Source: Clostridia bacterium (GTDB taxonomy: Bacteria > Bacillota > Peptococcia > DRI-13 > UBA5745). From it: DNA of 64,000 nucleotides. The notes below the pieces were generated by a model. The model made no database searches. It worked only from the letters and a program-made list of their open reading frames with translations, and was not told the origin of the DNA. Positions 1 to 64,000 of this stretch are shown piece after piece (the stretch's first letter is position 1; each line of letters opens with the position of its first letter). Where the stretch lies: contig JAHDMJ010000001.1 of assembly GCA_018436095.1 (NCBI GenBank), positions 1-64,000 on the forward strand. The letters run 5' to 3'. Position numbers and translations under genes: made by a program.

Positions 1-189
1 GATCGTGATCCCACGGGCCTTCTCTTCCGGAGCTTTGTCGATCTGGTCGTATGCGATCTTCTGGGACAAGCCTTTTTCTGCCAGCACCATGGTGATGGCC
101 GCCGTCAGTGTGGTTTTACCGTGGTCAACGTGACCGATGGTACCAATGTTTACGTGGGGTTTGCTTCTTTCAAATTTTGCCTTTGCCAT
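1..189 (-). CDS. tuf: Elongation factor Tu, N-terminal fragment (runs off window)
   Basis: The first 63 codons of translation elongation factor Tu, the GTPase that carries aminoacyl-tRNA to the ribosome. The N-terminus [20 protein letters not shown] is followed by the P-loop GHVDHGKT and by the start of the switch I stretch (KARGIT), all typical of EF-Tu. The ATG at 189 is preceded by a good ribosome binding site (AAGGAGG at 202-208 on the minus strand). The remainder of the gene lies to the left of the window. Confidence 0.97.
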
Positions 190-320
190 GGATTCGTTCC
201 TCCTTAATAATTCACGGTCAAACGACCTTTGAGCTTAACCGGCAGCGGAATTATGCTGTAATTCATCTTAGACTATAATAGGTGGTTAAGCCCCGTCTGT
301 CAAGGATTTACGGATATTTT

Positions 321-923
321 TTAGGCCTTTTCCCCCAGAAACAGCGACACCAATTTTTGGCCGCTCAAATACAGGATTAAACCGCTGATCAACCCTTCTC
401 CAAGCATATAGGAGCCATTATATAGGAGAGAGTAGAGCCATAAAGGCTGTCCCTCCGGAGCATAGGCGGCCCAAATAATGATGCCTGAGAGAAAATGGCA
501 GACAAAACGCGTAGCAATACATAAGACAGCAGCAATCATCAGCCGCAGCCGGGGAGCCAAGCCTTTGTTTAACCCCCGGTAAATAGGGCCTGCCAGGCCC
601 AAGACGCCGAAAGCCACCACATAATCCAGCAATATCATTAATATATAAAAACCCAGGGTAGCCACCGGCGGCGCATAAAAGCCGGTCATCATTTGAATAA
701 GGGAATAAGCCAGGGCCGCCAACAGGGACCAGCCAAAAGAGTATTTGAAGGAAATCAGCATAATGGGTACCATGCTGCCGATAGTCACCGAGCCCCCATT
801 GGGCAGCTTAAATACGGCGTAAAGAGCCAATACGGTGGCTAAAGCCACCAGCAAGGCGCTTTCCGTCAGCATCCTCGTAGCCGAGCTTTGGGGCGATTGT
901 TTTTCTGTTAACATAAAGATCAT
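321..923 (-). CDS. thiT: Thiamine transporter, ECF S component (ThiT)
   Basis: Integral membrane substrate-binding component of an energy-coupling-factor vitamin transporter, most likely for thiamine. About 200 residues with six hydrophobic segments, the usual size and shape of ThiT; a Leu/Ala-rich first helix is followed by a loop containing KLPNGGSVTIGSMVPI, which resembles the ThiT family. The start at 923 has GGAG seven bases upstream; an alternative ATG at 914 is also possible. The frame stays open to 1088, but that part overlaps a terminator and riboswitch and is not coding. The TPP riboswitch directly upstream supports thiamine as the ligand. No ECF ATPase or T component is encoded nearby, so it probably shares a general ECF module. 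Confidence 0.9.
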   Translation of the reverse strand: MIFMLTEKQSPQSSATRMLTESALLVALATVLALYAVFKLPNGGSVTIGSMVPIMLISFKYSFGWSLLAALAYSLIQMMTGFYAPPVATLGFYILMILLDYVVAFGVLGLAGPIYRGLNKGLAPRLRLMIAAVLCIATRFVCHFLSGIIIWAAYAPEGQPLWLYSLLYNGSYMLGEGLISGLILYLSGQKLVSLFLGEKA

Positions 924-983
924 CCTTTCTCTCCACAAATATGGTTGCCGCTTGCCTGTTTTGGAACCTTGCCTTTGTGGACG

Positions 984-1014
984 AAAAAAACCCTGGGCTT
1001 TGGCTTGCCCGGGG
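984..1014 (-). terminator. Riboswitch expression-platform terminator before thiT
   Basis: On the minus strand a GC-rich hairpin (CCCCGGGC / GCCCAGGG, one mismatch) is followed by seven T residues. It lies between the TPP aptamer and the thiT start, so premature termination when TPP is bound is the expected control mode. Confidence 0.8.
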
Positions 1015-1028
1015 TGAAAAAACTTCGT

Positions 1029-1116
1029 CTTTCCTACGCTGGCATTATCCAGATCAGGTTTAAGGGTAAGTGCGCCTTCGTCGCACATTCTCAGCCGGAC
1101 GGTTCCAGCTCCCCCT
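1029..1116 (-). promoter_or_regulatory. TPP riboswitch (THI element)
   Basis: Read on the minus strand, the conserved blocks occur in order: GGGGAGCTGG, GGCTGAGA, a variable hairpin, ACCTGATCTGGATAATGCC and AGCGTAGGAA. These are the canonical TPP aptamer signatures. A terminator hairpin and thiT follow, so the switch controls thiamine uptake. Confidence 0.95.
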
Positions 1117-1251
1117 ATGCAATTGTATAGTCATTATAGATCAACCAACTATTGAAGTCAATAGAGCACAAGGCAATATTAGCTATGCCCACTCTCCGCC
1201 GGCTAAATTTTGATAGAAGTCTCCTAAAGGATATTCAGCCGGCTTAACTAC

Positions 1252-1731
1252 TTATATCTTGATGGTACGGCGGTGCTTTCTCAAGGTTTTCCGTTTTTCA
1301 GCGTCCTCCCATTCCTGCCGTTCCTCCTCCGTCTCCAAAATCAGAGGCGGCACCATTACGGGATGATCATGCTCATCGATGGCCACCATCACAAAATGGG
1401 CTCTGTTTAAAGCCTTGCGGCTATTATCTATGCCTTCAACTTCCACATCCACCCGGATTTCCATGGAGGTTCTGCCCACATGGGTCACCCGGCCTCTGAT
1501 AATCAGTAAATCATCAATATAAGCCGGGGCCAGAAACTGCAGATCATCCACGGAAGCGGTGGTCACCTGGCGTCCGCAATGGCGGCGGGCGGTAACACCG
1601 GCCACAATATCCATCCAAGCCATCAACTGACCGCCGAAAAGCCGCTGGTAGCCGTTAATATGCTGGGATTGTACCAATTGTACCTGCTCCGTTAAAGAAT
1701 CCCTTACTTTTTTTCCTGCCAACTCCGCCAT
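1252..1731 (-). CDS. Acyl-CoA thioesterase, hotdog fold (YciA/BFIT-like)
   Basis: Probable cytosolic acyl-CoA hydrolase. The single hotdog domain of about 160 residues contains the typical N-terminal region with HINGYQRLFGGQLMAWMDIVAG (N/G then the helix), followed by TASVDDLQFLAP and RGRVTHVGRTSMEI, which match acyl-CoA thioesterases that act as hexamers. The Lys/Arg-rich C-terminus (RKTLRKHRRTIKI) is unusual but short. ATG 1731 has AAGGAG about nine bases upstream; a GTG at 1749 is a less likely start. Substrate chain length cannot be read from the sequence. Confidence 0.85.
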   Translation of the reverse strand: MAELAGKKVRDSLTEQVQLVQSQHINGYQRLFGGQLMAWMDIVAGVTARRHCGRQVTTASVDDLQFLAPAYIDDLLIIRGRVTHVGRTSMEIRVDVEVEGIDNSRKALNRAHFVMVAIDEHDHPVMVPPLILETEEERQEWEDAEKRKTLRKHRRTIKI

Positions 1732-1756
1732 GCCGCCGTTCTCCTTCACATTATAT

Positions 1757-1951
1757 CTAAGTATTCTTTTCTTTTTTTCTCTTTCTTACACATTCGGTAA
1801 GTAAAAATTCAATCTGTCCGTTAATGGAGCGGAAATCCTCTTCCGCCCATTGGGCCAAGTCCTGCCAAAGCGACGGGGAAAGCCGTAGCAGGATTTGCTT
1901 TTTCTCTTTATCCTTATTCGCGCCGCCGCCGGCAGTGTATGCCCCGTTCAT
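1757..1951 (-). CDS. Arc/MetJ-type ribbon-helix-helix protein
   Basis: A 64-residue protein with a ribbon-helix-helix signature: KKQILLRLSPSLWQDLAQWA, then RSINGQIEFLLTECVRKRK. The first strand would contact DNA and the second helix would form the dimer. The ATG at 1951 sits one base after the stop codon of the SPFH gene, so the two are translationally coupled. Such small Arc-like proteins often follow SPFH genes in Firmicutes. It may be a repressor of the pair, but no palindromic operator was recognised. Confidence 0.75.
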   Translation of the reverse strand: MNGAYTAGGGANKDKEKKQILLRLSPSLWQDLAQWAEEDFRSINGQIEFLLTECVRKRKKEKNT

Positions 1952-1952
1952 T

Positions 1953-2939
1953 TTAATATATCGATCCGCTGTTGACAATAGGCTGCGCATCCCGGTTGCC
2001 GCAAAGTACCACAAGCAAGTTGCTGACCATAGCGGCTTTGCGCTCGTCATCCAGCGCCACAATCTGTTTGTCGCTCAATTTGTTCAGAGCCATCTCCACC
2101 ATGCCCACGGCTCCTTCCACGATCTTCTGCCGGGCTTCAATAATAGCGGCGGCTTGCTGCCGTTGCAGCATGGCGGCGGCAATTTCCGGAGCATAGGCTA
2201 AATGAGTGATTCTGACTTCCAGTACCTCGATACCGGCTACTTCCACTTTGCTTTGCAGCTCTTCTTTTAACCGGACGGCCACTTCCTGACTGGAGCCCCG
2301 CAAAGATTTTTCATCTCCCTGGTCGGATACATCATAGGGATAGCTGCGAACGATATTTCTCAGGGCGGAGTCGCATTGGATGGACAGGTATTCCTTAAAA
2401 TTATCTACATTAAATACGGCTTTGGCCGTATTTTTGATTTGCCAGATTACATTAACGCCGATTTCCACCGGATTGCCCAGCTCGTCATTAACCTTTTGCT
2501 TTTCGTTTCGCAAGGTCAGGGCTTTCAGCGAGAGCTTCTTGCCTCTGATGGCATCGTCATCAGCCCCGCTGCTATGCTGGCCTATAGATACGGCATTGAC
2601 TTGCATTTTAATCAGGGATTTGGCCGTAGGGTTGATGCCGCTGCAGAAAGGATTGACCCAATAGAAACCTTCTTTGCGCAGAGTACCGTAATATTTGCCA
2701 AACAAGGTCAATACCAAAGCTTCATTGGGATTAATAATTTTTAAGCCGATAAAGCAAATAGGAAAAACCAGAAAACCAAGGATACCGCAGAGGATCGCAG
2801 CGGCAGCGGACATTTGAATGATGCTGAAAACGAAGCCCGCTATAGAGCCTAAGGTCAGCAAGATCAAAATCAGCAAGGCGGCAATGCCGTTGACCCCAGT
2901 GATAATTTTTTCTTCTTCTATACGATTTTTATTTTCCAT
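1953..2939 (-). CDS. SPFH/band-7 domain membrane protein
   Basis: Membrane-anchored scaffold protein of the stomatin/prohibitin/flotillin superfamily (328 residues). Two adjacent hydrophobic segments cover roughly residues 15-45 and 48-68, followed by the SPFH entry motif [31 protein letters not shown]. The band-7 core ([30 protein letters not shown]) is well conserved and leads into a coiled-coil helix. Such proteins organise membrane microdomains or protease complexes. The gene is coupled to the ribbon-helix-helix gene downstream. No NfeD partner is present. Confidence 0.88.
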
Positions 2940-3150
2940 AAATACTCCCCCTTCTTATTCCCAGTCTGGCCGGGCTGACGGCATCCTACCGCCCCAACGG
3001 CCCATTCCTGCCGCCTGATCTGCGCTACTGCCGTCCCATCCCGTTTCAACTAAGATTGTAGATGATATTATTTTGATATCACTTTAATAATAAAATGAAA
3101 TAGCCCTGCCGTCAAGATGCAAATTTGCCCTTTCCGGTCCTCTCCATCAA

Positions 3151-3178
3151 AAAAGGATAATGCCCTTCGGCATTATCC
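3151..3178 (-). terminator. Rho-independent terminator of the DUF2157 pair
   Basis: Perfect 9-bp stem GGATAATGC / GCATTATCC with a UUCG-like loop, followed on the minus strand by six T residues. It overlaps the stop codon of the 3173-3652 gene. Confidence 0.88.
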
Positions 3179-3652
3179 CTGAGTGATGTACTCCTCTATC
3201 GGAATATCATTGATGTAAAGCCCCTGAATCACGTAATCGCCATTTTTCACCTTCACCAGCAGATAGAATCTGTCCTGATCGGAAGCCGGATTCAACTGTA
3301 TTCGCTCTGCCTCGGGAGCCATTTTTTCATTCATATAATAGCGGTCCAACTGCAGGTCTTTGGCGAATTGCCCCTGAGCCGGTCTTTGCTCCTGCCAGCC
3401 GGTGATAATGGCGTATCCTTCAGCATCCTTGTCCAGCAAAGCATATTGGCCATCGGAGCTGCTGACAGCAAGTACCGGCCGCAAAGCAACGTAACGTCCC
3501 CGGAAGGGGTCGTAAGGGTCGTAAGGCGCCACCACAAACTTATAACTTTCTCCTGTATACAGGGTATTGTAATGGCGATAAATGAAATAGCCGGGAAAGG
3601 CCAGTTGCAAAATAAAATAGCCGAGCAAAAGATAAAAGGTGAATTTTTTCAT
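3173..3652 (-). CDS. GDYXXLXY-type membrane-anchored protein
   Basis: A 159-residue protein with one N-terminal transmembrane helix (about residues 4-24) and an extracytoplasmic domain carrying the family motif as RGRYVALRP at about residue 54, after the PYDPYDPFRG element. GDYXXLXY proteins are nearly always encoded beside DUF2157/DUF4401 membrane proteins, as here, where the start overlaps the end of the upstream gene by four bases. Function is unknown for the family. Confidence 0.8.
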   Translation of the reverse strand: MKKFTFYLLLGYFILQLAFPGYFIYRHYNTLYTGESYKFVVAPYDPYDPFRGRYVALRPVLAVSSSDGQYALLDKDAEGYAIITGWQEQRPAQGQFAKDLQLDRYYMNEKMAPEAERIQLNPASDQDRFYLLVKVKNGDYVIQGLYINDIPIEEYITQG

Positions 3653-4896
3653 TTGGCCGGCCCTCTTTTCTTGCGGGAAATATACAGATTGATTCCTAAA
3701 AAGGCGGTGCCCAGGAGAATGAATACTATACCCCTGGCCAGCAAGCTGATAGCGGAGTCAAAAAAGCGTATGGCAATAAGGGAAACGATGAGGGCCATGC
3801 CATAATTTAGATGGCTTAGCTTGAGGGTTTTGCTACCCCTGACAATAAACAGCACACCCAAAACCGCCATGATAGCATTGGCTGCCGCTCCGGCATTTTG
3901 GGCAAATAGGATTAGAACTAGCGCCGCTCCAAAAATAAAGTCTGCGGACGAAAGCCCGGCAAATCTTTTATACCGTAACGCAGCATAGGCTGCCGTAATA
4001 ATAGCCGCCAAGACAAAAGCCCTGCCGCCGCCGGCGCTCCCGTAAGAAAAATCGAAGGCGGCAATCAGAGAAGCTGCCGTGATGACTAAAAAACCCAGAA
4101 GCTTGGCGGCAGTGAAAAAATATTCCTTACTTACCTTGCGGAATAAAACATCCAGCAGCAGCAGCAGCATAAGACCGCAGATCAAAGCAATTTCCAAGGC
4201 TTCCAGATTCATGGCACTGTCGGTTATCTGAATCATAGTCCTTGCTATTAAAAGGGAAAGCAAAAACAGCAGGTAATTTTGCAGACCCTTGGATGAAGAG
4301 CCTTTCGAGGAGCTGCTCTCTGGGGAGGCCGTAATTTCCCAATAGAAAAAGGGCAGCGTCAGCAGGGCCAAAATCAGGGGAGTCCATTGGATCCAGGACC
4401 AGCCGGTAAACAGTACGCCGGCAATGTAAATTGCCATGGCAGCTTTTGCCCGAAACAAATAAATGCCGGGGAGAGCAAACAAGATACAAACCAGTATATA
4501 GGATTGCAGATCGCTTGGCCTGTGAAAGACTTGGCCGATGAGGGCCACTGCCGCAAAGAATGCCAAAGTTAGAAAAATTGTGCCGCCTTCCCGGAAGGAA
4601 GGGGATGCCGGCCTCTTTAAATATACATATAGGCACAAGCCCTGGGCCGCCAGCAAAGGCAGCAAAGAAATCACCAGCTTCAAGGCCACCGGCAGCTTCC
4701 ACCAATTGGTGGCAAATATTAAGATGACGCCGCCGCCGATCAACAAAGAGCCGATGATAGCAAAAAACAGCAACAAGGGACTGCTTGCTTTGCCGGCGGG
4801 ATAACGCAATTGAATCTGCTGCTGCTGCTCCGGCGTGATGATGCCGTCCTCAACCCAGCCTGCCGATTCTTTGCTTAGCCATTCTATGTTGTTCAA
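3649..4896 (-). CDS. DUF2157 multi-pass membrane protein
   Basis: A 415-residue membrane protein. The soluble N-terminus (residues 1-45: LSKESAGWVEDGIITPEQQQ) is the DUF2157 entry, followed by about twelve hydrophobic segments up to the basic tail RKKRGPAK. It overlaps the GDYXXLXY gene by four bases, giving a two-gene operon closed by the terminator at 3151. The biochemical role of this pair is unknown. Confidence 0.8.
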   Translation of the reverse strand: MNNIEWLSKESAGWVEDGIITPEQQQQIQLRYPAGKASSPLLLFFAIIGSLLIGGGVILIFATNWWKLPVALKLVISLLPLLAAQGLCLYVYLKRPASPSFREGGTIFLTLAFFAAVALIGQVFHRPSDLQSYILVCILFALPGIYLFRAKAAMAIYIAGVLFTGWSWIQWTPLILALLTLPFFYWEITASPESSSSKGSSSKGLQNYLLFLLSLLIARTMIQITDSAMNLEALEIALICGLMLLLLLDVLFRKVSKEYFFTAAKLLGFLVITAASLIAAFDFSYGSAGGGRAFVLAAIITAAYAALRYKRFAGLSSADFIFGAALVLILFAQNAGAAANAIMAVLGVLFIVRGSKTLKLSHLNYGMALIVSLIAIRFFDSAISLLARGIVFILLGTAFLGINLYISRKKRGPAK

Positions 4897-5055
4897 CTTG
4901 CTAATTTCCCCCCAATTAAACTAGAATTTTTACTTATTTGCTTTTTCCCTGAATATAAACCATTAATGATTATGATTATACCATAACACTGGGAGATCAA
5001 AGCAACAACATCCTCATTTTTTTATAAGGTAATCGATAGAAAGCAAGGGCCGGGC

Positions 5056-5096
5056 CAAAAGCCAGCCGCACCGGCGTAAAGACACCGGTGCGGCTC
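5056..5096 (-). terminator. Terminator at the end of the catabolic operon
   Basis: Eleven-base perfect stem AGCCGCACCGG / CCGGTGCGGCT with loop CGTAAAGACA; on the minus strand it is followed by GGCTTTTGG, a short T tract. Placed 30 bases after the stop of the last operon gene. Confidence 0.7.
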
Positions 5097-5126
5097 TTAT
5101 AGGCGACCTCAAAGGTCAGGAGCTTT

Positions 5127-6233
5127 TTACTTCATAATGACCTCACGGTTATATTCCGTTAGGTACCTAGGTCCCTGGATTGTCATCAAAATGGTATCGG
5201 TAATTCGAGGGCCGCCCAGACCTGGCTTATAAATGGTGGGCAGCAACAGGTCCACCACCATGTTTTCTTCCAAAACAACCGGGCTGTCTTTGGAGATAAT
5301 AGGGTAAAACTCTGACTGCCGGATTCCCACCCCATAGCCGATATGCTCCATCAGCCACTGCTTTTCGTAGCCTTCCTGCCGGATCACCTCTGCAGCCGCA
5401 TCATACACCTCTGCGCAGGTGACGCCGGGCATAAGGGCAGCCACTGCTGCATTCTGCACTTTTTTGAGCACTTGGTAAATGCGTACACACTCTTCCGGCG
5501 GGTTTCCTAAAAAGACGGTACGGCACATTTTGGCCACATAGCCCTCCACCGTGGCGCCCAGATGGATCACCACCGGTGCGTTATCCTCCAGCAACGTCTT
5601 GCCCGCATAGGGATGAATATTCATCTGACGGCTGTGGGCCAGCACCTGTATCCGGAAGGAGGAGCCTTGGCTCCCCGCCTTACCCATGGCATACTCGGCC
5701 TCAGCCAGCACCTCATATTCGGGAATGCCCGCCTTTACAGTGGCCACCGCTGCATCCATGCCGGCGGCCAGCGCTTTGGATGCCTGCCGGATGCGATCGA
5801 TCTCCTCCTGGACCTTGACACTCCTGAGCTGGTAGCAGGGAATGGCGATATCCCCCACTACCATGCCGGGAACCGCCCCTCTGAGGCATTGGTAATCCTT
5901 TAAGCTGATAAAGTAGCGGGTAAAGCCTACACGGGGAGCTGTCAGACCCAGCCCTGCCAGCCATTTGGCGGCCATGGTACTCTGGGTCTCAGCCGGGAAG
6001 GGATAGCCGGTAACTTTCAGACCCGTGGATTGCCGCATATAGGCAGCCTCCACCCAAAGGCAGAAGATCTCCGCTTCCCCTTGGGCAGGGACGCAAAGCA
6101 CCCCGCCCTCCAGGTCGGCTGCGCCCGCAAAGTAAATCAGGTTTTCCCTGTCATAGATCAGGGCGGCGTCCAGCTTTAGTTGGGTCAATTTTTGCTGCAG
6201 AGCCGCAATGCGGCCGGGGATATACTTTTTCAT
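5127..6233 (-). CDS. M24-fold (creatinase/aminopeptidase-like) protein lacking metal ligands
   Basis: A 368-residue protein with the two-domain creatinase/prolidase architecture: N-terminal creatinase-N domain (about 1-135) and C-terminal pita-bread domain (about 140-365). It looks like a Xaa-Pro peptidase, but the five metal ligands are mostly lost: the two Asp are His224 (VVIHLGATVEGY) and Lys235 (YVAKMCRT), and the two Glu are Leu331 (MVVDLLLPT) and Thr345 (GPRITDT). His297 and Glu308 of the catalytic loop remain. The metal-free relative creatinase is the best-known precedent. As the last gene of an aromatic/oxopentenoate operon it is more likely a C-N or C-C hydrolase or lyase than a peptidase. 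The start at ATG 6233 is preceded by AAAGGA; a TTG at 6254 is possible. Confidence 0.8.
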   Translation of the reverse strand: MKKYIPGRIAALQQKLTQLKLDAALIYDRENLIYFAGAADLEGGVLCVPAQGEAEIFCLWVEAAYMRQSTGLKVTGYPFPAETQSTMAAKWLAGLGLTAPRVGFTRYFISLKDYQCLRGAVPGMVVGDIAIPCYQLRSVKVQEEIDRIRQASKALAAGMDAAVATVKAGIPEYEVLAEAEYAMGKAGSQGSSFRIQVLAHSRQMNIHPYAGKTLLEDNAPVVIHLGATVEGYVAKMCRTVFLGNPPEECVRIYQVLKKVQNAAVAALMPGVTCAEVYDAAAEVIRQEGYEKQWLMEHIGYGVGIRQSEFYPIISKDSPVVLEENMVVDLLLPTIYKPGLGGPRITDTILMTIQGPRYLTEYNREVIMK

Positions 6234-6270
6234 ATGGCAACCGTCCTTTCCCAATCACACTAGAAGCAGG

Positions 6271-7548
6271 CTATAGGCAAGCCTTATAGGCTGAGTTGGC
6301 GTCCGCCTTAAAATCCTGGCTGTCGCAGATGGCCGAAACTGCCACCCCTACCACCAAAGCCCAGAAGGCCGCACCGATGCCCAGGAAAGAAAGGTTGGCA
6401 GCGCCGACAATCATGGCAAAGAAAGCACCGGCCTTGTATTTGAGAGTGCCAAATCCCTCACTGAAGGCCTGAACCAACACGTTGATCATGGCAAGACCCG
6501 CCAGAACATTAACCAGAGGGCCGGGAATGAAGGTGACAAACGCAATGGCAAAAGAACCTACCAGGCCAAATGAGGCAAATGTGATGCCGTTCCAGACGGA
6601 AGCGGCGTATCTGCCTTCCTTAGGACCTGCGGCGGCAGAGGAGCAAATAGCGGTCATAGGACCGGCAATGTTGGCATTGTGAGCACCCACCAGACCTGAG
6701 ACGATACCGCCGATGCCGGAGGCCACCGTCATGCTGTTGGCGGGAACATCATAGCCCTGCACCTTGAGAACGCCCATGGCCTGGGCGTTTTCCGCCCCCA
6801 CCACCAAAGCGGCCAAAGGCACCGAGCAGGAGAGGATCAACTCCGGATTAAAGCGAGGAATGACCAAGCGGGGGGCAATATAGGTAACGGCGCCGGCCTC
6901 ACCGGTGAAAGCGCCGGTGGCCAGGGCTGCGATCACCCCCACCAGCAAGGCGGCCAGCACACCGGGAAACCCTTTGATAAGGCGGGGGACTCCCAGAAAA
7001 GCCAACACGGCCAGGCTGCAGATCAAGGGCAGGGTATTGACACCGTTAATGATATTAGTGCCAAACCTCAGCATACAGCCTGCGATCATTCCCATGACGA
7101 TGGGTAAGGGAAGCCAGCGCATCACCTTGCCGATCAGCCCTGTGGCACCGAGGATCAGCACGATGATACCTGCCAGCACAAAGGCGCCGGCCGCCTCGTT
7201 AAAGCTGTAGCCAGCCAGGGCGGTGCCCATCAGGGTAGCGCCGGGGATGGAATAGGCTCCGGAAATAGGCGTCTTGTAATACAGCGACAATATGACCCCC
7301 AGCAGGCCGCCGAAAACATAGATGCCGAAAATCCAGGATACGGTCTCCGCAGTGGAAAACCCTGCAGCCTGGGCAGCGGCAATGGTGACCAAGCAGGGGC
7401 CGGTGCACCCAAAAATAGTGGAAATGATAGCAGAGGATAGGGTGGCTCCATTGGTGTACTTTAAAAGATCCTTCAGGCCAGAGGCAAAACCGGGTCCCTT
7501 TTCAAACAGTCCCGATCCGGGCTGTTTCATAGTCGTTTCGTTTGCCAT
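6271..7548 (-). CDS. benE: BenE-family benzoate/H+ symporter-like permease
   Basis: A 425-residue inner-membrane transporter with about twelve transmembrane segments. Hallmarks of the BenE family are visible: the YSIPGATLMGTAL segment (about residues 97-109), AENAQAMGVLKVQGYDVP (about 250-267) and GIGGIVSGLVGAHNANIAGP. BenE proteins import benzoate-like aromatic acids with protons. It lies between the unknown 496-residue gene and the M24-like gene, all on the minus strand, so it presumably imports the substrate of this operon. The actual substrate is not shown by sequence. ATG 7548 follows GAAGGAGAAGAG. Confidence 0.87.
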   Translation of the reverse strand: MANETTMKQPGSGLFEKGPGFASGLKDLLKYTNGATLSSAIISTIFGCTGPCLVTIAAAQAAGFSTAETVSWIFGIYVFGGLLGVILSLYYKTPISGAYSIPGATLMGTALAGYSFNEAAGAFVLAGIIVLILGATGLIGKVMRWLPLPIVMGMIAGCMLRFGTNIINGVNTLPLICSLAVLAFLGVPRLIKGFPGVLAALLVGVIAALATGAFTGEAGAVTYIAPRLVIPRFNPELILSCSVPLAALVVGAENAQAMGVLKVQGYDVPANSMTVASGIGGIVSGLVGAHNANIAGPMTAICSSAAAGPKEGRYAASVWNGITFASFGLVGSFAIAFVTFIPGPLVNVLAGLAMINVLVQAFSEGFGTLKYKAGAFFAMIVGAANLSFLGIGAAFWALVVGVAVSAICDSQDFKADANSAYKACL

Positions 7549-7611
7549 TGTAACTCTTCTCCTTCTTCACATACTTCACTAAAATAGAGAGGATCGCGCC
7601 GCATCTTTGCT

Positions 7612-9102
7612 TTACCTGTGGCTGAGAGTTTCCAGAATCGACATGTCCACGCCCCGTTGGCGGAACCACTTGGGCATAAGGACCTTTTCCACCTCCTCGC
7701 TGACTTCGGGCGCCTTGGCGATGAGAAGATCGGCCAAAGACTGGGAGCAGTTGAGCCCGCCCATGGCTCCGTCGAAGATGATCACCTTGTCGGTGCCGGT
7801 GACTTTGTAGGCAAAGTCCATGGCGCTCTCGGTGGTTTTAGCGACGACAGAGTGGCTCATATATTCAATGTTCATGGGCTCCATGTCAAAGAGGTCGCTC
7901 TGCTCCTGGCCCACCACCACCGTGGGGATATGGTCGGAGAAGAAAGCGGAGGGGTATCCGGTCCAGGCGTAGTTGTGCACGCACATTTTAATGGCCGGGT
8001 TCAGCGGCGGGATTTCTCCCAGCAGGGGAGTCCCGTCTTTTTTGTAAAAGGCTTCGGTATACCAGGTATAGGGCGGCAGGGGAGTCCCCTCCATGTCATA
8101 CAGGTCCTGGTTGGCGCCGGCAAAGTTGGCGTAGATCACCCCGGCAGAAAACACATAGGGAACGGGGCAGGGAAAATCCAGCACAGCGATGCACTCGCCG
8201 ATTTTGCCAAACAGAGTCATCACCTTGCCGTATAGCTGGCAACCGATAAAGGTGGCCCGGTCGTTGACAGCGTAAAGATCGTTGTCGGCATCCACGCCGA
8301 TGACACCGTGAGGCCCCACGTTAAGGAAGGAGGCAAAGGCAAACTTATTCTGCACGAACTCCGACTCAAAGATGGCCCGGGCCGTAAAGTTGGCCGCCCG
8401 GGGCCCCAGGTTTTGGTGGTAGGTGGAGCGAGTCTCGATCCGGGCATAGGACATGCCGAAGGGCTTTACCGCCTTATCCACCTGGCGATGAAAGTGGACC
8501 TCCCGCACGTCGGTGTGGTGGCAGTGGACGATCCAGTCAGCGTCGTAAACCGATTTGATGCCGTAGAGGGTGCCCACCTCAGTCTCGATGGCAATACCCT
8601 CGTCAATGGGGGCGACGCCTTTGGTTTTTCCCTGGCCGAAGCATTCCTCCAGTCCGTAGCGCTTGATGTATTCCTCCGTCTCCCGGAAGCGCATGCCCAC
8701 TCCCGCACGCAGGCGGATGTTTTTACAGCCCGTCTTTTCAAGGATGGCTTCCCGGGTAGCCTTGAGCAGGATGGCGTAGGGTTGCCCTCCCAACAGGGTG
8801 AATCCATGGTGGGAGGCCAACAGGTTGACCGAATGATTGGGCTGGATAAAGCTCATATCTACCTTGCGCAGCTCTTCCATCGCCACTTCATAGAGTCGCT
8901 CCAGGGCGCCGGACCCGCCGGGAAAGAGAACGGGAGGCAGCTCGGGAAAGAGTTCCGACAGTTGCAGGGAGCACATGCCCGGCAGCTCCGCTACTCTTTT
9001 TTTCACCAACGCAGGATCGATGCCGTATTGGGAGGGCTTGGGACCGATGGGCAAAATGGGAGAGTGCTTTATCCCTTGGTTTATCATCATTTGGCTAGTC
9101 AT
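7612..9102 (-). CDS. Unrecognised 496-residue protein, possibly LarA/DUF2088-related
   Basis: I do not recognise this protein with certainty. No signal peptide or membrane segment is evident, so it is probably cytosolic. A weak resemblance to the LarA (nickel lactate racemase) superfamily can be seen: a segment AGVGMRFRETEEYIKRYGLE (about 133-152) where LarA has its A-x-G-x-HR-x-T-x-E helix, and VGTLYGIKSVYDADWIVHCH (177-196) where LarA has GT-x-V-x-N-x-x-V-x-EAD. A cluster of His at 193, 195, 196, 203 and 205 could bind metal. Start ATG 9102 follows AAGGAGG. It sits mid-operon between the ferredoxin and the permease, a position expected for the substrate-specific enzyme. Function unknown. 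Confidence 0.6.
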   Translation of the reverse strand: MTSQMMINQGIKHSPILPIGPKPSQYGIDPALVKKRVAELPGMCSLQLSELFPELPPVLFPGGSGALERLYEVAMEELRKVDMSFIQPNHSVNLLASHHGFTLLGGQPYAILLKATREAILEKTGCKNIRLRAGVGMRFRETEEYIKRYGLEECFGQGKTKGVAPIDEGIAIETEVGTLYGIKSVYDADWIVHCHHTDVREVHFHRQVDKAVKPFGMSYARIETRSTYHQNLGPRAANFTARAIFESEFVQNKFAFASFLNVGPHGVIGVDADNDLYAVNDRATFIGCQLYGKVMTLFGKIGECIAVLDFPCPVPYVFSAGVIYANFAGANQDLYDMEGTPLPPYTWYTEAFYKKDGTPLLGEIPPLNPAIKMCVHNYAWTGYPSAFFSDHIPTVVVGQEQSDLFDMEPMNIEYMSHSVVAKTTESAMDFAYKVTGTDKVIIFDGAMGGLNCSQSLADLLIAKAPEVSEEVEKVLMPKWFRQRGVDMSILETLSHR

Positions 9103-9119
9103 TGTTTGCGCCTCCTTTC

Positions 9120-9728
9120 TTATTGCGCCGGGTCGATAGCGGCGATCTGCTCCAGTAACGCTTTGTCCTCTTCAAAGTAGAAACCCCGGCTGCCATACTT
9201 GTTTTTTACCTCTTGGGGCAGGGTCCAGGCAGTCACCGTCTGGCCGTACCACTGCCAGCCGTTGAGGTCGGGCTTCAGAGGGATGCCGGCGGCAGCCAGC
9301 AGGCGCAGGATGGGCTGGATGCACTCGATACTGCAGCCGGTGCGGATGCCGGTGCGGGACGAAATCTTGTCCGGAGTATCGCAGCCCTCGAGAATGGCGG
9401 CCGCCACCTCTTCCGCCCGAACGCTCACACAGTAGCAAAGCACCTGTTCTGGGTTAAAGTGCGCCTTGGCGCAAAGCTCCTTGATCTCACCCGGATCAAA
9501 TCGGCTCACATCCACACCCACGGTAAAGGGCTCCGCCCGTTTTACCATGGTGATTGCATGGACAGGGCAGCGGTCGGCGCAGTTGGCACAGCCCCGGCAG
9601 TCCGGCTCGGACACTTGGGATTTCCGGTCGCTGACCTTGACGGCATACACAGGACAAACCTTCTCGCATATTTTACAGCCTGTGCAGATATTGGGATCCA
9701 CCTTTGCCAGAATAGTCACCCGTTTCAT
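9120..9728 (-). CDS. Ferredoxin-type protein: 2x[4Fe-4S] plus BFD-like [2Fe-2S] domain
   Basis: A 202-residue iron-sulfur protein. The N-terminal part has two clusters, CTGCKICEKVCPVYAV (about 18-33) and CRGCANCADRCPVHAI (about 44-59). A second domain (about 95-150) has the CxC...CxxxxC pattern (VLCYCVSV and TGCSIECIQ), resembling bacterioferritin-associated ferredoxin/NifU-middle domains that bind [2Fe-2S]. The C-terminus (LNGWQWYGQTVTAWTLP) is not recognised. It would carry electrons to or from an enzyme of the operon, but no flavin or molybdenum redox enzyme is encoded beside it. ATG at 9728 follows GGGAGAGAA. Confidence 0.85.
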   Translation of the reverse strand: MKRVTILAKVDPNICTGCKICEKVCPVYAVKVSDRKSQVSEPDCRGCANCADRCPVHAITMVKRAEPFTVGVDVSRFDPGEIKELCAKAHFNPEQVLCYCVSVRAEEVAAAILEGCDTPDKISSRTGIRTGCSIECIQPILRLLAAAGIPLKPDLNGWQWYGQTVTAWTLPQEVKNKYGSRGFYFEEDKALLEQIAAIDPAQ

Positions 9729-9784
9729 TCTTTTCTCTCCCTTCTCTTCTATGGTTTCCCAAATTGGGGACTCACAAAATGAGG

Positions 9785-10810
9785 TTACCGGACTGCTCCC
9801 TGCCGGGCCAAGGCATGGGCCACATCGATGATCATATCCTCCTGGCCGCCTACCATCCCTCGATTACCCAGTTCCACCAAAATATCCCTGGGATTGAGTT
9901 TGAACTTTTCGGCAGCCCGGTAGGTATGTAAAAGAAAGCTGGAGTATACCCCTGCGTAACCCAGCATCAGGGAGGCGCTTTTGATGATCTGGGGCCGCTG
10001 CATCATCGGCTCCACCACATTTTCCGCCAAATCCATATAGTCGTAAAAATCCAGGCCGGTGGAGTAGCCCAACCGCTTCAGAACCCCGGCCATCACCTCG
10101 GCTTGGGTATTGCCGGCGCCGGCGCCCAAGCCTCTGCAGGTAACATCGATATAATCGGCGCCGCACTCCACGGCGGCAAGGGAATTGGCCACCGCCAGGC
10201 TAAGGTTGTTGTGGGCGTGGAAGCCTACCGGAATGGGCAGGTGCTCCACTAACAGGGAAACCCGGGCCCTTACATCCTCGGGGGTCATGTATCCCGCTGA
10301 ATCGGCAAGGTTGACATAGGTCGCCCCGGCCTCCACAAAAATTTTGGCCTGCTCCAGGATCTTTTCCGGCGGGGCCATGTGGGTCAGCATCAAAAAGCCC
10401 ACGGGTACCATCCCCAGCTTTTGAGCCGCCTGCAAATGCTGAATGGCAATATCCGCCTCGGTGACATGGGTGGCTACCCGCACCATCTGGGCGCCGTTTT
10501 CGTGGGCCTCTTGCAGATCCTCGATGGTGCCCACACCGGGCAGCAGCAACACCGCCAGCTTGGCGTTTTTTATGCTGCGGCTGGCCGTCTTGATCAGCTC
10601 CATTTCCGGCATTTTATTGAATCCGTAATTGATGGAGGAGCCGGCCAGCCCGTCGCCGTGGGAGATCTCGATGATATCCACTCCTGCTTTATCCAGGCCG
10701 CTGGAAACGGCGGTAACCTGTTCGGTGGTAAAGCTGTGGCTTACGGCGTGGCTGCCATCCCGCAAGGTGGTATCCACAATATGTATTTTTCTGTTTTTAT
10801 CTAAGGACAT
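9785..10810 (-). CDS. mhpE: 4-hydroxy-2-oxovalerate aldolase
   Basis: Class II pyruvate aldolase cleaving 4-hydroxy-2-oxopentanoate to pyruvate and acetaldehyde. The DRE-TIM metallolyase entry [19 protein letters not shown] (residues 8-26) and the metal-binding [15 protein letters not shown] (about 195-209) are intact; length 341 is normal. ATG 10810 follows GGGAGGAAATAATC and overlaps the last codons of the dehydrogenase gene by 14 bases. In the family this enzyme forms a channelling complex with the acylating acetaldehyde dehydrogenase encoded immediately upstream, so acetaldehyde is passed directly. Manganese is the usual metal. Confidence 0.95.
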
Positions 10811-11687
10811 GATTATTTCCTCCCTCAAGCAGCTTGGCCGCAACCCTCTCGGCACCGGCTACGGCAGCCGCATTGATAATGTCCAGGTTGCCGGAATATT
10901 TGGGCAAAAAGTCCCCTGCTCCCTCCACCTGTACAATAACCGTCACCTTGTTGCCGTCCACTATGGGAGGAACCCGCAGAGAGTAGCCGGGAACATAAGC
11001 CTGCACCTCTGCCACGATTTGGTTGACCGCATCAACAATGGCCTTTTCATCGGGATGATTAACAATGGCATAAATGGTGTTGGACATCATCAGCGGGGGA
11101 TCGGCCGGGTTGAGAACGATGATGGCCTTGGAGCGTTCGGCGCCGCCCACTGTTTTCAAGGCCTTTGCCGTGGTCTGAGTAAACTCGTCGATGTTGGCCC
11201 GGGTCCCCGGGCCGGCGCTTTTAGAGGAAATGCAGGCCACGATCTCGGTGTACTCGCAGTCCGCCACCCGGTTGATGGCGTAGGCAATGGGGATGGTAGC
11301 CTGGCCGCCGCAAGTCACCATGTTGTAATTGTCGGTGTTCAGCTCGGTAAGATGATCCAGATTGACACAGGGGATCACAAAGGGGCCTACCGCCGCCGGG
11401 GTCATGTCAAATACGATCTTGCCGGCTTCCTTTAAGACCGGCGCATGCTTCATATGGGCAGAAGCGCTGGTGGCGTCGAAGACAATGCCAATCTCCTTAT
11501 CCTGGGCCACCGCCAGGACACCCTCGATGGAGGTGTGAAAACCCAGGGCGGCGGCCCGCTTGATCCCTTCGGATTCCACGATGCCGGTCATGGTTTTCAT
11601 CTCGAGATTTTGGCTGCCCATCACCTTGTACATCAGGTCGGTACCGATATTTCCCGGTCCAATGATGCCAACTTTGATTTTTTCCAT
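10797..11687 (-). CDS. mhpF: Acetaldehyde dehydrogenase (acylating)
   Basis: NAD-dependent oxidation of acetaldehyde plus CoA to acetyl-CoA. Rossmann motif [18 protein letters not shown] (residues 6-23), the family segment [13 protein letters not shown], and the catalytic Cys in [18 protein letters not shown] are all present. Length 296 is typical for the BphJ/DmpF/MhpF type. It overlaps the aldolase gene by 14 bases, consistent with the known two-enzyme complex. Gives the pathway its acetyl-CoA output. Confidence 0.95.
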
Positions 11688-11755
11688 GCTAGTCTCCTTA
11701 CTTATGATTGTTTTGATGGTATCAAGGCGGCGGAGCGCCGATCTTCCGAAGGACC

Positions 11756-12532
11756 CTAATCGGTAAAGCGAACCGATACGCTGCCCATTCCCTGGAAGCT
11801 GACGGTAAAGATATCCCCCGCCTTGGCCGGCAAAGCAGCGGTGACCGCTCCTGCCATAACGATGGAGCCGGCCGCCAGCTCGATACCGAAAGCGCCCAGC
11901 TTATTGGCCAGCCAGGCCACGGCAGCAGCGGGATTTCCCCACACCTCCGCTGTAGTCCCCGAGGAAATCAACTCTCCGTTCTGTTCCAGGGTCATGCCGG
12001 TGAGGCGCATATCCACATTGCCGATGGGCGCCATCCTCCCCCCCAGCACAAAGCGGGCCGATGAGCCGTTGTCGGCAATAGTGTCGGCCAGGCTGATCTT
12101 CCAGTCCCTGATCCGGGAATCCACGATCTCAATGGCGGGGGTGACCCAAGCGGTTGCGTTGTACACGTCAGCCACAGTAACACCGGGGCCTTTGAGCCCC
12201 TTGTTCAGGCAAAAGGCCAGCTCTCCCTCCACCTTGGGCTGGATCAGCTCCGCCATGGAGCAGCTGTCCCTTTCCAGAATCAGCATGTTTTCAAAGAGAT
12301 GCCCGTAGTCCGGCTCCCCTACCTTCAGCAGCTTTTGCATGGCCCCGCTGGTCAGGCCGATCTTCATACCGATAACAACTTCCCCTTGCTCCTTCCGCCG
12401 CCGGACATTCTCCAGCTGCACTGCGTAGGCATCCTCTACGGTCATGCCGGAATTGGACTGGGTGAGCCTATCGATCTGGTATCTTCCTTGCTCCGCCTCC
12501 CAAAGAAACTGAGCCGCTTTTTTGTGATCCAT
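11756..12532 (-). CDS. mhpD: 2-oxopent-4-enoate hydratase family protein
   Basis: Fumarylacetoacetase-fold hydratase adding water to 2-hydroxypenta-2,4-dienoate to give 4-hydroxy-2-oxovalerate. Characteristic stretches: [28 protein letters not shown], the metal-binding VEGELAFCL and [11 protein letters not shown]. The length (258 residues) fits. The related 4-oxalocrotonate decarboxylase has the same fold, and sequence alone does not fully separate them. The start [10 protein letters not shown] at 12532 follows GGAAGGGAAAGA; an ATG at 12553 overlapping the previous stop as ATGA is an alternative. Confidence 0.88.
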
Positions 12533-12549
12533 TCTTTCCCTTCCTTTCG

Positions 12550-13488
12550 TCATTTAGTGTTGGGACCATGGGGGTGCCCATGGCCCTGAGAATGAAAGTG
12601 GTGATGCCTCAGGCCCTTTTGTCTCCATTTGTCGGCCAGCACAGCCGCCAACCGATCCGCCAGAAACTCCTTGCTCCAGCCCTCCCCCAGACCCTGCAGC
12701 AGCAATGGGGCCGCCGCCACTACCTCATCGTGGGGCCCGGGCAGCGCCACCATCAGGCTAGGCCCCTCCTGGCCCACACCGATCCTTACTCCATCCTTGA
12801 CATGGCGTCCGGTGCCTTGCTGGAACTTTACGATATAGGGTGTGGACGCCCCAGGGTCCAGCCGGCAGATGCCCTCCACCGTGTGGTCCTTATCCTCGGC
12901 TCCCACCCCTCCGGTGGTGAGAATCAGCCCGTATCCCCGGGAAAGGGCCTCGTCCAGCTTATGAAAGACATCCTCGGGGGTATCCTCGATGACCTCACCC
13001 ACGGTGACGGAATAACCCTGCTCCTCCAGCCGGGCCTTGAGAAAAGGGGTATTGGTGTCCTCGATCAGTCCCTGCCGCAGCTCAAAGCCAGTGGGAAAAA
13101 CAATGGCCCGCCGGGAAAGGCGGCTGCGGATATCGGTGGTCATATCGCCCACCTTTTTCAACACCTCCCCGGGGTTTTCCACCCCTGCGCAGATCAGCCC
13201 CAAAATGCCGTTAGAATGGATGTAGGAGCTTTCGGTCAGGCGGACGCCGGGCAGAGCGGCCAAGGCCTGCAAAATGGCCTCTTCCTTGCCCATGATGTTT
13301 TCCATGGGCACATCCTTGGCCAGTACGTCAAAGGTGATGTGGTTAGGGCGCACATCCACCACCAGAACCTTTCCCCGCTCCAACCCCAGCACATCAGCCA
13401 CCTGGTGGGCCATATGGGTGAGATTGGCGTTTTCCAGCCGGATCTCGTTGACCCAAAGTTCGGTTTTTTCCAGCAGATTCAGTCCCAT
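12550..13488 (-). CDS. MoaB/CinA-type molybdopterin-binding-domain protein with His-rich tail
   Basis: A 312-residue protein. The second half (about 130-290) is a MoCF-biosynthesis/CinA-like domain: IFPTGFELRQGLIEDTNTP-like start, LILTTGGVGAEDKDHTVEGI and VALPGPHDEV motifs. The first half (about 1-120, VNEIRLENANLTHMAHQVAD onward) is not recognised. The C-terminus is strikingly His-rich (HHHFHSQGHGHPHGP), suggesting metal binding. ATG 13488 follows GGAGGGG and overlaps the NadC-like gene by ten bases. Homologous domains bind molybdopterin or act as nucleotide pyrophosphatases/deamidases; the role in this operon is unknown. Confidence 0.75.
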   Translation of the reverse strand: MGLNLLEKTELWVNEIRLENANLTHMAHQVADVLGLERGKVLVVDVRPNHITFDVLAKDVPMENIMGKEEAILQALAALPGVRLTESSYIHSNGILGLICAGVENPGEVLKKVGDMTTDIRSRLSRRAIVFPTGFELRQGLIEDTNTPFLKARLEEQGYSVTVGEVIEDTPEDVFHKLDEALSRGYGLILTTGGVGAEDKDHTVEGICRLDPGASTPYIVKFQQGTGRHVKDGVRIGVGQEGPSLMVALPGPHDEVVAAAPLLLQGLGEGWSKEFLADRLAAVLADKWRQKGLRHHHFHSQGHGHPHGPNTK

Positions 13489-14297
13489 GTTTTCCCCTCC
13501 TCCCCGACTACATCTAATTTCATGTCCAGAAGTTGGGCGTCTACGATTTCCTTGCCGATGCAAAGCAGGTCGATGTCCCGTTGGGTCAAAGCAGGAATAT
13601 CGGTCAGCTTCACATTTCCCGAAAAGGCCACCTTGACCTGTGAACGGGCCCCCATGCTCTCAAGACAGCCTATACAGCGGTCCAGATCCTCCAGCTTGCC
13701 GGTGTCCACCATCAGGATTCCCGCACCGCCCTGAACGGCCTGAACAGTCTGTTCCATCACGTCCCCGTCCTCGCTGCGGATCTGGATCACCCTGGTATAT
13801 CCTTTAAAAGGCCGGCAGGCCGCAAGGGCCAAGGAAATGGAGCCCAACATCCGGATATAATTTTTGTCCAGATAGATCATCGGAGTATCGCAAATCCGGA
13901 AGGAAACGCCTCCCGCCATCACAGCCTGGCGGACCACCGATTTCAGCTCCGGCGGCATCTTCTTCCAAGAACCGCAGATCACCCTTGTTTTTCCATCTGC
14001 CAGCAAGACAGCGGTATTGGCTGCAGTGGCGATGCCGCTGGCCTTGGCCAGGGTACCGATGACGCTTTCCTCCGCCATGGCCATTTCTTTGGGGGGAGCC
14101 ACGATATGACCGATCCGCTCGTTATGGCCGATGCTGTCCCCCTCCTGCTTGCAGAGCTCCAGCGCTACCCCCAACTCAGCCGCCTGGGCCTTTGCCGCCT
14201 GGACGCCGGAAAGAATCCCCGCCCGCTCTGCAACCAGTACTGCTCGAAACTTTTTTTGGCAAACATCTTGAAACAGGACGTCTCTGATATCCTCCAT
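13479..14297 (-). CDS. NadC/ModD-like phosphoribosyltransferase-fold protein with altered active site
   Basis: A 272-residue protein with the fold of quinolinate phosphoribosyltransferase (NadC) or ModD: an N-terminal sandwich domain with GDSIGHNERIGHIV and LAKASGIATAANTAV, then a barrel with IQIRSEDGDVMEQTVQAV and GGAGILMVDTG, ending IDLLCIGKEI. Residues that bind quinolinate and PRPP in NadC are changed: the RKT motif reads WKK (GSWKKMPPEL), the HR motif reads FR (GGVSFRICD), and KDNH reads DKNY. It is the first structural gene after the regulator. A function in NAD synthesis is unlikely; it may act on an operon intermediate. ATG follows AAAGGAGGGG. Confidence 0.7.
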   Translation of the reverse strand: MEDIRDVLFQDVCQKKFRAVLVAERAGILSGVQAAKAQAAELGVALELCKQEGDSIGHNERIGHIVAPPKEMAMAEESVIGTLAKASGIATAANTAVLLADGKTRVICGSWKKMPPELKSVVRQAVMAGGVSFRICDTPMIYLDKNYIRMLGSISLALAACRPFKGYTRVIQIRSEDGDVMEQTVQAVQGGAGILMVDTGKLEDLDRCIGCLESMGARSQVKVAFSGNVKLTDIPALTQRDIDLLCIGKEIVDAQLLDMKLDVVGEEGKTWD

Positions 14298-14351
14298 AAA
14301 CCCCTCCTTTTCGATAATACCGAACAGCGTTCATATCAATTGCTATTTTTA

Positions 14352-14372
14352 AAGGGAACGGTTCGTTCCCTT
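14352..14372. promoter_or_regulatory. Palindrome between iclR-type gene and catabolic operon
   Basis: Perfect inverted repeat AAGGGAACG-GTT-CGTTCCCTT in the 90-bp gap between the regulator and the first structural gene. It has the size of an IclR-family operator. It could also act as a weak attenuator, since no proper T run follows. Confidence 0.5.
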
Positions 14373-14387
14373 CAAACAGCTTTTGAT

Positions 14388-15164
14388 TTAGTCCTCTATA
14401 TATCCCAGGCGCTCGGAAATCTGCCGGGCGTAATACAAAACGTCCCGGGCGGTCTCCTCCCATTGAATATCCCAAAGGCGGCCATAGGGAAAAGAAACGG
14501 ACAAAGCCATCTGCGGCTGGCGGCGGTGATTGAAAATTGGCGCCGCAATGCAGTGTAACCCCGGCTCGATCTCCTCGTCGTCCACGGCATAACCTTTCTG
14601 CCGGACGGTCTCCAACTCCTGGAGCAGCTTCTCCCGGCTGGTTATGGTACGGTCAGTCATCTTTTTCAGAGGGCGGCTGAACACAAACTTTTCCAAATAA
14701 TCCTGGGGCAAAAAAGCCAGGATCGCCTTCCCTACTCCGGTGCAGTGCATGGGGGCGCGCTTGCCGATCTGTGAATAAACCACAACCGAACTGGTGTCAT
14801 CTACCTTATCGATGTAGATGATCTCTCCCTCCGAGGGGACCGCCAAATGAACGGTGGTACGGTATTTATCTGCCAGCATACGACACCAGGGATGGGCTTC
14901 CCGTCGAATATCCATTCTCCCCCGGACTACGTTGCCCAGCTCAAAGAGCTTAAGGCCCAGACGATATTTTTTATTCTCACTCTGCTCCAGATAGCCAAAA
15001 ACAGCCAGGGTATTGACCAGGCCATAAACAGTACTTTTGGAAAGTCCCATCTGTTCAGACAGTTCTGAAATCCCAAGCTCCGTGCAGTCCTCAAAGCATT
15101 TTATGATTGTCAGCGCTCTGGCAACGGACTGTATAGTAGTTCCGGGTCTTTGCTCTATTGTCAT
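14388..15164 (-). CDS. IclR-family transcriptional regulator
   Basis: A 258-residue regulator with an N-terminal winged helix-turn-helix (about 12-70: ALTIIKCFEDCTELGISELS, then LSKSTVYGLVNTLAVFGYL) and a C-terminal IclR effector domain (about 80-250, including TVHLAVPSEGEIIYIDKVD and APIFNHRRQPQMALSVSFP). IclR proteins sense small carboxylates and commonly control adjacent aromatic-catabolic genes. It is the first gene of the minus-strand cluster, with its own sigma-A promoter, and is followed after 90 bp by the structural genes. The effector is unknown. Confidence 0.92.
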   Translation of the reverse strand: MTIEQRPGTTIQSVARALTIIKCFEDCTELGISELSEQMGLSKSTVYGLVNTLAVFGYLEQSENKKYRLGLKLFELGNVVRGRMDIRREAHPWCRMLADKYRTTVHLAVPSEGEIIYIDKVDDTSSVVVYSQIGKRAPMHCTGVGKAILAFLPQDYLEKFVFSRPLKKMTDRTITSREKLLQELETVRQKGYAVDDEEIEPGLHCIAAPIFNHRRQPQMALSVSFPYGRLWDIQWEETARDVLYYARQISERLGYIED

Positions 15165-15196
15165 GCCGGTACCCGACCTTTCTTTATCTATTTTTT

Positions 15197-15225
15197 AGTA
15201 TAACTCAGCGGTTTTCCTCTGTCAA
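15197..15225 (-). promoter_or_regulatory. Sigma-A promoter of the IclR-type gene
   Basis: On the minus strand TTGACA, a 17-base spacer and TATACT. The expected transcription start is near 15190, 26 bases before the ATG at 15164. Confidence 0.85.
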
Positions 15226-15340
15226 CAGTATAGCCGAATAACGTTTGGTAATGTTGAACACTTTTTAGGTTTTCATCTTAGCATAAAAGCCCAGTGACTT
15301 GCTCCGCTCCCCGTCACCTTCAACCCTAAAGGAGCCAGCA

Positions 15341-15715
15341 GACAAAATTGCAGGTTTAAAGTGGGCCGTTTCTCTATGGCGGTGGCAAATTCCATGCAAT
15401 AGTGTTTCTCCTTACAATGGAAAGAGATGGACACATCACCTCTCCATTGTAAGGGGGTGGCTGACTTATTATAGGTCCCCCTCTGTGCAAAATTGCAAGT
15501 TTGTCTTCGTCTAGAGATCCTATCAGAGGAAATGTTAGGAAGCTTAAGCATTTTTTGCAGTTTGGTAGTGAATTCATTTCCGCCAGGGCACTAGATACAG
15601 TCAAGGTATAGGTTTCTACTTGTTTTTTGCGCCGCCATAACTCTAAGGGGTGTCTACAAACTTGCATTTTTGCTCAACTGGCGCCCTTACTGGATACAAA
15701 CCTGCATTTTTGCAC
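15341..15715. repeat. Inverted array of 41-bp-phased repeats, locus 1
   Basis: The 700-bp gap between the regulator and the tRNAs has no credible gene. It holds forward cores GACAAAATTGCAGGTTT (15341) and GTGCAAAATTGCAAGTTTGT (15485) and reverse cores ACAAACTTGCATTTTTGCTC (15656) and ACAAACCTGCATTTTTGCAC (15696), the last two 40 bp apart. A separate 12-bp inverted repeat CCTTACAATGGA / TCCATTGTAAGG (15410-15454) lies inside. The same repeat family occurs near 29.3, 42.7 and 60.9 kb. Confidence 0.75.
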
Positions 15716-15818
15716 AGAGAGGACAAAACCTGCTATCACGCCGGGGCGGGCAAACCTTCCCCATAGGCCGGCTTTGCTACTCCTTTTGTCCGCCCGTTCA
15801 TGCCCCTGCCTTGGCAAC

Positions 15819-15867
15819 AAAAAAGATTTGGGATGTATTCTCTCACAAGAATACATCCCAAATCTTT
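15819..15867 (-). terminator. Terminator of the tRNA pair
   Basis: A perfect 19-bp stem (15822-15840 with 15849-15867, eight-base loop) ending in a run of T residues on the minus strand, three bases after the tRNA-Met 3' end. Confidence 0.92.
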
Positions 15868-15870
15868 CAA

Positions 15871-15944
15871 TAGCGGCGCAGGGACTTGAACCCCGGACAC
15901 TGCGGGTATGAACCGCATGCTCTAGCCAGCTGAGCTACGCCGCC
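15871..15944 (-). tRNA. tRNA-Met (CAT), elongator type
   Basis: Cloverleaf on the minus strand: acceptor GGCGGCG, D arm GCTCAGCTGGCTAGAGC, anticodon stem TGCGG with loop TTCATAC (anticodon CAT), T arm CCGGGGTTCAAGTCCCTG. The 1-72 pair is G-T. The acceptor end differs from the initiator tRNA at 31.7 kb, so this is the elongator; an Ile2 identity cannot be excluded by sequence alone. Confidence 0.93.
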
Positions 15945-15953
15945 ATAAGCTGG

Positions 15954-16026
15954 AGCTGCTGACCAGGATTGAACTGGTGACCTTATCCTTACCAAGGATA
16001 CGCTCTACCGACTGAGCTACAGCAGC
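15954..16026 (-). tRNA. tRNA-Thr (GGT)
   Basis: Minus-strand cloverleaf with acceptor GCTGCTG / CAGCAGC, D arm GCTCAGTCGGTAGAGC, anticodon stem TATCC / GGATA with loop TTGGTAA (anticodon GGT) and T arm ACCAGTTCAATCCTGGT. Nine bases upstream of tRNA-Met and probably co-transcribed. Confidence 0.95.
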
Positions 16027-16182
16027 ATGTTTGAAACTTACTTTTCAGATACTACCACAGATCGAAAGCAATTTCAACTATAAATTTATGTCTCTTACCG
16101 ATAATTTTATTTTTCTTGTTTTTTATCCAATTCCTTCCTGGATATGCTTCCTGTACACGGCAGCAGAAGCCGCCCCGAAAGC

Positions 16183-16211
16183 TTGACAGTGTATTTTACA
16201 GCGGCTAAGAT
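16183..16211 (+). promoter_or_regulatory. Sigma-A promoter for the 16279 gene
   Basis: TTGACA at 16183, 17-base spacer, TAAGAT at 16206. Start of transcription expected near 16218, about 60 bases before the ATG. Confidence 0.7.
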
Positions 16212-16278
16212 GGAAGGGGTATTGCCCATTATCGGCAATTGATAATTAAGTAATAAGCGATTAACGGAGAAACATCTT

Positions 16279-17454
16279 ATGTCAAATATTTATTATGTAT
16301 CGGAAGGCAAATTATATACGGTTCAAGAGGGCAACGGCCGGCTGCTTACCAGTGAAGCAGCGGAAAAATACCGCCAGAATCTTAAAGAAATCGAGAAGCG
16401 CCAGGAATGGAAAACCAGCGGCGCCGGCGCCCGCTTTATGGGCATGGGTACGATGAGCCTGTCGGGTGCCCAATCCACCCCCGAGCATGCTTACGTCAAC
16501 GTAGAATCCCTGACGGCGGCAGGTCCGGAAAAATTAATCTATGCTTTATCCCTGGAGACCTCCGCCGGCCTGCACACCAAAAATCCTCTTAAGGAGGAAG
16601 CCGCCGAAGGGTTCATTCTCCGCCGCAATAATACCCGCATTCATCATATTGATTGCAATCCCCGGGATGGCGCCTTGGTGGCCTCCGTCAGCGACGGACC
16701 CAAAGAATGCCACATCGCCATTATTAAAGAGGAGCATTCGGAGTTTCATGTGATCACCGAAGGGGAAACGATGGATATTACCCCTTCTTATTCCCGGGCA
16801 AATCCCCAGGTTATTTACTACTCCAGTGCCGGTTATTATATAGACCCCCGCAAAAGCAAGACCTATTACGGCAGCTATTGCCTCAATCGGCTGGATTTAG
16901 AAAGCGGCAGCCTGACGGAGGTTATGGCCGATGAAAAATACGACTACATCCGGCCCAAAGAGACGGCGTCCGGCAAACTATACTGTATACGCCGGCCCAA
17001 AACCGCCCCTAAAGAAAGGCCATTTTTGCTGGATATCCTTTTGATTCCTTTTCGCCTGTTGAAAGCCATTTTTGGTTGGCTGAACTTTTTCAGCCGCCGC
17101 TATACGGGAGAGTCATTGGTCAAGGATAAGGAAGGCGGCAGTAATCCCGCCAAACATCAAATGAAAAGCGAAGAAGAGATTTTCATTGAAGGCAATCTGA
17201 TCAACGCCGAAAAAGCCTTGAAAGAGAATATCCGCCAAGGAGAAAAATACCCCGGCATCGCTCCTAAGGGTTGGGAATTGGTATTGATCGGTGAGAATGG
17301 CGATATTGAGATAATAAAAAAAGGCGTCTTGGATTACGCTTTCGACGGGGAGGATCTGCTGTTTTCTAATGGTAAGTATTTGATTCGCCGCCGGGGGCGG
17401 AAAGAAGAAGTGATTTGCCAGGCTAAAGTGGCCGCCAGCATTGTCATAGGTTGA
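16279..17454 (+). CDS. Unknown protein with propeller-like repeats and a hydrophobic segment
   Basis: I do not recognise this 391-residue protein. Short repeated patterns such as IYYVSEGKLYTV, IHHIDCNPRDGALVASVSDGP, CLNRLDLESGSLTEV and DYAFDGEDLLFSNGKYLI look like blades of a beta-propeller (TolB/WD-like). A hydrophobic stretch near residues 254-273 (LLDILLIPFRLLKAIFGWLNFF) may be an amphipathic or membrane helix interrupting the propeller. No signal peptide. ATG follows GGAG at a good distance and a sigma-A promoter is present. It stands alone and converges with the MFS gene. Confidence 0.7.
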   Translation: MSNIYYVSEGKLYTVQEGNGRLLTSEAAEKYRQNLKEIEKRQEWKTSGAGARFMGMGTMSLSGAQSTPEHAYVNVESLTAAGPEKLIYALSLETSAGLHTKNPLKEEAAEGFILRRNNTRIHHIDCNPRDGALVASVSDGPKECHIAIIKEEHSEFHVITEGETMDITPSYSRANPQVIYYSSAGYYIDPRKSKTYYGSYCLNRLDLESGSLTEVMADEKYDYIRPKETASGKLYCIRRPKTAPKERPFLLDILLIPFRLLKAIFGWLNFFSRRYTGESLVKDKEGGSNPAKHQMKSEEEIFIEGNLINAEKALKENIRQGEKYPGIAPKGWELVLIGENGDIEIIKKGVLDYAFDGEDLLFSNGKYLIRRRGRKEEVICQAKVAASIVIG

Positions 17455-17495
17455 TTGTCCCGGGCCGGTTATCTAAGGCTGATTGAGCTGCCAGC

Positions 17496-18905
17496 TCAAC
17501 TCCCGGCTGCCTCTTCCTCCAATTCCTGGCCCCGATTACGGCACCCGGTTTCCAGCATCAACCCTGCCGCCGCCCAGGATATCAGCACCATGAAAAGGCA
17601 GAAGCCGAAGGCCAGCCGGTAAGCGGCGATATCTACGGCGGCAACGGTAGCGGTCCCAGCAGCGGCAGCGGCCCCAGCGGCGGCGCCTGCCCCGGCCACA
17701 ACGCCTGCCCCGGTCACAGCAGCTCCAGCTCCGGCGGCCTTCATCACCGCGCCGATTAGCCCTCCCATGGCCGGCGCCGCTAAGGCAGCCCCCAAAAAGC
17801 AGCCTACATTATAAACGGCCACCGCCATGCCGGCGTAGGCAACGAGATGCATTTCCTTGATCGATATCATCGTCAGCACCACAGCGCTGGTGCAGTAGCC
17901 TAAAAGCAGCAGCAGTCCGCAAAAAACGGGGAAAGGGATAAAGCCGCCGGTATTAGCTGTCATAATCAGCCAGCAAAGGCTGAGAAGGCCGCCGCAAATC
18001 ACAAGAGGCCGCCTGCGCCTGCCTATTCTGCCGGAGATGCCGGTGATGGTCACACTGCCCAGAGCCATGCCGATCAGGGCATACTGTATAGCCGCCGAAG
18101 CCTCCAGGCCGGTTTTGCCGTAGGCGGCAGAAACGAAGGCGGTGCCCCAGACTCCCGTAAGGGCATTGAAGGAACCGAAGAAGCCCAAAGCTACGATGGC
18201 AGGAGGCAAGCTGCGTTTCCGGCTCAGCACAATTCTGAGCCCCCGCCACATTTCTTTTTGCGTCAGAGGCCTGCCGCCGGCTTTGCTGTCAGTCCCCGGT
18301 ATTGGAGACATTCCGGCATCCTCCGGTCTCACGTAAGTCCATTTAAGGTTGGCCAGCCAAACAAAAGCCACCATAGCGCCCAAGATTAAAAAAACCATCC
18401 GCCAGGACATTTGGGTAATCAACCAGGCCAAAGGCGCCTGAGCTACGATTCCGCCTAAATAGCCTAGACAAGAAATCAAACCGTTCATGGCTCCGAACTC
18501 TTTTTCCGTAAACCAATAGGCTACGATTTTTGTCACCGGAACGAAGACCATGGCCGAACCCAGGCCGCAAAGAATCCGTCCGGCAAAAAGCAGCGGCAAA
18601 TTAGAAGCCGCCGCAAAAACCACCGTCCCCAACAATAAAACAAAGTTGCCCAGCATCGCCGTTTTTTTGGGGCCCCAGGAGTCGGCCAGCATGCCCGTAG
18701 GAATTTGCATCATCAAATAGGCATAAAAATAAGATCCCCCTAAAGCGCCAAAGGCTGAAGGAGACAAAGAAAAAGCAGCTTCCAGATCACCTTTGACAAC
18801 ACCCAGGCAAAGCCGCAAAAAAAGGCCGATCACATACAAGCCCATCAACAAAGCAAAAACCAGCCAACGATAATTGGTTGGTTTTTTTATTTTTTTCAAA
18901 GCCAT
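17496..18905 (-). CDS. Major facilitator superfamily transporter with Ala/Gly-rich insert
   Basis: Twelve-helix MFS carrier (about 470 residues). The family motif between helices 2 and 3 is seen as GMLADSWGPKKTAMLG, and the overall pattern resembles anion:cation/hexuronate-type MFS proteins. Substrate unknown. Between the last two helices lies an insert of about 30 residues (near 390-421) made almost only of Ala, Gly, Val and Thr, encoded by imperfect GC-rich repeats at 17637-17735. The preferred start is ATG 18905, with GGAG six bases upstream; ATGs at 18911 and 18917 are alternatives. A sigma-A promoter lies upstream. Confidence 0.85.
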   Translation of the reverse strand: MALKKIKKPTNYRWLVFALLMGLYVIGLFLRLCLGVVKGDLEAAFSLSPSAFGALGGSYFYAYLMMQIPTGMLADSWGPKKTAMLGNFVLLLGTVVFAAASNLPLLFAGRILCGLGSAMVFVPVTKIVAYWFTEKEFGAMNGLISCLGYLGGIVAQAPLAWLITQMSWRMVFLILGAMVAFVWLANLKWTYVRPEDAGMSPIPGTDSKAGGRPLTQKEMWRGLRIVLSRKRSLPPAIVALGFFGSFNALTGVWGTAFVSAAYGKTGLEASAAIQYALIGMALGSVTITGISGRIGRRRRPLVICGGLLSLCWLIMTANTGGFIPFPVFCGLLLLLGYCTSAVVLTMISIKEMHLVAYAGMAVAVYNVGCFLGAALAAPAMGGLIGAVMKAAGAGAAVTGAGVVAGAGAAAGAAAAAGTATVAAVDIAAYRLAFGFCLFMVLISWAAAGLMLETGCRNRGQELEEEAAGS

Positions 18906-18940
18906 ATTCATCTCCATATGACAAAATTCTCAACTCTTAA

Positions 18941-18969
18941 ATTATAGGATAACCCTTTGGGAAAAGCAA
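18941..18969 (-). promoter_or_regulatory. Sigma-A promoter of the MFS gene
   Basis: Minus strand TTGCTT, 17-base spacer, TATAAT; about 35 bases ahead of the start codon. Confidence 0.75.
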
Positions 18970-19009
18970 GTTTATCCCTGTCCTCAACGCAACTTCCCCC
19001 GCTCACGCT

Positions 19010-19050
19010 TAACTTTACACCGATTATCAAACTTTACACAAATATTACAT
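19010..19050 (+). promoter_or_regulatory. Candidate PhoP/PhoB-binding repeats upstream of pst
   Basis: TTTACAC at 19014 and 19033 and ATTACAT at 19044 form a set of direct repeats, the last two 11 bp apart as in Pho boxes. They lie about 90 bases ahead of pstS, in the stretch between divergent MFS and pst genes. The response regulator of this operon is the natural ligand. Confidence 0.5.
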
Positions 19051-19135
19051 AAGCCTGTGGTTGATTTATATATTCTTTCGCTAATCTGGCATCGTAGTAA
19101 ACAATTCAAAAAACGAGATTATTGGAGGAAATATT

Positions 19136-20077
19136 ATGAAAAAAGTAATATCCATTTTATTATTAATCGTTTTAGCGGCCTTTACCCTTGCAGGCTGCGG
19201 CAGTGGCGGCAATCAGGGGTCCACTACTCCCCCGGCAACCCAACCGGCAACTCAGCCTGCAACCCAACCGGCAACCCAGGCCAGCAACTTTAAAGCCGAC
19301 AGCGATATCAGCGTTATTTCCCGGGAAGACGGCTCCGGTACCCGGGGGGCCTTCATTGAACTTCTGGGCATCGAACAAAAAGGCAGCGACGGCTCAAAGA
19401 AGGATTTAACGACTAAGGAAGCCATTATCGCCCGTCAGACCGACATCGTCATGACTCAGGTAGCCGGCGACCGCTACGCTATCGGATATATCTCTTTAGG
19501 CTCTTTAAATGATACGGTGAAAGCCCTGCAGATTGAAGGCGTAACTCCTTCCCCCGCCACCGTAAAAGACGGCACCTATCCCATTGCCCGGCCTTTCAAC
19601 ATTGCCACCAAAGGCGAACCTTCCGGCCTGGCCAAGGATTTCATTGACTTCATTCTTTCGGCAGAAGGCCAGGCAGTAGTAGGCAAAGGCTATATTGCTA
19701 TTGACGAAAGCGCTCCTGCCTATAACGGCAGCAAGCCCTCCGGCAAAATCGTGGTAGCGGGCTCTTCCTCCGTTACCCCCGTCATGGAAAAACTGAAAGA
19801 GGCTTATGTGACGATTAACCCCAATGCCAATATTGAAATTCAACAAAGCGACTCTTCCGCCGGTATGACCGGAGCCATTGACGGCACCTGCGATATCGGT
19901 ATGGCCAGCCGGGAATTGAAAGACAGCGAGAAGGAAGTTCTTACTCCTATCCAGATCGCCCTGGACGGTATTGCGGTGGTCGTCAATAAAGAAAACCCCG
20001 CTTCCGATCTTTCCCAAGACCAGGTGAAGTCCATTTATATCGGAGAGGTTCTGCGCTGGAGTGAAACCGCAAAATGA
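19136..20077 (+). CDS. pstS: Phosphate-binding lipoprotein PstS, halves in permuted order
   Basis: Extracellular phosphate receptor of the Pst ABC transporter. The signal peptide ends in a lipobox (TLAGCG, Cys near 21), followed by a linker with repeated PATQ units (about 30-49). The two halves of the PstS domain come in reversed order: residues about 55-195 carry ISREDGSGTRGAFIELL, IGYISLGSLNDTVKALQIEGV and TKGEPSGLAKDFIDFILSAEG, normally the C-terminal half; residues about 205-313 carry VVAGSSSVTPVMEKL, SDSSAGM, DIGMASRELKDSEKEV and IALDGIAVVVN, normally the N-terminal half. All phosphate-loop motifs are kept. The stop overlaps pstC by four bases. SD GGAGG precedes the ATG. Confidence 0.9.
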   Translation: MKKVISILLLIVLAAFTLAGCGSGGNQGSTTPPATQPATQPATQPATQASNFKADSDISVISREDGSGTRGAFIELLGIEQKGSDGSKKDLTTKEAIIARQTDIVMTQVAGDRYAIGYISLGSLNDTVKALQIEGVTPSPATVKDGTYPIARPFNIATKGEPSGLAKDFIDFILSAEGQAVVGKGYIAIDESAPAYNGSKPSGKIVVAGSSSVTPVMEKLKEAYVTINPNANIEIQQSDSSAGMTGAIDGTCDIGMASRELKDSEKEVLTPIQIALDGIAVVVNKENPASDLSQDQVKSIYIGEVLRWSETAK

Positions 20078-20910
20078 GTAAACAGTTAGAAAAAATCATG
20101 GCCGCCGTCTTTCTGGCCTCGGCCCTTGCCTCTATCCTGGCGGTAGCTCTCATTTGCATATTCCTGCTGTCTCAAGGAATCCCGGCTATGGGCAAGATTG
20201 GTCTTTTCGACTTCCTGTTAGGGAGGGAATGGTCCCCTACGGACATCCCTCCCGCCTTTGGCATTCTCCCCATGATCGTGGGCAGCCTTTATGTAACGGC
20301 AGGAGCCATTGTGCTGGGGGTGCCTGTAGGCATCCTGACGGCAGTCTTTTTGGCCAGGGTCTGCCCTAAAAAAATCTACAAAATGATCCGGCCCGGCGTA
20401 GAGCTGATGTCGGGAATTCCCTCGGTGGTTTACGGCTTTTTTGGCATGATGACCATCGTGCCCTTATTTAAAAGCAGCATTCTCTCCGCCGCCATCTTGC
20501 TGGGCATCATGATCCTGCCTACCATCATCGCTCTGGCCGAAAGCTCCCTTAGAGCCGTGCCGGAAAATTATTATGAAGGAGCCCTGGCTTTGGGGGCCGG
20601 CCACTACCGCAGCATATTCTGCGTTGTGGTGCCGGCAGCAAAATCCGGTATCTTCGCCTCGGTTGTATTAGGCATCGGACGGGCCATCGGTGAAACCATG
20701 GCCGTGATCATGGTGGCCGGCAACCAGCCCCGGATGCCCGTCTCTCTTTTTAAAGGCGTCCGAACCCTGACAGCCAATATCGTCATGGAAATGGGCTATG
20801 CCGCCGAGCTCCACCGGGAAGCGCTGATCGCTACCGGCGTAGTGCTGTTTATTTTTATTCTTATTATTAATATAAGCCTTTTTGCTTTTAAAAGGAGGGT
20901 TAAAGGGTGA
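20074..20910 (+). CDS. pstC: Phosphate ABC transporter permease PstC
   Basis: Membrane subunit of the Pst transporter, 278 residues with six helices. The permease EAA-like loop reads SLRAVPENYYEGALALGAGHYRSIF, followed by GRAIGETMAVIMVAGN, which is typical of PstC. Starts inside the last codons of pstS (ATGA overlap) and ends overlapping pstA. Heterodimerises with PstA. The length is at the short end of the family but the core is complete. Confidence 0.95.
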   Translation: MSKQLEKIMAAVFLASALASILAVALICIFLLSQGIPAMGKIGLFDFLLGREWSPTDIPPAFGILPMIVGSLYVTAGAIVLGVPVGILTAVFLARVCPKKIYKMIRPGVELMSGIPSVVYGFFGMMTIVPLFKSSILSAAILLGIMILPTIIALAESSLRAVPENYYEGALALGAGHYRSIFCVVVPAAKSGIFASVVLGIGRAIGETMAVIMVAGNQPRMPVSLFKGVRTLTANIVMEMGYAAELHREALIATGVVLFIFILIINISLFAFKRRVKG

Positions 20911-21812
20911 GCGGCATGCCGAAAAAAGCAGCAAAACACATAGCGGAAATTACAGCGCAAAGCCCGGCAAGAACCCGCGGCCGGTCAGGAACCCGCCGCT
21001 GGCCGGAAACCCTTCTGGCCCTGCTCACCTGGTCAGCGGCCATTCTCACCATCGGCACCCTGCTTTTCTTAGTAGGCTTCGTTCTCATCAAAGGCTTGCC
21101 CCATATCAAACCTTCTTTGTTTGCCTTGACTTACAACAGCGTAAACGTTTCCCTTTTGCCGGCTCTGATCTCGACGGTGATGATGACCGCCCTCTCCCTG
21201 GCCTTTGCCGTCCCCCTGGGCGTATTTGCCGCCATCTATCTGGTGGAATACGCCAAACGCAGCAATAAAGCTGTGGTCCTTGTCCGCATGACCACCGAAA
21301 CTCTTTCGGGGATACCCTCTATTGTTTACGGCCTCTTTGGACTTTTATTTTTTGTGACGTTCCTGGGCTGGGGCTTTTCCCTGCTGGCAGGAGCCTTCAC
21401 TCTGGCCATCATGATTCTGCCCCTGATCATGCGTTCCAGCGAAGAGGCGCTGAAATCTGTGCCCGACAGTTACCGGGAGGGGGCTTTTGGCCTGGGGGCC
21501 GGCAAGCTCCGCACCGTATTTAATATTGTCTTGCCCTCGGCTATGCCCGGAATCTTAGCCGGTATTATTCTGGCCGTGGGACGGATTGTGGGCGAAACGG
21601 CGGCTCTGATCTACACCGCGGGAACGGTGGCCCAGATTCCCCTAAGCCCCATGCAGTCAGCCCGTACCCTCTCCGTACATATGTACGCCCTGTCCAGCGA
21701 AGGGCTGCATACCCAGGAGGCTTATGCCACAGCGGTAGTTCTGCTGCTTGTGGTAATCCTGATTAACGCAGCGGCGGCAAAAATAGCCCGGCGTATTGGA
21801 GGCACACAATGA
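20907..21812 (+). CDS. pstA: Phosphate ABC transporter permease PstA
   Basis: Second membrane subunit, 301 residues. The cytoplasmic N-terminus (about 1-35) is basic and longer than usual; six helices follow. Typical motifs: [20 protein letters not shown], the EAA loop [27 protein letters not shown] and [16 protein letters not shown]. The GTG start codon at 20907 lies inside the end of pstC, preceded by AAAGGAGGGTTAAAG. Overlaps pstB by four bases. Confidence 0.95.
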
Positions 21813-22558
21813 ATTGTTTTGAAATCAAAGATCTTAATTTATATTACGGCGATTTTCATGCTCTCAAGAGTATCGATATGGCTATTGAGCAGGATAAGAT
21901 CACCGCTTTTATCGGGCCTTCCGGCTGCGGCAAATCCACGTTGATTAAAAGTCTTAACCGTATGAATGATTTAGTGGAAGACTGCAAAATCACCGGCGAA
22001 ATCAGTTTATACGGCGAGGATATCTACGGCAATATTGATATCAACCTGCTGCGCAAACGGGTGGGTATGGTTTTTCAAAAACCCAATCCCTTTCCCATGA
22101 GCGTTTACGACAATATCGCTTTTGGCCCAAGGACCCATGGCGTCCGGTCAAAATACCAATTGGATCAGATCGTTGAAGAATCCCTGCATAATGCGGCTAT
22201 CTGGGATGAGCTAAAAGACCGGCTTCACAAATCCGCCCTGGGCCTTTCCGGCGGCCAGCAGCAGCGCCTTTGCATCGCCCGGGCTTTGGCGGTATCGCCG
22301 GAAGTGCTGCTGCTGGATGAACCAACCAGCGCTTTGGACCCTATCTCTACCGGCAAGATCGAGGAGCTGCTGCTGACTTTGCGGGAAAGGTATAGTATAA
22401 TTATTGTTACCCACAATATGCAGCAGGCTACCCGGATCAGCGATAATACGGCCTTTTTTCTTTTGGGAGAGGTGGTTGAATACGGCAGTACCGAAGGTAT
22501 TTTCTCTATGCCCCGGGATAAACGGACCGAAGATTATATTACAGGGAGGTTTGGATGA
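21809..22558 (+). CDS. pstB: Phosphate ABC transporter ATPase PstB
   Basis: Cytosolic ATP-binding subunit, 249 residues. Walker [10 protein letters not shown] (about 36-44), Q-loop [20 protein letters not shown], signature [16 protein letters not shown], Walker [15 protein letters not shown]-loop TH. The PNPFPMS element is diagnostic for PstB. It overlaps both neighbours, so the whole transporter is made from one translationally coupled message. Confidence 0.97.
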
Positions 22559-23214
22559 TGCGCAGCCGGTTTGACGAGTCATTAACACTTTTGAACAATA
22601 GCCTGATTGAAATGGGCGGCTTGGTTGAAGGCGCCATTTTCAAAGCCACCCAGGCGCTGCTGGAGCAAGATGCCGAAAAAGCCAGAAGCATCATTGACGG
22701 CGACAGCGTCATCGACGAAAAAGAAAAAGATATTGAAAGCCAGTGCTTAAAGCTTTTGCTGCACCAGCAGCCGGTGGCCCGGGATCTGCGGCAGATTTCC
22801 ACCGCCCTGAAAATGATCACCGATATGGAACGTATCGGCGACCAGGCCGCCGATATCTCTGAGCTTTGCATTTATCTGGCGGAACAGCAATACATCAAAA
22901 AACTGGAACACATTCCCCAAATGGCCGGCGAAACCATTAAGATGGTGACCTGGGCCATTGACGCCTTTGTCAAAAAAGATCAGGCATTGGCTGAAACCGT
23001 CATTGCCCATGACGACGTGGTGGATTCCCTGTACGTTACCGTCAAAAGGGATCTGATCGATTTGGTTCATGAGGATGTGAAAACCGGCGAACAGGCTTTT
23101 GATCTTATGCAAATTGCCAAGTATTACGAACGTATCGGCGATCACGCCGTTAATATTGCCGAATGGGTAATTTTCTCCATAACCGGCAAACATAAAGACA
23201 AGCAAGTATTGTAA
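22555..23214 (+). CDS. phoU: Phosphate signalling regulator PhoU
   Basis: Helical protein of two PhoU repeats (219 residues) that links Pst transport to the histidine kinase. The repeats carry the metal-binding E/D-xx-ERIGD signature: [13 protein letters not shown] (about 84-96) and [16 protein letters not shown] (about 187-202). Starts overlapping pstB. Loss of PhoU in relatives leads to constitutive Pho response. Confidence 0.95.
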
Positions 23215-23309
23215 GCGAAGGCATAGGCCTTAATAATTCCCCTTCAAAATTTCAATCGTCGAGAAGTGAGCGAAGGCCGGATTTGACCTTTCAGAAATGA
23301 GGTGGACTT

Positions 23310-24005
23310 TTGCAGAAGATATTTATTGTGGAAGATGAGGACCACATTCGCAAAATGGTCTCCTACGCCTTGGCCATGGCCGGCTTTGAGGCCCAGGGCT
23401 TCATGGATGGCGAAGCTTTTTGGCAGGGCTTGGAAGCCCATTGGCCGGCTTTAATTTTGCTGGATATTATGCTGCCCGGCGAGGATGGCCTCTCTATTCT
23501 TAAACGCCTCAGACAATCGGAAAAATACGCCAAAATCCCCGTCATCCTGCTGACGGCCAAAGGTACGGAGTACGACCGTATCAACGGGCTGGATCTGGGA
23601 GCCGACGATTACATTACCAAGCCTTTTTCCGTCATGGAGGCCATATCCCGTATAAAAGCAGTGCTGCGCCGCTCCGGCCAGGAGCCCCGTCAAACTTCGG
23701 AAATACAAATTGCCGGCCTTCGTCTCCATAAAGACAAAAGAACGGTATATGCCGGGGACCGGGAGATCACGCTGACTTATAAGGAATTCGAATTGCTGCA
23801 ATACCTGATGGTTAACGAAGATATTGTGTTGTCCCGGGATAAGCTGCTGGAGCAAATCTGGGGCTTTGACTACAACGGCGAAAGCCGCACGGTGGATATG
23901 CATATTAAGTCCCTGCGCCAGAAGCTGGGGGATAGCGGCAGCATCATTAAGACGGTGCGCAACATTGGATACAAGGCCTCGGGAGGATCGGAGGTTAAGA
24001 GTTGA
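23310..24005 (+). CDS. phoP: PhoB/PhoP-type response regulator
   Basis: OmpR-class regulator of 231 residues. The receiver domain (about 1-115) has the acidic pair in VEDEDH, the phosphorylation site in LILLDIMLPGEDG, and the conserved Thr/Lys (LLTAKG, KPFS). The C-terminal winged helix (about 130-228) contains LTYKEFELLQYLMVNEDIVLSRDKLLEQIWGFDY. The start is TTG at 23310, preceded by GAGGTGG; no ATG lies near. It overlaps the kinase gene by four bases. In this context it should control the pst genes in phosphate limitation. Confidence 0.92.
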   Translation: MQKIFIVEDEDHIRKMVSYALAMAGFEAQGFMDGEAFWQGLEAHWPALILLDIMLPGEDGLSILKRLRQSEKYAKIPVILLTAKGTEYDRINGLDLGADDYITKPFSVMEAISRIKAVLRRSGQEPRQTSEIQIAGLRLHKDKRTVYAGDREITLTYKEFELLQYLMVNEDIVLSRDKLLEQIWGFDYNGESRTVDMHIKSLRQKLGDSGSIIKTVRNIGYKASGGSEVKS

Positions 24006-25642
24006 GAAAGCGTATTTTTCTTAATATGATGCTGTTGCTTGCTTCTAGCCTCATCGTCCTTTCGCTGCTGCTCTGCCTGCTGTTTTACGGGCAGCTTTCA
24101 ACTATTGTGCAAGGGGACCTGCGGGATCTGGCGGAAGTCTTCCGGGACAACAGCTCGGCCACAGCCATGGAAGCTTTTTTCCAGGCGCCGCGAAACAACG
24201 TCCGTATCTCCATCATCTCCCCTCCGGGCCAGGTTGTTTTCGACAATACGGTAGAAGCTGCCGGCCTGCCCAATCACGGTGACCGCAGTGAAGTGATTCA
24301 GGCTATGGAAATCGGTGTCGGTGAAGCCAAGCGTTTTTCCGATACTCTTGATGAAGAAACCTACTATTATGCCGTCAGAATGACCGACGGCTATGTATTG
24401 CGGGTGGCTAAAACCACCAGCAGTATGCTGGGTATGTTTGTCCGCTCCCTGCCTGTGGCGGCCTGCGTAATTTTAGTAATGATCATTGCCGGTTACATTC
24501 TGGCCGGCCGGCTGACCAAACGCATCCTTGCACCCATTAACAGCGTTGATCTCACCGCCGGCGTTGTCTTGCCCTATGACGAACTGGCCCCCTTTGCAGG
24601 CATGATCAATCAGCAGCGCCAGCGGATCGAGAGCCAAATAACAGACCTGCGCCAGCGTACAGACACCATTGAAGCTATTCTGGACAATATGAGCGAGGGA
24701 ATCCTGTTGCTGGACAAAAACGGCAGTATTCTCACTATTAATAAAAGTGCCTCCGCTTTTTTTACTATTCCCGACGCCGCCGGCAAAAATATTTTGGAGC
24801 TTTTCCGGAAGAAGGATGTTTTGGAGCATATCCGCAGCGCTTTAGCCGGCCGCCGCAGCGAGATGAACTTTTCCCGGCAGGACAAAATCTACCGTATGCA
24901 TTGCAGCCCCGTAGCCGGCAACGGCGCCATTATCCTCTTTATGGATATCACCGGCAGAATGCAGGCCGAAGCCCTGCGCCGGGAATTTTCCGCCAATGTC
25001 TCCCATGAGCTGAAAACTCCCCTTACCACCATTTACGGCTATGCCGAAATGCTGGATACCGGTATGGTTAAGGAAGAGGATAAGCCCGCTTTTTATGGTC
25101 ACATGAAAGATGAGGCCTCCCGTATGATCGCCCTCATCGAAAATATTCTGCTGATTTCCAAGCTGGATGAAAAAGCAGGTCAGGAGTTATTGGAAGAGGT
25201 GGACCTCTCCGCCGTTATTAACGAAACCGTAGAATCCCTTTCGCCAAAAGCCGCCGCCGGCAACGTCACTTTCGAGATTTCTGCCGAGAAAGCGGTTATG
25301 AGGGCTAACCGCTCCCAAATGGATGAGCTTTTTTACAACCTCATCGATAACGCTATTAAATACAATAAGCCGGGGGGCTTGATCAGCATTACTCTGCTCA
25401 GCACAGGGGACCAGCTAAAGCTGACGGTGGCCGACACCGGTATCGGCATCCCCCAAGAGGTGCAGGACCGGGTTTTTGAACGGTTTTACCGGGTGGACCT
25501 GTCCCGCTCCAAAAAAACCGGCGGCAGCGGCCTGGGCTTATCCATCGTCAAGCATATTGTTATGGCTCATCATGGCAGAATCGAACTGAAAAGCCAAGTA
25601 GGCCAAGGTACGGAAATTAATGTTTATTTTCCATTAAAATAA
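24002..25642 (+). CDS. phoR: PhoR-type sensor histidine kinase
   Basis: Membrane kinase of 546 residues starting with TTG. Transmembrane helices near 8-32 and 148-172 flank an extracytoplasmic domain; a HAMP-like linker, a PAS domain (about 225-320: TIEAILDNMSEGILLLDKNGSI), a HisKA domain with H-box FSANVSHELKTPLTTIYGYAEM and a HATPase (DNAIKYN, DTGIGIP, GGSGLGLSIVKHI) follow. Domain order matches B. subtilis PhoR. Last gene of the pst-pho operon; a terminator follows. Confidence 0.93.
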   Translation: MRKRIFLNMMLLLASSLIVLSLLLCLLFYGQLSTIVQGDLRDLAEVFRDNSSATAMEAFFQAPRNNVRISIISPPGQVVFDNTVEAAGLPNHGDRSEVIQAMEIGVGEAKRFSDTLDEETYYYAVRMTDGYVLRVAKTTSSMLGMFVRSLPVAACVILVMIIAGYILAGRLTKRILAPINSVDLTAGVVLPYDELAPFAGMINQQRQRIESQITDLRQRTDTIEAILDNMSEGILLLDKNGSILTINKSASAFFTIPDAAGKNILELFRKKDVLEHIRSALAGRRSEMNFSRQDKIYRMHCSPVAGNGAIILFMDITGRMQAEALRREFSANVSHELKTPLTTIYGYAEMLDTGMVKEEDKPAFYGHMKDEASRMIALIENILLISKLDEKAGQELLEEVDLSAVINETVESLSPKAAAGNVTFEISAEKAVMRANRSQMDELFYNLIDNAIKYNKPGGLISITLLSTGDQLKLTVADTGIGIPQEVQDRVFERFYRVDLSRSKKTGGSGLGLSIVKHIVMAHHGRIELKSQVGQGTEINVYFPLK

Positions 25643-25740
25643 GCTTCTATAAGCCGCGATTTTAATACATCGGTTTGAAGGGACTGCCGCAAAATGGCGT
25701 CTCTTTTTTCTTGTGCAATAAGGGGGCCGAACAATCTAAA

Positions 25741-25795
25741 GGGCTCCGTCTCAAATCGGTTTTAAAAAATCAATTCCCGCCGGAGCCCTTTTTTC
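25741..25795 (+). terminator. Terminator of the pst-pho operon
   Basis: Stem GGGCTCCG / CGGAGCCC with a long loop, followed by six T residues. Confidence 0.8.
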
Positions 25796-25925
25796 TTTCA
25801 AATAAAATTAAATTCGATATTTTTTCCCCAAAAAGCTATTTTTTGTTGTATAATTGCTTCATGATTTTCTTTATTACTTCAGAATAACCCCTGGTTGAAA
25901 GAATACGTCTTTATGGGAGGATTTA

Positions 25926-27872
25926 ATGAAATCAATTCAAAACAAACTAAGTCTTTTTATTACCGCCCTTATCTTTAGTACGGCAATAATCATAACAGGC
26001 TTTGCCTTGATGATTTTTTACAACAACATGACGGCTCAGCTTGAGGAGGAAGTCGAAGCTTTATCTGTTTCTTACAGTCATGCCGTACATAATCAAATCC
26101 AGAATTTCAAAACGGGCTTGGAGATGTCCGCTACTTTAGAGGATATTACCAAAACCAGGGGCGTTAAGAGAGACGTTTTGCTGGCTGACCTGGCCAAAAG
26201 TCTGGGTTTCCAATACCTGGCTCTGGCGGACAAACTAGGCGAAACCACCCGCAACAGCAATATTGTCCAGCGGGAATATTTTCAAAAGGCTCTAGCGGGG
26301 GAGACCTTTATGTCCAGCCCCCTCATCAATATGGTAGACGGCTCCGTAACGATTATGGTGGCTACACCCGTCAACAACGGCAGCGGCTATCAGGGCGTCC
26401 TCTATGGCGGGCTGGCCTATGATACCTTCAGCGCCATTATCAAGGATATCAAAATCGGTGAGGGCGGTTATGCCTTTATTACTGACCAGACAGGAACCAT
26501 AGTGGCCCATCCCGACGGCAGCCTGGTTGAAACAATGATGAACTACATTGAAGAAGCCAAAGAGGACAGCTCATACCAAAAGCTGGCTACCATCCTGGGC
26601 CGTATGATTAACGGAGAAACAGCCGTCTCTTATGCCGATTTCGGCGGTGCCAACAGAATGTACGGTTTTACGCCTGTCAATGGGCCGGAGCAATGGTCCA
26701 TTTCCGTATCCGTACCCCTTAGCCAGATCATGGGCAAGGTTTACCAGGTTGTTGCCCTATGTCTGATTGTCCTTTTAATCCTGCTGGTCATCAGCGTTTT
26801 TCTGGCTTTCCGCTTTTCCCGCTCCATCACAAAGCCCATTGTGGCCGCCACCCAGCGGATCGAGCTTTTGGCAGAGGGTAATCTCAGCGCTCCTGTGGAC
26901 GCGGTTAAAGGCCGGGACGAGCTGGCCCGCCTGTCTGCGGCTCTCGGCGATACCATAAACGAGCTGCGCAGCTACATCGGGGATATCTCCCAAATGCTGG
27001 GCACTATGGCCGCCAATGATTTTACGGCAGCAAGCACCGTCGAATATAAAGGTGAATTTGCCCCCATCAAAAACGCTTTGGAAAACATCTCTGCCTCCCT
27101 CAACCAAACCCTGTCTCTCATCGGCACCTCTGCCGACCAGGTAAACTCGGGAGCTCTCCAATTTTCGGCGGCGGCACAAAAACTGGCCTCGGGATCTGTA
27201 GAGCAGGCCGCTTCTATTGAAGAGCTATCGGCAAGCATTGCCAAGGTGGCGGAGCAGGATGCTCTGAATCTGGAATCGGTCAAGCAGGCAAACCAGTATG
27301 TCCGCCAGGCCAATACCGACGTGCAAAGCGGTGTGGGCCAGATGGCCCTGATGACCGAAGCAATGGATAAAATCGCATCCTCCTCCGGTGAGATCAGCAA
27401 GATTACGAAGCTTATTGAAGACATCGCTTTTCAAACCAATATATTGGCCCTCAATGCCGCCGTTGAAGCCGCCCGGGCCGGCAACTCCGGCAAGGGATTT
27501 GCCGTGGTAGCCGATGAAGTCCGCAGCCTGGCCGCCAAATCGGCGGAGGCCGCCAAACAGACGGCCTCCCTTATCCAGCATTCCATTGCTACCGTAGCCG
27601 AAGGTACTGAAATCAACTCAAAAACGGCAGAAATTTTGCAGAATGTAGAGGAAAATACCCACAAGGTAGCGGAAAGCTTCACTTCTATCGAGCAAGCCTC
27701 CGCCGAACAGGCCATTGCCATTGAACAGGTTAAAATCGGCCTTTCCCAAATCGCCGATGTGGTTCAAACAAATGCGGCCACCGCAGAAGAAAATTCCGCC
27801 ACCAGCCAGGAGATGTCTGCTCAGGCCGCTACCCTGCGCCAAGAGGTTGGCAAATTCAAGCTGGCCGAATAA
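25926..27872 (+). CDS. Methyl-accepting chemotaxis protein with dCache-type sensor
   Basis: A 648-residue chemoreceptor. A first helix at about 10-32, an extracellular double-Cache sensor (about 38-275; segments TTRNSNIVQREYFQKALAGE and GEGGYAFITDQTGTIVAHP are typical), a second helix (about 280-303), a HAMP (about 305-358) and a long signalling hairpin with the tip IEDIAFQTNILALNAAVEAARAG. dCache receptors sense small molecules such as amino acids or carboxylates; the ligand is not evident. No other chemotaxis genes are nearby. ATG follows GGGAGGATTTA. Confidence 0.93.
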   Translation: MKSIQNKLSLFITALIFSTAIIITGFALMIFYNNMTAQLEEEVEALSVSYSHAVHNQIQNFKTGLEMSATLEDITKTRGVKRDVLLADLAKSLGFQYLALADKLGETTRNSNIVQREYFQKALAGETFMSSPLINMVDGSVTIMVATPVNNGSGYQGVLYGGLAYDTFSAIIKDIKIGEGGYAFITDQTGTIVAHPDGSLVETMMNYIEEAKEDSSYQKLATILGRMINGETAVSYADFGGANRMYGFTPVNGPEQWSISVSVPLSQIMGKVYQVVALCLIVLLILLVISVFLAFRFSRSITKPIVAATQRIELLAEGNLSAPVDAVKGRDELARLSAALGDTINELRSYIGDISQMLGTMAANDFTAASTVEYKGEFAPIKNALENISASLNQTLSLIGTSADQVNSGALQFSAAAQKLASGSVEQAASIEELSASIAKVAEQDALNLESVKQANQYVRQANTDVQSGVGQMALMTEAMDKIASSSGEISKITKLIEDIAFQTNILALNAAVEAARAGNSGKGFAVVADEVRSLAAKSAEAAKQTASLIQHSIATVAEGTEINSKTAEILQNVEENTHKVAESFTSIEQASAEQAIAIEQVKIGLSQIADVVQTNAATAEENSATSQEMSAQAATLRQEVGKFKLAE

Positions 27873-27890
27873 AATCTATTGTTATTTTTT

Positions 27891-27931
27891 AAAGTACAGG
27901 GCAGCTTACTCTGCCCTGTACTTTTGTTTTT
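27891..27931 (+). terminator. Terminator after the chemoreceptor gene
   Basis: Fourteen-base stem AAAGTACAGGGCAG / CTGCCCTGTACTTT with loop CTTACT, followed by a T tract on the plus strand. Confidence 0.9.
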
Positions 27932-27953
27932 GCGGATTCGTTCAAATCTCTCT

Positions 27954-29093
27954 CTAAAATTTCGTCTCCGGGAAACCGGCGTTTAGCTGCCGGATGCATT
28001 GGGGGTTTAGCTTAAATTGTTGAATGATATCATCGTGAAGCATCAAGGTATAATCGGAAACCTCTTTAAAACTGAGTCCCAGGCAGGCAATAAAAAGGCC
28101 ATTGAGGGACCAGTTTTGGATACCTTTAGGATCGGAGAAGGTTGCGGAAAGGGGCATATACCTTTTGCCCTTTATTTTGGTAAGCACCGCTTGAAAGTAA
28201 ACGAAAAGCAGGTAATGCCTATAGTATTTAAGACTTAGGTAAGAATTGGCCTGATGATAGCTTTTCAGGGAGGAAAAGAGTATTTTGCTGTATACTATCT
28301 CGTAAATCTTCCTTTTAATCTTGTGCCGGTCATAGCCCCGGGCAATACCTATGGTTCTAAGCAATTGCATTTCCGGTGTGGAAAAGCCCCGTCCCACAAC
28401 CCGGATACCTGTCGCCTCGAATTTTATAGCCGGCAGCCGGCGGAGGATCTTCCTCAGGCTAAGCTTGCGCCAATCATGCCGGGTTAAGAGATATTGCAAA
28501 TATTCCATAGAATAAGAGGAATAGGATTTTGACCTATAAAAATAGGACTTGTCTTCAACGGCGCAAAGCAAATCAAATTTTTCCTGCATGCTTTCTTCAT
28601 ATTGAAATGTGTATACCGGAAATTTCTCGAATATGGGTATGGTGTTCGTAATACTTTTAACCTTAAAGGGCTGAGAAATTACCTGATGCTCTCCATAAGT
28701 CAAAAAGCCAAAGGACAGGAAGTAAAGCAGGTACTTCGCCGCCGCTGTATCTGTCTGCTTGGTAAGCCAAAGAAACAGGAAAGAAAAAATAATCATCAGC
28801 AACTGATATTGAAAAAAGATTAAGAATACAAAATCGAGAATTTTGTAATTAAATCTTACGATAAGTTCCAGCTTTTTGGCGTCGTCCGTCAAATACTCCA
28901 AGAAAATAAAGGTTGTAATTAAAAGCAGAGCCAGGCTTTCCCTTATATTGAATATATTAAAATAGGCCGTCCCATAGGAAAAAAGGTATAAGAGAAACAT
29001 CCTCTGATTTTCTAAAAAGTTCGAGTAGGAAATAATCGCCACCGAGGCCATGATAAATATGATAAAAATATTATTGTTGAATAATTCTTCCAT
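27954..29093 (-). CDS. Membrane protein with degenerate GT51 (transglycosylase-like) domain
   Basis: A 379-residue protein. The first 135 residues contain about four hydrophobic segments. The rest resembles a diverged peptidoglycan glycosyltransferase (GT51) domain: LLCAVEDKSYF with Glu180 in the place of the catalytic EDxxF motif, GRGFSTPEMQLLRT (234-247) in the place of GxSTITQQLxR, and KIKRKIYEI (258-266) like the RKxxE motif, all with family-like spacing. The His of motif 1 and the second catalytic Glu are not obvious. It may be a pseudoenzyme or a novel branch. ATG follows GGAGATGT. No neighbours suggest a pathway. Confidence 0.55.
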   Translation of the reverse strand: MEELFNNNIFIIFIMASVAIISYSNFLENQRMFLLYLFSYGTAYFNIFNIRESLALLLITTFIFLEYLTDDAKKLELIVRFNYKILDFVFLIFFQYQLLMIIFSFLFLWLTKQTDTAAAKYLLYFLSFGFLTYGEHQVISQPFKVKSITNTIPIFEKFPVYTFQYEESMQEKFDLLCAVEDKSYFYRSKSYSSYSMEYLQYLLTRHDWRKLSLRKILRRLPAIKFEATGIRVVGRGFSTPEMQLLRTIGIARGYDRHKIKRKIYEIVYSKILFSSLKSYHQANSYLSLKYYRHYLLFVYFQAVLTKIKGKRYMPLSATFSDPKGIQNWSLNGLFIACLGLSFKEVSDYTLMLHDDIIQQFKLNPQCIRQLNAGFPETKF

Positions 29094-29223
29094 ACCACAT
29101 CTCCGAAGCCAGGTATTTGCAGTTCATTTTTTTCCGGCCCTGCTGATTCTAAAAGAATTATATCGCATTTTCCAAGAAAGTCCAATCAGGCTCTGGGACG
29201 TGCTTTAGAGTGCGGCCAATTTT

Positions 29224-29445
29224 GTGCAGTTTTTTCGTTTGTGTGTAGGTTCAGGTTTCCGCCTGTGCAGTTTTTTCGTTTGTGTGTAGATTGTACCGCT
29301 TGTCAGGCCAATTTTAGCTAATTCCAGTCCAAATCTGTGCAATTTTTTCGTTTGTGTATAGATTCGCTTTTTGCATTTTATACACAACCGCAAATTTTGC
29401 TCACGTCTCCGCCCCCAGTTGCACACAACCGAAAAAACTGCACAG
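29224..29445. repeat. Inverted array of 41-bp-phased repeats, locus 2
   Basis: The 490-bp gap 29094-29580 has no gene apart from a promoter at its right end. Forward cores GTGCAGTTTTTTCGTTTGTG start at 29224 and 29265 (41 bp apart), with a variant at 29337; reverse cores ACACAACCGCAAATTTTGCT (29382) and ACACAACCGAAAAAACTGCA (29423) are again 41 bp apart. The core differs from the other loci, but spacing and inverted layout are the same. Confidence 0.75.
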
Positions 29446-29545
29446 AAAATCTTTAACTTGTTTGTGTGGAGTCGGGGACAGTATTAGTTTGCTTATCATT
29501 CTATAGTTATATCTGGAATGAAATTAAAATTATGGAAAATTTTTC

Positions 29546-29574
29546 TTGGATTTTTTTAGTGTTTATAGTATAAT
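29546..29574 (+). promoter_or_regulatory. Sigma-A promoter giving a predicted leaderless message
   Basis: TTGGAT at 29546, 17-base spacer, TATAAT at 29569-29574. The usual start point, about seven bases after the -10 box, falls on the ATG at 29581. Confidence 0.8.
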
Positions 29575-29580
29575 TACCAC

Positions 29581-30453
29581 ATGAAAGGGTTTTTAAGTCA
29601 TTTTTCGGCAGCAGCCTATTGGAATATTCCATACATTGAAGCTGTACTCGGTTTTGCTCCTAATAAATCGAGTACTGTTGATTTTACTGTTTTCCGGCCT
29701 AGCGCGCGATCACAGATAAAAGGACGAAAAATTCACTTATGCCAATTCGCTTTGCCAGCCGGTGCGGTGATACCAAAAGGCGGCAAAATGGTTGCATCGC
29801 CGGAATTGTTGTTTCTTCAGCTGGCATCTGAATTAAGCATCCATCGGCTTATTCTGCTTGGCCTACAGCTTTGCTCACATCAACCGGGGAACCCCTCCGC
29901 GGCTATCACCACAAAAGAAAAGCTTAAGTCCTTCCTTTCGGAAGCCCCAGGCCATCACGGCCAGAAAAAAGCCTGGCGGGCATCAACATATATAGAAAAC
30001 GGTTCCGCATCCATCATGGAATCCATCGTTTATATGTCTCTGACGCTACCCTACTTATTAGGCGGCTATGGACTTAGGGGGGCCATTTTCAACTATGAAA
30101 TCAGGCTCCAAGGCGAAGCCGGCAAACGCTTACGGCAGAAACGTTGCTTTATAGACCTTTATTACAAAACGGCAAAATTAGCTATAGAGTATGAAAGCTT
30201 CTCTTTTCACAGCCGCCCATCAGAGCAGGGTAAAGACGCTATACGCTCCGCAATACTTGACAGACATGGGATTGAAATGATGCATTTAAGCACAATCCAG
30301 CTATACGATAAGATAGCTTTTGCAGATTTCATTTTCAATCTCTCCTCTCGCCTTGGCAAACGTATACAAATCCGAACGGAGAAATTTAATGAAATGAATG
30401 CTCTTCTCCGTGCTTTATTGCCAGTTGGGAATTCTGATATTGATCTCGCTTGA
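29581..30453 (+). CDS. DUF559/Vsr-like endonuclease-fold protein with AbiEi-like N-terminus
   Basis: A 290-residue protein. The N-terminus (FLSHFSAAAYWNIPYIE) resembles the start of AbiEi-type or related proteins. The C-terminal part (about 195-260) looks like a DUF559/Vsr nuclease domain: IDLYYKTAKLAIEYES, with Asp and Glu in the D...ExxG-like position, then a His (FHSRPSEQGKD) and IRSAILDRHGIEMMHL. Glycine after the Glu in DUF559 (EYDG) is replaced by Ser. No Shine-Dalgarno precedes the ATG; the promoter position indicates leaderless translation. AT content is higher than that of the neighbours, which hints at transfer. Function unknown. Confidence 0.6.
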   Translation: MKGFLSHFSAAAYWNIPYIEAVLGFAPNKSSTVDFTVFRPSARSQIKGRKIHLCQFALPAGAVIPKGGKMVASPELLFLQLASELSIHRLILLGLQLCSHQPGNPSAAITTKEKLKSFLSEAPGHHGQKKAWRASTYIENGSASIMESIVYMSLTLPYLLGGYGLRGAIFNYEIRLQGEAGKRLRQKRCFIDLYYKTAKLAIEYESFSFHSRPSEQGKDAIRSAILDRHGIEMMHLSTIQLYDKIAFADFIFNLSSRLGKRIQIRTEKFNEMNALLRALLPVGNSDIDLA

Positions 30454-30482
30454 ATTTAGCTCCACGTGCCGGACGCACCACT

Positions 30483-30526
30483 AAAAAGGGACTTTCTGGG
30501 ATTCACTCTCAAAAAGTCCCTTTGCT
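30483..30526. terminator. Bidirectional terminator
   Basis: Stem AAAGGGACTTT / AAAGTCCCTTT with A tract on the left and T on the right, between convergent genes. Confidence 0.7.
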
Positions 30527-30568
30527 TATATTCACCTTATCTTACGATACCGTGGAACGTATTAAATC

Positions 30569-30910
30569 CTAAAACACCAAAATCTCATACCCATTTTCAC
30601 TATAGGGCCGCAGGCCGGCATGGCCGTTCATATCATTCAACAGGGGCAGCTTGAGACCTTCAATCTCCTCTTTCACCCCCATGGTTTGTGAGCAGGCCAG
30701 GCAAACACCGGCAATCAGACCGGCGTCCAAGGCTTTCTTATAAAGGGGATTTGCCTCCTGAGCAAGTACCGGCGGCAGTTTGACAGCCTCCCCTTCAAAG
30801 ATGATTTTCACTTCATTGCCGGCTTCTTTAAGGTCCAGCCCATTGAGCAGCACATGTACGAAGCACATTTTTTGGCCCCTCATCACATAGAATAAATATT
30901 TTTTCATCAT
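30569..30910 (-). CDS. DsrE-family sulfur-relay-like protein
   Basis: A small (113-residue) DsrE/DsrF-like alpha/beta protein. An N-terminal strand (KYLFYVMRGQ), NEVKIIFEGEAV and the Cys-containing loop GVCLACSQTMGV (about 69-80) are the features seen; the CxxC could carry sulfane sulfur or have redox activity. Genomic partners (TusA, rhodanese) are absent. Two adjacent Met codons at 30910 and 30907 follow GGAGGGCGAGA. Confidence 0.75.
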   Translation of the reverse strand: MMKKYLFYVMRGQKMCFVHVLLNGLDLKEAGNEVKIIFEGEAVKLPPVLAQEANPLYKKALDAGLIAGVCLACSQTMGVKEEIEGLKLPLLNDMNGHAGLRPYSENGYEILVF

Positions 30911-30972
30911 TCTCGCCCTCCTTAATTTTAGATTGTTATCCTCTTAACCGGCACACCTGCACAGCTCCGCCC

Positions 30973-31541
30973 TCACATCGGTTTCAAGTTCTTATTAAGC
31001 CTGTCAATGATTTTCTCCAGCCGGGTTTGGCGTGTTTTATCGGTTTTTGCGTCAAGATAAAAGCCGGTATATGTTTTTTGTATAGACAAGGGCATAGCCA
31101 ACAAATTGGTATATGCAGGTTCAGATTGCTGGATGACTTGCTTAAATGCCTGTATTTGTTCATCGCAGATACTAACCCGTCCAGATAAATCCCACGTACC
31201 ATTTTTCTTAGCTCTTTCAATAGCAGCCATGCCTTGTTGGGTCATTTTTCCTTGTTCAATAAGGGATTGTGCCAACTTTTTGTTCTTATCAGACCAATTG
31301 CTTTTAGCTGTACGGCGAGCAAAATATTTCCTGTATTTGGTGTTGTCAAGGCTTTGCATCTGGCCATCTATCCATCCAAAGCAAAGAGCTTCTTCCAATG
31401 CTTCGCTGGCTAACAGTGTCACCGGTCCGCCTTTTTACCAAAAAGCAACTATATTCCATCGTTATCAGCGCTGTGTTTATCCAGCCAATCCCTAAAGGCT
31501 TCCCTATCGGCAAATTCTAATTCTAAAACATTGCTACTCAT
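30973..31541 (-). pseudogene. YdeI/OmpD-associated family protein, inactivated
   Basis: A gene of about 190 codons broken twice. From ATG 31541 (after GGAGGCTAACG) the frame reads SSNVLELEFADREAFRDWLDKHSADNDGI, then a TAG stop where the family has Trp, then LLFGKK, after which one base is missing and the rest (GPVTLLASEALEEALCFGWIDGQMQSLD...) continues in another frame to 30973. The family is the YdeI/bacteriocin-protection-like group, with the FGWIDGQ motif. A downstream ATG at 31422 leaves a 149-codon frame, but it lacks the N-terminal domain. Function of intact relatives is not well established. Confidence 0.8.
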
Positions 31542-31605
31542 CGTTAGCCTCCTGAATGCGTTATACTTATACTTATACTCTGATCATACCATGCTCCCCC
31601 AAGCA

Positions 31606-31649
31606 GAAAAAGACCTATCTTCCCTTTTGAAGGAAAATAGGTCTTTTTT
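31606..31649 (-). terminator. Terminator of tRNA-fMet (bidirectional)
   Basis: Stem AAAGACCTAT / ATAGGTCTTT with further pairing inside, T run on both strands. Confidence 0.8.
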
Positions 31650-31655
31650 ACTTAG

Positions 31656-31728
<73 letters not shown>

Positions 31729-31876
31729 ATAATGTTTCTGTAGGTCTCCCTAACAGGCATCACTTATGATACCAAAAAAACAAGTTCCTGTCAAGCATGA
31801 AATAGCAATAAAAATAAAAAAGTCCTAAACAATAATTCTTGAAAATAACCGTTTCTTAGAGAATTTCTTGGAGAAT

Positions 31877-32428
31877 TCAAGAATTGCAGGGCAGTTCTCT
31901 TGGCTTCTCATTGCGGTAGAGATCGAAGCGGAAGCCCAAGCCTTCCCATTCCTGCCGTTCCCCCTCTTCCACCAGCCTCCAATCAGGCTCCTCATCCAAA
32001 TCCGCCATAAAACAATCGGCCGCCGCCGCCGCCAAAAACCTGGTGACCCAGGCCTGGCTGCAATAAGGCAGCAGCAGCCGGTAAATCTCAGCCCCGCCGA
32101 TAACCCAGACCCTCTCCTGCGGCAACCCCTGCTGCTCCAGGCACAAAGCCAGCTCGCTTAAATCCCGGCAACTCCATAGCTGCAAACCCTCTTCCCGGCT
32201 TTGCCGCAGACAAGGCTCCAGGCTATCGGGGTTTCTGGTCAGCACAATATTGACCCTGCCCGGCAAAGGCTTGCCCCCGGGCAGGGATTCCAGGGTTTTG
32301 CGGCCCATAATCACGGCGCCGCCAAGGGTTTTAGCTTTAAAATGACGCATATCCGGAGACACCCGAAATAATAGCTGGTTATCCTTGCCGATACCCCAAT
32401 TGGCGTCGGCGGAAAAAATCAGATTCAT
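31877..32428 (-). CDS. folA: Dihydrofolate reductase
   Basis: NADPH-dependent reduction of dihydrofolate. MNLIFSADANWGIGKDNQLLFRVSPDMRHFK contains the substrate-binding acidic residue (Asp in place of the usual position after P) and the W-G-I-G loop; GRKTLESLPGGKPLPGRVNIVLTR and VWVIGGAEIYRLLLP are family motifs. It runs 183 residues, with a long C-terminal region. Lies directly downstream of thyA, the normal metabolic partner that produces dihydrofolate. Confidence 0.95.
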   Translation of the reverse strand: MNLIFSADANWGIGKDNQLLFRVSPDMRHFKAKTLGGAVIMGRKTLESLPGGKPLPGRVNIVLTRNPDSLEPCLRQSREEGLQLWSCRDLSELALCLEQQGLPQERVWVIGGAEIYRLLLPYCSQAWVTRFLAAAAADCFMADLDEEPDWRLVEEGERQEWEGLGFRFDLYRNEKPRELPCNS

Positions 32429-32509
32429 CTTTTAGCCCCTAACTTTTCGATTTATACCGACTCAAAGGGTTCATACCGTCCATGCAAATTTCCACTGTTT
32501 CAAACTGCC

Positions 32510-33340
32510 TCACACTGCCACGGGAATAGCTCCCGGCGAGGGGTGAAATTGATAATCTTCCAGAGTAAAGCTATCCGTGGTAAAAGCATAAAAATCCGTC
32601 ACCTTTTGGTCCAGACTAAACTTAGGCGGGTCAAGGGGTTGGCGGCTCAGCATCTCCTCTACCATGGGAATATGGCGCTCATAGATATGGGCGTCGGCAA
32701 TAACGTGGAGCAATGTCCCCGCCTCCAGGCCGGAGACTTGGGCCAGCATCATCAGCAAAATGCTGTATTGCACTACGTTCCAGTTGTTGGCCACCAGCAT
32801 ATCCTGAGAACGCTGATTCAGGATACCGTTTAAGGTGGAACCGGATACGTTAAAGGTCATGCTGTAGGCGCAAGGATACAGGTGCATGGCATGGAGATCC
32901 TGATGATTATATAAATTGGTAATAATCCGGCGGCTGGCCGGCTGGTGCTTCAAGTCATAAAGCACCCGGTCCACCTGGTCAAACCACCCTTCCTTATATT
33001 CGTGCTTGACGCCTAGCTGGTAACCGTAGGCTTTGCCGATGGAACCGCTTTCGTCGGCCCAGGCGTCCCAGATGTGGCTATTAAGATCATTGACATTGTT
33101 TGATTTCTTCTGCCAGATCCAAAGCAGCTCATCCAGAGAATTTTTTACACCGGTCTTACGCAGGGTAAGAATGGGGAATTCCTGCCGCAGATCGTAACGG
33201 TTAGTCAATCCGAAGGTCTTTATCGTATAGGCGGGGCTGCCGTCCTCCCAACGGGGACGCACAGGCTGATCTTTATCCCAAACGCCCTGCTGCAAAATCT
33301 GGCGGCAGTTTTCCTGAAAAATCACATCGGCTTTTGTCAT
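32510..33340 (-). CDS. thyA: Thymidylate synthase (ThyA)
   Basis: Methylation of dUMP using methylene-tetrahydrofolate. Family motifs: the catalytic Cys in LYPCAYSMTFNV, the preceding RRIITNLYN (phosphate-binding Arg), NQRSQDMLVANNWNVVQYS and HIYERHIPMVEEML. Length 276 fits. Followed by folA, which recycles its product. Starts 35 bases after sigH, so it may be part of the same transcript. Confidence 0.95.
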   Translation of the reverse strand: MTKADVIFQENCRQILQQGVWDKDQPVRPRWEDGSPAYTIKTFGLTNRYDLRQEFPILTLRKTGVKNSLDELLWIWQKKSNNVNDLNSHIWDAWADESGSIGKAYGYQLGVKHEYKEGWFDQVDRVLYDLKHQPASRRIITNLYNHQDLHAMHLYPCAYSMTFNVSGSTLNGILNQRSQDMLVANNWNVVQYSILLMMLAQVSGLEAGTLLHVIADAHIYERHIPMVEEMLSRQPLDPPKFSLDQKVTDFYAFTTDSFTLEDYQFHPSPGAIPVAV

Positions 33341-33374
33341 ATCTTCCTCCGGTTTTGTTCGCTTTCATTGACTG

Positions 33375-34064
33375 CTATTTCTCCATTTGCTGGTCCCGTT
33401 TCAGCAAATACCGCTCCAGCTTGCGTTTGACCCGCTGCAGAGCATTATCAATGGATTTAACATGGCGGTGAAGAATTACAGCCATTTCCTGATAGGTTTT
33501 GCCGTCCAGGTAAGCCATCAGCACCTGCCACTCCAAGGGGCTCAAAATCTCACCCATTTTACCCTCGATATCGTTAAACTCCTCCCGGCTGATGATCAGC
33601 TCCTCCGGGTCCGTAACCCGGGAGCCGGAGATCACATCCAGCAAAGTACGGTCGGACTCCTCGTCGTAAATGGGCTTATTGAGAGAGACGTAAGAATTTA
33701 AAGGGATGTGCTTTTGCCTTGTGGCCGTTTTAACGGCAGTAATGATCTGCCGGGTAATACAAAGCTCCGCAAAAGCCCGGAAGGAGGATTGCTTATCGCT
33801 GCGAAAATCCCTGATTGCCTTAAATAGGCCGATCATTCCTTCTTGAATAATATCTTCTTTGTCCGCCCCGATCAGAAAATAAGACCTGGCCCGGGCCCGG
33901 ACAAAGTTTTTATATTTGTGAACCAGGTACTCCTCGGCTTTTTTATCGCCCTGCCCTGCTAATTCCACAATCTTTTCGTCTTCCATACCATCGTAAGCAC
34001 TGGTCTCAACGGCGGTTTCTTCCTTGGTTTCTTCCTCTTCTTCCAAGAATAATTCTTCTTCCAT
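33375..34064 (-). CDS. sigH: RNA polymerase sigma-H factor
   Basis: Sigma-70-family factor of 229 residues. Regions 2.1-2.4 (YLVHKYKNFVRARARSYFLIGADKEDIIQEGMIGLFKAIRDF) and 4 (LSPLEWQVLMAYLDGKTYQEMAVILHRHVKSIDNALQRVKRKL) match SigH, the early stationary-phase/sporulation factor of Firmicutes, and the location beside rlmB-mrnC-cysS is the conserved place. An acidic N-terminal extension of about 25 residues (Glu-rich) precedes region 1. Its 5' side holds an unusual inverted-repeat element at 34079-34362. Confidence 0.92.
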   Translation of the reverse strand: MEEELFLEEEEETKEETAVETSAYDGMEDEKIVELAGQGDKKAEEYLVHKYKNFVRARARSYFLIGADKEDIIQEGMIGLFKAIRDFRSDKQSSFRAFAELCITRQIITAVKTATRQKHIPLNSYVSLNKPIYDEESDRTLLDVISGSRVTDPEELIISREEFNDIEGKMGEILSPLEWQVLMAYLDGKTYQEMAVILHRHVKSIDNALQRVKRKLERYLLKRDQQMEK

Positions 34065-34078
34065 TACAATCCTCCTAG

Positions 34079-34362
34079 TACTGATCCCGGATTAAATCCG
34101 TGGTATTTAACCGACGAACAACGTAGGTTCTGCGAACTCAATCTGCTATCCGAAGATACTAAGTACGCAGATGTTCTGCGAACTCAATCCGCTATCCTTA
34201 GATATTGGGGCGCAGATGTATCTGCGAACTCAATCCTACGGATATAATCCGCTATCCTTAGACATTGGGGCGCGGATGTATCTGCTATCCGAAGATACTA
34301 AGTACGCAGATGTTCTGCGGAAACAGACCGACAAATCGTTGGATTTTTATCCGGGATTAGTA
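34079..34362. repeat. 284-bp element with terminal inverted repeats and internal direct repeats
   Basis: The gap between sigH and rlmB has ends TACTGATCCCGGATTAAATCC (34079-34099) and, inverted, TACTAATCCCGGATAAAAATCC (34341-34362). Inside, two copies of a block containing GCTATCCGAAGATACTAAG...GCAGATGTTCTGCG and two of a block with CCGCTATCCTTAGA...TTGGGGCGC alternate. It begins two bases from the sigH ribosome binding site, so it forms the sigH leader if sigH is transcribed through it. It looks like a MITE or a long structured leader. Confidence 0.7.
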
Positions 34363-34377
34363 TCAAGCCAAAACGAT

Positions 34378-35133
34378 TTATTTGGCTTTTCTTTGCCGGT
34401 TGATCTCCGACAAAACAATAGCTGCTGCTGCCGACACATTAAGAGAGTTGACCTGCCCGGCCATAGGAATGCTTACCAGCATATCACATTTTTTTCGGAC
34501 CAACTGAGAAACACCTTTGTCCTCACCGCCCAGAACCAGGGCCACCGGGCCTGTCCAATCCGTTTGGTAAATAGTTTGGCTGGCTTCCGCTGTGGCTCCC
34601 ATGACCCACAGCCCTGCATCCTTCATCTCGTCGATAGCCCTGCTCAAATTAGTAATCCGGTCTACCATCACGTATTCCCAAGCGCCGGCAGAAGCTCGGG
34701 CCACACCGCTGGTCAAGGGCGCCGCCCGATGCTTGGGAATCACCACTCCATGGGCTCCCAAAGCCTCAACAGAGCGTAAAACTGCTCCCAGATTATGAGG
34801 ATCCTCCACACCGTCCAGCAGCACAAGTAAGGGCACCTCACCGGCTGCCTGAGCCTTGGCCACCATGTCCTGCCAGGGCGTGTATTCCTTAGGAGCCGCC
34901 TGGGCAGCAAATCCCTGATGCATCATACCACAACAAAGCCGATCCATAAAGACCTTGTCCACCATTTTAAACGGAATATTTCCTTGACGGCAATAGCCGA
35001 TTATTTCTGCGGCCACCCGGTCATTTTCTTCCCGGGACAACCATACCCGGGTAATGGGCCGGCCTTTGCGCAACGCCTCCCTTACCGGGTTACGTCCGTA
35101 TAACAGATCCTCAGGGGGCTGTTTATTCTCCAT
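34378..35133 (-). CDS. rlmB: 23S rRNA (guanosine-2'-O)-methyltransferase RlmB-like
   Basis: SpoU/TrmH-family RNA 2'-O-ribose methyltransferase of 251 residues. N-terminal substrate-binding domain (about 8-85: LLYGRNPVREALRKGRPITRVWLS) and C-terminal trefoil-knot domain with the three motifs: DGVEDPHNLGAVLRSVEALG, LVLGGEDKGVSQLVRKKCD and SIPMAGQVNSLNVSAAAAI. It overlaps mrnC by 11 bases. Sits in the conserved cysS-mrnC-rlmB-sigH block. Confidence 0.92.
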   Translation of the reverse strand: MENKQPPEDLLYGRNPVREALRKGRPITRVWLSREENDRVAAEIIGYCRQGNIPFKMVDKVFMDRLCCGMMHQGFAAQAAPKEYTPWQDMVAKAQAAGEVPLLVLLDGVEDPHNLGAVLRSVEALGAHGVVIPKHRAAPLTSGVARASAGAWEYVMVDRITNLSRAIDEMKDAGLWVMGATAEASQTIYQTDWTGPVALVLGGEDKGVSQLVRKKCDMLVSIPMAGQVNSLNVSAAAAIVLSEINRQRKAK

Positions 35134-35527
35134 TTGCTTCTACTTCCTCTCCCAGTAAAAAAGTGAATAGCTGTTCCAGCCGGCTTTCCTGCCGGGATAA
35201 AAATAAGTATCCTACCAAAGCTTCAAAACCGGTGCTCATGTGATATTGGCTGACAGCGGCGCTTTTGCTTTTGCGGGATTTGGCATTGCGTCCCCGGTGC
35301 AGCACCTCGGTTTCTGCGGCCGTCAGATGAGGCTCTAATTTTTTATAATAACCGGCCATAGCTTGGGCACTGACCAAATCAACGGCTCCCCGGTGGAGAC
35401 GGTTGACTTTTTTGCCTCCTACCGCCAAATGGCTGCGGACATAGAGTTCAAATACGGCGTCACCCACATAAGCCAGGGTCAGGGACGATAAGCGTCCGGC
35501 CTCTTCTTCCGGATATCTCCATAACAT
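35123..35527 (-). CDS. mrnC: Mini-ribonuclease 3
   Basis: RNase III-type catalytic domain without the double-stranded-RNA-binding domain (134 residues), which matures 23S rRNA ends. Signature LTLAYVGDAVFELYVRSHLA with the acidic active-site residues, then HRGRNAKSRKSKSAAVSQYHMSTGFEALVGYLFL. Between cysS and rlmB, its typical place. Confidence 0.95.
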   Translation of the reverse strand: MLWRYPEEEAGRLSSLTLAYVGDAVFELYVRSHLAVGGKKVNRLHRGAVDLVSAQAMAGYYKKLEPHLTAAETEVLHRGRNAKSRKSKSAAVSQYHMSTGFEALVGYLFLSRQESRLEQLFTFLLGEEVEANGE

Positions 35528-35541
35528 AGATTTCTGTTCCT

Positions 35542-37032
35542 TTATGCTTTATGCCAGCGGGGGCCTGCTGCAGTATCTTCCACCACCAGGCCCAGAGCCT
35601 TCAGCCCGTCTCTGATCCTGTCGGCGCCGGCGTAATCCTTGGCTTTGCGGTAATTCTGGCGCAATTCCAGAAGGGCCGCCATTTTTTCTTCCACCGTCAC
35701 CTCGACGCCCTCCGTCTGGCGCAATTGGTAAAGAAGAGCTGCCAAAGCTCCGCTCAGTTCCTGATCTTCCTGGTCGCCGTCTTCCTGAGCCATCAGCTCC
35801 AGCCCCAGCACACCGGCTAAAGTCACAAGCTGATCCAGGCCCTTTTGCAGGGCTGCTGCCGAGGCCTGGCGGCCGGCGGCGTAGGTGTTTAGAATTCGGG
35901 CCAAATCAAACAAAGCGGCAATGGCTAAGGCTGTATTGAAATCATCATTCATAGCCTCTTCAAACTGTTTTTTGGCTTCTTCTGTTTCCTGTAAAAACAG
36001 CCGGGTTTCCTGGTTTTCTCCATCGCCTTCAGTTGTCTCAAGCACCGAAGCCGCTACTCTGGCTGCGTTCTTCAGCCGCTCCAGACCCTTTTGAGCCACT
36101 TGCAGCTTGCCGTCGTCAAAGTCCAAGGGGCTGCGGTAATGAACGGATAATAGGTAAAAGCGAACTACCTGACCGGGAAACTTCGCCAATATCTCCCGGA
36201 GCAAAAAGAAATTGCCCAGTGATTTCGACATTTTTTCCTGGTTGATGGTGATGAAACCATTATGAATCCAATACTTGGCCATGGGCCGCTTAAACCGGCC
36301 TTCCGATTGGGCAATCTCGTTTTCGTGATGGGGAAAAACCAAGTCGGCGCCGCCGCCGTGAATATCGAAGCTTTCACCCAGGTATTTGTGGGACATGGCC
36401 GAGCATTCAATATGCCAACCGGGCCGGCCCGGTCCCCAGGGGCTTTCCCAAGAGGGCTCACCGGGCTTTGCCTTTTTCCATAGGGCAAAATCTGCCGCAT
36501 CTTTTTTGCGCTGGTCCACATCCACCCGGGCCCCATCCAACAGGTCCTCCCGGCTGCGTTTGGAAAGCTTGCCGTATTCGGCGAACTTTTCTACGGCATA
36601 ATAGACGTCCCCATCCATCTCATAGGCTTTACCCTCCTGAATCAGAGCGGCCACAAAGGCAATAATCTCCGGCATATGCGTACTGACCTGAGGGTAAACG
36701 TCAGCCCTTAGGGCTCCCAGGGCGTCGGCATCCTTGAAATATTCCTGAATATACCGGTTAGCCAGAACCTGGGGCTCCTCTCCTTCTTCCCTTGCCCGGT
36801 TAATGATTTTATCGTCTACGTCGGTAAAATTGACCACATAGGTAACATCATAGCCTTTGTAGGTAAAGTAGCGGCGAATGGTATCGAAAACCACTAAAGG
36901 CCGGCCGTTGCCCACATGAATGAAGTTATAGGTGGTGGGGCCGCAGCAGTACATGCCTACTTTGCCGGGATTCAGGGGAATAAAGGGCTCTTTGCTGCCG
37001 GAAAGCGTATTGTGTATGCGTATATCGCTCAT
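35542..37032 (-). CDS. cysS: Cysteinyl-tRNA synthetase
   Basis: Class I synthetase charging tRNA-Cys, 496 residues. HIGH-like motif VGNGRP (FIHVGNGRPLVVFDTIRRYF; here the usual HIGN/HIGH reads HVGN), Zn ligands CCGPT (CysS Cys28-type), GWHIECSAM, HHENEIAQSE and KMSKS (EKMSKSLGNF). ATG 37032 is chosen as start (GGA upstream); an in-frame ATG at 37041 is possible. The TnpB element lies directly upstream, so the normal ispF-cysS linkage is interrupted. Confidence 0.95.
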   Translation of the reverse strand: MSDIRIHNTLSGSKEPFIPLNPGKVGMYCCGPTTYNFIHVGNGRPLVVFDTIRRYFTYKGYDVTYVVNFTDVDDKIINRAREEGEEPQVLANRYIQEYFKDADALGALRADVYPQVSTHMPEIIAFVAALIQEGKAYEMDGDVYYAVEKFAEYGKLSKRSREDLLDGARVDVDQRKKDAADFALWKKAKPGEPSWESPWGPGRPGWHIECSAMSHKYLGESFDIHGGGADLVFPHHENEIAQSEGRFKRPMAKYWIHNGFITINQEKMSKSLGNFFLLREILAKFPGQVVRFYLLSVHYRSPLDFDDGKLQVAQKGLERLKNAARVAASVLETTEGDGENQETRLFLQETEEAKKQFEEAMNDDFNTALAIAALFDLARILNTYAAGRQASAAALQKGLDQLVTLAGVLGLELMAQEDGDQEDQELSGALAALLYQLRQTEGVEVTVEEKMAALLELRQNYRKAKDYAGADRIRDGLKALGLVVEDTAAGPRWHKA

Positions 37033-37040
37033 ATTTTCCA

Positions 37041-37193
37041 TCTGCTACTCAAAATATGGACAAATATCCATATCGAGAAATTTCCTGTTTCGTCCTGCCT
37101 GTTCTCGCATGGCTACCCATACTACTAACACTTTCTCTAACAGTCCACAGGCGTAAATTCCCGACTAGCCATCGGTACATTACAGTAGCTTTA
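37041..37193 (-). ncRNA. Candidate omega-RNA / right end of the TnpB element
   Basis: The 150 bases after the tnpB stop include sequence typical for the 3' end of IS605-type tnpB transcripts, from the guide scaffold (GGGAATTTACGCCTGTGGAC near 37146-37165 on the minus strand) to a 7-bp hairpin ATATGGA / TCCATAT (37054-37073) just before cysS. In active elements this region is the guide RNA. Its exact end is not determined here. Confidence 0.5.
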
Positions 37194-38045
37194 TTATGCC
37201 ACTCTGTAAGTTTGAGCATCTCTCAGGTTAAGGCTTGCGTTGTAGTCCCCGTCTGCGCTATATCCACAATTGCAGATATATTTTCTGTCCGATAACCTCA
37301 AATCAGACTTTATACATCCGCACTTATGGCACAGCTTGCTCGAAGGGTAAAAACGATCAACAATCCTTAATTCAATTCCAATCTGCTTGCACTTGTTTTC
37401 CAGTTTTGCTCTGAACTCATAGAATTTCTGCTGTGCTACAGCCTTGGAGAGATGTCTGTTTTTCATCATGCCAGACACATGCAAATCCTCAATTGTGATA
37501 TAACCTGGCTTGGCTTTTGCCAAATCGCTCACTATCTTATTGATGTAGTCCCTTCTTGCGTTTGCAAGTCTTTGATGAAGCTTTTGTACCGTTAATACCT
37601 GCTTCTGGATATTTTGTCGGGTAGCTTCTCCTTTCTCGTTTTTCCTTTGACTTTTCGCACTTTCGTATTTCCTCGAAAGGCTTCGCTGTTCTCGTTTTAA
37701 CTTCTTTTCCAGCTTTTTAATCGTTGGGCTCTTATTGATATTTTTATAAATACTTCCATCGCTGCAAACAGCGAAGTCCTTTAACCCTAAGTCAATCCCT
37801 ATCCCCAAATCCTTTAGTTCGGGCTTATTATTACCGGTCTCAAGGCCATCCTCAACCAGTACAGAAACATAATACCTTCCGGCTTGGCTGGAAACTGTTC
37901 CGCTTTTGATTATCTGGTTAGTTGGGATGTAGCCCTTTTCTTTTAGCTGCACCCAGCCCAATGTAGGAATTTTAATCCGATGTCTTTCGCAAGGGATAAT
38001 ATTCTGTAAGAAAAAACATGGATAATCGATATCACTTTCGCTCAT
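37194..38045 (-). CDS. tnpB: TnpB-type RNA-guided nuclease of an IS200/IS605-like element, N-terminally truncated
   Basis: A 283-residue remnant of TnpB (full proteins are about 370-400). The RuvC parts are intact: GIDLGLKDFAV (first Asp, about residue 84-94), YITIEDLHVSGM (Glu), the zinc finger CHKCG...CNCG (about 239-259) and the last Asp in SADGDYNASLNLRDA. Missing is roughly the first 100 residues (helix-turn-helix and wedge part); upstream of ATG 38045 the frame stays open for about 19 more codons without matching them, then meets TGA. There is no tnpA. Located between ispF and cysS. Probably inactive as a transposon; nuclease activity uncertain. Confidence 0.85.
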   Translation of the reverse strand: MSESDIDYPCFFLQNIIPCERHRIKIPTLGWVQLKEKGYIPTNQIIKSGTVSSQAGRYYVSVLVEDGLETGNNKPELKDLGIGIDLGLKDFAVCSDGSIYKNINKSPTIKKLEKKLKREQRSLSRKYESAKSQRKNEKGEATRQNIQKQVLTVQKLHQRLANARRDYINKIVSDLAKAKPGYITIEDLHVSGMMKNRHLSKAVAQQKFYEFRAKLENKCKQIGIELRIVDRFYPSSKLCHKCGCIKSDLRLSDRKYICNCGYSADGDYNASLNLRDAQTYRVA

Positions 38046-38087
38046 ATATTCAACATATTGTTTATGGGTATAATAACTTCGGTCAAT

Positions 38088-38106
38088 TGAAGTATTATAT
38101 ACTTTT
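38088..38106. repeat. Palindrome upstream of tnpB, possible left-end hairpin
   Basis: Inverted repeat AAGTAT-TAT-ATACTT at 38090-38104. IS200/IS605 ends carry such subterminal hairpins; identification is tentative because the element is truncated. Confidence 0.35.
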
Positions 38107-38190
38107 CATTTTTTATTTTGTGCTTATCCTTATCCGTATATTAAGGAATTATTGTCGTCTCCTCCTTTTATTATACAGATTGCCGCAGTT

Positions 38191-38673
38191 TTACCCCAAC
38201 AAAGGCTTGAGAGTGCAGACTGCATAACAGGCCATGCCCTCTTCCCTGCCGGCAAATCCCAAGTGCTCCGTGGTAGTGGCCTTTACATTGACCTGATCCA
38301 CACTGACTCCTAAGGTTTGGCTGATCTTCTCCCGCATTTCGGGAATGTAAGGCGCAACCTTGGGCTGTTGAGCCACCAAAGTACAATCCACATTATTGAC
38401 GGCATAGCCCGCCGCCGTCAGCTTCTCACTAACCCAGGACAGCAGCATCCGGCTGGAGCAGCCTTTGTACTGGGGATCCTTATCGGGAAAATGAGTGCCG
38501 ATATCCCCCAAAGCGGCGGCGCCCAACAGGGCATCCATAATGGCATGAAGCATCACATCGCCATCAGAGTGGCCGGCCAGCCCTTTCGGCCACGGCAAAG
38601 ACACGCCGCCGACCACCAGGGGCACTCCCGCCGCCAACTGATGAACATCGTAACCAATGCCTATTCTAAACAT
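38191..38673 (-). CDS. ispF: 2-C-methyl-D-erythritol 2,4-cyclodiphosphate synthase
   Basis: Fifth enzyme of the non-mevalonate isoprenoid pathway. The start FRIGIGYDVHQLAAGVPLVVGGVSLPWPKGLAGHSDGDVMLHAIMDALLGAAALGDIGTHFPD holds the Asp-x-His metal site and the flexible loop; length 160 fits. ATG 38673 follows AAAAGGTG (an upstream GTG at 38682 is possible). ispD lies 216 bases upstream on the same strand. Confidence 0.95.
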   Translation of the reverse strand: MFRIGIGYDVHQLAAGVPLVVGGVSLPWPKGLAGHSDGDVMLHAIMDALLGAAALGDIGTHFPDKDPQYKGCSSRMLLSWVSEKLTAAGYAVNNVDCTLVAQQPKVAPYIPEMREKISQTLGVSVDQVNVKATTTEHLGFAGREEGMACYAVCTLKPLLG

Positions 38674-38889
38674 AGTATTCACCTTTTATCTGCAAATTAC
38701 ATAATTAGGGTTATTTACGTAACGAAAGCCGGTCTCCAATAGCAGGCAATAGTTAGAAATAGTTAACATTAGCCAACATAGCAGCATAAACCGCCGGCAG
38801 CAGCATAAGCCGTCATCAACGGCTAAGGACAACGGCCAGCATTGCCGGCACAAGCTAACCTCCGCCTCCCTTCATAGCTCCTCTATTGT

Positions 38890-39744
38890 TTACGCTCTGC
38901 TAAGAAGAGCCTCCAGCAAAAGCAGGTCTTCGGGATAAGTCAGCTTGATGTTGGCCGGATGGCCTTCCACCAGATGGATTTTACAGCCGCAAGCCTCCAT
39001 CAGCGCCGCATCATCGGTGACGGCTAAGCCCTCACCGGCTTGGCGGTAAGCCTGACGCAACTCATGAAGCATAAAGCCCTGAGGCGTCTGAATCTGCCAC
39101 AAGCCTTGACGCTCCAGGGTTTCCCGGACTATGCCCGCCTGATCTGCCCGTTTGATGGTATCCCGGACGGGGATAGCCGCAACGGCATTACCCCAGGTCA
39201 ATACACCATCGATGACCCGGTCAAAGACTTCCCGGTAAGTACAGGGCCTGACCCCATCATGAATCAGCACCGGTCCCTGCCGGTGGGCCAGAGCAGCCAA
39301 GCCTTTTGACACCGATTCTTGCCGGCTTGCACCGCCGGCCAAAACAGTTTTAACCTTGGGAAACCGCAACCCCGGCAGCCATTGGCCTCTGATCAAAGCT
39401 TCCCCCCGCTCCAAATGCTGCTCAGGCAGAACCAGGACCACTTCATCTACCCGGGGATAGTTTTCCAAAAAGGCTAGGCTATAAGCCAATACCGGCCGGT
39501 CTCCCAACATGAGAAACTGCTTGGCTTCAGCCTCGCCAACGCCAGCTTCGCCAACGCCAGCTTCGGCAGTAATACCGGCGGCAACCGAAGCCCCGGCTTC
39601 CACCCTTGCCGCAGCGACGGCCCCGGCAGCACCCCCGGTCTCTAGTGCATCGCTAAACCGCCGGCCGCTGCCGCCGCAAGCCAGAATCACTGCCGCTTTA
39701 TCTTTTTTGGCGATCTCCACGGCTTCCGCCACTGACGCCGCCAT
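38890..39744 (-). CDS. ispD: 2-C-methyl-D-erythritol 4-phosphate cytidylyltransferase with an insert
   Basis: Third enzyme of the same pathway, joining CTP and methylerythritol phosphate. The nucleotide-binding loop starts normally (VILACGGSGRRF, 19-30) but instead of reaching KQFL after a few residues it runs through an insert of about 42 residues (32-74) made of Ala, Gly, Val and Glu, including repeats AGVGEAGVGEAEA. After that the enzyme is canonical: KQFLMLGDRPVLAYSL, DEVVLVLPEQ, HDGVRPCT, TPQGFMLHEL and DDAALME. Length 284 against about 230 in relatives. It overlaps the PIN-TRAM stop codon (TAATGG). Confidence 0.92.
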   Translation of the reverse strand: MAASVAEAVEIAKKDKAAVILACGGSGRRFSDALETGGAAGAVAAARVEAGASVAAGITAEAGVGEAGVGEAEAKQFLMLGDRPVLAYSLAFLENYPRVDEVVLVLPEQHLERGEALIRGQWLPGLRFPKVKTVLAGGASRQESVSKGLAALAHRQGPVLIHDGVRPCTYREVFDRVIDGVLTWGNAVAAIPVRDTIKRADQAGIVRETLERQGLWQIQTPQGFMLHELRQAYRQAGEGLAVTDDAALMEACGCKIHLVEGHPANIKLTYPEDLLLLEALLSRA

Positions 39745-40976
39745 TACACTTCTCCTTCTACAAAAACCCGCTTATCCGTATATTTGGGCTTGACGAAGAT
39801 CATCCTTCCCGCCGACGTTTGCAGCACGCTGGTCACAACGGCGTAAATCGTCTGGTTGATGTACTTCTTGCCCATGTCCACCACAATCATGGTGCCGTCA
39901 TCCAGATAGCCGATACCTTGACGCTGCTCCTTGCCCTCTTTGATGACGTGGACGATCATTTCTTCGCCGGGCAAAAACACAGGCTTCAAAGCATTAACTA
40001 AATCGTTGATATTCAGCACCCGGACTCCCTGCAACTCCGCCACTTTGTTCAAATTGTAATCGTTGGTCAAAATATCGCCGTTGATCTGCTGGGCCAAAAG
40101 CACCAGCTTGGCGTCCACTTCCGCAGTCTCGGGAAAATCCGTATCCATTACCTGAATATCGCTGACCATTTCTTTGCGCATGTTATTGAGGATGTCCAGG
40201 CCCCGGCGGCCCCGGTTGCGCTTTAAAGCATCGGAGGAGTCAGCAATATGCTGCAGCTCCATCAGCACAAATTTGGGCACGACAATAGTTCCCGACAAAA
40301 AGCCGGTTTGATAAATGTCCGATACCCGGCCGTCAATGATAACGCTGGTATCGAGGATTTTCGGAATACCGCTAAAGCCGGACTCCGGCTGCACCGGGCC
40401 GGCGCTTTCGGCAGTGACTGCGCCAAAAGCAGCCTCTCCTTCTTCCGTTCTGGTTTCCTTTTTCTTTACCGTGATATTCCTGAAACGGTTGAGATTAAAT
40501 ACCTCTTCCCGCTTCTTCATCCCCAGAGAAAGGCCAAGGTAGCCAAGGAGTATACTGATAATCAGAGGCAAATAACGTCCGATGATGGGGATACCGGATA
40601 AAGAGGGGCCAATTAATGATGCAATTATAAGTCCAATAATCAATCCGAAAACAGCGCCCATCAGGTCTGCCGTAGGAACCTTGATCAGCTTGGTTTCCCA
40701 CCATCGGATCAATCGCTGAGTTTGGCGGATCAGGAAAGGCCCCATCATAAAGCCGATCACCAACGCCAAGCCCGTAAGCCCGCTCAGGATTATTATGCCT
40801 AGCCAGAAGCTTTTTTCCTGAAATGTAATCCGGTAAAAATCCGACAGCACAAAAAGCAGGCCGCCGGTAAAACCGAGGCCGCCAAAAGATATGGCAATGA
40901 TAATTCTGACGATCCTCTCGGTTTTGCTTAACTTATTATACAACTCTTTCACCTCCTTTGCTTTAGGATAGTACAT
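39744..40976 (-). CDS. PIN/TRAM-domain membrane protein (YacL family)
   Basis: A membrane-anchored putative RNase of about 410 residues. Four hydrophobic segments (about 25-150), then a PIN domain (about 205-320: ILDTSVIIDGRVSDIYQTGFL, with the acidic residues of the nuclease site; ILTNDYNLNKVAELQGVRVLNIND) and a C-terminal TRAM domain (about 335-395). YacL-type genes usually sit next to ispD and carD as here. ATG at 40976 or the preceding one at 40979; AAAGGAGG upstream. Confidence 0.9.
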   Translation of the reverse strand: MYYPKAKEVKELYNKLSKTERIVRIIIAISFGGLGFTGGLLFVLSDFYRITFQEKSFWLGIIILSGLTGLALVIGFMMGPFLIRQTQRLIRWWETKLIKVPTADLMGAVFGLIIGLIIASLIGPSLSGIPIIGRYLPLIISILLGYLGLSLGMKKREEVFNLNRFRNITVKKKETRTEEGEAAFGAVTAESAGPVQPESGFSGIPKILDTSVIIDGRVSDIYQTGFLSGTIVVPKFVLMELQHIADSSDALKRNRGRRGLDILNNMRKEMVSDIQVMDTDFPETAEVDAKLVLLAQQINGDILTNDYNLNKVAELQGVRVLNINDLVNALKPVFLPGEEMIVHVIKEGKEQRQGIGYLDDGTMIVVDMGKKYINQTIYAVVTSVLQTSAGRMIFVKPKYTDKRVFVEGEV

Positions 40977-41106
40977 CAATTATATGTTGAGCCGATGCGA
41001 AAGGCAAGGTAGTTTTTACCTAAAAATGGACATTATTCATGAAGTATTCATGAACATTAAGTAAACATTCCAGAATTTACTAAGATTGTTCGATGAAAAC
41101 CCTCAC

Positions 41107-41143
41107 TAAAAAAAGAAGCCTGCCCTTAAATGGGACCGGCTCC
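41107..41143 (-). terminator. Terminator after carD
   Basis: Stem GAGCCGGTCCC / GGGCAGGCTTC (imperfect) followed by seven T residues on the minus strand, 50 bases after the carD stop. Confidence 0.7.
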
Positions 41144-41195
41144 TTCAGTAAACTGAGTTCTATAAACCAGGCTCTATAAAATCCGCCGCTTTCGT

Positions 41196-41708
41196 CTATT
41201 CCGCACCGGCCGCCTTTGGCTCCCCGGCATCTCCAACCAAACAATCCGCCAGCTTTATCGTCACCTTCTCCGGTAAAGTCTCTTCCACCAAAGCCAATTC
41301 ACTGACCAGAAGCTGCCGGGCATTTTCCAGCATCTTTTTTTCCGTGGTGGACAAACCTTTTTCCTGATCCCGTTTCGTCATGTTGCGCACTACTGCCGCC
41401 AACTCAAAAATATCGCCGCTTTTCAGCTTTTCCAGGTTGCTCCGGTAGCGCCGGTTCCAGTTGCCTTGCTCTTCAGTAGCGTCTTCCGCCAGGAGAGTGA
41501 ACACTTGATCCGCAGTCTTGCGGCTTACGATAGGCCGGAGGCCTGCATCCTGCTTGCCATTTACCGGCACTAAAACCTGCATCTCCCCAATGGGCATGCG
41601 CAAAACATAATATTCTCTAACCTCTCCCAAGATCGCCCGCTTTTCAATGGCTTCAATGACGCCGGCGCCATGCATAGGATAAACAACCTTATCTCCGACC
41701 AAAAACAC
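41196..41708 (-). CDS. carD: CarD/CdnL-family transcription regulator
   Basis: RNA polymerase-binding protein of 170 residues that stabilises open promoter complexes. N-terminal RNAP-interaction domain (about 1-65: VGDKVVYPMHGAGVIEAIEKR) and a helical DNA-binding C-terminal half with WNRRYRSNLEKLKSGDI and EKKMLENARQLLVSELA. The gene precedes PIN-TRAM and ispD, a common order in Clostridia. A small tail (about 155-170) rich in Ala/Glu is not conserved. Confidence 0.93.
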   Translation of the reverse strand: MFLVGDKVVYPMHGAGVIEAIEKRAILGEVREYYVLRMPIGEMQVLVPVNGKQDAGLRPIVSRKTADQVFTLLAEDATEEQGNWNRRYRSNLEKLKSGDIFELAAVVRNMTKRDQEKGLSTTEKKMLENARQLLVSELALVEETLPEKVTIKLADCLVGDAGEPKAAGAE

Positions 41709-41941
41709 CTGTTCACCCCCACTTAAATATCTACATATAATCCAACTATTAATATGACTATATCTATTTTAGCAGAAGGAACGAAAAGAGTAAAGTATTA
41801 TTATATTCGTATGAGCATTCATCGTCAATGGGAATAAAGAAGTTTTATCAAAAAATTTTTAGCTCTTAATTGAAAAGTCTATGCAATATTCCGCCTATAT
41901 TATTTTTCCGGTATTTAGCCCCCGGAAAAAATTTCTGGCGA

Positions 41942-41970
41942 TTGACAGTTCCCGTCGGGCTTTCTATAAT
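41942..41970 (+). promoter_or_regulatory. Consensus sigma-A promoter
   Basis: TTGACA at 41942, exactly 17 bases, TATAAT at 41965. It serves the gene at 42005; expected start near 41977. Confidence 0.92.
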
Positions 41971-42004
41971 AGAAGCAGTAAATATGCCGATGAGGTGCCA
42001 TAAA

Positions 42005-42400
42005 ATGAACGAAATGCAATGCTCTGATTTTCAAAGTGCCGTTTCCCGCTTTTTGCTGCGCCACCAGAGTATTATCGATATCCTGTCCAAATGCCAGGAG
42101 TCAACCAGCCGCATCAACCGGGCCGCTGTTAAAGCCGTGACCAGTTGCGGTTGTATTGAGATAAACGCTTTTAAGCCCAAGCTGCCTAAGGACGCCAGCC
42201 TTGATGACCTGCGGGAGATTTTGTCCTCTCAGGTAGAAGGCCAGTTATGCGAAACCTGCAAAGAGGCTTTGGCCGAAGAAGTAGGCCGCAGCTTGTTTTA
42301 TCTTACCGCCCTTTGTAATGTTTTCGACATTTCTCTGCAGGAGGTCCTCTCCATGGAGACGGCCAAGCTGGAGACCTTGGGCAAGTATAATTTGGTCTAA
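42005..42400 (+). CDS. Conserved small protein of unknown function (carD-radA region)
   Basis: A 131-residue protein, mostly helical by appearance, with segments DFQSAVSRFLLRHQSIIDILSKCQESTSRINRAAVKAVTSCGCIEINA and LCETCKEALAEEVGRSLFYLTALCNVFDISL. I recall a similar clostridial family of helical proteins with CGC and CxxC motifs (sometimes annotated as DUF1573), but cannot confirm this. Four Cys (CGC, CETC) might bind metal. ATG 42005 with GAGGTG about nine bases upstream; an in-frame start further up at 41873 would overlap the promoter and is not used. A strong promoter and terminator enclose it, so it is a single-gene unit. Confidence 0.75.
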   Translation: MNEMQCSDFQSAVSRFLLRHQSIIDILSKCQESTSRINRAAVKAVTSCGCIEINAFKPKLPKDASLDDLREILSSQVEGQLCETCKEALAEEVGRSLFYLTALCNVFDISLQEVLSMETAKLETLGKYNLV

Positions 42401-42427
42401 CCGCCAAAAATTTATCTAAGTAAGAAT

Positions 42428-42493
42428 TAAAAATCACCTTTTCGTTACATTGCAGTTTGCATATCTGCAATGAGACGTCAAGGTGATTTTTTG
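42428..42493 (+). terminator. Terminator after the 42005 gene
   Basis: Stem AAAAATCACCTT / AAGGTGATTTTT with an inner hairpin CATTGCAG / CTGCAATG, followed by T residues. Confidence 0.8.
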
Positions 42494-42590
42494 TATCCTG
42501 ATTTCCCGGAAAATTAAACAATGCAAGGATTAAATATTATCCCGGCAGTCAGCGGCAATTGGTTGGATTGTGCCCGCCCTTCTGAAAAAT

Positions 42591-42830
42591 GTGCAAAATT
42601 GCAGGTTTGTCACCATTCGCTTAGGCTAACTGAGCAAAATTGCAGGTTTGTAAGGACATTAAACGCATTTTTATACGAAATATGCAATTTTCAATGTGTT
42701 TCTCGCATGAAATTCCATTTTTCATTCATTCACAGGAGGAAAACGCCCCAAAAGCAGTAAACTGAGGTGACAAACTTGAAATTTTGCTCAGTTAGCCGCG
42801 GCAAACAACGACAAAGTTGAAATTTTGCAC
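42591..42830. repeat. Inverted array of 41-bp-phased repeats, locus 3
   Basis: Forward cores GTGCAAAATTGCAGGTTTGT (42591) and GAGCAAAATTGCAGGTTTGT (42632) are 41 bp apart; reverse cores ACAAACTTGAAATTTTGCTC (42770) and ACAAAGTTGAAATTTTGCAC (42811) are also 41 bp apart. The unit near 42611-42631, inverted, reads AGTTAGCCTAAGCGAATGGT, matching the unit at 60.97 kb. The gap 42401-43066 otherwise contains a terminator and the 18-bp tandem repeat, no gene. Confidence 0.8.
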
Positions 42831-42890
42831 ACCCGAGGTGCTGTGAACGGGGTGGGTTGATAATAAGCTGCATACAATCGAAAATTTTGA

Positions 42891-43020
42891 GCCGCAGGCG
42901 GTGCCAGAGCCGCAGGCGGTGCCAGAGCCGCAGGCGGTGCCAGAGCCGCAGGCGGTGCCAGAGCCGCAGGCGGTGCCAGAGCCGCAGGCGGTGCCAGAGC
43001 CGCAGGCGGTGCCAGAGCCG
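42891..43020. repeat. 18-bp tandem repeat (minisatellite)
   Basis: Seven identical copies of GCCGCAGGCGGTGCCAGA, 42891-43016, plus a partial copy. Ends 47 bases from the radA stop. The open frames across it (GTACGS or LRLWHR repeats) are artefacts of the repeat. Confidence 0.95.
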
Positions 43021-43066
43021 CCGCAGCAGCTCATTTCGCCCCTGAAATAGCCATGCCAATTTAACT

Positions 43067-44443
43067 TCAATTCAGAGCCAAAGCCAGCAGCTCGATCAGC
43101 GTGCCTGCCTCCAGTATTTCAATGCCGCTATTCCTGACTTTATTCTTGGTGCCTTTGGGCGCCAGCAGCCGGGTCATGCCCAGCTTCTCCGCTTCCTGAG
43201 CCCGTTTTTCCGGATAGGCCACCGGCCGGACCTCGCCGGCCAAGCCCACCTCTCCCATCACCGCCATTTTTTCCTTGAGAGGCTTATTTTTGAAGCTGGA
43301 GGCTACCGCTACCGCAATAGCTAAATCCATGGCCGGCTCCTGCAGCCGGATACCGCCGGTAATATTAACGTAAGCGTCCTGATTGCCCAGTTTCAGGCCC
43401 GTGCGCTTTTCCAGAACAGCCAGAATCATATTGACCCGGTTGTAATCCGCGCCCGTCACTATCCGACGGGGCTGAGCCAGGCTGGAATTGCTGACCAATG
43501 CCTGAACCTCCGCCAAAAGAGGACGGCTGCCCTCCATGCAGGCCGCCACCGCTGAGCCCGGCGCCGAGGTAGGCCTGTCCGCTAAAAAGGCTAAAGAAGG
43601 ATTCAACACTTCCGTGAGTCCTTCATCCCCCATTTCAAAAACGCCGATTTCAAAGGTAGAGCCGAAGCGATTTTTCACCGTCCGCAATATCCGGTAAGGG
43701 TAGTGGCGTTCCCCCTCAAAATACAGAACTGTGTCCACCATATGCTCCAGCACCCTGGGTCCGGCAATGCTGCCCTCCTTCGTCACATGGCCTACCAGCA
43801 TTACCGGCAGATGGACGGTCTTAGCCAAAGCCCCCAGCCGGGCCGTACACTCCCGAATCTGCACCAAACTGCCGGGGCTGGATTCTAAATCAGGGGCGTA
43901 CATGGTTTGAATGGAATCGACGATCACTAAATCCGGCTGCCGGTTCTCAAGCTGGGCTAAAATAGCTTCCAGATCCGTTTGGGCCCACAACCATAAGCTG
44001 GCCGGGTTGCAGCCCATACGGCTGGCCCGCAGCTTTACTTGCTGTACCGATTCTTCGCCGGTAATATACCAAACCTGCCGGCCCGCAGCCGCCGCCTTCG
44101 AGGCAGCCTGCAAAAGCAAGGTGGATTTGCCGATGCCGGGATCACCGGCCAAAAGCACCAGGGAGCCGGGCACCAGCCCGCCTCCCAGCACTCGGTTTAG
44201 CTCCGCCAGTCCCATATCCATTCGGTTGATGGCCAGATTATCGATGGCCTCCACCGGCTGCGGCCCCTCCTGCTGAGGGGCCATGGCCGGCCGCCGCTTC
44301 TGGTGACTGGCGGCAGCCTTAGCCGGTTCTACCTCTACTTTTTGTTCCATGGTATCCCAGGCGCCGCATTGGCTGCAGCGGCCCAGCCAGCCTACGCTGG
44401 TGTAACCGCAATCACTGCAGACATACTTTGTTTTTGCTTTCAT
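43067..44443 (-). CDS. radA: DNA repair protein RadA/Sms
   Basis: RecA-like ATPase that promotes branch migration in recombination. An N-terminal zinc finger CSDCGYTSVGWLGRCSQCGAWDTM (about 9-32), Walker A GDPGIGKST (about 100-108), the KNRFGS motif (VKNRFGSTFEIGVFEM) and a C-terminal Lon-protease-like domain (about 290-455) are all present. Length 458 fits. Follows clpC by 19 bases on the same strand, which is the classical ctsR-clpC-radA order. Confidence 0.96.
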   Translation of the reverse strand: MKAKTKYVCSDCGYTSVGWLGRCSQCGAWDTMEQKVEVEPAKAAASHQKRRPAMAPQQEGPQPVEAIDNLAINRMDMGLAELNRVLGGGLVPGSLVLLAGDPGIGKSTLLLQAASKAAAAGRQVWYITGEESVQQVKLRASRMGCNPASLWLWAQTDLEAILAQLENRQPDLVIVDSIQTMYAPDLESSPGSLVQIRECTARLGALAKTVHLPVMLVGHVTKEGSIAGPRVLEHMVDTVLYFEGERHYPYRILRTVKNRFGSTFEIGVFEMGDEGLTEVLNPSLAFLADRPTSAPGSAVAACMEGSRPLLAEVQALVSNSSLAQPRRIVTGADYNRVNMILAVLEKRTGLKLGNQDAYVNITGGIRLQEPAMDLAIAVAVASSFKNKPLKEKMAVMGEVGLAGEVRPVAYPEKRAQEAEKLGMTRLLAPKGTKNKVRNSGIEILEAGTLIELLALALN

Positions 44444-44461
44444 GCATTCTGCTCCATTTTA

Positions 44462-47284
44462 TTAGGATTCTTGGCCGGCGGTTTTCTTAGTTTGCCGGGA
44501 TTGGCTTGGCTGCCGGGGCTGCCGGGGTTTCTTGGGCTGATCTAACCCGGCTGTAGATACCTCAGCTCCTGCGCCGTCTGCCTTACTCTTTCCCGCCTTG
44601 GATGCCTTCCCCTCTTTTGCTGCGCCTTTGGCGCCAACTTTAGCAGTCGATTTGCTGCCTGCCGTCTTCGCGGCGGGTTTCGCTTTCCCGGCTCTTTTCG
44701 GCTTGGCTTCCTTTTCCGCCGCAGCCTCAGATCCGCTGCCGCCTTCGCCGTTACCGCCGCCGCTGCTTTCGCCGCCGCTGCCATCTTCACTGCCCCCCTG
44801 GGGCTCCTCCGTCAGCATCCGCATCTTCGGCGTCTCCTTCGTCTCCACCGTCAGCACCAGCCGGCCGTCTTCACCTTCCCCTGCCCACTCGGCCAGGTAA
44901 CCGGTTTTCGGCTCCAGCTCACCCAGAAGCCTTTTTTCCGACAGCTCATCCTCTACAATGCGCTGGATGGCCCGGCGCAAAGGACGGGCGCCATACATGG
45001 GATCCTTGCCTTCCCGCACCAGATGCTGGCGCAGGGCGGGGCCAAACTCCATTTTGATTTCCTGCTCTTCCAGCCGCTTAGACAACTGATCCAGCATCAG
45101 GTTGACGATGGATTGCAGCTCATCATCCTCCAGGCTATGGAATACGATGACCTCATCCAGACGGTTGAGAAACTCCGGCTTAAAGGCCTTCTTGACCTCG
45201 CTCAAAACCTGCGACTTCATCCGCTTATATTCGCCGGAGGCATCGGTGGAAGTCACGAAGCCCATGCTCTTTTCTTTGCGCAAGGTGGCGGCTCCTACGT
45301 TGGAGGTCATGATTAAAATAGCATTGCGGCAATTGACGGTACGGCCTTTGGAATCCGTCAGCCGGCCATCCTCCAGCACTTGCAGCAGCGTATTGAACAC
45401 ATCGGGATGAGCCTTTTCGATCTCATCCAGCAAAATTACGGTGTAAGGCCGCCGCCGCAGGGCCTCCGTCAACTGTCCGCCCTCATCATGGCCGATGTAT
45501 CCGGGAGGCGCCCCCAGCATCCGGGAAACGGTATGCTTCTCCATGTATTCCGACATATCCAGGCGGATCATGGCGTTTTCATCACCGAACATGGCCTGGG
45601 CAATGGCCTTGGCCAGCTCCGTCTTACCTACGCCGGTGGGACCGGCAAAAATAAAGCTGCCGATGGGCCGGCGGGGATCCCGCAGGCCGGCGCCGGAGCG
45701 GCGGATAGCCTTGGCAATAGCCGTCACCGCTTCATTTTGGCCGATGACCCGATTGTGCAGAATTTTTTCCAAATCCAGAAGGCGTTTAGCGTCCTCCTGG
45801 GCAATCTGGTTGGTGGGAATACCGGTCCAGAGGGACACCACATTAGCTATATCCTCCCTGGTTACCTGGTTGCCCTGCTGCTGCCGGTATTTGTCCCAGT
45901 TGGTCTGCCAGTTCTCCACTTCCTTTTGCAGCTGGATTTCCTCTTGCCGCAACTGGCCGGCTTTAATGTAATCCTGCTCTATAATAGCCGCTTCTTTAGC
46001 AGCCTTCAACTGCTCCAGCTTCTTCTCCCGCTCCTGAATCTCCGGCGGCATAGTATTGCAGCGGAGCCGCACCTTGGAGGCCGCCTCGTCGATGAGGTCG
46101 ATGGCCTTATCCGGCAGGAAACGGTCGGTAATGTAACGGTCCGACATTTTAACGGCAGCTTCAAGAGCATCGTCCTGAATGGACACCTGATGGAAGGTTT
46201 CGTACAAGGGCCGCAGGCCCTGCAGAATTTTCAGGGCGTCCTCTTTAGTAGGCTCTTCCACCATCACCGGCTGGAAGCGGCGTTCCAAAGCCGGGTCTTT
46301 TTCCACGTGCTTGCGGAACTCATCTAAAGTAGTGGCGCCGATAGCCTGGAGCTCGCCCCGGGCCAAAGCCGGCTTCAAAATATTGGCGGCGTCGATGGCC
46401 CCCTCGGCAGCACCGGCCCCGATCAGCGTATGCATCTCATCAATAAACAAAATGATATTGCCGGAGGAGCGGATTTCATCCATGACCTTTTTCAACCGTT
46501 CCTCAAAATCCCCCCGGTACTTGGAACCCGCCACCAAGGAAGCCATATCAAGGGCAATTACCCGTTTTTTCTTGATGGCTTCCGGTACGTCTCCTTTGAC
46601 AATGCTGGCAGCCAGACCTTCCACAATAGCGGTTTTACCCACCCCCGGCTCTCCCAGCAGCACCGGATTATTTTTTGTACGGCGGCAGGTAATCTGAATC
46701 ACCCGTTGGATCTCTTTTTCCCGGCCGATCACCGGATCGATTTTTCCCTGACGGCATAGCTCCGTCAAATCCCGGCCGTAATCGTCCAAATTCGGAGTGC
46801 TGCTTTCCCGGCCGCCGCTTTTGCCGGCCAGGGTGTCGGAGCCGTTTTGGCCCCCTAAAGCCATGAGAACGGCTTTACGCAGAGCATCGGGGCTGATGCC
46901 TAAATCTGCCAGGGCTTGCAGGGCAATGCCCTCCTCCTCCTGAGCCAAAGCCAGCAAAAGATGCTCGCTGCCTACGTAAGACATATTCAAGCGCAGAGCT
47001 TCATTGCGGGCCCGTTCCACCAGCATCTTCAGCCGGGGCGTCATATAAAGGAATCCGGCGCCGCCGACTTTTTCCTGAGGCGACATATCGTTGATCACCC
47101 GGCGCAAACCGGCATAATCCACCTTGCACTCTTGGAGCACGTGGGAAGCCACGGTGCCCTTTTCTCTGCTGATCGCTAATAACAAATGGTCTGTACCTAC
47201 GCCGCTTTGGCCCAGGCGGCGGGCTTCCTCCGCTGCACCCTGGGTCACCAGCCAGCGGGCTCTTTCCGTATATCCTTGAAACAT
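44462..47284 (-). CDS. clpC: ClpC-type AAA+ unfoldase with a long lysine/alanine-rich tail
   Basis: Hsp100 chaperone that feeds ClpP. Clp-N domain (about 1-145), first AAA+ module (Walker A GEPGVGKT near 210, Walker B IILFIDE), UVR-containing middle domain (about 415-480), second AAA+ module (GPTGVGKT near 555; [14 protein letters not shown]) and a normal D2-small domain ending near residue 820. A tail of about 115 residues follows: first acidic Gly/Ser/Glu-rich (about 830-855), then Lys-Ala-rich repeats ([20 protein letters not shown] style), histone H1-like. ClpC relatives stop near 810-825. The gene follows ctsR after 135 bp; mcsA and mcsB are absent. Confidence 0.95.
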
Positions 47285-47419
47285 AAAATATCCCCACTTT
47301 CTCCGGATTCTGCCTCCCGTACCCTGCCGCCTCTAAAGCTATCACAAAGCACTGGTTTTTCCGGTCACCTTTTTATTGTATTCCTTCTGTAGATTTTACA
47401 TACTCTTGTCCTGTATCGA

Positions 47420-47887
47420 CTACTGGGCGTCCATGCGAAATAATGTGTTGATTGCCGTCAATAGCAGCCTGGCTCTTAATTGGTCTTGCTCCCGGCGGTC
47501 ACCGGCCAAGACCTGGCGGTCCAGCATAGCCCGCAGCAGCAAAAACTCCCTGTCGGTAATAATGCCTTCTTCCTGCAGCCTGCGCAGCATGCCTTCCGCC
47601 TCGCCCTGGCCGATTCCCTCGTCTTTGGCAGAAAATGCGTCCATATCATCGGCGGACAAATCATCCCAGGACAGCTTGACTATCTTCAAATAACCGCCGC
47701 CCCCCCGCCGGCTTTCCACAATATAGCCTTGGGTAGGGGTGAAACGGGTACTTAACACATAATTGATCTGAGAAGGCACACAGCGGAAAATCTCTGCCAG
47801 TTGGCTGCGCTGCAACTCAACAAAATCCTGGGCTTCCAGCAGCTCCTTCAGGTATTCTTCAATTTGTCCGGCCAAACTCCTGACCAT
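47420..47887 (-). CDS. ctsR: CtsR heat-shock repressor
   Basis: Class III stress-gene repressor of 155 residues. N-terminal winged helix with LAGQIEEYLKELLEAQDFVELQRSQLAEIFRCVPSQINYVLSTRFTPTQGYIVESRRGGGGYLKI, including the glycine-rich wing tip RGGGG that contacts DNA and senses heat. ATG 47887 follows AGGTCAGGTG; a further in-frame ATG at 47896 is possible. Divergent box upstream indicates autoregulation. The McsA/McsB arginine-kinase pair that normally follows is missing, so CtsR would rely on its own wing as thermosensor. Confidence 0.94.
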   Translation of the reverse strand: MVRSLAGQIEEYLKELLEAQDFVELQRSQLAEIFRCVPSQINYVLSTRFTPTQGYIVESRRGGGGYLKIVKLSWDDLSADDMDAFSAKDEGIGQGEAEGMLRRLQEEGIITDREFLLLRAMLDRQVLAGDRREQDQLRARLLLTAINTLFRMDAQ

Positions 47888-47924
47888 AGGTATCACCTGA
47901 CCTTTCCTGACATTGAAGTTATTA

Positions 47925-47941
47925 TATCAAAGATGGTCAAA
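47925..47941. promoter_or_regulatory. CtsR operator
   Basis: TATCAAA-GAT-GGTCAAA: two heptads separated by three bases, matching the tandem CtsR site (GGTCAAA NAN GGTCAAA) except for the first two bases. It lies 38 bases upstream of ctsR. Confidence 0.75.
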
Positions 47942-48081
47942 AAATGCAAGAACCAAGGTAACGGGAAAAAGACCAAACCAACCCTTCCGTTGGCACCCTA
48001 TTATCTCAAATTGTCCACGCTCCGCCGCCGCCAAGGGGCCCCGCCGGGGGACAAGCTTACCGGCGCCCCCTTGAAGCTACA

Positions 48082-48117
48082 GAAAAAGTCCACCTGCATT
48101 GCTGCAAATGGACTTCG
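48082..48117 (-). terminator. Terminator after the first GAPDH gene
   Basis: Stem GAAGTCCA / TGGACTTT with inner pairing, then T residues on the minus strand. Located about 110 bases after the stop codon. Confidence 0.7.
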
Positions 48118-48224
48118 CTAATGTGTTTACTTTTGTTTGCTGATTGAAAGCTTCTGCCTCTGCTTTTCCTTCGGCCTTCCGCTTTATTGCAGCCTCAGAC
48201 TTTGCTTTGACCTTCCGCCTGCCT

Positions 48225-49244
<1,020 letters not shown>

Positions 49245-49355
49245 TTATAAAATTACTATATCTATAGCTGTATATTGGTTATTATACTATATCTCCGAAA
49301 TGTAATACAGAGGGCCGTCAATAAATTTTATTTGCAAGCAATCGGCTCAGCCTAA

Positions 49356-49387
49356 CAAAAAGAAGCTGTCAACCTGACAGCTTCTTT
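49356..49387 (-). terminator. Terminator of the hppA region
   Basis: Twelve-base perfect stem AAAGAAGCTGTC / GACAGCTTCTTT, loop AACCT, then TTTTTG on the minus strand; 60 bases after the small membrane protein gene. Confidence 0.9.
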
Positions 49388-49449
49388 AAATATAATTTTA
49401 CTTTACGCGTACCGCAGGCCGAAGCACCTGCATCTGATGCCCGTCCTCT

Positions 49450-49641
49450 TCAGCGCTTGCGCTTATTGCCTCCCCAGATTCTGCCGGTTTTGACAACAGC
49501 CACAGCCACTAAAGCGATGGCGATAAGAATCAAGGGAATACCGATTATATCCGGCACCGGCCTGACAAATTTGCTGAATAAGGTATAGGCCACATAAAGC
49601 AATACGCCGATAGCGCCGATAATATTGTACTTGTCCTTCAT
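49450..49641 (-). CDS. Small two-helix membrane protein
   Basis: A 63-residue protein with two hydrophobic segments (about 7-24 and 30-50) and a strongly basic tail (KTGRIWGGNKRKR). No family recognised. It lies 25 bases after hppA on the same strand, followed by a terminator, and probably is the last gene of that transcript. ATG follows AGAGCTTAGTC, a weak ribosome site. Confidence 0.6.
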   Translation of the reverse strand: MKDKYNIIGAIGVLLYVAYTLFSKFVRPVPDIIGIPLILIAIALVAVAVVKTGRIWGGNKRKR

Positions 49642-49666
49642 GACTAAGCTCTTTTCCTATCCGAAA

Positions 49667-51682
49667 TCAGGAAAACAGAGGTGCAAAAACCAAGGCCACA
49701 ATGGTCATGAGCTTGATCAAAATATTGATTGAAGGGCCGGAGGTGTCTTTGAAAGGATCGCCTACGGTGTCGCCGTTGACAGCAGCCGCATGAGCTTCGG
49801 AGCCCTTGCCGCCATAATTGCCGGCTTCGATGTATTTCTTGGCATTATCCCAGGCGCCGCCGGCATTGGCCATCATGACGGCCAGAATAAAGCCGGAAGC
49901 AGTGGCGCCGGCCAGCAGGCCGCCCAAAGCCTCCTTACCTAAGGCGATACCGACGAATAAGGGCACCAGAACAGCCATAACGCCGGGAATAATCATTTCT
50001 TTAATGGCAGCAGCAGTGCTGATGCTGACACAAGTAGCATAATCGGGTTTGGCAGTGCCTTCCATAATACCGGGGATGCTGCGGAACTGGCGGCGGACTT
50101 CCTCGATCATCTGACCGGCTGCCCGGCTTACTGCGGACATGGTCATAGCGGAGAAAAGATAAGGCAGCATGGCGCCAATAAAGAGACCGGCTACTACCAT
50201 AGGAATCATCAGTGACATATCCGCCACATCCATGCCTACGGCCTGGGTGTATGCGGAGAACAGGGCTAAAGCCGTCAGGGCGGCAGAGCCGATAGCAAAA
50301 CCTTTACCTACGGCAGCAGTAGTGTTGCCCACGGCATCCAAGGTATCAGTGATTTTGCGGACGCTGGCATCCAAACCGGCCATCTCGGCAATACCGCCGG
50401 CATTATCGGCCACAGGGCCGTAAGCGTCTACCGCCACTACCATGCCGGTAGTAGACAGCATACCTACGGCAGCTAAAGCAATGCCGTAGAGACCGGCAAA
50501 CTTATAAGATAAAATAATAGCAACTACGACGCAGATTACCGGCAAAGCGGTGGACATCATGCCCTGAGCCAAACCGGAAATGATGTTTGTAGCCGTACCT
50601 GTTTGCGAAGATCTGGCAATTTCCTGAACCGGCTTAAAGTCGCCGGAGGTATAATATTCGGTAATTTTACCGATGAGCACACCGGCTACCAGGCCCACCA
50701 CACAGGCGATAAAGGTGCCGAAAGCGCTGACATTGGCATTGTCTTTTAAGAATATATTGCATAGGAAGTAAATAGCCACGAAGGTAATGACGGCTGCCAC
50801 CATCTCGCCGGTATTTAATGCCCTGGCAGCTTTACTGCTATCATTGGTCTTTACAAAGAAGGAGCCGATAATGCAGGCAACAATACCGGCAGCGGCGATC
50901 ATAAAGGGCAGGATCAGAGCCCCGGCGCCATAATTCATGGAGGCGGCCAAAGCCATGGCAGCGATGATGGATCCGCAATAGGATTCAAACAAGTCGGCAC
51001 CCATACCGGCTACGTCGCCTACGTTGTCACCTACGTTGTCGGCGATAACGGCAGGGTTTCTGGGATCGTCTTCCGGAATACCGGCTTCGACTTTGCCTAC
51101 CAGGTCGGCGCCAACGTCGGCAGCTTTGGTATAGATACCGCCGCCTACCCGGGCAAACAAAGCGATGGAGCTGGCGCCCAGAGCAAAACCGTTGATAACG
51201 CTGGGATTATCAAAAAGCAGGCAAACAATGCTGAGGCCAATGAGGCCCAGACCCACCACGGCCATGCCCATAACAGCGCCGCCGGAAAAAGCCACATTCA
51301 GCGCGGAATTGGCATCTTTGCGGGCAGCGGCAGCAGTACGTACGTTAGCTTTGGTAGCAACGTTCATGCCGATATAGCCGGCGCCCACAGAACAAACGGC
51401 GCCGATAACAAAGGCTATAGCGGTGGAAGGCTGCAAGCTGTCGGCGCCGGGGGTCATAAAGCCCACTACGGTAATGGCAACCGCTACGGCGATCACAAAG
51501 ATCACCAAAGTCTTGTACTCCCGGAATAAAAAGGCCATAGCTCCTTCATGAATGGCGGCCGCGATCTCTTTCATTTTGTCGGTGCCGGCATCCATTTTGG
51601 TGATTTTACTGGTCAGATAAAAAGCGAATAATAATGCCAAAACACCAGTACAACCACCGATCACAATTAATTGTGAATCCAT
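49667..51682 (-). CDS. hppA: Membrane-bound pyrophosphatase, K+-dependent type
   Basis: Ion-pumping pyrophosphatase of 671 residues with about 16 helices. Catalytic motifs: the loop [46 protein letters not shown] and the C-terminal [15 protein letters not shown]. The subfamily switch site reads [10 protein letters not shown], with Ala where K+-independent enzymes have Lys, so K+-dependent pumping (H+ or Na+) is expected. It lies downstream of secG and the glycolytic genes, where it would recover energy from pyrophosphate. Confidence 0.96.
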
Positions 51683-51766
51683 GATGTATTTCTCCTCCTT
51701 AAATTCTTTAAGACGCCGGTTTCAGCCAACGCCCCATTGATATCCCTCATTTATAACATGCAAATT

Positions 51767-51988
51767 TTATAGCATGCATAAAATCAACGTCAATACTAAG
51801 AATCCTACGGCACAGCCGGTGGAAATCTTCTTCAGCAGCTCGTCCATGCCTTTTTTATTGCCGCCAAACAGCGTCTCGGCGCCGCCGGTTATGCTGCCTA
51901 AGCCTGCCGTACTGCCGGACTGCAACAGTACCGTGGCAATCAAGCCGATACAAGAAATAATCTGCAGCACCAGTATAAAAGTCTTCAT
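51767..51988 (-). CDS. secG: Preprotein translocase subunit SecG
   Basis: A 73-residue protein with two hydrophobic helices (about 3-22 and 52-72) and the family loop LLQSGSTAGLGSITGGAETLFGGNKKGMDELL. Follows tpiA as in many Firmicutes. Part of the SecYEG channel. ATG follows GGAGG at a good distance. Confidence 0.95.
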   Translation of the reverse strand: MKTFILVLQIISCIGLIATVLLQSGSTAGLGSITGGAETLFGGNKKGMDELLKKISTGCAVGFLVLTLILCML

Positions 51989-52127
51989 TGTCCCTTTAAG
52001 CCTCCTTACATTGCATGATGAGTAACAGAGTTATTTTATCACATGGCATGAGTCGTTACAAGAGACTTCTTGCGCACTTGTAAAGTCTCTCTCGACTTCC
52101 CATGTTCCTTGAGGATCTATTGCGGCT

Positions 52128-52916
52128 TTAAGCCTTCAGTGCTGCCACCGCTTGCAGCATCTGCCAGAAGGAGGCGGCCTGGAGTCCGGCGCCGCCGATC
52201 AAAGCTCCGTCTATGTCCGGCATGGCCAGATAGCCCGCCACATTTTCCGGTTTCACGCTGCCGCCGTATTGGATGCGGACTTTCGCCGCCTCGTCCGGGC
52301 CATAGGTCTCCGCCAGCCACTGGCGCAGCAAAGCGATGGTTTCCTGGGCGTCTTGGGGGCTGGCGCTTTCACCGGTACCGATGGCCCAGATGGGCTCATA
52401 GGCTACGACCAAAGTATCGCAGACCTCCGGGCCCAAGCCCGATAAAGCGGCTGCCAACTGGCCCCGGCAAAATGCCGCCGTTTCTCCCCGCCGGCGCTGT
52501 TCCAAGGTTTCGCCTACACATAGAATAGGCTTTAGCCCGTATTCCAGAGCGGCTTTGATTTTTTCGTTCAGTAATTCGTCTGTCTCGCCCAATATCTGGC
52601 GGCGTTCGGAATGGCCGATGATCACATAGGAAGCCCCTTCGGCCTTCAGCATCAGGGGCGAAACCTCGCCGGTAAAGGCCCCTTCTTTGCGGGGATAGAG
52701 GTTTTGGCCCCCCGTGGCCACTGCCGTGCCTTTCGTAGCCGCCGCAAAAGCAGGCAAGGCGGTGAAAGGAGGACAAACCAAGATCTCTACTTGCTCCTGC
52801 AGGAGGTACTGAGAGGACTGTTCCTGCAAGTAGGACAATAACTGATCAGCAAACTCCTTTGCTTCGGCTGCAGTTTTGTACATCTTCCAATTGGCGGCTA
52901 AAATCGGTTTGCGCAT
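52128..52916 (-). CDS. tpiA: Triosephosphate isomerase
   Basis: Interconverts dihydroxyacetone phosphate and glyceraldehyde 3-phosphate (262 residues). RKPILAANWKMYK (Asn and Lys of the active site), VIIGHSERRQILGET (His), the catalytic Glu in VVAYEPIWAIGTGESASP with the flexible loop 6, and IQYGGSVKPENVAGYL are intact. Start ATG 52916 (52922 is possible; both share GGAAGGTGG). The operon continues from pgk after about 90 bases. No phosphoglycerate mutase or enolase follows, unlike the usual clostridial order. Confidence 0.96.
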   Translation of the reverse strand: MRKPILAANWKMYKTAAEAKEFADQLLSYLQEQSSQYLLQEQVEILVCPPFTALPAFAAATKGTAVATGGQNLYPRKEGAFTGEVSPLMLKAEGASYVIIGHSERRQILGETDELLNEKIKAALEYGLKPILCVGETLEQRRRGETAAFCRGQLAAALSGLGPEVCDTLVVAYEPIWAIGTGESASPQDAQETIALLRQWLAETYGPDEAAKVRIQYGGSVKPENVAGYLAMPDIDGALIGGAGLQAASFWQMLQAVAALKA

Positions 52917-53004
52917 AACCATCCACCTTCCTTATTATCTTTGCCTATCCTTATTTATCTTCGCCTATCCCTATTTATCTTCATCTATCCTGTTCACATC
53001 TGCC

Positions 53005-54240
53005 CTATTTGTCCTGCAGAATCTCAATGCCTGGCAGCTTCTTGCCTTCCAGCAGCTCCAGGGAAGCGCCGCCGCCGGTGGACAAATGGCTCATCTGCTC
53101 ACCGTAACCAGCCTGCATCACTGCCGCCACCGCATCGCCGCCGCCCACTATCGTCATGGCCGGTGAAGCAGCCATGGCCCGGGCCACCCCTGCGGAGCCT
53201 TTGGCAAAAGCCGGCATTTCATAGACGCCAAGGGGACCGTTCCAGATGATCGTTGCCGCCTGGTCAAAAACGGCAGACCAGGCCTTCACCGTGGCCGGGC
53301 CGATGTCCAAAGCCATCCAGCCTGCCGGCACCCGGTCGCAGGCTACTATTTTTGTGGCGGCGTCCTCACTGAAGCGGTCGGCCACCACTAAATCCTCAGG
53401 ATAATAAATCTGGCAACGGTTCTGCTTCTGACCGCCTTTACCAATGCCGCTTTCACTTTGGCTATCCTCGCCAAGGCCGCCGACAGGTTCCATCATTTCC
53501 CGGGCAATATGCAGTTTATCCGACTCTATTTTGGAAGCGCCCATATCCTTGCCTTGAGCAGCCAGCAAGGTATTGGCCATAGCGCCGCCAAAGAGCAAAT
53601 AGTCGGCTTTACCGGCCAGATTCTCAATCAAGGCAATCTTATCGGAGACTTTGGAACCTCCCATTACCACCGCTAAGGGCCTCTTCGGCTGGTCAACAGC
53701 TTCCTGCAAAAAAGTGATTTCTTTCTCCATCAGAAAACCGGCAATGGCCGGCAAAAAGTGGCCTACGCCCTCTGTGGAGCAATGGGCTCGATGAGCCGTG
53801 CCGAAGGCGTCATTGATATAAACGTCTCCCAAGGAAGCCAAAAAACGGCTAAAGCCGGGATCGTTTTTTTCTTCTTGGGGCCAAAAACGAATATTTTCCA
53901 GCAGGGCCACCTGGCCGGGAGCCACCGCCGCCGCAGCGGTTTTGACCTCGCCTTCGCTGCCATAAGGAATATGGATTACGGAACGGCCTAACTTAGCCGT
54001 CAGATACTCGGCTACCGGCTTTACGCTCATTTCCGCCACCGGCTGGCCTTTGGGCCGGCCCAAATGGGTCATGATGATCAGTGCAGCCCCTTGACCCAAG
54101 ATGTATTCGATAGTGGGCAGCTCCGCCCGGATTCTGGTATCGTCGCCTACCTTCCCCTCTTTAATCGGAACATTGAGTTCCGACCGCAGCAAAACCCGCT
54201 TGCCTTTTAAATCTATGTCCCGCAAGGTTTTTTTAGCCAT
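53005..54240 (-). CDS. pgk: Phosphoglycerate kinase with a short insert
   Basis: Substrate-level ATP synthesis in glycolysis (411 residues). KKTLRDIDLKGKRVLLRSELNVP at the N-terminus, HLGRPKGQP, NDAFGTAHRAHCST, MGGSKVSDKI and GGGDAVAAVMQAG are family motifs. An insert of about 26 residues (near 250-276: GLGEDSQSESGIGKGGQKQN) splits the segment before YYPEDLVVADRFSEDA, where other Pgk proteins have only a few residues. ATG 54240 overlaps the gap stop by eight bases with AGAGGTG as ribosome site. Confidence 0.95.
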   Translation of the reverse strand: MAKKTLRDIDLKGKRVLLRSELNVPIKEGKVGDDTRIRAELPTIEYILGQGAALIIMTHLGRPKGQPVAEMSVKPVAEYLTAKLGRSVIHIPYGSEGEVKTAAAAVAPGQVALLENIRFWPQEEKNDPGFSRFLASLGDVYINDAFGTAHRAHCSTEGVGHFLPAIAGFLMEKEITFLQEAVDQPKRPLAVVMGGSKVSDKIALIENLAGKADYLLFGGAMANTLLAAQGKDMGASKIESDKLHIAREMMEPVGGLGEDSQSESGIGKGGQKQNRCQIYYPEDLVVADRFSEDAATKIVACDRVPAGWMALDIGPATVKAWSAVFDQAATIIWNGPLGVYEMPAFAKGSAGVARAMAASPAMTIVGGGDAVAAVMQAGYGEQMSHLSTGGGASLELLEGKKLPGIEILQDK

Positions 54241-55249
54241 TGTCAACACCTCTTTTGCCAATATAGGCAGCCAAATCAACCACCCGCATGCTATAACCCC
54301 ACTCATTGTCATACCAGGCAATGACCTTGACCATATTATCTTCCAAAACCATGGTGCTTAGGCCGTCCACAATAGCCGAATGAGGATTGCCGTTAAAGTC
54401 AATGGAAACCAGGGGCAAATCCGTATATTGCAAAATCCCTTTCATGACGGTGTCCGCCGCTTCCTTCAAAGCGCTGTTGACATCCTCCACCGTCACCGCC
54501 GTATCCAGCTCCGCCACTAAATCTACCACGGAAACATTGGGAGTAGGCACCCGCATGGCCATACCCTTCAGCTTGCCGGCCAATTCCGGCAGCACCAGGG
54601 AAACGGCTTTGGCGGCGCCGGTGGTGGTGGGAATGATGGACATGGCTCCGGCCCGGGCCCGCCGTAAATCCTTATGACGATTATCTAAAACCTTTTGGTC
54701 GTTGGTATAAGAATGGACCGTAGTCATCAGGCCCCGGTGAATGCCGAAACGCTGATGCAGCACCTTGGCTACGGGGGCCAGGCAATTGGTGGTGCAGGAG
54801 GCGTTGGATATGATGTGATGAGAGGCGGCATCGTATTTTTCTTCATTGATGCCCATGACGATGGTAATATCCTCTCCCTTGGCCGGCGCCGTGATGATCA
54901 CCTTCCTGGCGCCGCCGGCAAAATGAGCCTTGGCTTTTTCCGCCTCGGTAAAGCGGCCGGTGGATTCGATGATGACATCGGCCCCCCATTGGCTCCAGGG
55001 CAAATTGGCCGGGTCTTTGTCGGACAAAACGGCGATTTCCCGGCCTTCGATGATCAGCTTGTCCTCGGTGTAGGAAACCTGCCCGGGGTAGACCCCATGG
55101 ACGGAGTCAAACTGAAATAGATGAGCCAACACCTTTGGCTCCGCCGTACCGTTGATTGCCGTAACCTCTACATCAGAACGGCTTGCTGCCGCCCTCAGGG
55201 CCAGCCGGCCAATGCGGCCAAACCCATTAATCCCTAACTTTACCGTCAA
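54233..55249 (-). CDS. gap: Glyceraldehyde-3-phosphate dehydrogenase, GapB-like cofactor site
   Basis: Second GAPDH (338 residues), first of the gap-pgk-tpiA operon. Catalytic Cys in [50 protein letters not shown] are normal. The cofactor region reads VTAINGTAEPKVLAHLFQFD; the NAD-selecting Asp (present in the other copy as NDLTD) is Gly, as in NADP-using GapB proteins where it is Ala. This predicts NADP or dual cofactor use in a glycolytic operon. The cggR regulator usually seen before gap in clostridia is absent; rpoN precedes it directly. Confidence 0.93.
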   Translation of the reverse strand: MTVKLGINGFGRIGRLALRAAASRSDVEVTAINGTAEPKVLAHLFQFDSVHGVYPGQVSYTEDKLIIEGREIAVLSDKDPANLPWSQWGADVIIESTGRFTEAEKAKAHFAGGARKVIITAPAKGEDITIVMGINEEKYDAASHHIISNASCTTNCLAPVAKVLHQRFGIHRGLMTTVHSYTNDQKVLDNRHKDLRRARAGAMSIIPTTTGAAKAVSLVLPELAGKLKGMAMRVPTPNVSVVDLVAELDTAVTVEDVNSALKEAADTVMKGILQYTDLPLVSIDFNGNPHSAIVDGLSTMVLEDNMVKVIAWYDNEWGYSMRVVDLAAYIGKRGVDNG

Positions 55250-55314
55250 GATAAACTCCTCCTAATCCTTCCGTTTCTGCTCCGTCAGCTTTTAACAGGC
55301 ACTGCCGGCGCCTG

Positions 55315-56700
55315 TCAATAGCGGCGGCGCAGAGTCGTGCTGCGGATGCCCATTTCTTCTCTATATTTAGCCACAGTCCGCCGGGCTACTTTTACGCCTT
55401 TTTGGGCCAGCATATCGGTGATCTGCTGGTCTGTATAAGGGGCCGCCGGGTCCTCGCCCCTGATCATTTCCCGAATACTCTCCCGGATGCTCTCCGTAGA
55501 TACCGAGCCTTGGCCGGCGCTTTCCAGCCCCGGTGTGAAGAAAAATTTGAACTCATAAACGCCGTGTGGGGTCTGCATATATTTATTAGCCGCCGTCCGG
55601 CTGATGGTGGATTCGTGAACCCCAACCGCGTCGGCAATTTGGCGCATAGTCAAAGGCCGCAGGCTGGATATGCCCCGGAGAAAAAAATCTTTCTGATAAT
55701 GAATAATGGCTTCCGTTACTTTATATATGGTGGAACGCCGCTGCTCCAGACAGCGCATCAGCCAGGCTGCCTGGTTAAGTTTCGTTTCCACATAAGATTT
55801 TGCTTCCGTATCTCCATGGGCTTGCGACAGCAATACTTTGGCGTAAGTATCATTGATGGCGATCTGGGGCTGATAGCTTTCGCTTAATATAATGCGGAAA
55901 CCATCGCTATCCCGCTCCACCAGGACGTCGGGCACCACATAAACAATATCTTCCCCGCCGGCAAAGCCTACTCCCGGCTTGGGATTCAATTGCTTGATCC
56001 GGTCCACCAGCTTCTGAATCTCCGCCGGCGTTTTTTCAAGGGCTTTAGCAATGCGCAGCAAACCGCCCCGGCCAATTTCCTCAAGGTAGTTGACAATTAA
56101 AATCCGCATCAGGCTCTTTGTGGCGCTGTCAATAGTGAGGTGCTCAATCTGAATCAGCAGGCATTCCCGGAGATTTTGAGCACAAACCCCTACCGGATCC
56201 AAAGTTTGTACCTGGCGCAAAGCCTCATAGGCCAATTCCTCGCTGCAGGCAAGATCCATAGCCCCTTGCTCCGGTGTAATGGTCAAATAACCGCTGGAAT
56301 TCAGGTTGCCGATATAATATTCGCCTATACGGCGAATTTCCGGCTTGAGCATCATAAAACGCCATTGAAAAAGCAAATGCTCTTCCAATGTTAGCTGGTG
56401 GGCAGGCTGACTTTCCCGGGGAACTTCCTCACGCATCTCCCGGGGCAGACCTCTGATCTCACTATAGTCCTGGCGCTGCCGGCTGACGAAAGCCTCCCAA
56501 TCAATGCGCTTATCAGACGCCGAAATTTTCTCATCCTTCTCCTCAGATTCATGAGTCTCCAAAAGGGGATTCTCCAGCAAAGCCTGACTGGTAAACTCGA
56601 TGAGATCTGTGGAGGAAAGCTGTAAAATCTCGATAGCCTGCCTTAGCTCAGGGGTAATGATCAGCTTTTGCGTTTGCTCTAAATGTAACCCGATCTCCAT
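55315..56700 (-). CDS. rpoN: RNA polymerase sigma-54 factor
   Basis: Sigma-54 of 461 residues. Region I (MEIGLHLEQTQKLIITPELRQAIEILQLSSTDLIEFTSQALLENPLLE), an acidic linker, the core-binding domain and DNA-binding domain with a helix-turn-helix (MRQIADAVGVHESTISRTAANKYMQTPHG) and the C-terminal RpoN box (ARRTVAKYREEMGI) are all present. ATG 56700 follows GGGAGTGG; the longer reading frame to 56757 begins with non-conserved residues. The gap operon starts 65 bases downstream. Confidence 0.95.
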   Translation of the reverse strand: MEIGLHLEQTQKLIITPELRQAIEILQLSSTDLIEFTSQALLENPLLETHESEEKDEKISASDKRIDWEAFVSRQRQDYSEIRGLPREMREEVPRESQPAHQLTLEEHLLFQWRFMMLKPEIRRIGEYYIGNLNSSGYLTITPEQGAMDLACSEELAYEALRQVQTLDPVGVCAQNLRECLLIQIEHLTIDSATKSLMRILIVNYLEEIGRGGLLRIAKALEKTPAEIQKLVDRIKQLNPKPGVGFAGGEDIVYVVPDVLVERDSDGFRIILSESYQPQIAINDTYAKVLLSQAHGDTEAKSYVETKLNQAAWLMRCLEQRRSTIYKVTEAIIHYQKDFFLRGISSLRPLTMRQIADAVGVHESTISRTAANKYMQTPHGVYEFKFFFTPGLESAGQGSVSTESIRESIREMIRGEDPAAPYTDQQITDMLAQKGVKVARRTVAKYREEMGIRSTTLRRRY

Positions 56701-56765
56701 TGGACCACTCCCATTAACCGCTGATACGTTCTGAATGACAATGATCAATAAATGCAATCGATGCT

Positions 56766-56794
56766 ATTGTAGCATAAATCATGCCCTTATTCAA
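56766..56794 (-). promoter_or_regulatory. Sigma-A promoter of the rpoN-gap operon
   Basis: Minus strand TTGAAT, 17-base spacer, TACAAT, about 60 bases before the rpoN start. Confidence 0.7.
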
Positions 56795-56850
56795 ACCGGC
56801 GATTTGTCCGGCAAAATATCTGCAGTAACCTTTTCCGGCCAGAGTCCGGG

Positions 56851-56880
56851 CAAGAAAACAGGGCATCCTGGGATGCCCTG
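56851..56880 (-). terminator. Terminator of the ferredoxin gene
   Basis: Ten-base perfect stem CAGGGCATCC / GGATGCCCTG with a two-base loop centre, followed by TTTTCTTG on the minus strand. Confidence 0.88.
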
Positions 56881-56912
56881 AAAAGAACCTGAGAATATTG
56901 CAAATAATATAC

Positions 56913-57083
56913 TTATTCCGGTTGGGGAGCCCCTACAGGACATACGTCGCCGCAAGCGCCGCAGTCGATGCAAGCCTCTGCATTGATGACATATTTGTTG
57001 TCACCCTCGGAAATAGCCTCCGTAGGACAGCCAGGTGCGCAGGCACCGCAGTTGATGCAATCGTCGTTGATAACATAAGCCAT
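56913..57083 (-). CDS. Ferredoxin, 2[4Fe-4S]
   Basis: Classic clostridial ferredoxin of 56 residues, short enough to be missed by gene finders with a 60-codon cutoff. Two clusters: CINCGACAPGCPTEAI (residues 9-24) and CIDCGACGDVCPVGAP (about 38-53). Main low-potential electron carrier of anaerobes such as this one. ATG 57083 follows GGGAGGTGAAAATT. A sigma-A promoter and a terminator flank it, making a single-gene unit. Confidence 0.95.
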   Translation of the reverse strand: MAYVINDDCINCGACAPGCPTEAISEGDNKYVINAEACIDCGACGDVCPVGAPQPE

Positions 57084-57136
57084 AATTTTCACCTCCCATT
57101 TTTACTCCCATACTTTACAACCCTTTATTCAGCTAA

Positions 57137-57165
57137 ATTATAACTTGCCTTATCGCATAACGCAA
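57137..57165 (-). promoter_or_regulatory. Sigma-A promoter of the ferredoxin gene
   Basis: Minus strand TTGCGT, 17-base spacer, TATAAT, 54 bases before the start codon. Confidence 0.75.
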
Positions 57166-57215
57166 GCTACATTTTAATGAAATTGTCGAATTCGCCCACG
57201 TCTTCAAGCCCGCCT

Positions 57216-58166
57216 TTAAGGCCGCAAACCCTCGGCAATCTCTTCAATCTTGCGAAAACGGTGATTGATGCCGGACTTTCCTATGGGCGGCCTCATCATT
57301 TCTCCCAACTCTTTCAAATTGATTTCCGGATTTTCCAGCCGCAGCCGGGCCAACTGGCTGAGGGGCGGACTTAGGGAGTCCAGGCCGACCCGCTCTTCAA
57401 TCAGGCGAATATTGTCCAGCTGGCGCAAAGCGGCTTCTACGGTTTTTTCCAGATTGGCAGTTTCGCAGTTGACCAACCGGTTCACTTGGTTTTTCATGCC
57501 TTTAAGAACCCGGCTGTTTTCAAACTCCAACAGGCTGCCATGGGCCCCCACTAAAGTCAAAAAGTCCGCAATCTGGTTACTCTCTTTTAAATAGACCACA
57601 TAGGATTGCTTGCGCCGGCTGATTTTGGCCTGGAAGCCGGGGAAACGATTGATCAGAGCCATCAGATCCTTGCCCAGCTTTTCACTGCTGGCGGTAATCT
57701 CTAAATGGTAGTCGCTTTCCGGACTGCTGACGGAGCCGCTGCCCAAAAAGGCTCCCCGCAAATAACTGGAGCGGCAGCATTTGGTCTTGATCAACTCTTT
57801 TTTGATGCCCGGCAGAATTTGTTTTTCCGGAGTCATAATGCCCAACTCCCACAATAAAGAAGGCGTCTCTTGACAGGAGGCCACCCGGATATGGTAGAGG
57901 GTGCGGCGCTTTAAACGGTTTTGACGTTTGACTGTCAGCTCTCCTTCTATGAAAAATTGATCTTTAAGCAAACGGTAAACCTTCCGGGCCACCGCGGAAT
58001 ATTCTGTTGTGATATATAAACCCATGCCCTGGTTTCTGCCGATGGTCACGGTACCGTCCAGGCGGGCAATAGCCGCCAGCTCCGCCATGCGGCAGCAGTC
58101 CTTGTCAGGATAAATCCTGGCCAGTTCCGCCTTTACCGCAGCAGAAAAGGAGTCTATTTTTGCCAT
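57216..58166 (-). CDS. whiA: WhiA-family sporulation/cell-division regulator
   Basis: DNA-binding protein of 316 residues. N-terminal LAGLIDADG-type homing-endonuclease-like fold (about 20-200: RGAFLGSGSVSSPESDYHLEI is the remnant of the motif) and a C-terminal helix-turn-helix (SPPLSQLARLRLENPEINLKELGEMMRPPIGKSGINHRFRKIEEIA). WhiA links division to nutrient status. It follows rapZ after 12 bases. The usual mgfK/yvcK gene between them is missing. Confidence 0.95.
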   Translation of the reverse strand: MAKIDSFSAAVKAELARIYPDKDCCRMAELAAIARLDGTVTIGRNQGMGLYITTEYSAVARKVYRLLKDQFFIEGELTVKRQNRLKRRTLYHIRVASCQETPSLLWELGIMTPEKQILPGIKKELIKTKCCRSSYLRGAFLGSGSVSSPESDYHLEITASSEKLGKDLMALINRFPGFQAKISRRKQSYVVYLKESNQIADFLTLVGAHGSLLEFENSRVLKGMKNQVNRLVNCETANLEKTVEAALRQLDNIRLIEERVGLDSLSPPLSQLARLRLENPEINLKELGEMMRPPIGKSGINHRFRKIEEIAEGLRP

Positions 58167-58178
58167 GGTACGTCCCTC

Positions 58179-59078
58179 CTAGCATTCCTTTCTGCGCTCA
58201 ATATCCCGGTGACGGACGCCGGCGTCGTAACCTGCCTCCTTCACCGCAGTATAGAGCTTTTCTGCCAAAGTCACAGACCGGTGCTGGCCGCCGGTACAAC
58301 CGATAGCCACCACCAGATTGGTTTTCCCTTCCTCTATATACTTGGGAATCAAATAAATCAGCAGTTGGGAAAACTGCTGGAAAAAGACCTGAGATACCTC
58401 ATGCTCCATTACATAATCCCGGACAAGGGCATCCAAACCGGTAAAAGGCCGCAGCTCCGGTATGTAGTGGGGATTGGGCAGAAAGCGGACGTCCATCACT
58501 AAGTCGGCATCCCAGGGAGCGCCGTACTTAAAGCCGAAGGAAAGAATATGGACTTTGAATTGGTTTTCCCTGCGGCCGGAATAAATCCTGCGCTCCAGCA
58601 CCTCTTTCAAATCTTTTGGCCTTAAATTGCTGGTGTCGATGATTACGTCGGCTTTTCCCCGCATGGCTTCTAAGCGGTACCGCTCTGATTGAATGTCCTC
58701 GATAAGCATGCCTTCGGAAGCCATAGGATGACGGCGGCGGGTTTCCTTAAACCGTTTTACCAAAGTGGGCGTATCCGCATCCAAAAAGAGAATATTGGGC
58801 TTGCCGTTTATGGCTTCCATGGCGTCTAAGGCCGGCATCAGGCTGTCAAAAAAGCCGCGGCTGCGGACGTCCACGCCTAAAGCCAGGCGTTGGATGTCTC
58901 CGGCCTCCTCAATCATAGCCACCGTCTCCGCCAGCAGGGAGGGGGGTAAGTTATCTATGCAAAAATAACCCCAATCCTCAAAAATGCGGATGGCGTTAGT
59001 TTTGCCGGCCCCCGACAGGCCGGTAATGATCCATACGTCTAAATTCTTCTCCGGGTTTTGGTCTTTTTCCGCCTTCAT
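58179..59078 (-). CDS. rapZ: RapZ/YvcJ nucleotide-binding protein
   Basis: P-loop protein of 299 residues. Walker A GLSGAGKT (about 19-26), FCIDNLPPSLLA, GVDVRSRGFF, LFLDADTPTLVKRFKETRRRHPM and the C-terminal GCTGGQHRSVTLAEKLYTAV motif all fit the YvcJ/RapZ family, which bind ATP/GTP and in E. coli guide a regulatory RNA pathway. Starts 12 bases after the HAD gene and is followed by whiA. Confidence 0.95.
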   Translation of the reverse strand: MKAEKDQNPEKNLDVWIITGLSGAGKTNAIRIFEDWGYFCIDNLPPSLLAETVAMIEEAGDIQRLALGVDVRSRGFFDSLMPALDAMEAINGKPNILFLDADTPTLVKRFKETRRRHPMASEGMLIEDIQSERYRLEAMRGKADVIIDTSNLRPKDLKEVLERRIYSGRRENQFKVHILSFGFKYGAPWDADLVMDVRFLPNPHYIPELRPFTGLDALVRDYVMEHEVSQVFFQQFSQLLIYLIPKYIEEGKTNLVVAIGCTGGQHRSVTLAEKLYTAVKEAGYDAGVRHRDIERRKEC

Positions 59079-59089
59079 AATGCCTCCTT

Positions 59090-59950
59090 TTATTCCAGCA
59101 CCAGCCGCTCAATAGCAATGGCCACGCCCTCTTCGTCATTGGCAGCGGTGACCCAGCGGGCTCTTTCCTTGGCACAGCACTGGCCATTAGCCATAGCTAT
59201 GCCCCAGCCGGCATATTCCAGCATGTCCAAATCATTGGGACTATCGCCAATGGCCATAACCTGGCTGCTGTCAATGTCCAGCTTTGCCGCCATTTCAGCT
59301 AAAGCCACACCTTTGCCCATATCCGGCCGCCCAAATTCCAGAAAAGTGGGTTTGCTGGGTACGGTAAGAACCCGGTCGCCAAACCGGGCCTTAGTAGCGT
59401 CAATCACTTCTTTTACTTCCTCTGCCGAGGCAATCAGAGAAAACTTGGTAGCCCCCGCAGCCCTTTGCTTCATCATTTCCCGGAGACTGGGCACCTGGTA
59501 AAGATAAGTCCTGGTTCTGGCTCCGTAACGGGCGGCCTCCGGAGAACTTTCTTCAATAAAAAGCTGGTCCCCCATATAAACATTAACGTGGTGGCCGAAA
59601 GGCAGCAGAAAATCCAGCAGCTCCATAGACAATTGATAATCCATGGGATGATGGCTGATGATCCGCCCATCGGTCATGATCACCAAAGCCCCCTGGTAAG
59701 TGATCAAGGGTACATCAATATCCAGCTCTTGAGCATAAGGCAAAGCGGATACGTACATGCGGCCGGTAGCCAGGGTAACCACTACACCCTGCTGCCGGGC
59801 TCTTTGAATAGCCCGTTTCGTCCTGGGGGATATGGTATAATCACTTCTCAGCAGCGTATCATCAAGATCAATGGCTAATAAACGGATATCCGGCTTCTCC
59901 TGCGGTATCTCCGGATAAGCAGCAGGCCCGCCGGCAGTTGATTTTGTCAT
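59090..59950 (-). CDS. Cof-type HAD hydrolase
   Basis: Haloacid-dehalogenase-type sugar or nucleotide phosphatase with a C2 cap (286 residues). DxD motif AIDLDDTLL (about 26-34), motif II ATGRM, Lys motif, and the C-terminal motif GDSPNDLDMLEYAGWGIAMANG. The first 20 residues (STAGGPAAYPEIPQEKPD) form a non-conserved extension. Physiological substrate unknown. Precedes rapZ and may share its transcript. Confidence 0.92.
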   Translation of the reverse strand: MTKSTAGGPAAYPEIPQEKPDIRLLAIDLDDTLLRSDYTISPRTKRAIQRARQQGVVVTLATGRMYVSALPYAQELDIDVPLITYQGALVIMTDGRIISHHPMDYQLSMELLDFLLPFGHHVNVYMGDQLFIEESSPEAARYGARTRTYLYQVPSLREMMKQRAAGATKFSLIASAEEVKEVIDATKARFGDRVLTVPSKPTFLEFGRPDMGKGVALAEMAAKLDIDSSQVMAIGDSPNDLDMLEYAGWGIAMANGQCCAKERARWVTAANDEEGVAIAIERLVLE

Positions 59951-59990
59951 AGAAATGTCCTACTCCTTGGCGATAGTATAACCTTAAACC

Positions 59991-60320
59991 CTAATAAACG
60001 ATCCAGTAAAGGATGCTGGAGATCAGCGACAGCAAAATAGCAGCTATAATAGCCGTGCCCCAGCCGTCAATATAGACTCCGCCTACAAAAGAACTGGCCA
60101 TCTTCAGCATAGCAGCATTGACCACAAAAGTAAACAAGCCCAGGGTCAAAAGGTTTACCGGTAAAGAAATAAATAAAGCGATAGGACGAACAATCGTATT
60201 GACCACTGCCAGCACAATAGCCAGAATCAAAGCAGACCAAAAACTTTTAATATGAACGCCCTGCATTAAATAAGCAATGGCTAACAGCGACAGAGTATTG
60301 ATTAATAAAGATACAAACAT
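59991..60320 (-). CDS. Phage holin family 4-type small membrane protein
   Basis: A 109-residue membrane protein with four hydrophobic segments: VSLLINTLSLLAIAYLM, WSALILAIVLAVVNTIVRPIA, NLLTLGLFTFVVNAAMLKMA and WGTAIIAAILLSLISSILYWI. The VNTIVRPI...NLLTLGLFTFVVNA pattern is the widespread YvlD/holin-IV-like family, of unknown role in non-phage genomes. ATG 60320 follows GGAGGAAGAG. Promoter upstream at 60374. Confidence 0.8.
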   Translation of the reverse strand: MFVSLLINTLSLLAIAYLMQGVHIKSFWSALILAIVLAVVNTIVRPIALFISLPVNLLTLGLFTFVVNAAMLKMASSFVGGVYIDGWGTAIIAAILLSLISSILYWIVY

Positions 60321-60373
60321 ATCTCTTCCTCCTTTTATCGTATTGCCCAGGTCTAAGGCTTTGTATTAATTTT

Positions 60374-60402
60374 ATTATATGTTCAATATGCCCTATCCGC
60401 AA
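60374..60402 (-). promoter_or_regulatory. Sigma-A promoter of the small membrane protein gene
   Basis: Minus strand TTGCGG, 17-base spacer, TATAAT; about 50 bases before the ATG. Confidence 0.7.
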
Positions 60403-60464
60403 TGCAATATAGCTAAAAAAGGAATAGAATGATGCTAAAAATTGGATTAAAATTCAATGAAAGA

Positions 60465-60497
60465 GCCCGGCTTAATTCGAATAGCCTGGGCCGGGCG
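60465..60497 (-). terminator. Possible terminator
   Basis: Stem GCCCGGC / GCCGGGC with a long loop, followed on the minus strand by TCTTTC. It lies 620 bases after uvrC, so it may instead close a transcript that runs through the repeat array. Confidence 0.4.
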
Positions 60498-60769
60498 AGC
60501 AAAATTTGCAGTTGCATGGGCTAACACTTAAAAATCGAAGTTGTGATCCGGCTGTCAGCGGGTTTGACCTGAAATCGGGTTTGACCTGAAATAAGGGGCC
60601 GAGTGCCCAAAAATCAAAGTTGTGTGATGGAATATAGGTCAGTTTTTAGTTCTTTGAGGAAAATATAGCTGCACAACTGAGGACACTGAAAAAATCGTGT
60701 AAGCTAATCTCGTCGTCTAAATCCGGAAAAATTTGAACGACTTTTCAGGTTCTTTATGTGGATGGTCTA

Positions 60770-61096
60770 TTTTGTGCAAAATTGCAGGTTTGTTCTCTAG
60801 CGGAAGGGGTCTTTGTGCAAAATTGCAAGTTTGTTTACATAACCATGGCGTTTTGTGCAAAATTGCAAGTTTGTAGAATACGTTTTGGCCTGAAAATATG
60901 ATATCAACCCATTAATGGGCCAAATTTCTTTCAAAGCAGGGGTTTAGGGGTATACAAACCTGCATTTTTGCTCAGTTAGCCTTTGCGAACCATAACAAAC
61001 CTGTATTTTTGCTCAGTTAGACTATGAGAACCATAACAAACTTGCATTTTTGCTCAGTTAGGCTATGAGAACCATAACAAACTTGCATTTTTGAGC
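60770..61096. repeat. Inverted array of 41-bp-phased repeats, locus 4 (best copy)
   Basis: The 797-bp gap 60321-61117 has no gene. Forward cores TTTGTGCAAAATTGCAAGTT start at 60771 (with G for A in the core), 60812 and 60852 (41, 40 bp apart). Reverse cores ACAAACTTGCATTTTTGCTC start at 60954, 60995, 61036 and 61077, exactly 41 bp apart; the sequences between them (near CTATGAGAACCATA) are almost identical. The two arms are separated by about 79 bases. Degraded related pieces lie at 60501, 60530 and 60609. Confidence 0.85.
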
Positions 61097-61117
61097 GGCC
61101 CCACCGGCTTTCCCTTT

Positions 61118-63244
61118 TTATTCCAAAGGATGGAACCAGTCGTAAACCGCATCGGCGCTTTTTTTGCTGAGGCCCGGCGTAGCCTGTAAGGCCTCCCGGT
61201 CGGCGGCCATAATATTTTTTAAAGACAAATCAAATTGCTTTAGCAAGGCCTTTTTGCCCTTGGGGCCCAGGCCGGGGATTTCATCCAATGCCGAAGTCAG
61301 ATTCCGCTTGCCTCTCAGCAGGCGGTGATAGGTGATCGCGAAACGGTGGGCCTCATCCCGCAGCTGCCGCACCAGCAAAATGCCGGGAGATTTTTGATCC
61401 AGGATGATGGGATCCGATTGTTCCGGCTTATACAACCATTCAAATTGCTTAGCTAACCCTACTGTGGCAATGTGTCCCACACCCAAAAGCTCCATGATGG
61501 AGCGGGCGGAAGAAAGCTGGCCTTTGCCGCCGTCGATGATCACCAAATCCGGCAACTCCCCAAAACGGCTGTCCTGCTGGCGCTCTTTGCTGAAACGGCG
61601 CAGAATCACTTCCGCCATAGAAGCAAAGTCGTTGTTGCCCTCTACCATCTTAATTTTAAAGCGCCGGTACAAATCGGGCCGAGGCCGGCCGTCAATGGAG
61701 ACCACCATGGAGGCCACGGTCTCCGTACCGGAAATATGGGATATGTCATAGCATTCCATACGGTGGGGGGGCCCCGTCAGATCCAAAGCTTCCTGCAATT
61801 CTGCCAAGCCTTGGGCATAGCGGTCACCCTGAGCATTTTCGTGCTGCTCTTTTTGCAGCAGCAGATCCCTGGCGTTTTTGCCCACCATCTCCAGCAAGCC
61901 CTTGCGTTCGCCTCGCTTGGGGGTCTTGATCTGTACCTTGCGGCCCCGCATCTGGCTGAGCCAGGCCTGGGTAATGGCCAGCTCACCGGCAGGGGTTTCG
62001 CTGCCGGCGGTAGATTCACCATTTTCGGATTCGGCGCTTTCGGATTGGCCTCTTTCGGATTCGCCGCTGCTGACCGGTTTCTCAGCGGAAGCGGCTCCTG
62101 CCGCCAGCCCTTCGGCTACGGCCCTTTCGCCAGCCGGCGCCTCAGCAACAAATTGGCCATGGCCAGGCCCAGCCACAGCCCCAGTCTCACTCCCACTTTC
62201 GGCAGAATCTGAAGCGGCCCTTTCTCCCTCAGCAGGTCCGCTCTCGGCAGGCCCGCTCTCGGTAGGCCCTCCCTCTGCAATCTCCCGCTCCGGTATCAAA
62301 ATCTCCGGCGGTATCACCGGCACCCGGCTGTAGTATTGCTGCAGGAAAGGCATCAACACCTCGTCCTCCCCTTGGACTCCTTCCAGGAAAAAAGCTTCCC
62401 GGCCCAAAAGCTTGCCCTCCCGGACAAAAAAGACCTGGACGCAAATCTGGCTTTTGCCCCGGGCATAATTGATAACGTCGTAATCCTCGCCTTTGCCGGA
62501 AACGATCTTTTGCCGTTCCATCACCCGGCGGATAGCGTTGAGCTGATCCCGCAGCTGGGCTGCCTCTTCAAAATTCAGAGCCTCTGCGGCTTCGTTCATC
62601 TTTTCTTCGATGCGTTTGCACAGAACCTCCTGGCGGCCTTCCAAAAACAGAATTACCTGGCGGATCATCTCGCCGTATTCTTCCTTGCTGACCTGGCCCA
62701 TACAGGGGGCCAGACAGCGGCCGATGTGGCGGTTGAGGCAAGGCCGCTGCTGCCGCCCCCAACCTGCGGTGGATTTACAACTGCGCAGGGGGAAAATGCG
62801 CTTTAACAGCTTCAGCGTATCCTTGATGTCGCCGCTGGATGTATAGGGGCCAAAATAGCGGGCCCCATCCTGGGCCATTTTGTGGACATACTCCACCCGG
62901 GGAAAATCCTCGGTGGTAATCCTGACGTAAGGATAGCCCTTGTCATCCATTAAACGGATATTGTAACGGGGCTTATATTTCTTAATCAGGTTGCATTCCA
63001 GGATCAAAGCTTCCATTTCGGAATCCGTCAGAATCCATTCAAGATCCACAATATTTTTGACAAGAGCTCTTGTTTTTTCGCTGTGGCCGCCCTGGCCCAG
63101 ATTGTCCTTGAAATAGGATTTCACCCGGCTGCGCAGACTTAAAGCCTTACCCACATAAATCACCTTGCCGGCGGCGTCCTTCATCAGGTAAACCCCCGGC
63201 GTTGTAGGCAATTTGCTAAGTTTTTGCTCAATAACAGCGTTCAT
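61118..63244 (-). CDS. uvrC: Excinuclease ABC subunit C with a low-complexity insert
   Basis: Nucleotide excision repair nuclease of 708 residues. N-terminal GIY-YIG domain (TTPGVYLMKDAAGKVIYVGKALSLRSRVKSYF), a Cys-rich segment, UVR domain (EKMNEAAEALNFEEAAQLRDQLNAIR), then a UvrC RNase H-like nuclease (CYDISHISGTETVASMVVS, VIIDGGKGQLS) and a double helix-hairpin-helix end. Between the UVR part and the nuclease lies a Ser/Glu/Ala/Gly-rich insert of about 100 residues (near 318-420) with repeats such as ESGPAESGPAEG; ordinary UvrC is about 600 residues long. The ATG is two bases from the uvrA stop. Confidence 0.95.
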   Translation of the reverse strand: MNAVIEQKLSKLPTTPGVYLMKDAAGKVIYVGKALSLRSRVKSYFKDNLGQGGHSEKTRALVKNIVDLEWILTDSEMEALILECNLIKKYKPRYNIRLMDDKGYPYVRITTEDFPRVEYVHKMAQDGARYFGPYTSSGDIKDTLKLLKRIFPLRSCKSTAGWGRQQRPCLNRHIGRCLAPCMGQVSKEEYGEMIRQVILFLEGRQEVLCKRIEEKMNEAAEALNFEEAAQLRDQLNAIRRVMERQKIVSGKGEDYDVINYARGKSQICVQVFFVREGKLLGREAFFLEGVQGEDEVLMPFLQQYYSRVPVIPPEILIPEREIAEGGPTESGPAESGPAEGERAASDSAESGSETGAVAGPGHGQFVAEAPAGERAVAEGLAAGAASAEKPVSSGESERGQSESAESENGESTAGSETPAGELAITQAWLSQMRGRKVQIKTPKRGERKGLLEMVGKNARDLLLQKEQHENAQGDRYAQGLAELQEALDLTGPPHRMECYDISHISGTETVASMVVSIDGRPRPDLYRRFKIKMVEGNNDFASMAEVILRRFSKERQQDSRFGELPDLVIIDGGKGQLSSARSIMELLGVGHIATVGLAKQFEWLYKPEQSDPIILDQKSPGILLVRQLRDEAHRFAITYHRLLRGKRNLTSALDEIPGLGPKGKKALLKQFDLSLKNIMAADREALQATPGLSKKSADAVYDWFHPLE

Positions 63245-63245
63245 C

Positions 63246-64000
63246 TTACATCGCAGCCTTTTTCTTTGCGGGGCTCATCAACTGCCGCTGCCGCTCCAGT
63301 ATGGGCGCTAAAAATTGACCGGTATAGCTGATATCAGCCACTGCCGCCAGCTCCTCAGGAGTACCCGTGGCAATAATCCGGCCCCCCCGGTCGCCCCCTT
63401 CCGGACCTAAATCGATGCAGTAATCCGCCGTCTTGATCACGTCCAGATTATGCTCGATAACCAGCACCGTATCGCCCTGCTCAACCAAACGGTGCAGCAC
63501 CTCCAGCAGCTTGGCAATATCGGCGGTGTGAAGGCCGGTAGTAGGCTCGTCCAGAATATACAGCGTCTTGCCGGTGGAACGGCGGGACAGCTCCGTGGCC
63601 AGCTTCACCCGCTGGGCCTCGCCGCCGGAAAGGGTGGTAGCCGGCTGGCCCAGCCGGATATAGCCCAACCCCACGTCCTGCATGGTTTTCATCTTCCGGA
63701 AAATCTGGGGATGATTGGCGAAAAACTCCACAGCTTCGTCCACCGTCATATCCAACACATCGGCGATGGTCTTGCCTTTGTAGCGCACTTCCAAGGTTTC
63801 CCGGTTATAGCGTTTGCCTTTGCAAACCTCACAGGGCACATAAACATCGGGTAAAAAATGCATTTCGATTTTGAGGATACCATCGCCGGAACAGGCTTCG
63901 CAGCGGCCGCCTTTGACATTGAAACTGAAACGGCCGGGCTGGTAGCCCCGCAGCTTGGCCTCAGGCACGCTGGCAAAGACTTGGCGGATAGCATCAAAGA
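63246..64000 (-). CDS. uvrA: Excinuclease ABC subunit A, C-terminal part (runs off window)
   Basis: The last 251 codons of UvrA. The sequence reads on from the window edge ([22 protein letters not shown]), then a zinc finger ([36 protein letters not shown]), the ABC signature [21 protein letters not shown], Walker [13 protein letters not shown] and [13 protein letters not shown]. Damage-recognition ATPase working with UvrB and UvrC; overlaps nothing but lies one base from uvrC. Confidence 0.97.

What the first reader, a model, noticed from the sequence alone, without database searches (positions are those of the whole stretch)
60770..61096. Mirror-image arrays of a short core at 41-bp steps, repeated at four loci
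Seen directly: three forward cores (60771, 60812, 60852) face four reverse cores (60954, 60995, 61036, 61077); steps are 41 and 40, then exactly 41, 41, 41. The same layout, forward copies left and reverse copies right, occurs near 15.5, 29.3 and 42.7 kb, in the four largest gene-free gaps of the window. A step of 41 bp is about four helical turns, so all cores would face the same side of DNA, as expected for a phased protein-binding array. The inverted layout would also make a long hairpin in RNA or a cruciform in DNA. Cores are conserved in position more than in sequence, which argues for selection on spacing. I know of no described element with these properties; this is inference.
Basis: partly seen in the sequence, partly recalled or inferred. 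Interest (0 to 1): 0.8.

Follow-up and report, generated by a model that had tools for sequence, protein, structure and literature searches.

The report
Helically phased miniature mobile repeat family
The mirror-image arrays are copies of a repeat family scattered through the gaps between genes of this bacterium and one close relative, and their short motifs sit whole DNA-helix turns apart, so an unidentified protein probably grips them all from one side of the DNA, perhaps the enzyme that spreads them.

Summary
The array at 60773-61097 has three forward and four reverse 21-bp cores at steps of 41, 40 | 41, 41, 41. It belongs to a genome-wide family: 438 core matches against 0 for the reversed pattern. 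A second species of the genus has 147; a generalised core was essentially absent from 196 other relatives. Elements are forward arm, loop, reverse arm. Three related core families (A, B, C) share the plan with different steps: 41; 41/62/73/93; and 62 bp. Distances between facing cores are quantised at 10.45 bp (95% 10.28-10.56; 114 of 128 pairs within 2 bp of the grid), and a hold-out sample agreed. That is the B-DNA repeat, not A-form RNA. Cores keep step even where adjacent spacers are unrelated. Elements disperse as units: loops are similar, flanks random, and 12 of 17 bracketed loci carry no core at the orthologous site. No target-site duplication and no transposase partner was found. Best reading: lineage-specific miniature mobile elements with multi-site arms, whose protein must synapse them on short, torsionally stiff DNA. 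Phasing and dispersal are shown; the protein is inferred.

The parts
60773..61097 (.). Family-A element, 325 bp: 3 forward cores, 79-nt loop, 4 reverse cores
   Evidence: outer boundaries taken at outermost cores because similarity between copies falls to random outside them
60773..60793 (+). core F1 (TGTGCAAAATTGCAGGTTTGT)
60814..60834 (+). core F2
60854..60874 (+). core F3 (inner)
60875..60953 (.). central loop of the '100' subfamily, with an inner palindrome TTTGGCC..GGCCAAA (60884-60924)
   Evidence: aligned with nine other loops, mean column identity 80%
60954..60974 (-). core R1 (inner)
60995..61015 (-). core R2
61036..61056 (-). core R3
61077..61097 (-). core R4 (outermost, starts CGCTCA, TGCTCA-like); ends about 20 bp from the uvrC stop
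15484..15716 (.). Family-A element of the '173' subfamily, 1F + 2R (15656, 15696), inner distance 172
   Evidence: part of a longer repeat also found at several other loci
15338..15415 (+). further piece of the ~650-bp composite repeat that carries the 173-type element (half-core GCAGACAAAATTGCAGGTTTAAAGTGG)
29223..29444 (.). Family-B element: forward cores 29223, 29264, 29336; reverse cores 29382, 29423 (steps 41, 72, 41)
42590..42831 (.). Family-A element, 2F (42590, 42631) + 2R (42770, 42811), inner distance 139
60525..60624 (+). two degenerate family-C-like cores (60525, 60604) left of the main element
60679..60697 (+). end-like sequence of a second miniature element, M1 (GAGGACACTGAAAAAATCG)

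Best explanation
The arrays are copies of a genus-specific miniature interspersed element that carries no gene. Each copy has two unlike arms of 1-4 iterated 21-bp protein-binding sites facing each other across a loop of roughly 50-160 bp. Shown: dispersal of the whole unit, inverted layout, spacing in whole B-DNA turns within and between arms. Inferred: one oligomeric DNA-binding protein sits on all cores on the same face and brings the two arms together. The DNA between them is shorter than or close to the persistence length, so arms can only be joined when they lie on the same face, and only in-phase copies can be spread or kept. The protein is most likely the recombinase or transposase that mobilises the elements in trans, or its now lost ancestor, because the sites lie in two unlike arms at the element's ends. 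Extra cores arose by tandem duplication of a 40/41-bp unit, which preserves the phase.
For: Family is genome-wide: 205 forward and 233 reverse matches, 0 for the reversed control. Steps of family A are 40 (42x), 41 (51x) and 42 (2x) of 103; family B 41, 62, 72-73, 93, 102, 123; family C 61-62. Facing-core distances have period 10.45 bp (R 0.80 all, 0.71 over 28 distinct classes; 0 of 3000 smeared nulls; bootstrap 10.28-10.56). In a 334-kb hold-out 15 of 19 pairs fell within 2 bp of the predicted grid, V-test u 3.98. Adjacent spacers with identity 0.30-0.42 still keep step 40/41. Most elements have one arm with 20-nt spacers ending GGCTAAC and one with 19-nt spacers. Dispersed as a unit: loop identity 0.67 against 0.43 shuffled and 0.43 for outside flanks. 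12 of 17 bracketed loci have no core at the orthologous site of G004, some with 6-108 bp where G000 has 277-1359 bp. Precedent: spacing periodicity of transposase sites in CRISPR-associated transposons (PMC10201428) and the ~10.2-bp length periodicity of Paramecium internal eliminated sequences, read by its authors as loop formation in a transpososome-like complex (PMC3464196).
Against: No target-site duplication: 123 elements show no excess of flanking direct repeats over shuffles. No transposase with these ends: the genome has one match each for rve, DDE_Tnp_1, Transposase_mut and Transposase_20, none for Y1_Tnp, and none of the loci is flanked by facing core arrays. No gene bracketed by clusters in the sampled third of the genome looks like a transposase. 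The protein and its binding have not been seen.
Confidence: 0.5

Rival explanations
1. Host-protein scaffold: the elements spread by some route, but the phased cores are now (or mainly) binding sites of a host architectural or regulatory protein that forms loops or condensed patches between genes.
For: Same phasing evidence. Spacing is kept although spacers diverge, as if selected after duplication. No recombinase partner and no TSD. REP/BIME repeats are described as binding sites for several proteins (PMC2817692 abstract).
Against: Most bracketed elements are absent at the orthologous site of a sister species about 86% identical in DNA, so no site-specific role is conserved. Flanking genes are more often convergent and less often divergent than in other gaps over 200 bp, as for neutral insertions avoiding promoters. 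Three core families coexist, which a single host protein would not need.
Confidence: 0.3
2. RNA or single-strand hairpin element: the arms pair in RNA or ssDNA and act as terminator, mRNA stabiliser or REPIN-like transposition intermediate.
For: The 325-nt element folds better than shuffles (-102.2 against -76.6 kcal/mol, z -4.5); elements are enriched between convergent genes. Inner cores match within an element slightly better than between elements.
Against: Any inverted repeat folds well. Inner cores pair perfectly in only 1 of 44 A elements, mean 2.7 unpaired of 21. Loop covariation term is unfavourable and 1 of 13 pairs has a double change. Distances follow 10.45 bp, not the 11 bp of A-form RNA (R 0.31 at 11.0 over distinct classes). 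Steps in the two arms differ (40 and 41).
Confidence: 0.1
3. REPIN moved by a RAYT (Y1/HUH transposase).
For: High-copy, intergenic, inverted doublets without TSD; REPINs are such doublets linked to RAYTs (PMC3116915).
Against: No Y1_Tnp match anywhere in the genome at E 0.001 while 5 of 14 control genomes ring. Cores are direct-repeat arrays, not small hairpins.
Confidence: 0.05
4. Passive tandem duplication and chance: the spacing merely reflects duplication of a 41-bp unit with no functional constraint.
For: Some neighbouring spacers are identical, so tandem duplication does occur.
Against: Does not explain other whole-turn steps (62, 73, 93, 102, 123) in families B and C, nor the quantised loop lengths in unrelated loops.
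Confidence: 0.05

Closest known systems
[quoted passage not shown]
   Same: Short, gene-free, intergenic, high copy, inverted ends, presence/absence between sister species
   Different: No target-site duplication at the core-array elements, no autonomous partner found, ends built of several iterated cores in two unlike arms
Tn7-like / CRISPR-associated transposon ends (arrays of TnsB sites)
   Same: Several direct copies of a ~20-bp site at each end, unlike left and right ends, terminal TG..CA, spacing with DNA-helix periodicity (PMC10201428)
   Different: Here the two ends are only tens of bp apart with no cargo; no TnsB-like rve protein found beyond one IS3-type transposase
Paramecium internal eliminated sequences
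   Same: Length distribution quantised by the DNA helical repeat, read as loop formation in a transpososome-like complex (PMC3464196)
   Different: Ciliate, excised by a domesticated piggyBac transposase; no iterated sites described in the passages read here
REP/BIME/REPIN elements
   Same: Hundreds of intergenic copies, inverted doublets, lineage-specific
   Different: Small palindromic hairpins tied to a RAYT transposase, which this genome lacks; no helical grid described in the sources read here
Foldback (FB/Galileo-type) transposons of eukaryotes
   Same: Inverted arms made of internal tandem sub-repeats around a loop, arm length variable between copies (PMC3573991, abstract only)
   Different: Eukaryotic; arms much longer (own knowledge)

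Membership tests
MITE (DDE-transposon derivative) | short gene-free element with inverted ends, multiple dispersed copies | tested here: met
MITE (DDE-transposon derivative) | target-site duplication of fixed length | tested here: not met
   123 core-array elements, no excess over shuffles; only the separate M1 elements show 8-9 bp duplications in some copies
MITE (DDE-transposon derivative) | autonomous relative with the same ends and a transposase | tested here: not met
   draft genome, about 42% of its bases read, so a collapsed multi-copy partner could be missed
MITE (DDE-transposon derivative) | presence/absence polymorphism at orthologous sites | tested here: met
   12 of 17 bracketed loci without cores in G004; exact insertion ends not defined
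REPIN/RAYT | Y1 (HUH) transposase in the genome | tested here: not met
Tn7-like transposon ends | terminal 5'-TG..CA-3' with iterated transposase sites in two unlike arms | tested here: inconclusive
   layout fits; outermost core varies and no duplication marks the true end
Tn7-like transposon ends | TnsB/rve transposase | tested here: not met
   one rve match, with an IS3-type ORF pair and no core array beside it
CRISPR array | one-directional repeats with non-repeated spacers of constant length, beside cas genes | tested here: not met
   repeats face each other in two arms; spacers recur between loci
Known structured RNA | match to an Rfam family | tested here: not met
   no Rfam match at the four loci at gathering cut-off

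The most novel reading that the evidence does not exclude
A mobile DNA system with its own, unrecognised enzyme: one protein family with diverged specificities (cores A, B, C) moves gene-free elements without a target-site duplication by synapsing helically phased multi-site arms. The population of copies then records the torsional constraint on synapsis in a bacterium, as internal eliminated sequences do in Paramecium.
Probability: 0.2. Interest if true: 0.85.

Novelty: new variant of a known kind. Interest (0 to 1): 0.62.

Why it matters
If right, genome sequence alone holds a natural helical-twist experiment: well over a hundred element copies whose site distances show which arm-to-arm phases a DNA-joining protein tolerates, at a period close to that of B-DNA. 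It points to an unidentified DNA-binding protein with hundreds of sites in a little-studied Clostridia lineage. It also gives a simple way to recognise similar elements elsewhere: search for repeats whose spacing, not sequence, is conserved.

Tried and rejected
Y1, rve, DDE_Tnp_1, Transposase_mut, Transposase_20 and Phage_integrase families searched for a partner: none bracketed by facing core arrays. An IS256-type gene at a contig start looked promising, but its end sequence differs from the cores and it is inserted in an A arm. Genes between clusters are ordinary. Flanking duplications at core arrays: none. Lengths of M1 elements worked out from the positions did not show a clear 10.45-bp phase, so the grid belongs to the cores and not to M1 ends. 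A first loop-identity measure was inflated by free end gaps and was replaced. Viral contigs, plasmids and phages: no match. Structure prediction was not used because no protein candidate emerged.

Full report
What was checked. The array described at 60.77-61.10 kb is present exactly as stated: forward 21-bp cores at 60773, 60814, 60854 and reverse cores at 60954, 60995, 61036, 61077. In the window 14 matches were found against 0.08 expected in shuffles. The loci near 15.5 and 42.7 kb carry the same core; the one near 29.3 kb carries a related core with the same plan.

Genome-wide family. The core GCAAAAWTGCARGTTTGT with up to 2 mismatches occurs 205 times forward and 233 times reverse in the 3.7-Mb genome, and never when the pattern is read backwards. 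Among 39 relatives only G004, of the same genus, has it in number (72+75); three other members of the genus (2 Mb, 80-85% complete) have none, and more distant genomes are at control level. A generalised core matched only G000 (110), G004 (3) and one isolated place among 198 genomes. No match in viral contigs, phages or plasmids.

Anatomy. In 1.24 Mb of G000 and 1.18 Mb of G004, clusters consist of forward cores left and reverse cores right: 50 of 72 and 26 of 38 clusters are simple F..R, the rest being mostly neighbouring clusters in a row or one-sided ones. Three core families share the pattern TGNNCAAAAWTnnnRGTTkTrT: A (TGWGCAAAAWTGCARGTTTGT), C (TGCACAAAAATCGARGTTGTG) and B (for example TGTACAAAATTTACGGTTGTATG). 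In most A elements one arm has 20-nt spacers ending GGCTAAC (step 41) and the other 19-nt spacers (step 40). Loops fall into subfamilies with inner distances near 100, 110, 120, 140 and 173. In G004 most elements are single pairs whose loops contain AAATACAGCC-like units and differ in length by 10-11 bp.

Spacing. Of 103 same-direction neighbours in family A, 95 are 40-42 bp apart; B uses 41, 62, 72-73, 93, 102, 123, and C 61-62. B and C steps have a best period of 10.40 bp (R 0.93, n 68). Facing-core distances have a best period of 10.45 bp: R 0.80 for 128 pairs and 0.71 for 28 distinct classes, neither reached in 3000 smeared nulls, with 114 of 128 pairs within 2 bp of the grid. Bootstrap gives 10.28-10.56; at 11.0 bp, the A-form value, R falls to 0.31. 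The period and phase from the first sample predicted a 334-kb hold-out: 15 of 19 pairs within 2 bp (7.3 expected), V-test u 3.98, and 3.18 for distinct classes. Caveats: classes within a family may share ancestry, the hold-out is from the same genome, and cores were found with consensus patterns.

Constraint. Adjacent cores are 89% identical. Adjacent spacers range from identical to random-level similarity (12 of 29 at 0.42 or less), yet the step stays 40 or 41. This is what is expected if spacing and cores, but not spacers, are kept. Identical spacers show that tandem duplication extends arms.

Dispersal. For 12 elements of the 100-type, loops are 67% identical on average, shuffled loops 43%, and sequences just outside the outermost cores 43%. 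So the unit ends at or near the outermost cores. Comparing G000 with G004 (about 86% DNA identity in alignments), 17 clusters could be bracketed by syntenic sequence; in 12 the G004 interval holds no core, and in several it is only 6-108 bp where G000 has 277-1359 bp. At the uvrC locus G004 also lacks the array. Flanking genes are convergent more often and divergent less often than in other gaps over 200 bp. The 15.5-kb copy belongs to a ~650-bp composite found at several loci.

What is missing. Flanks of 123 core-array elements show no target-site duplication. A second miniature element, M1 (ends GAGGGCACTGAAAAAGTCG), does show 8-9 bp duplications in some copies (read by eye) and sometimes encloses A- or C-type cores. 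No transposase with core-array ends was found, and the genome is poor in recognised transposases. The assembly is a draft, so a collapsed multi-copy partner remains possible.

RNA or hairpin reading. The element folds well as RNA, as any inverted repeat does. Inner cores could pair perfectly in 1 of 44 A elements, and the loop alignment has no net covariation support. The 10.45-bp period fits B-DNA.

Mechanism. Shown: phased, facing, iterated cores; dispersal as a unit; turnover between species. Inferred: a single protein family occupying the cores on one face; joining of the two arms across short DNA; identity of that protein with the mobilising enzyme (about 0.5 overall). Precedents read here: transposase-site spacing periodicity in CRISPR-associated transposons (PMC10201428) and the ~10.2-bp length periodicity of Paramecium internal eliminated sequences, with its discussion of length-dependence experiments on bacterial transposons including IS50 (PMC3464196). 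The IS50 paper itself was not read.

Comparison. It behaves like a MITE population and is built like multi-site transposon ends, but fails or cannot pass the tests of a target-site duplication and a known transposase, and it fails the REPIN test because no Y1 transposase is present. It is therefore filed as a new variant of miniature interspersed mobile elements and not as a member of a named family.

Noticed in passing
window 42889-43021: 7.4 perfect copies of an 18-bp unit GAGCCGCAGGCGGTGCCA, ending about 45 bp from the radA-like gene and starting close to the 42.6-kb element
   Followed up: no
window 34127-34236: 46-bp tandem repeat, 2.4 copies; G004 has many copies of a similar-looking motif (GGATAGCAGATTGA)
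   Followed up: no
window 60679-60697; L045:7694, L068:957, L062:12397, L072:1462: Separate miniature element M1 with ends GAGGGCACTGAAAAAGTCG, 39+49 matches in G000 and 15+14 in G004; some copies carry 8-9 bp target-site duplications and some sit inside an A core
   Followed up: partly
L051:1-1218 (G000:C17 start): IS256-type transposase gene (Transposase_mut, E 2e-110) at a contig end, apparently inserted in the arm of an A element
   Followed up: partly
L050:3181-4150: Fragment that reads like a group II intron reverse transcriptase beside family-B cores
   Followed up: no
window 16279-17454, 27954-29093, 29581-30453: Three ORFs of 290-391 aa without any Pfam match, each next to an element-bearing gap
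   Followed up: no
window 37082-37151 and 1013-1125: RAGATH-18 RNA and TPP riboswitch (Rfam)
   Followed up: no
L075-L090 (G004 elements): Loops of single-pair elements hold runs of ~10-11 bp units (AAATACAGCC), which change loop length in whole turns
   Followed up: partly
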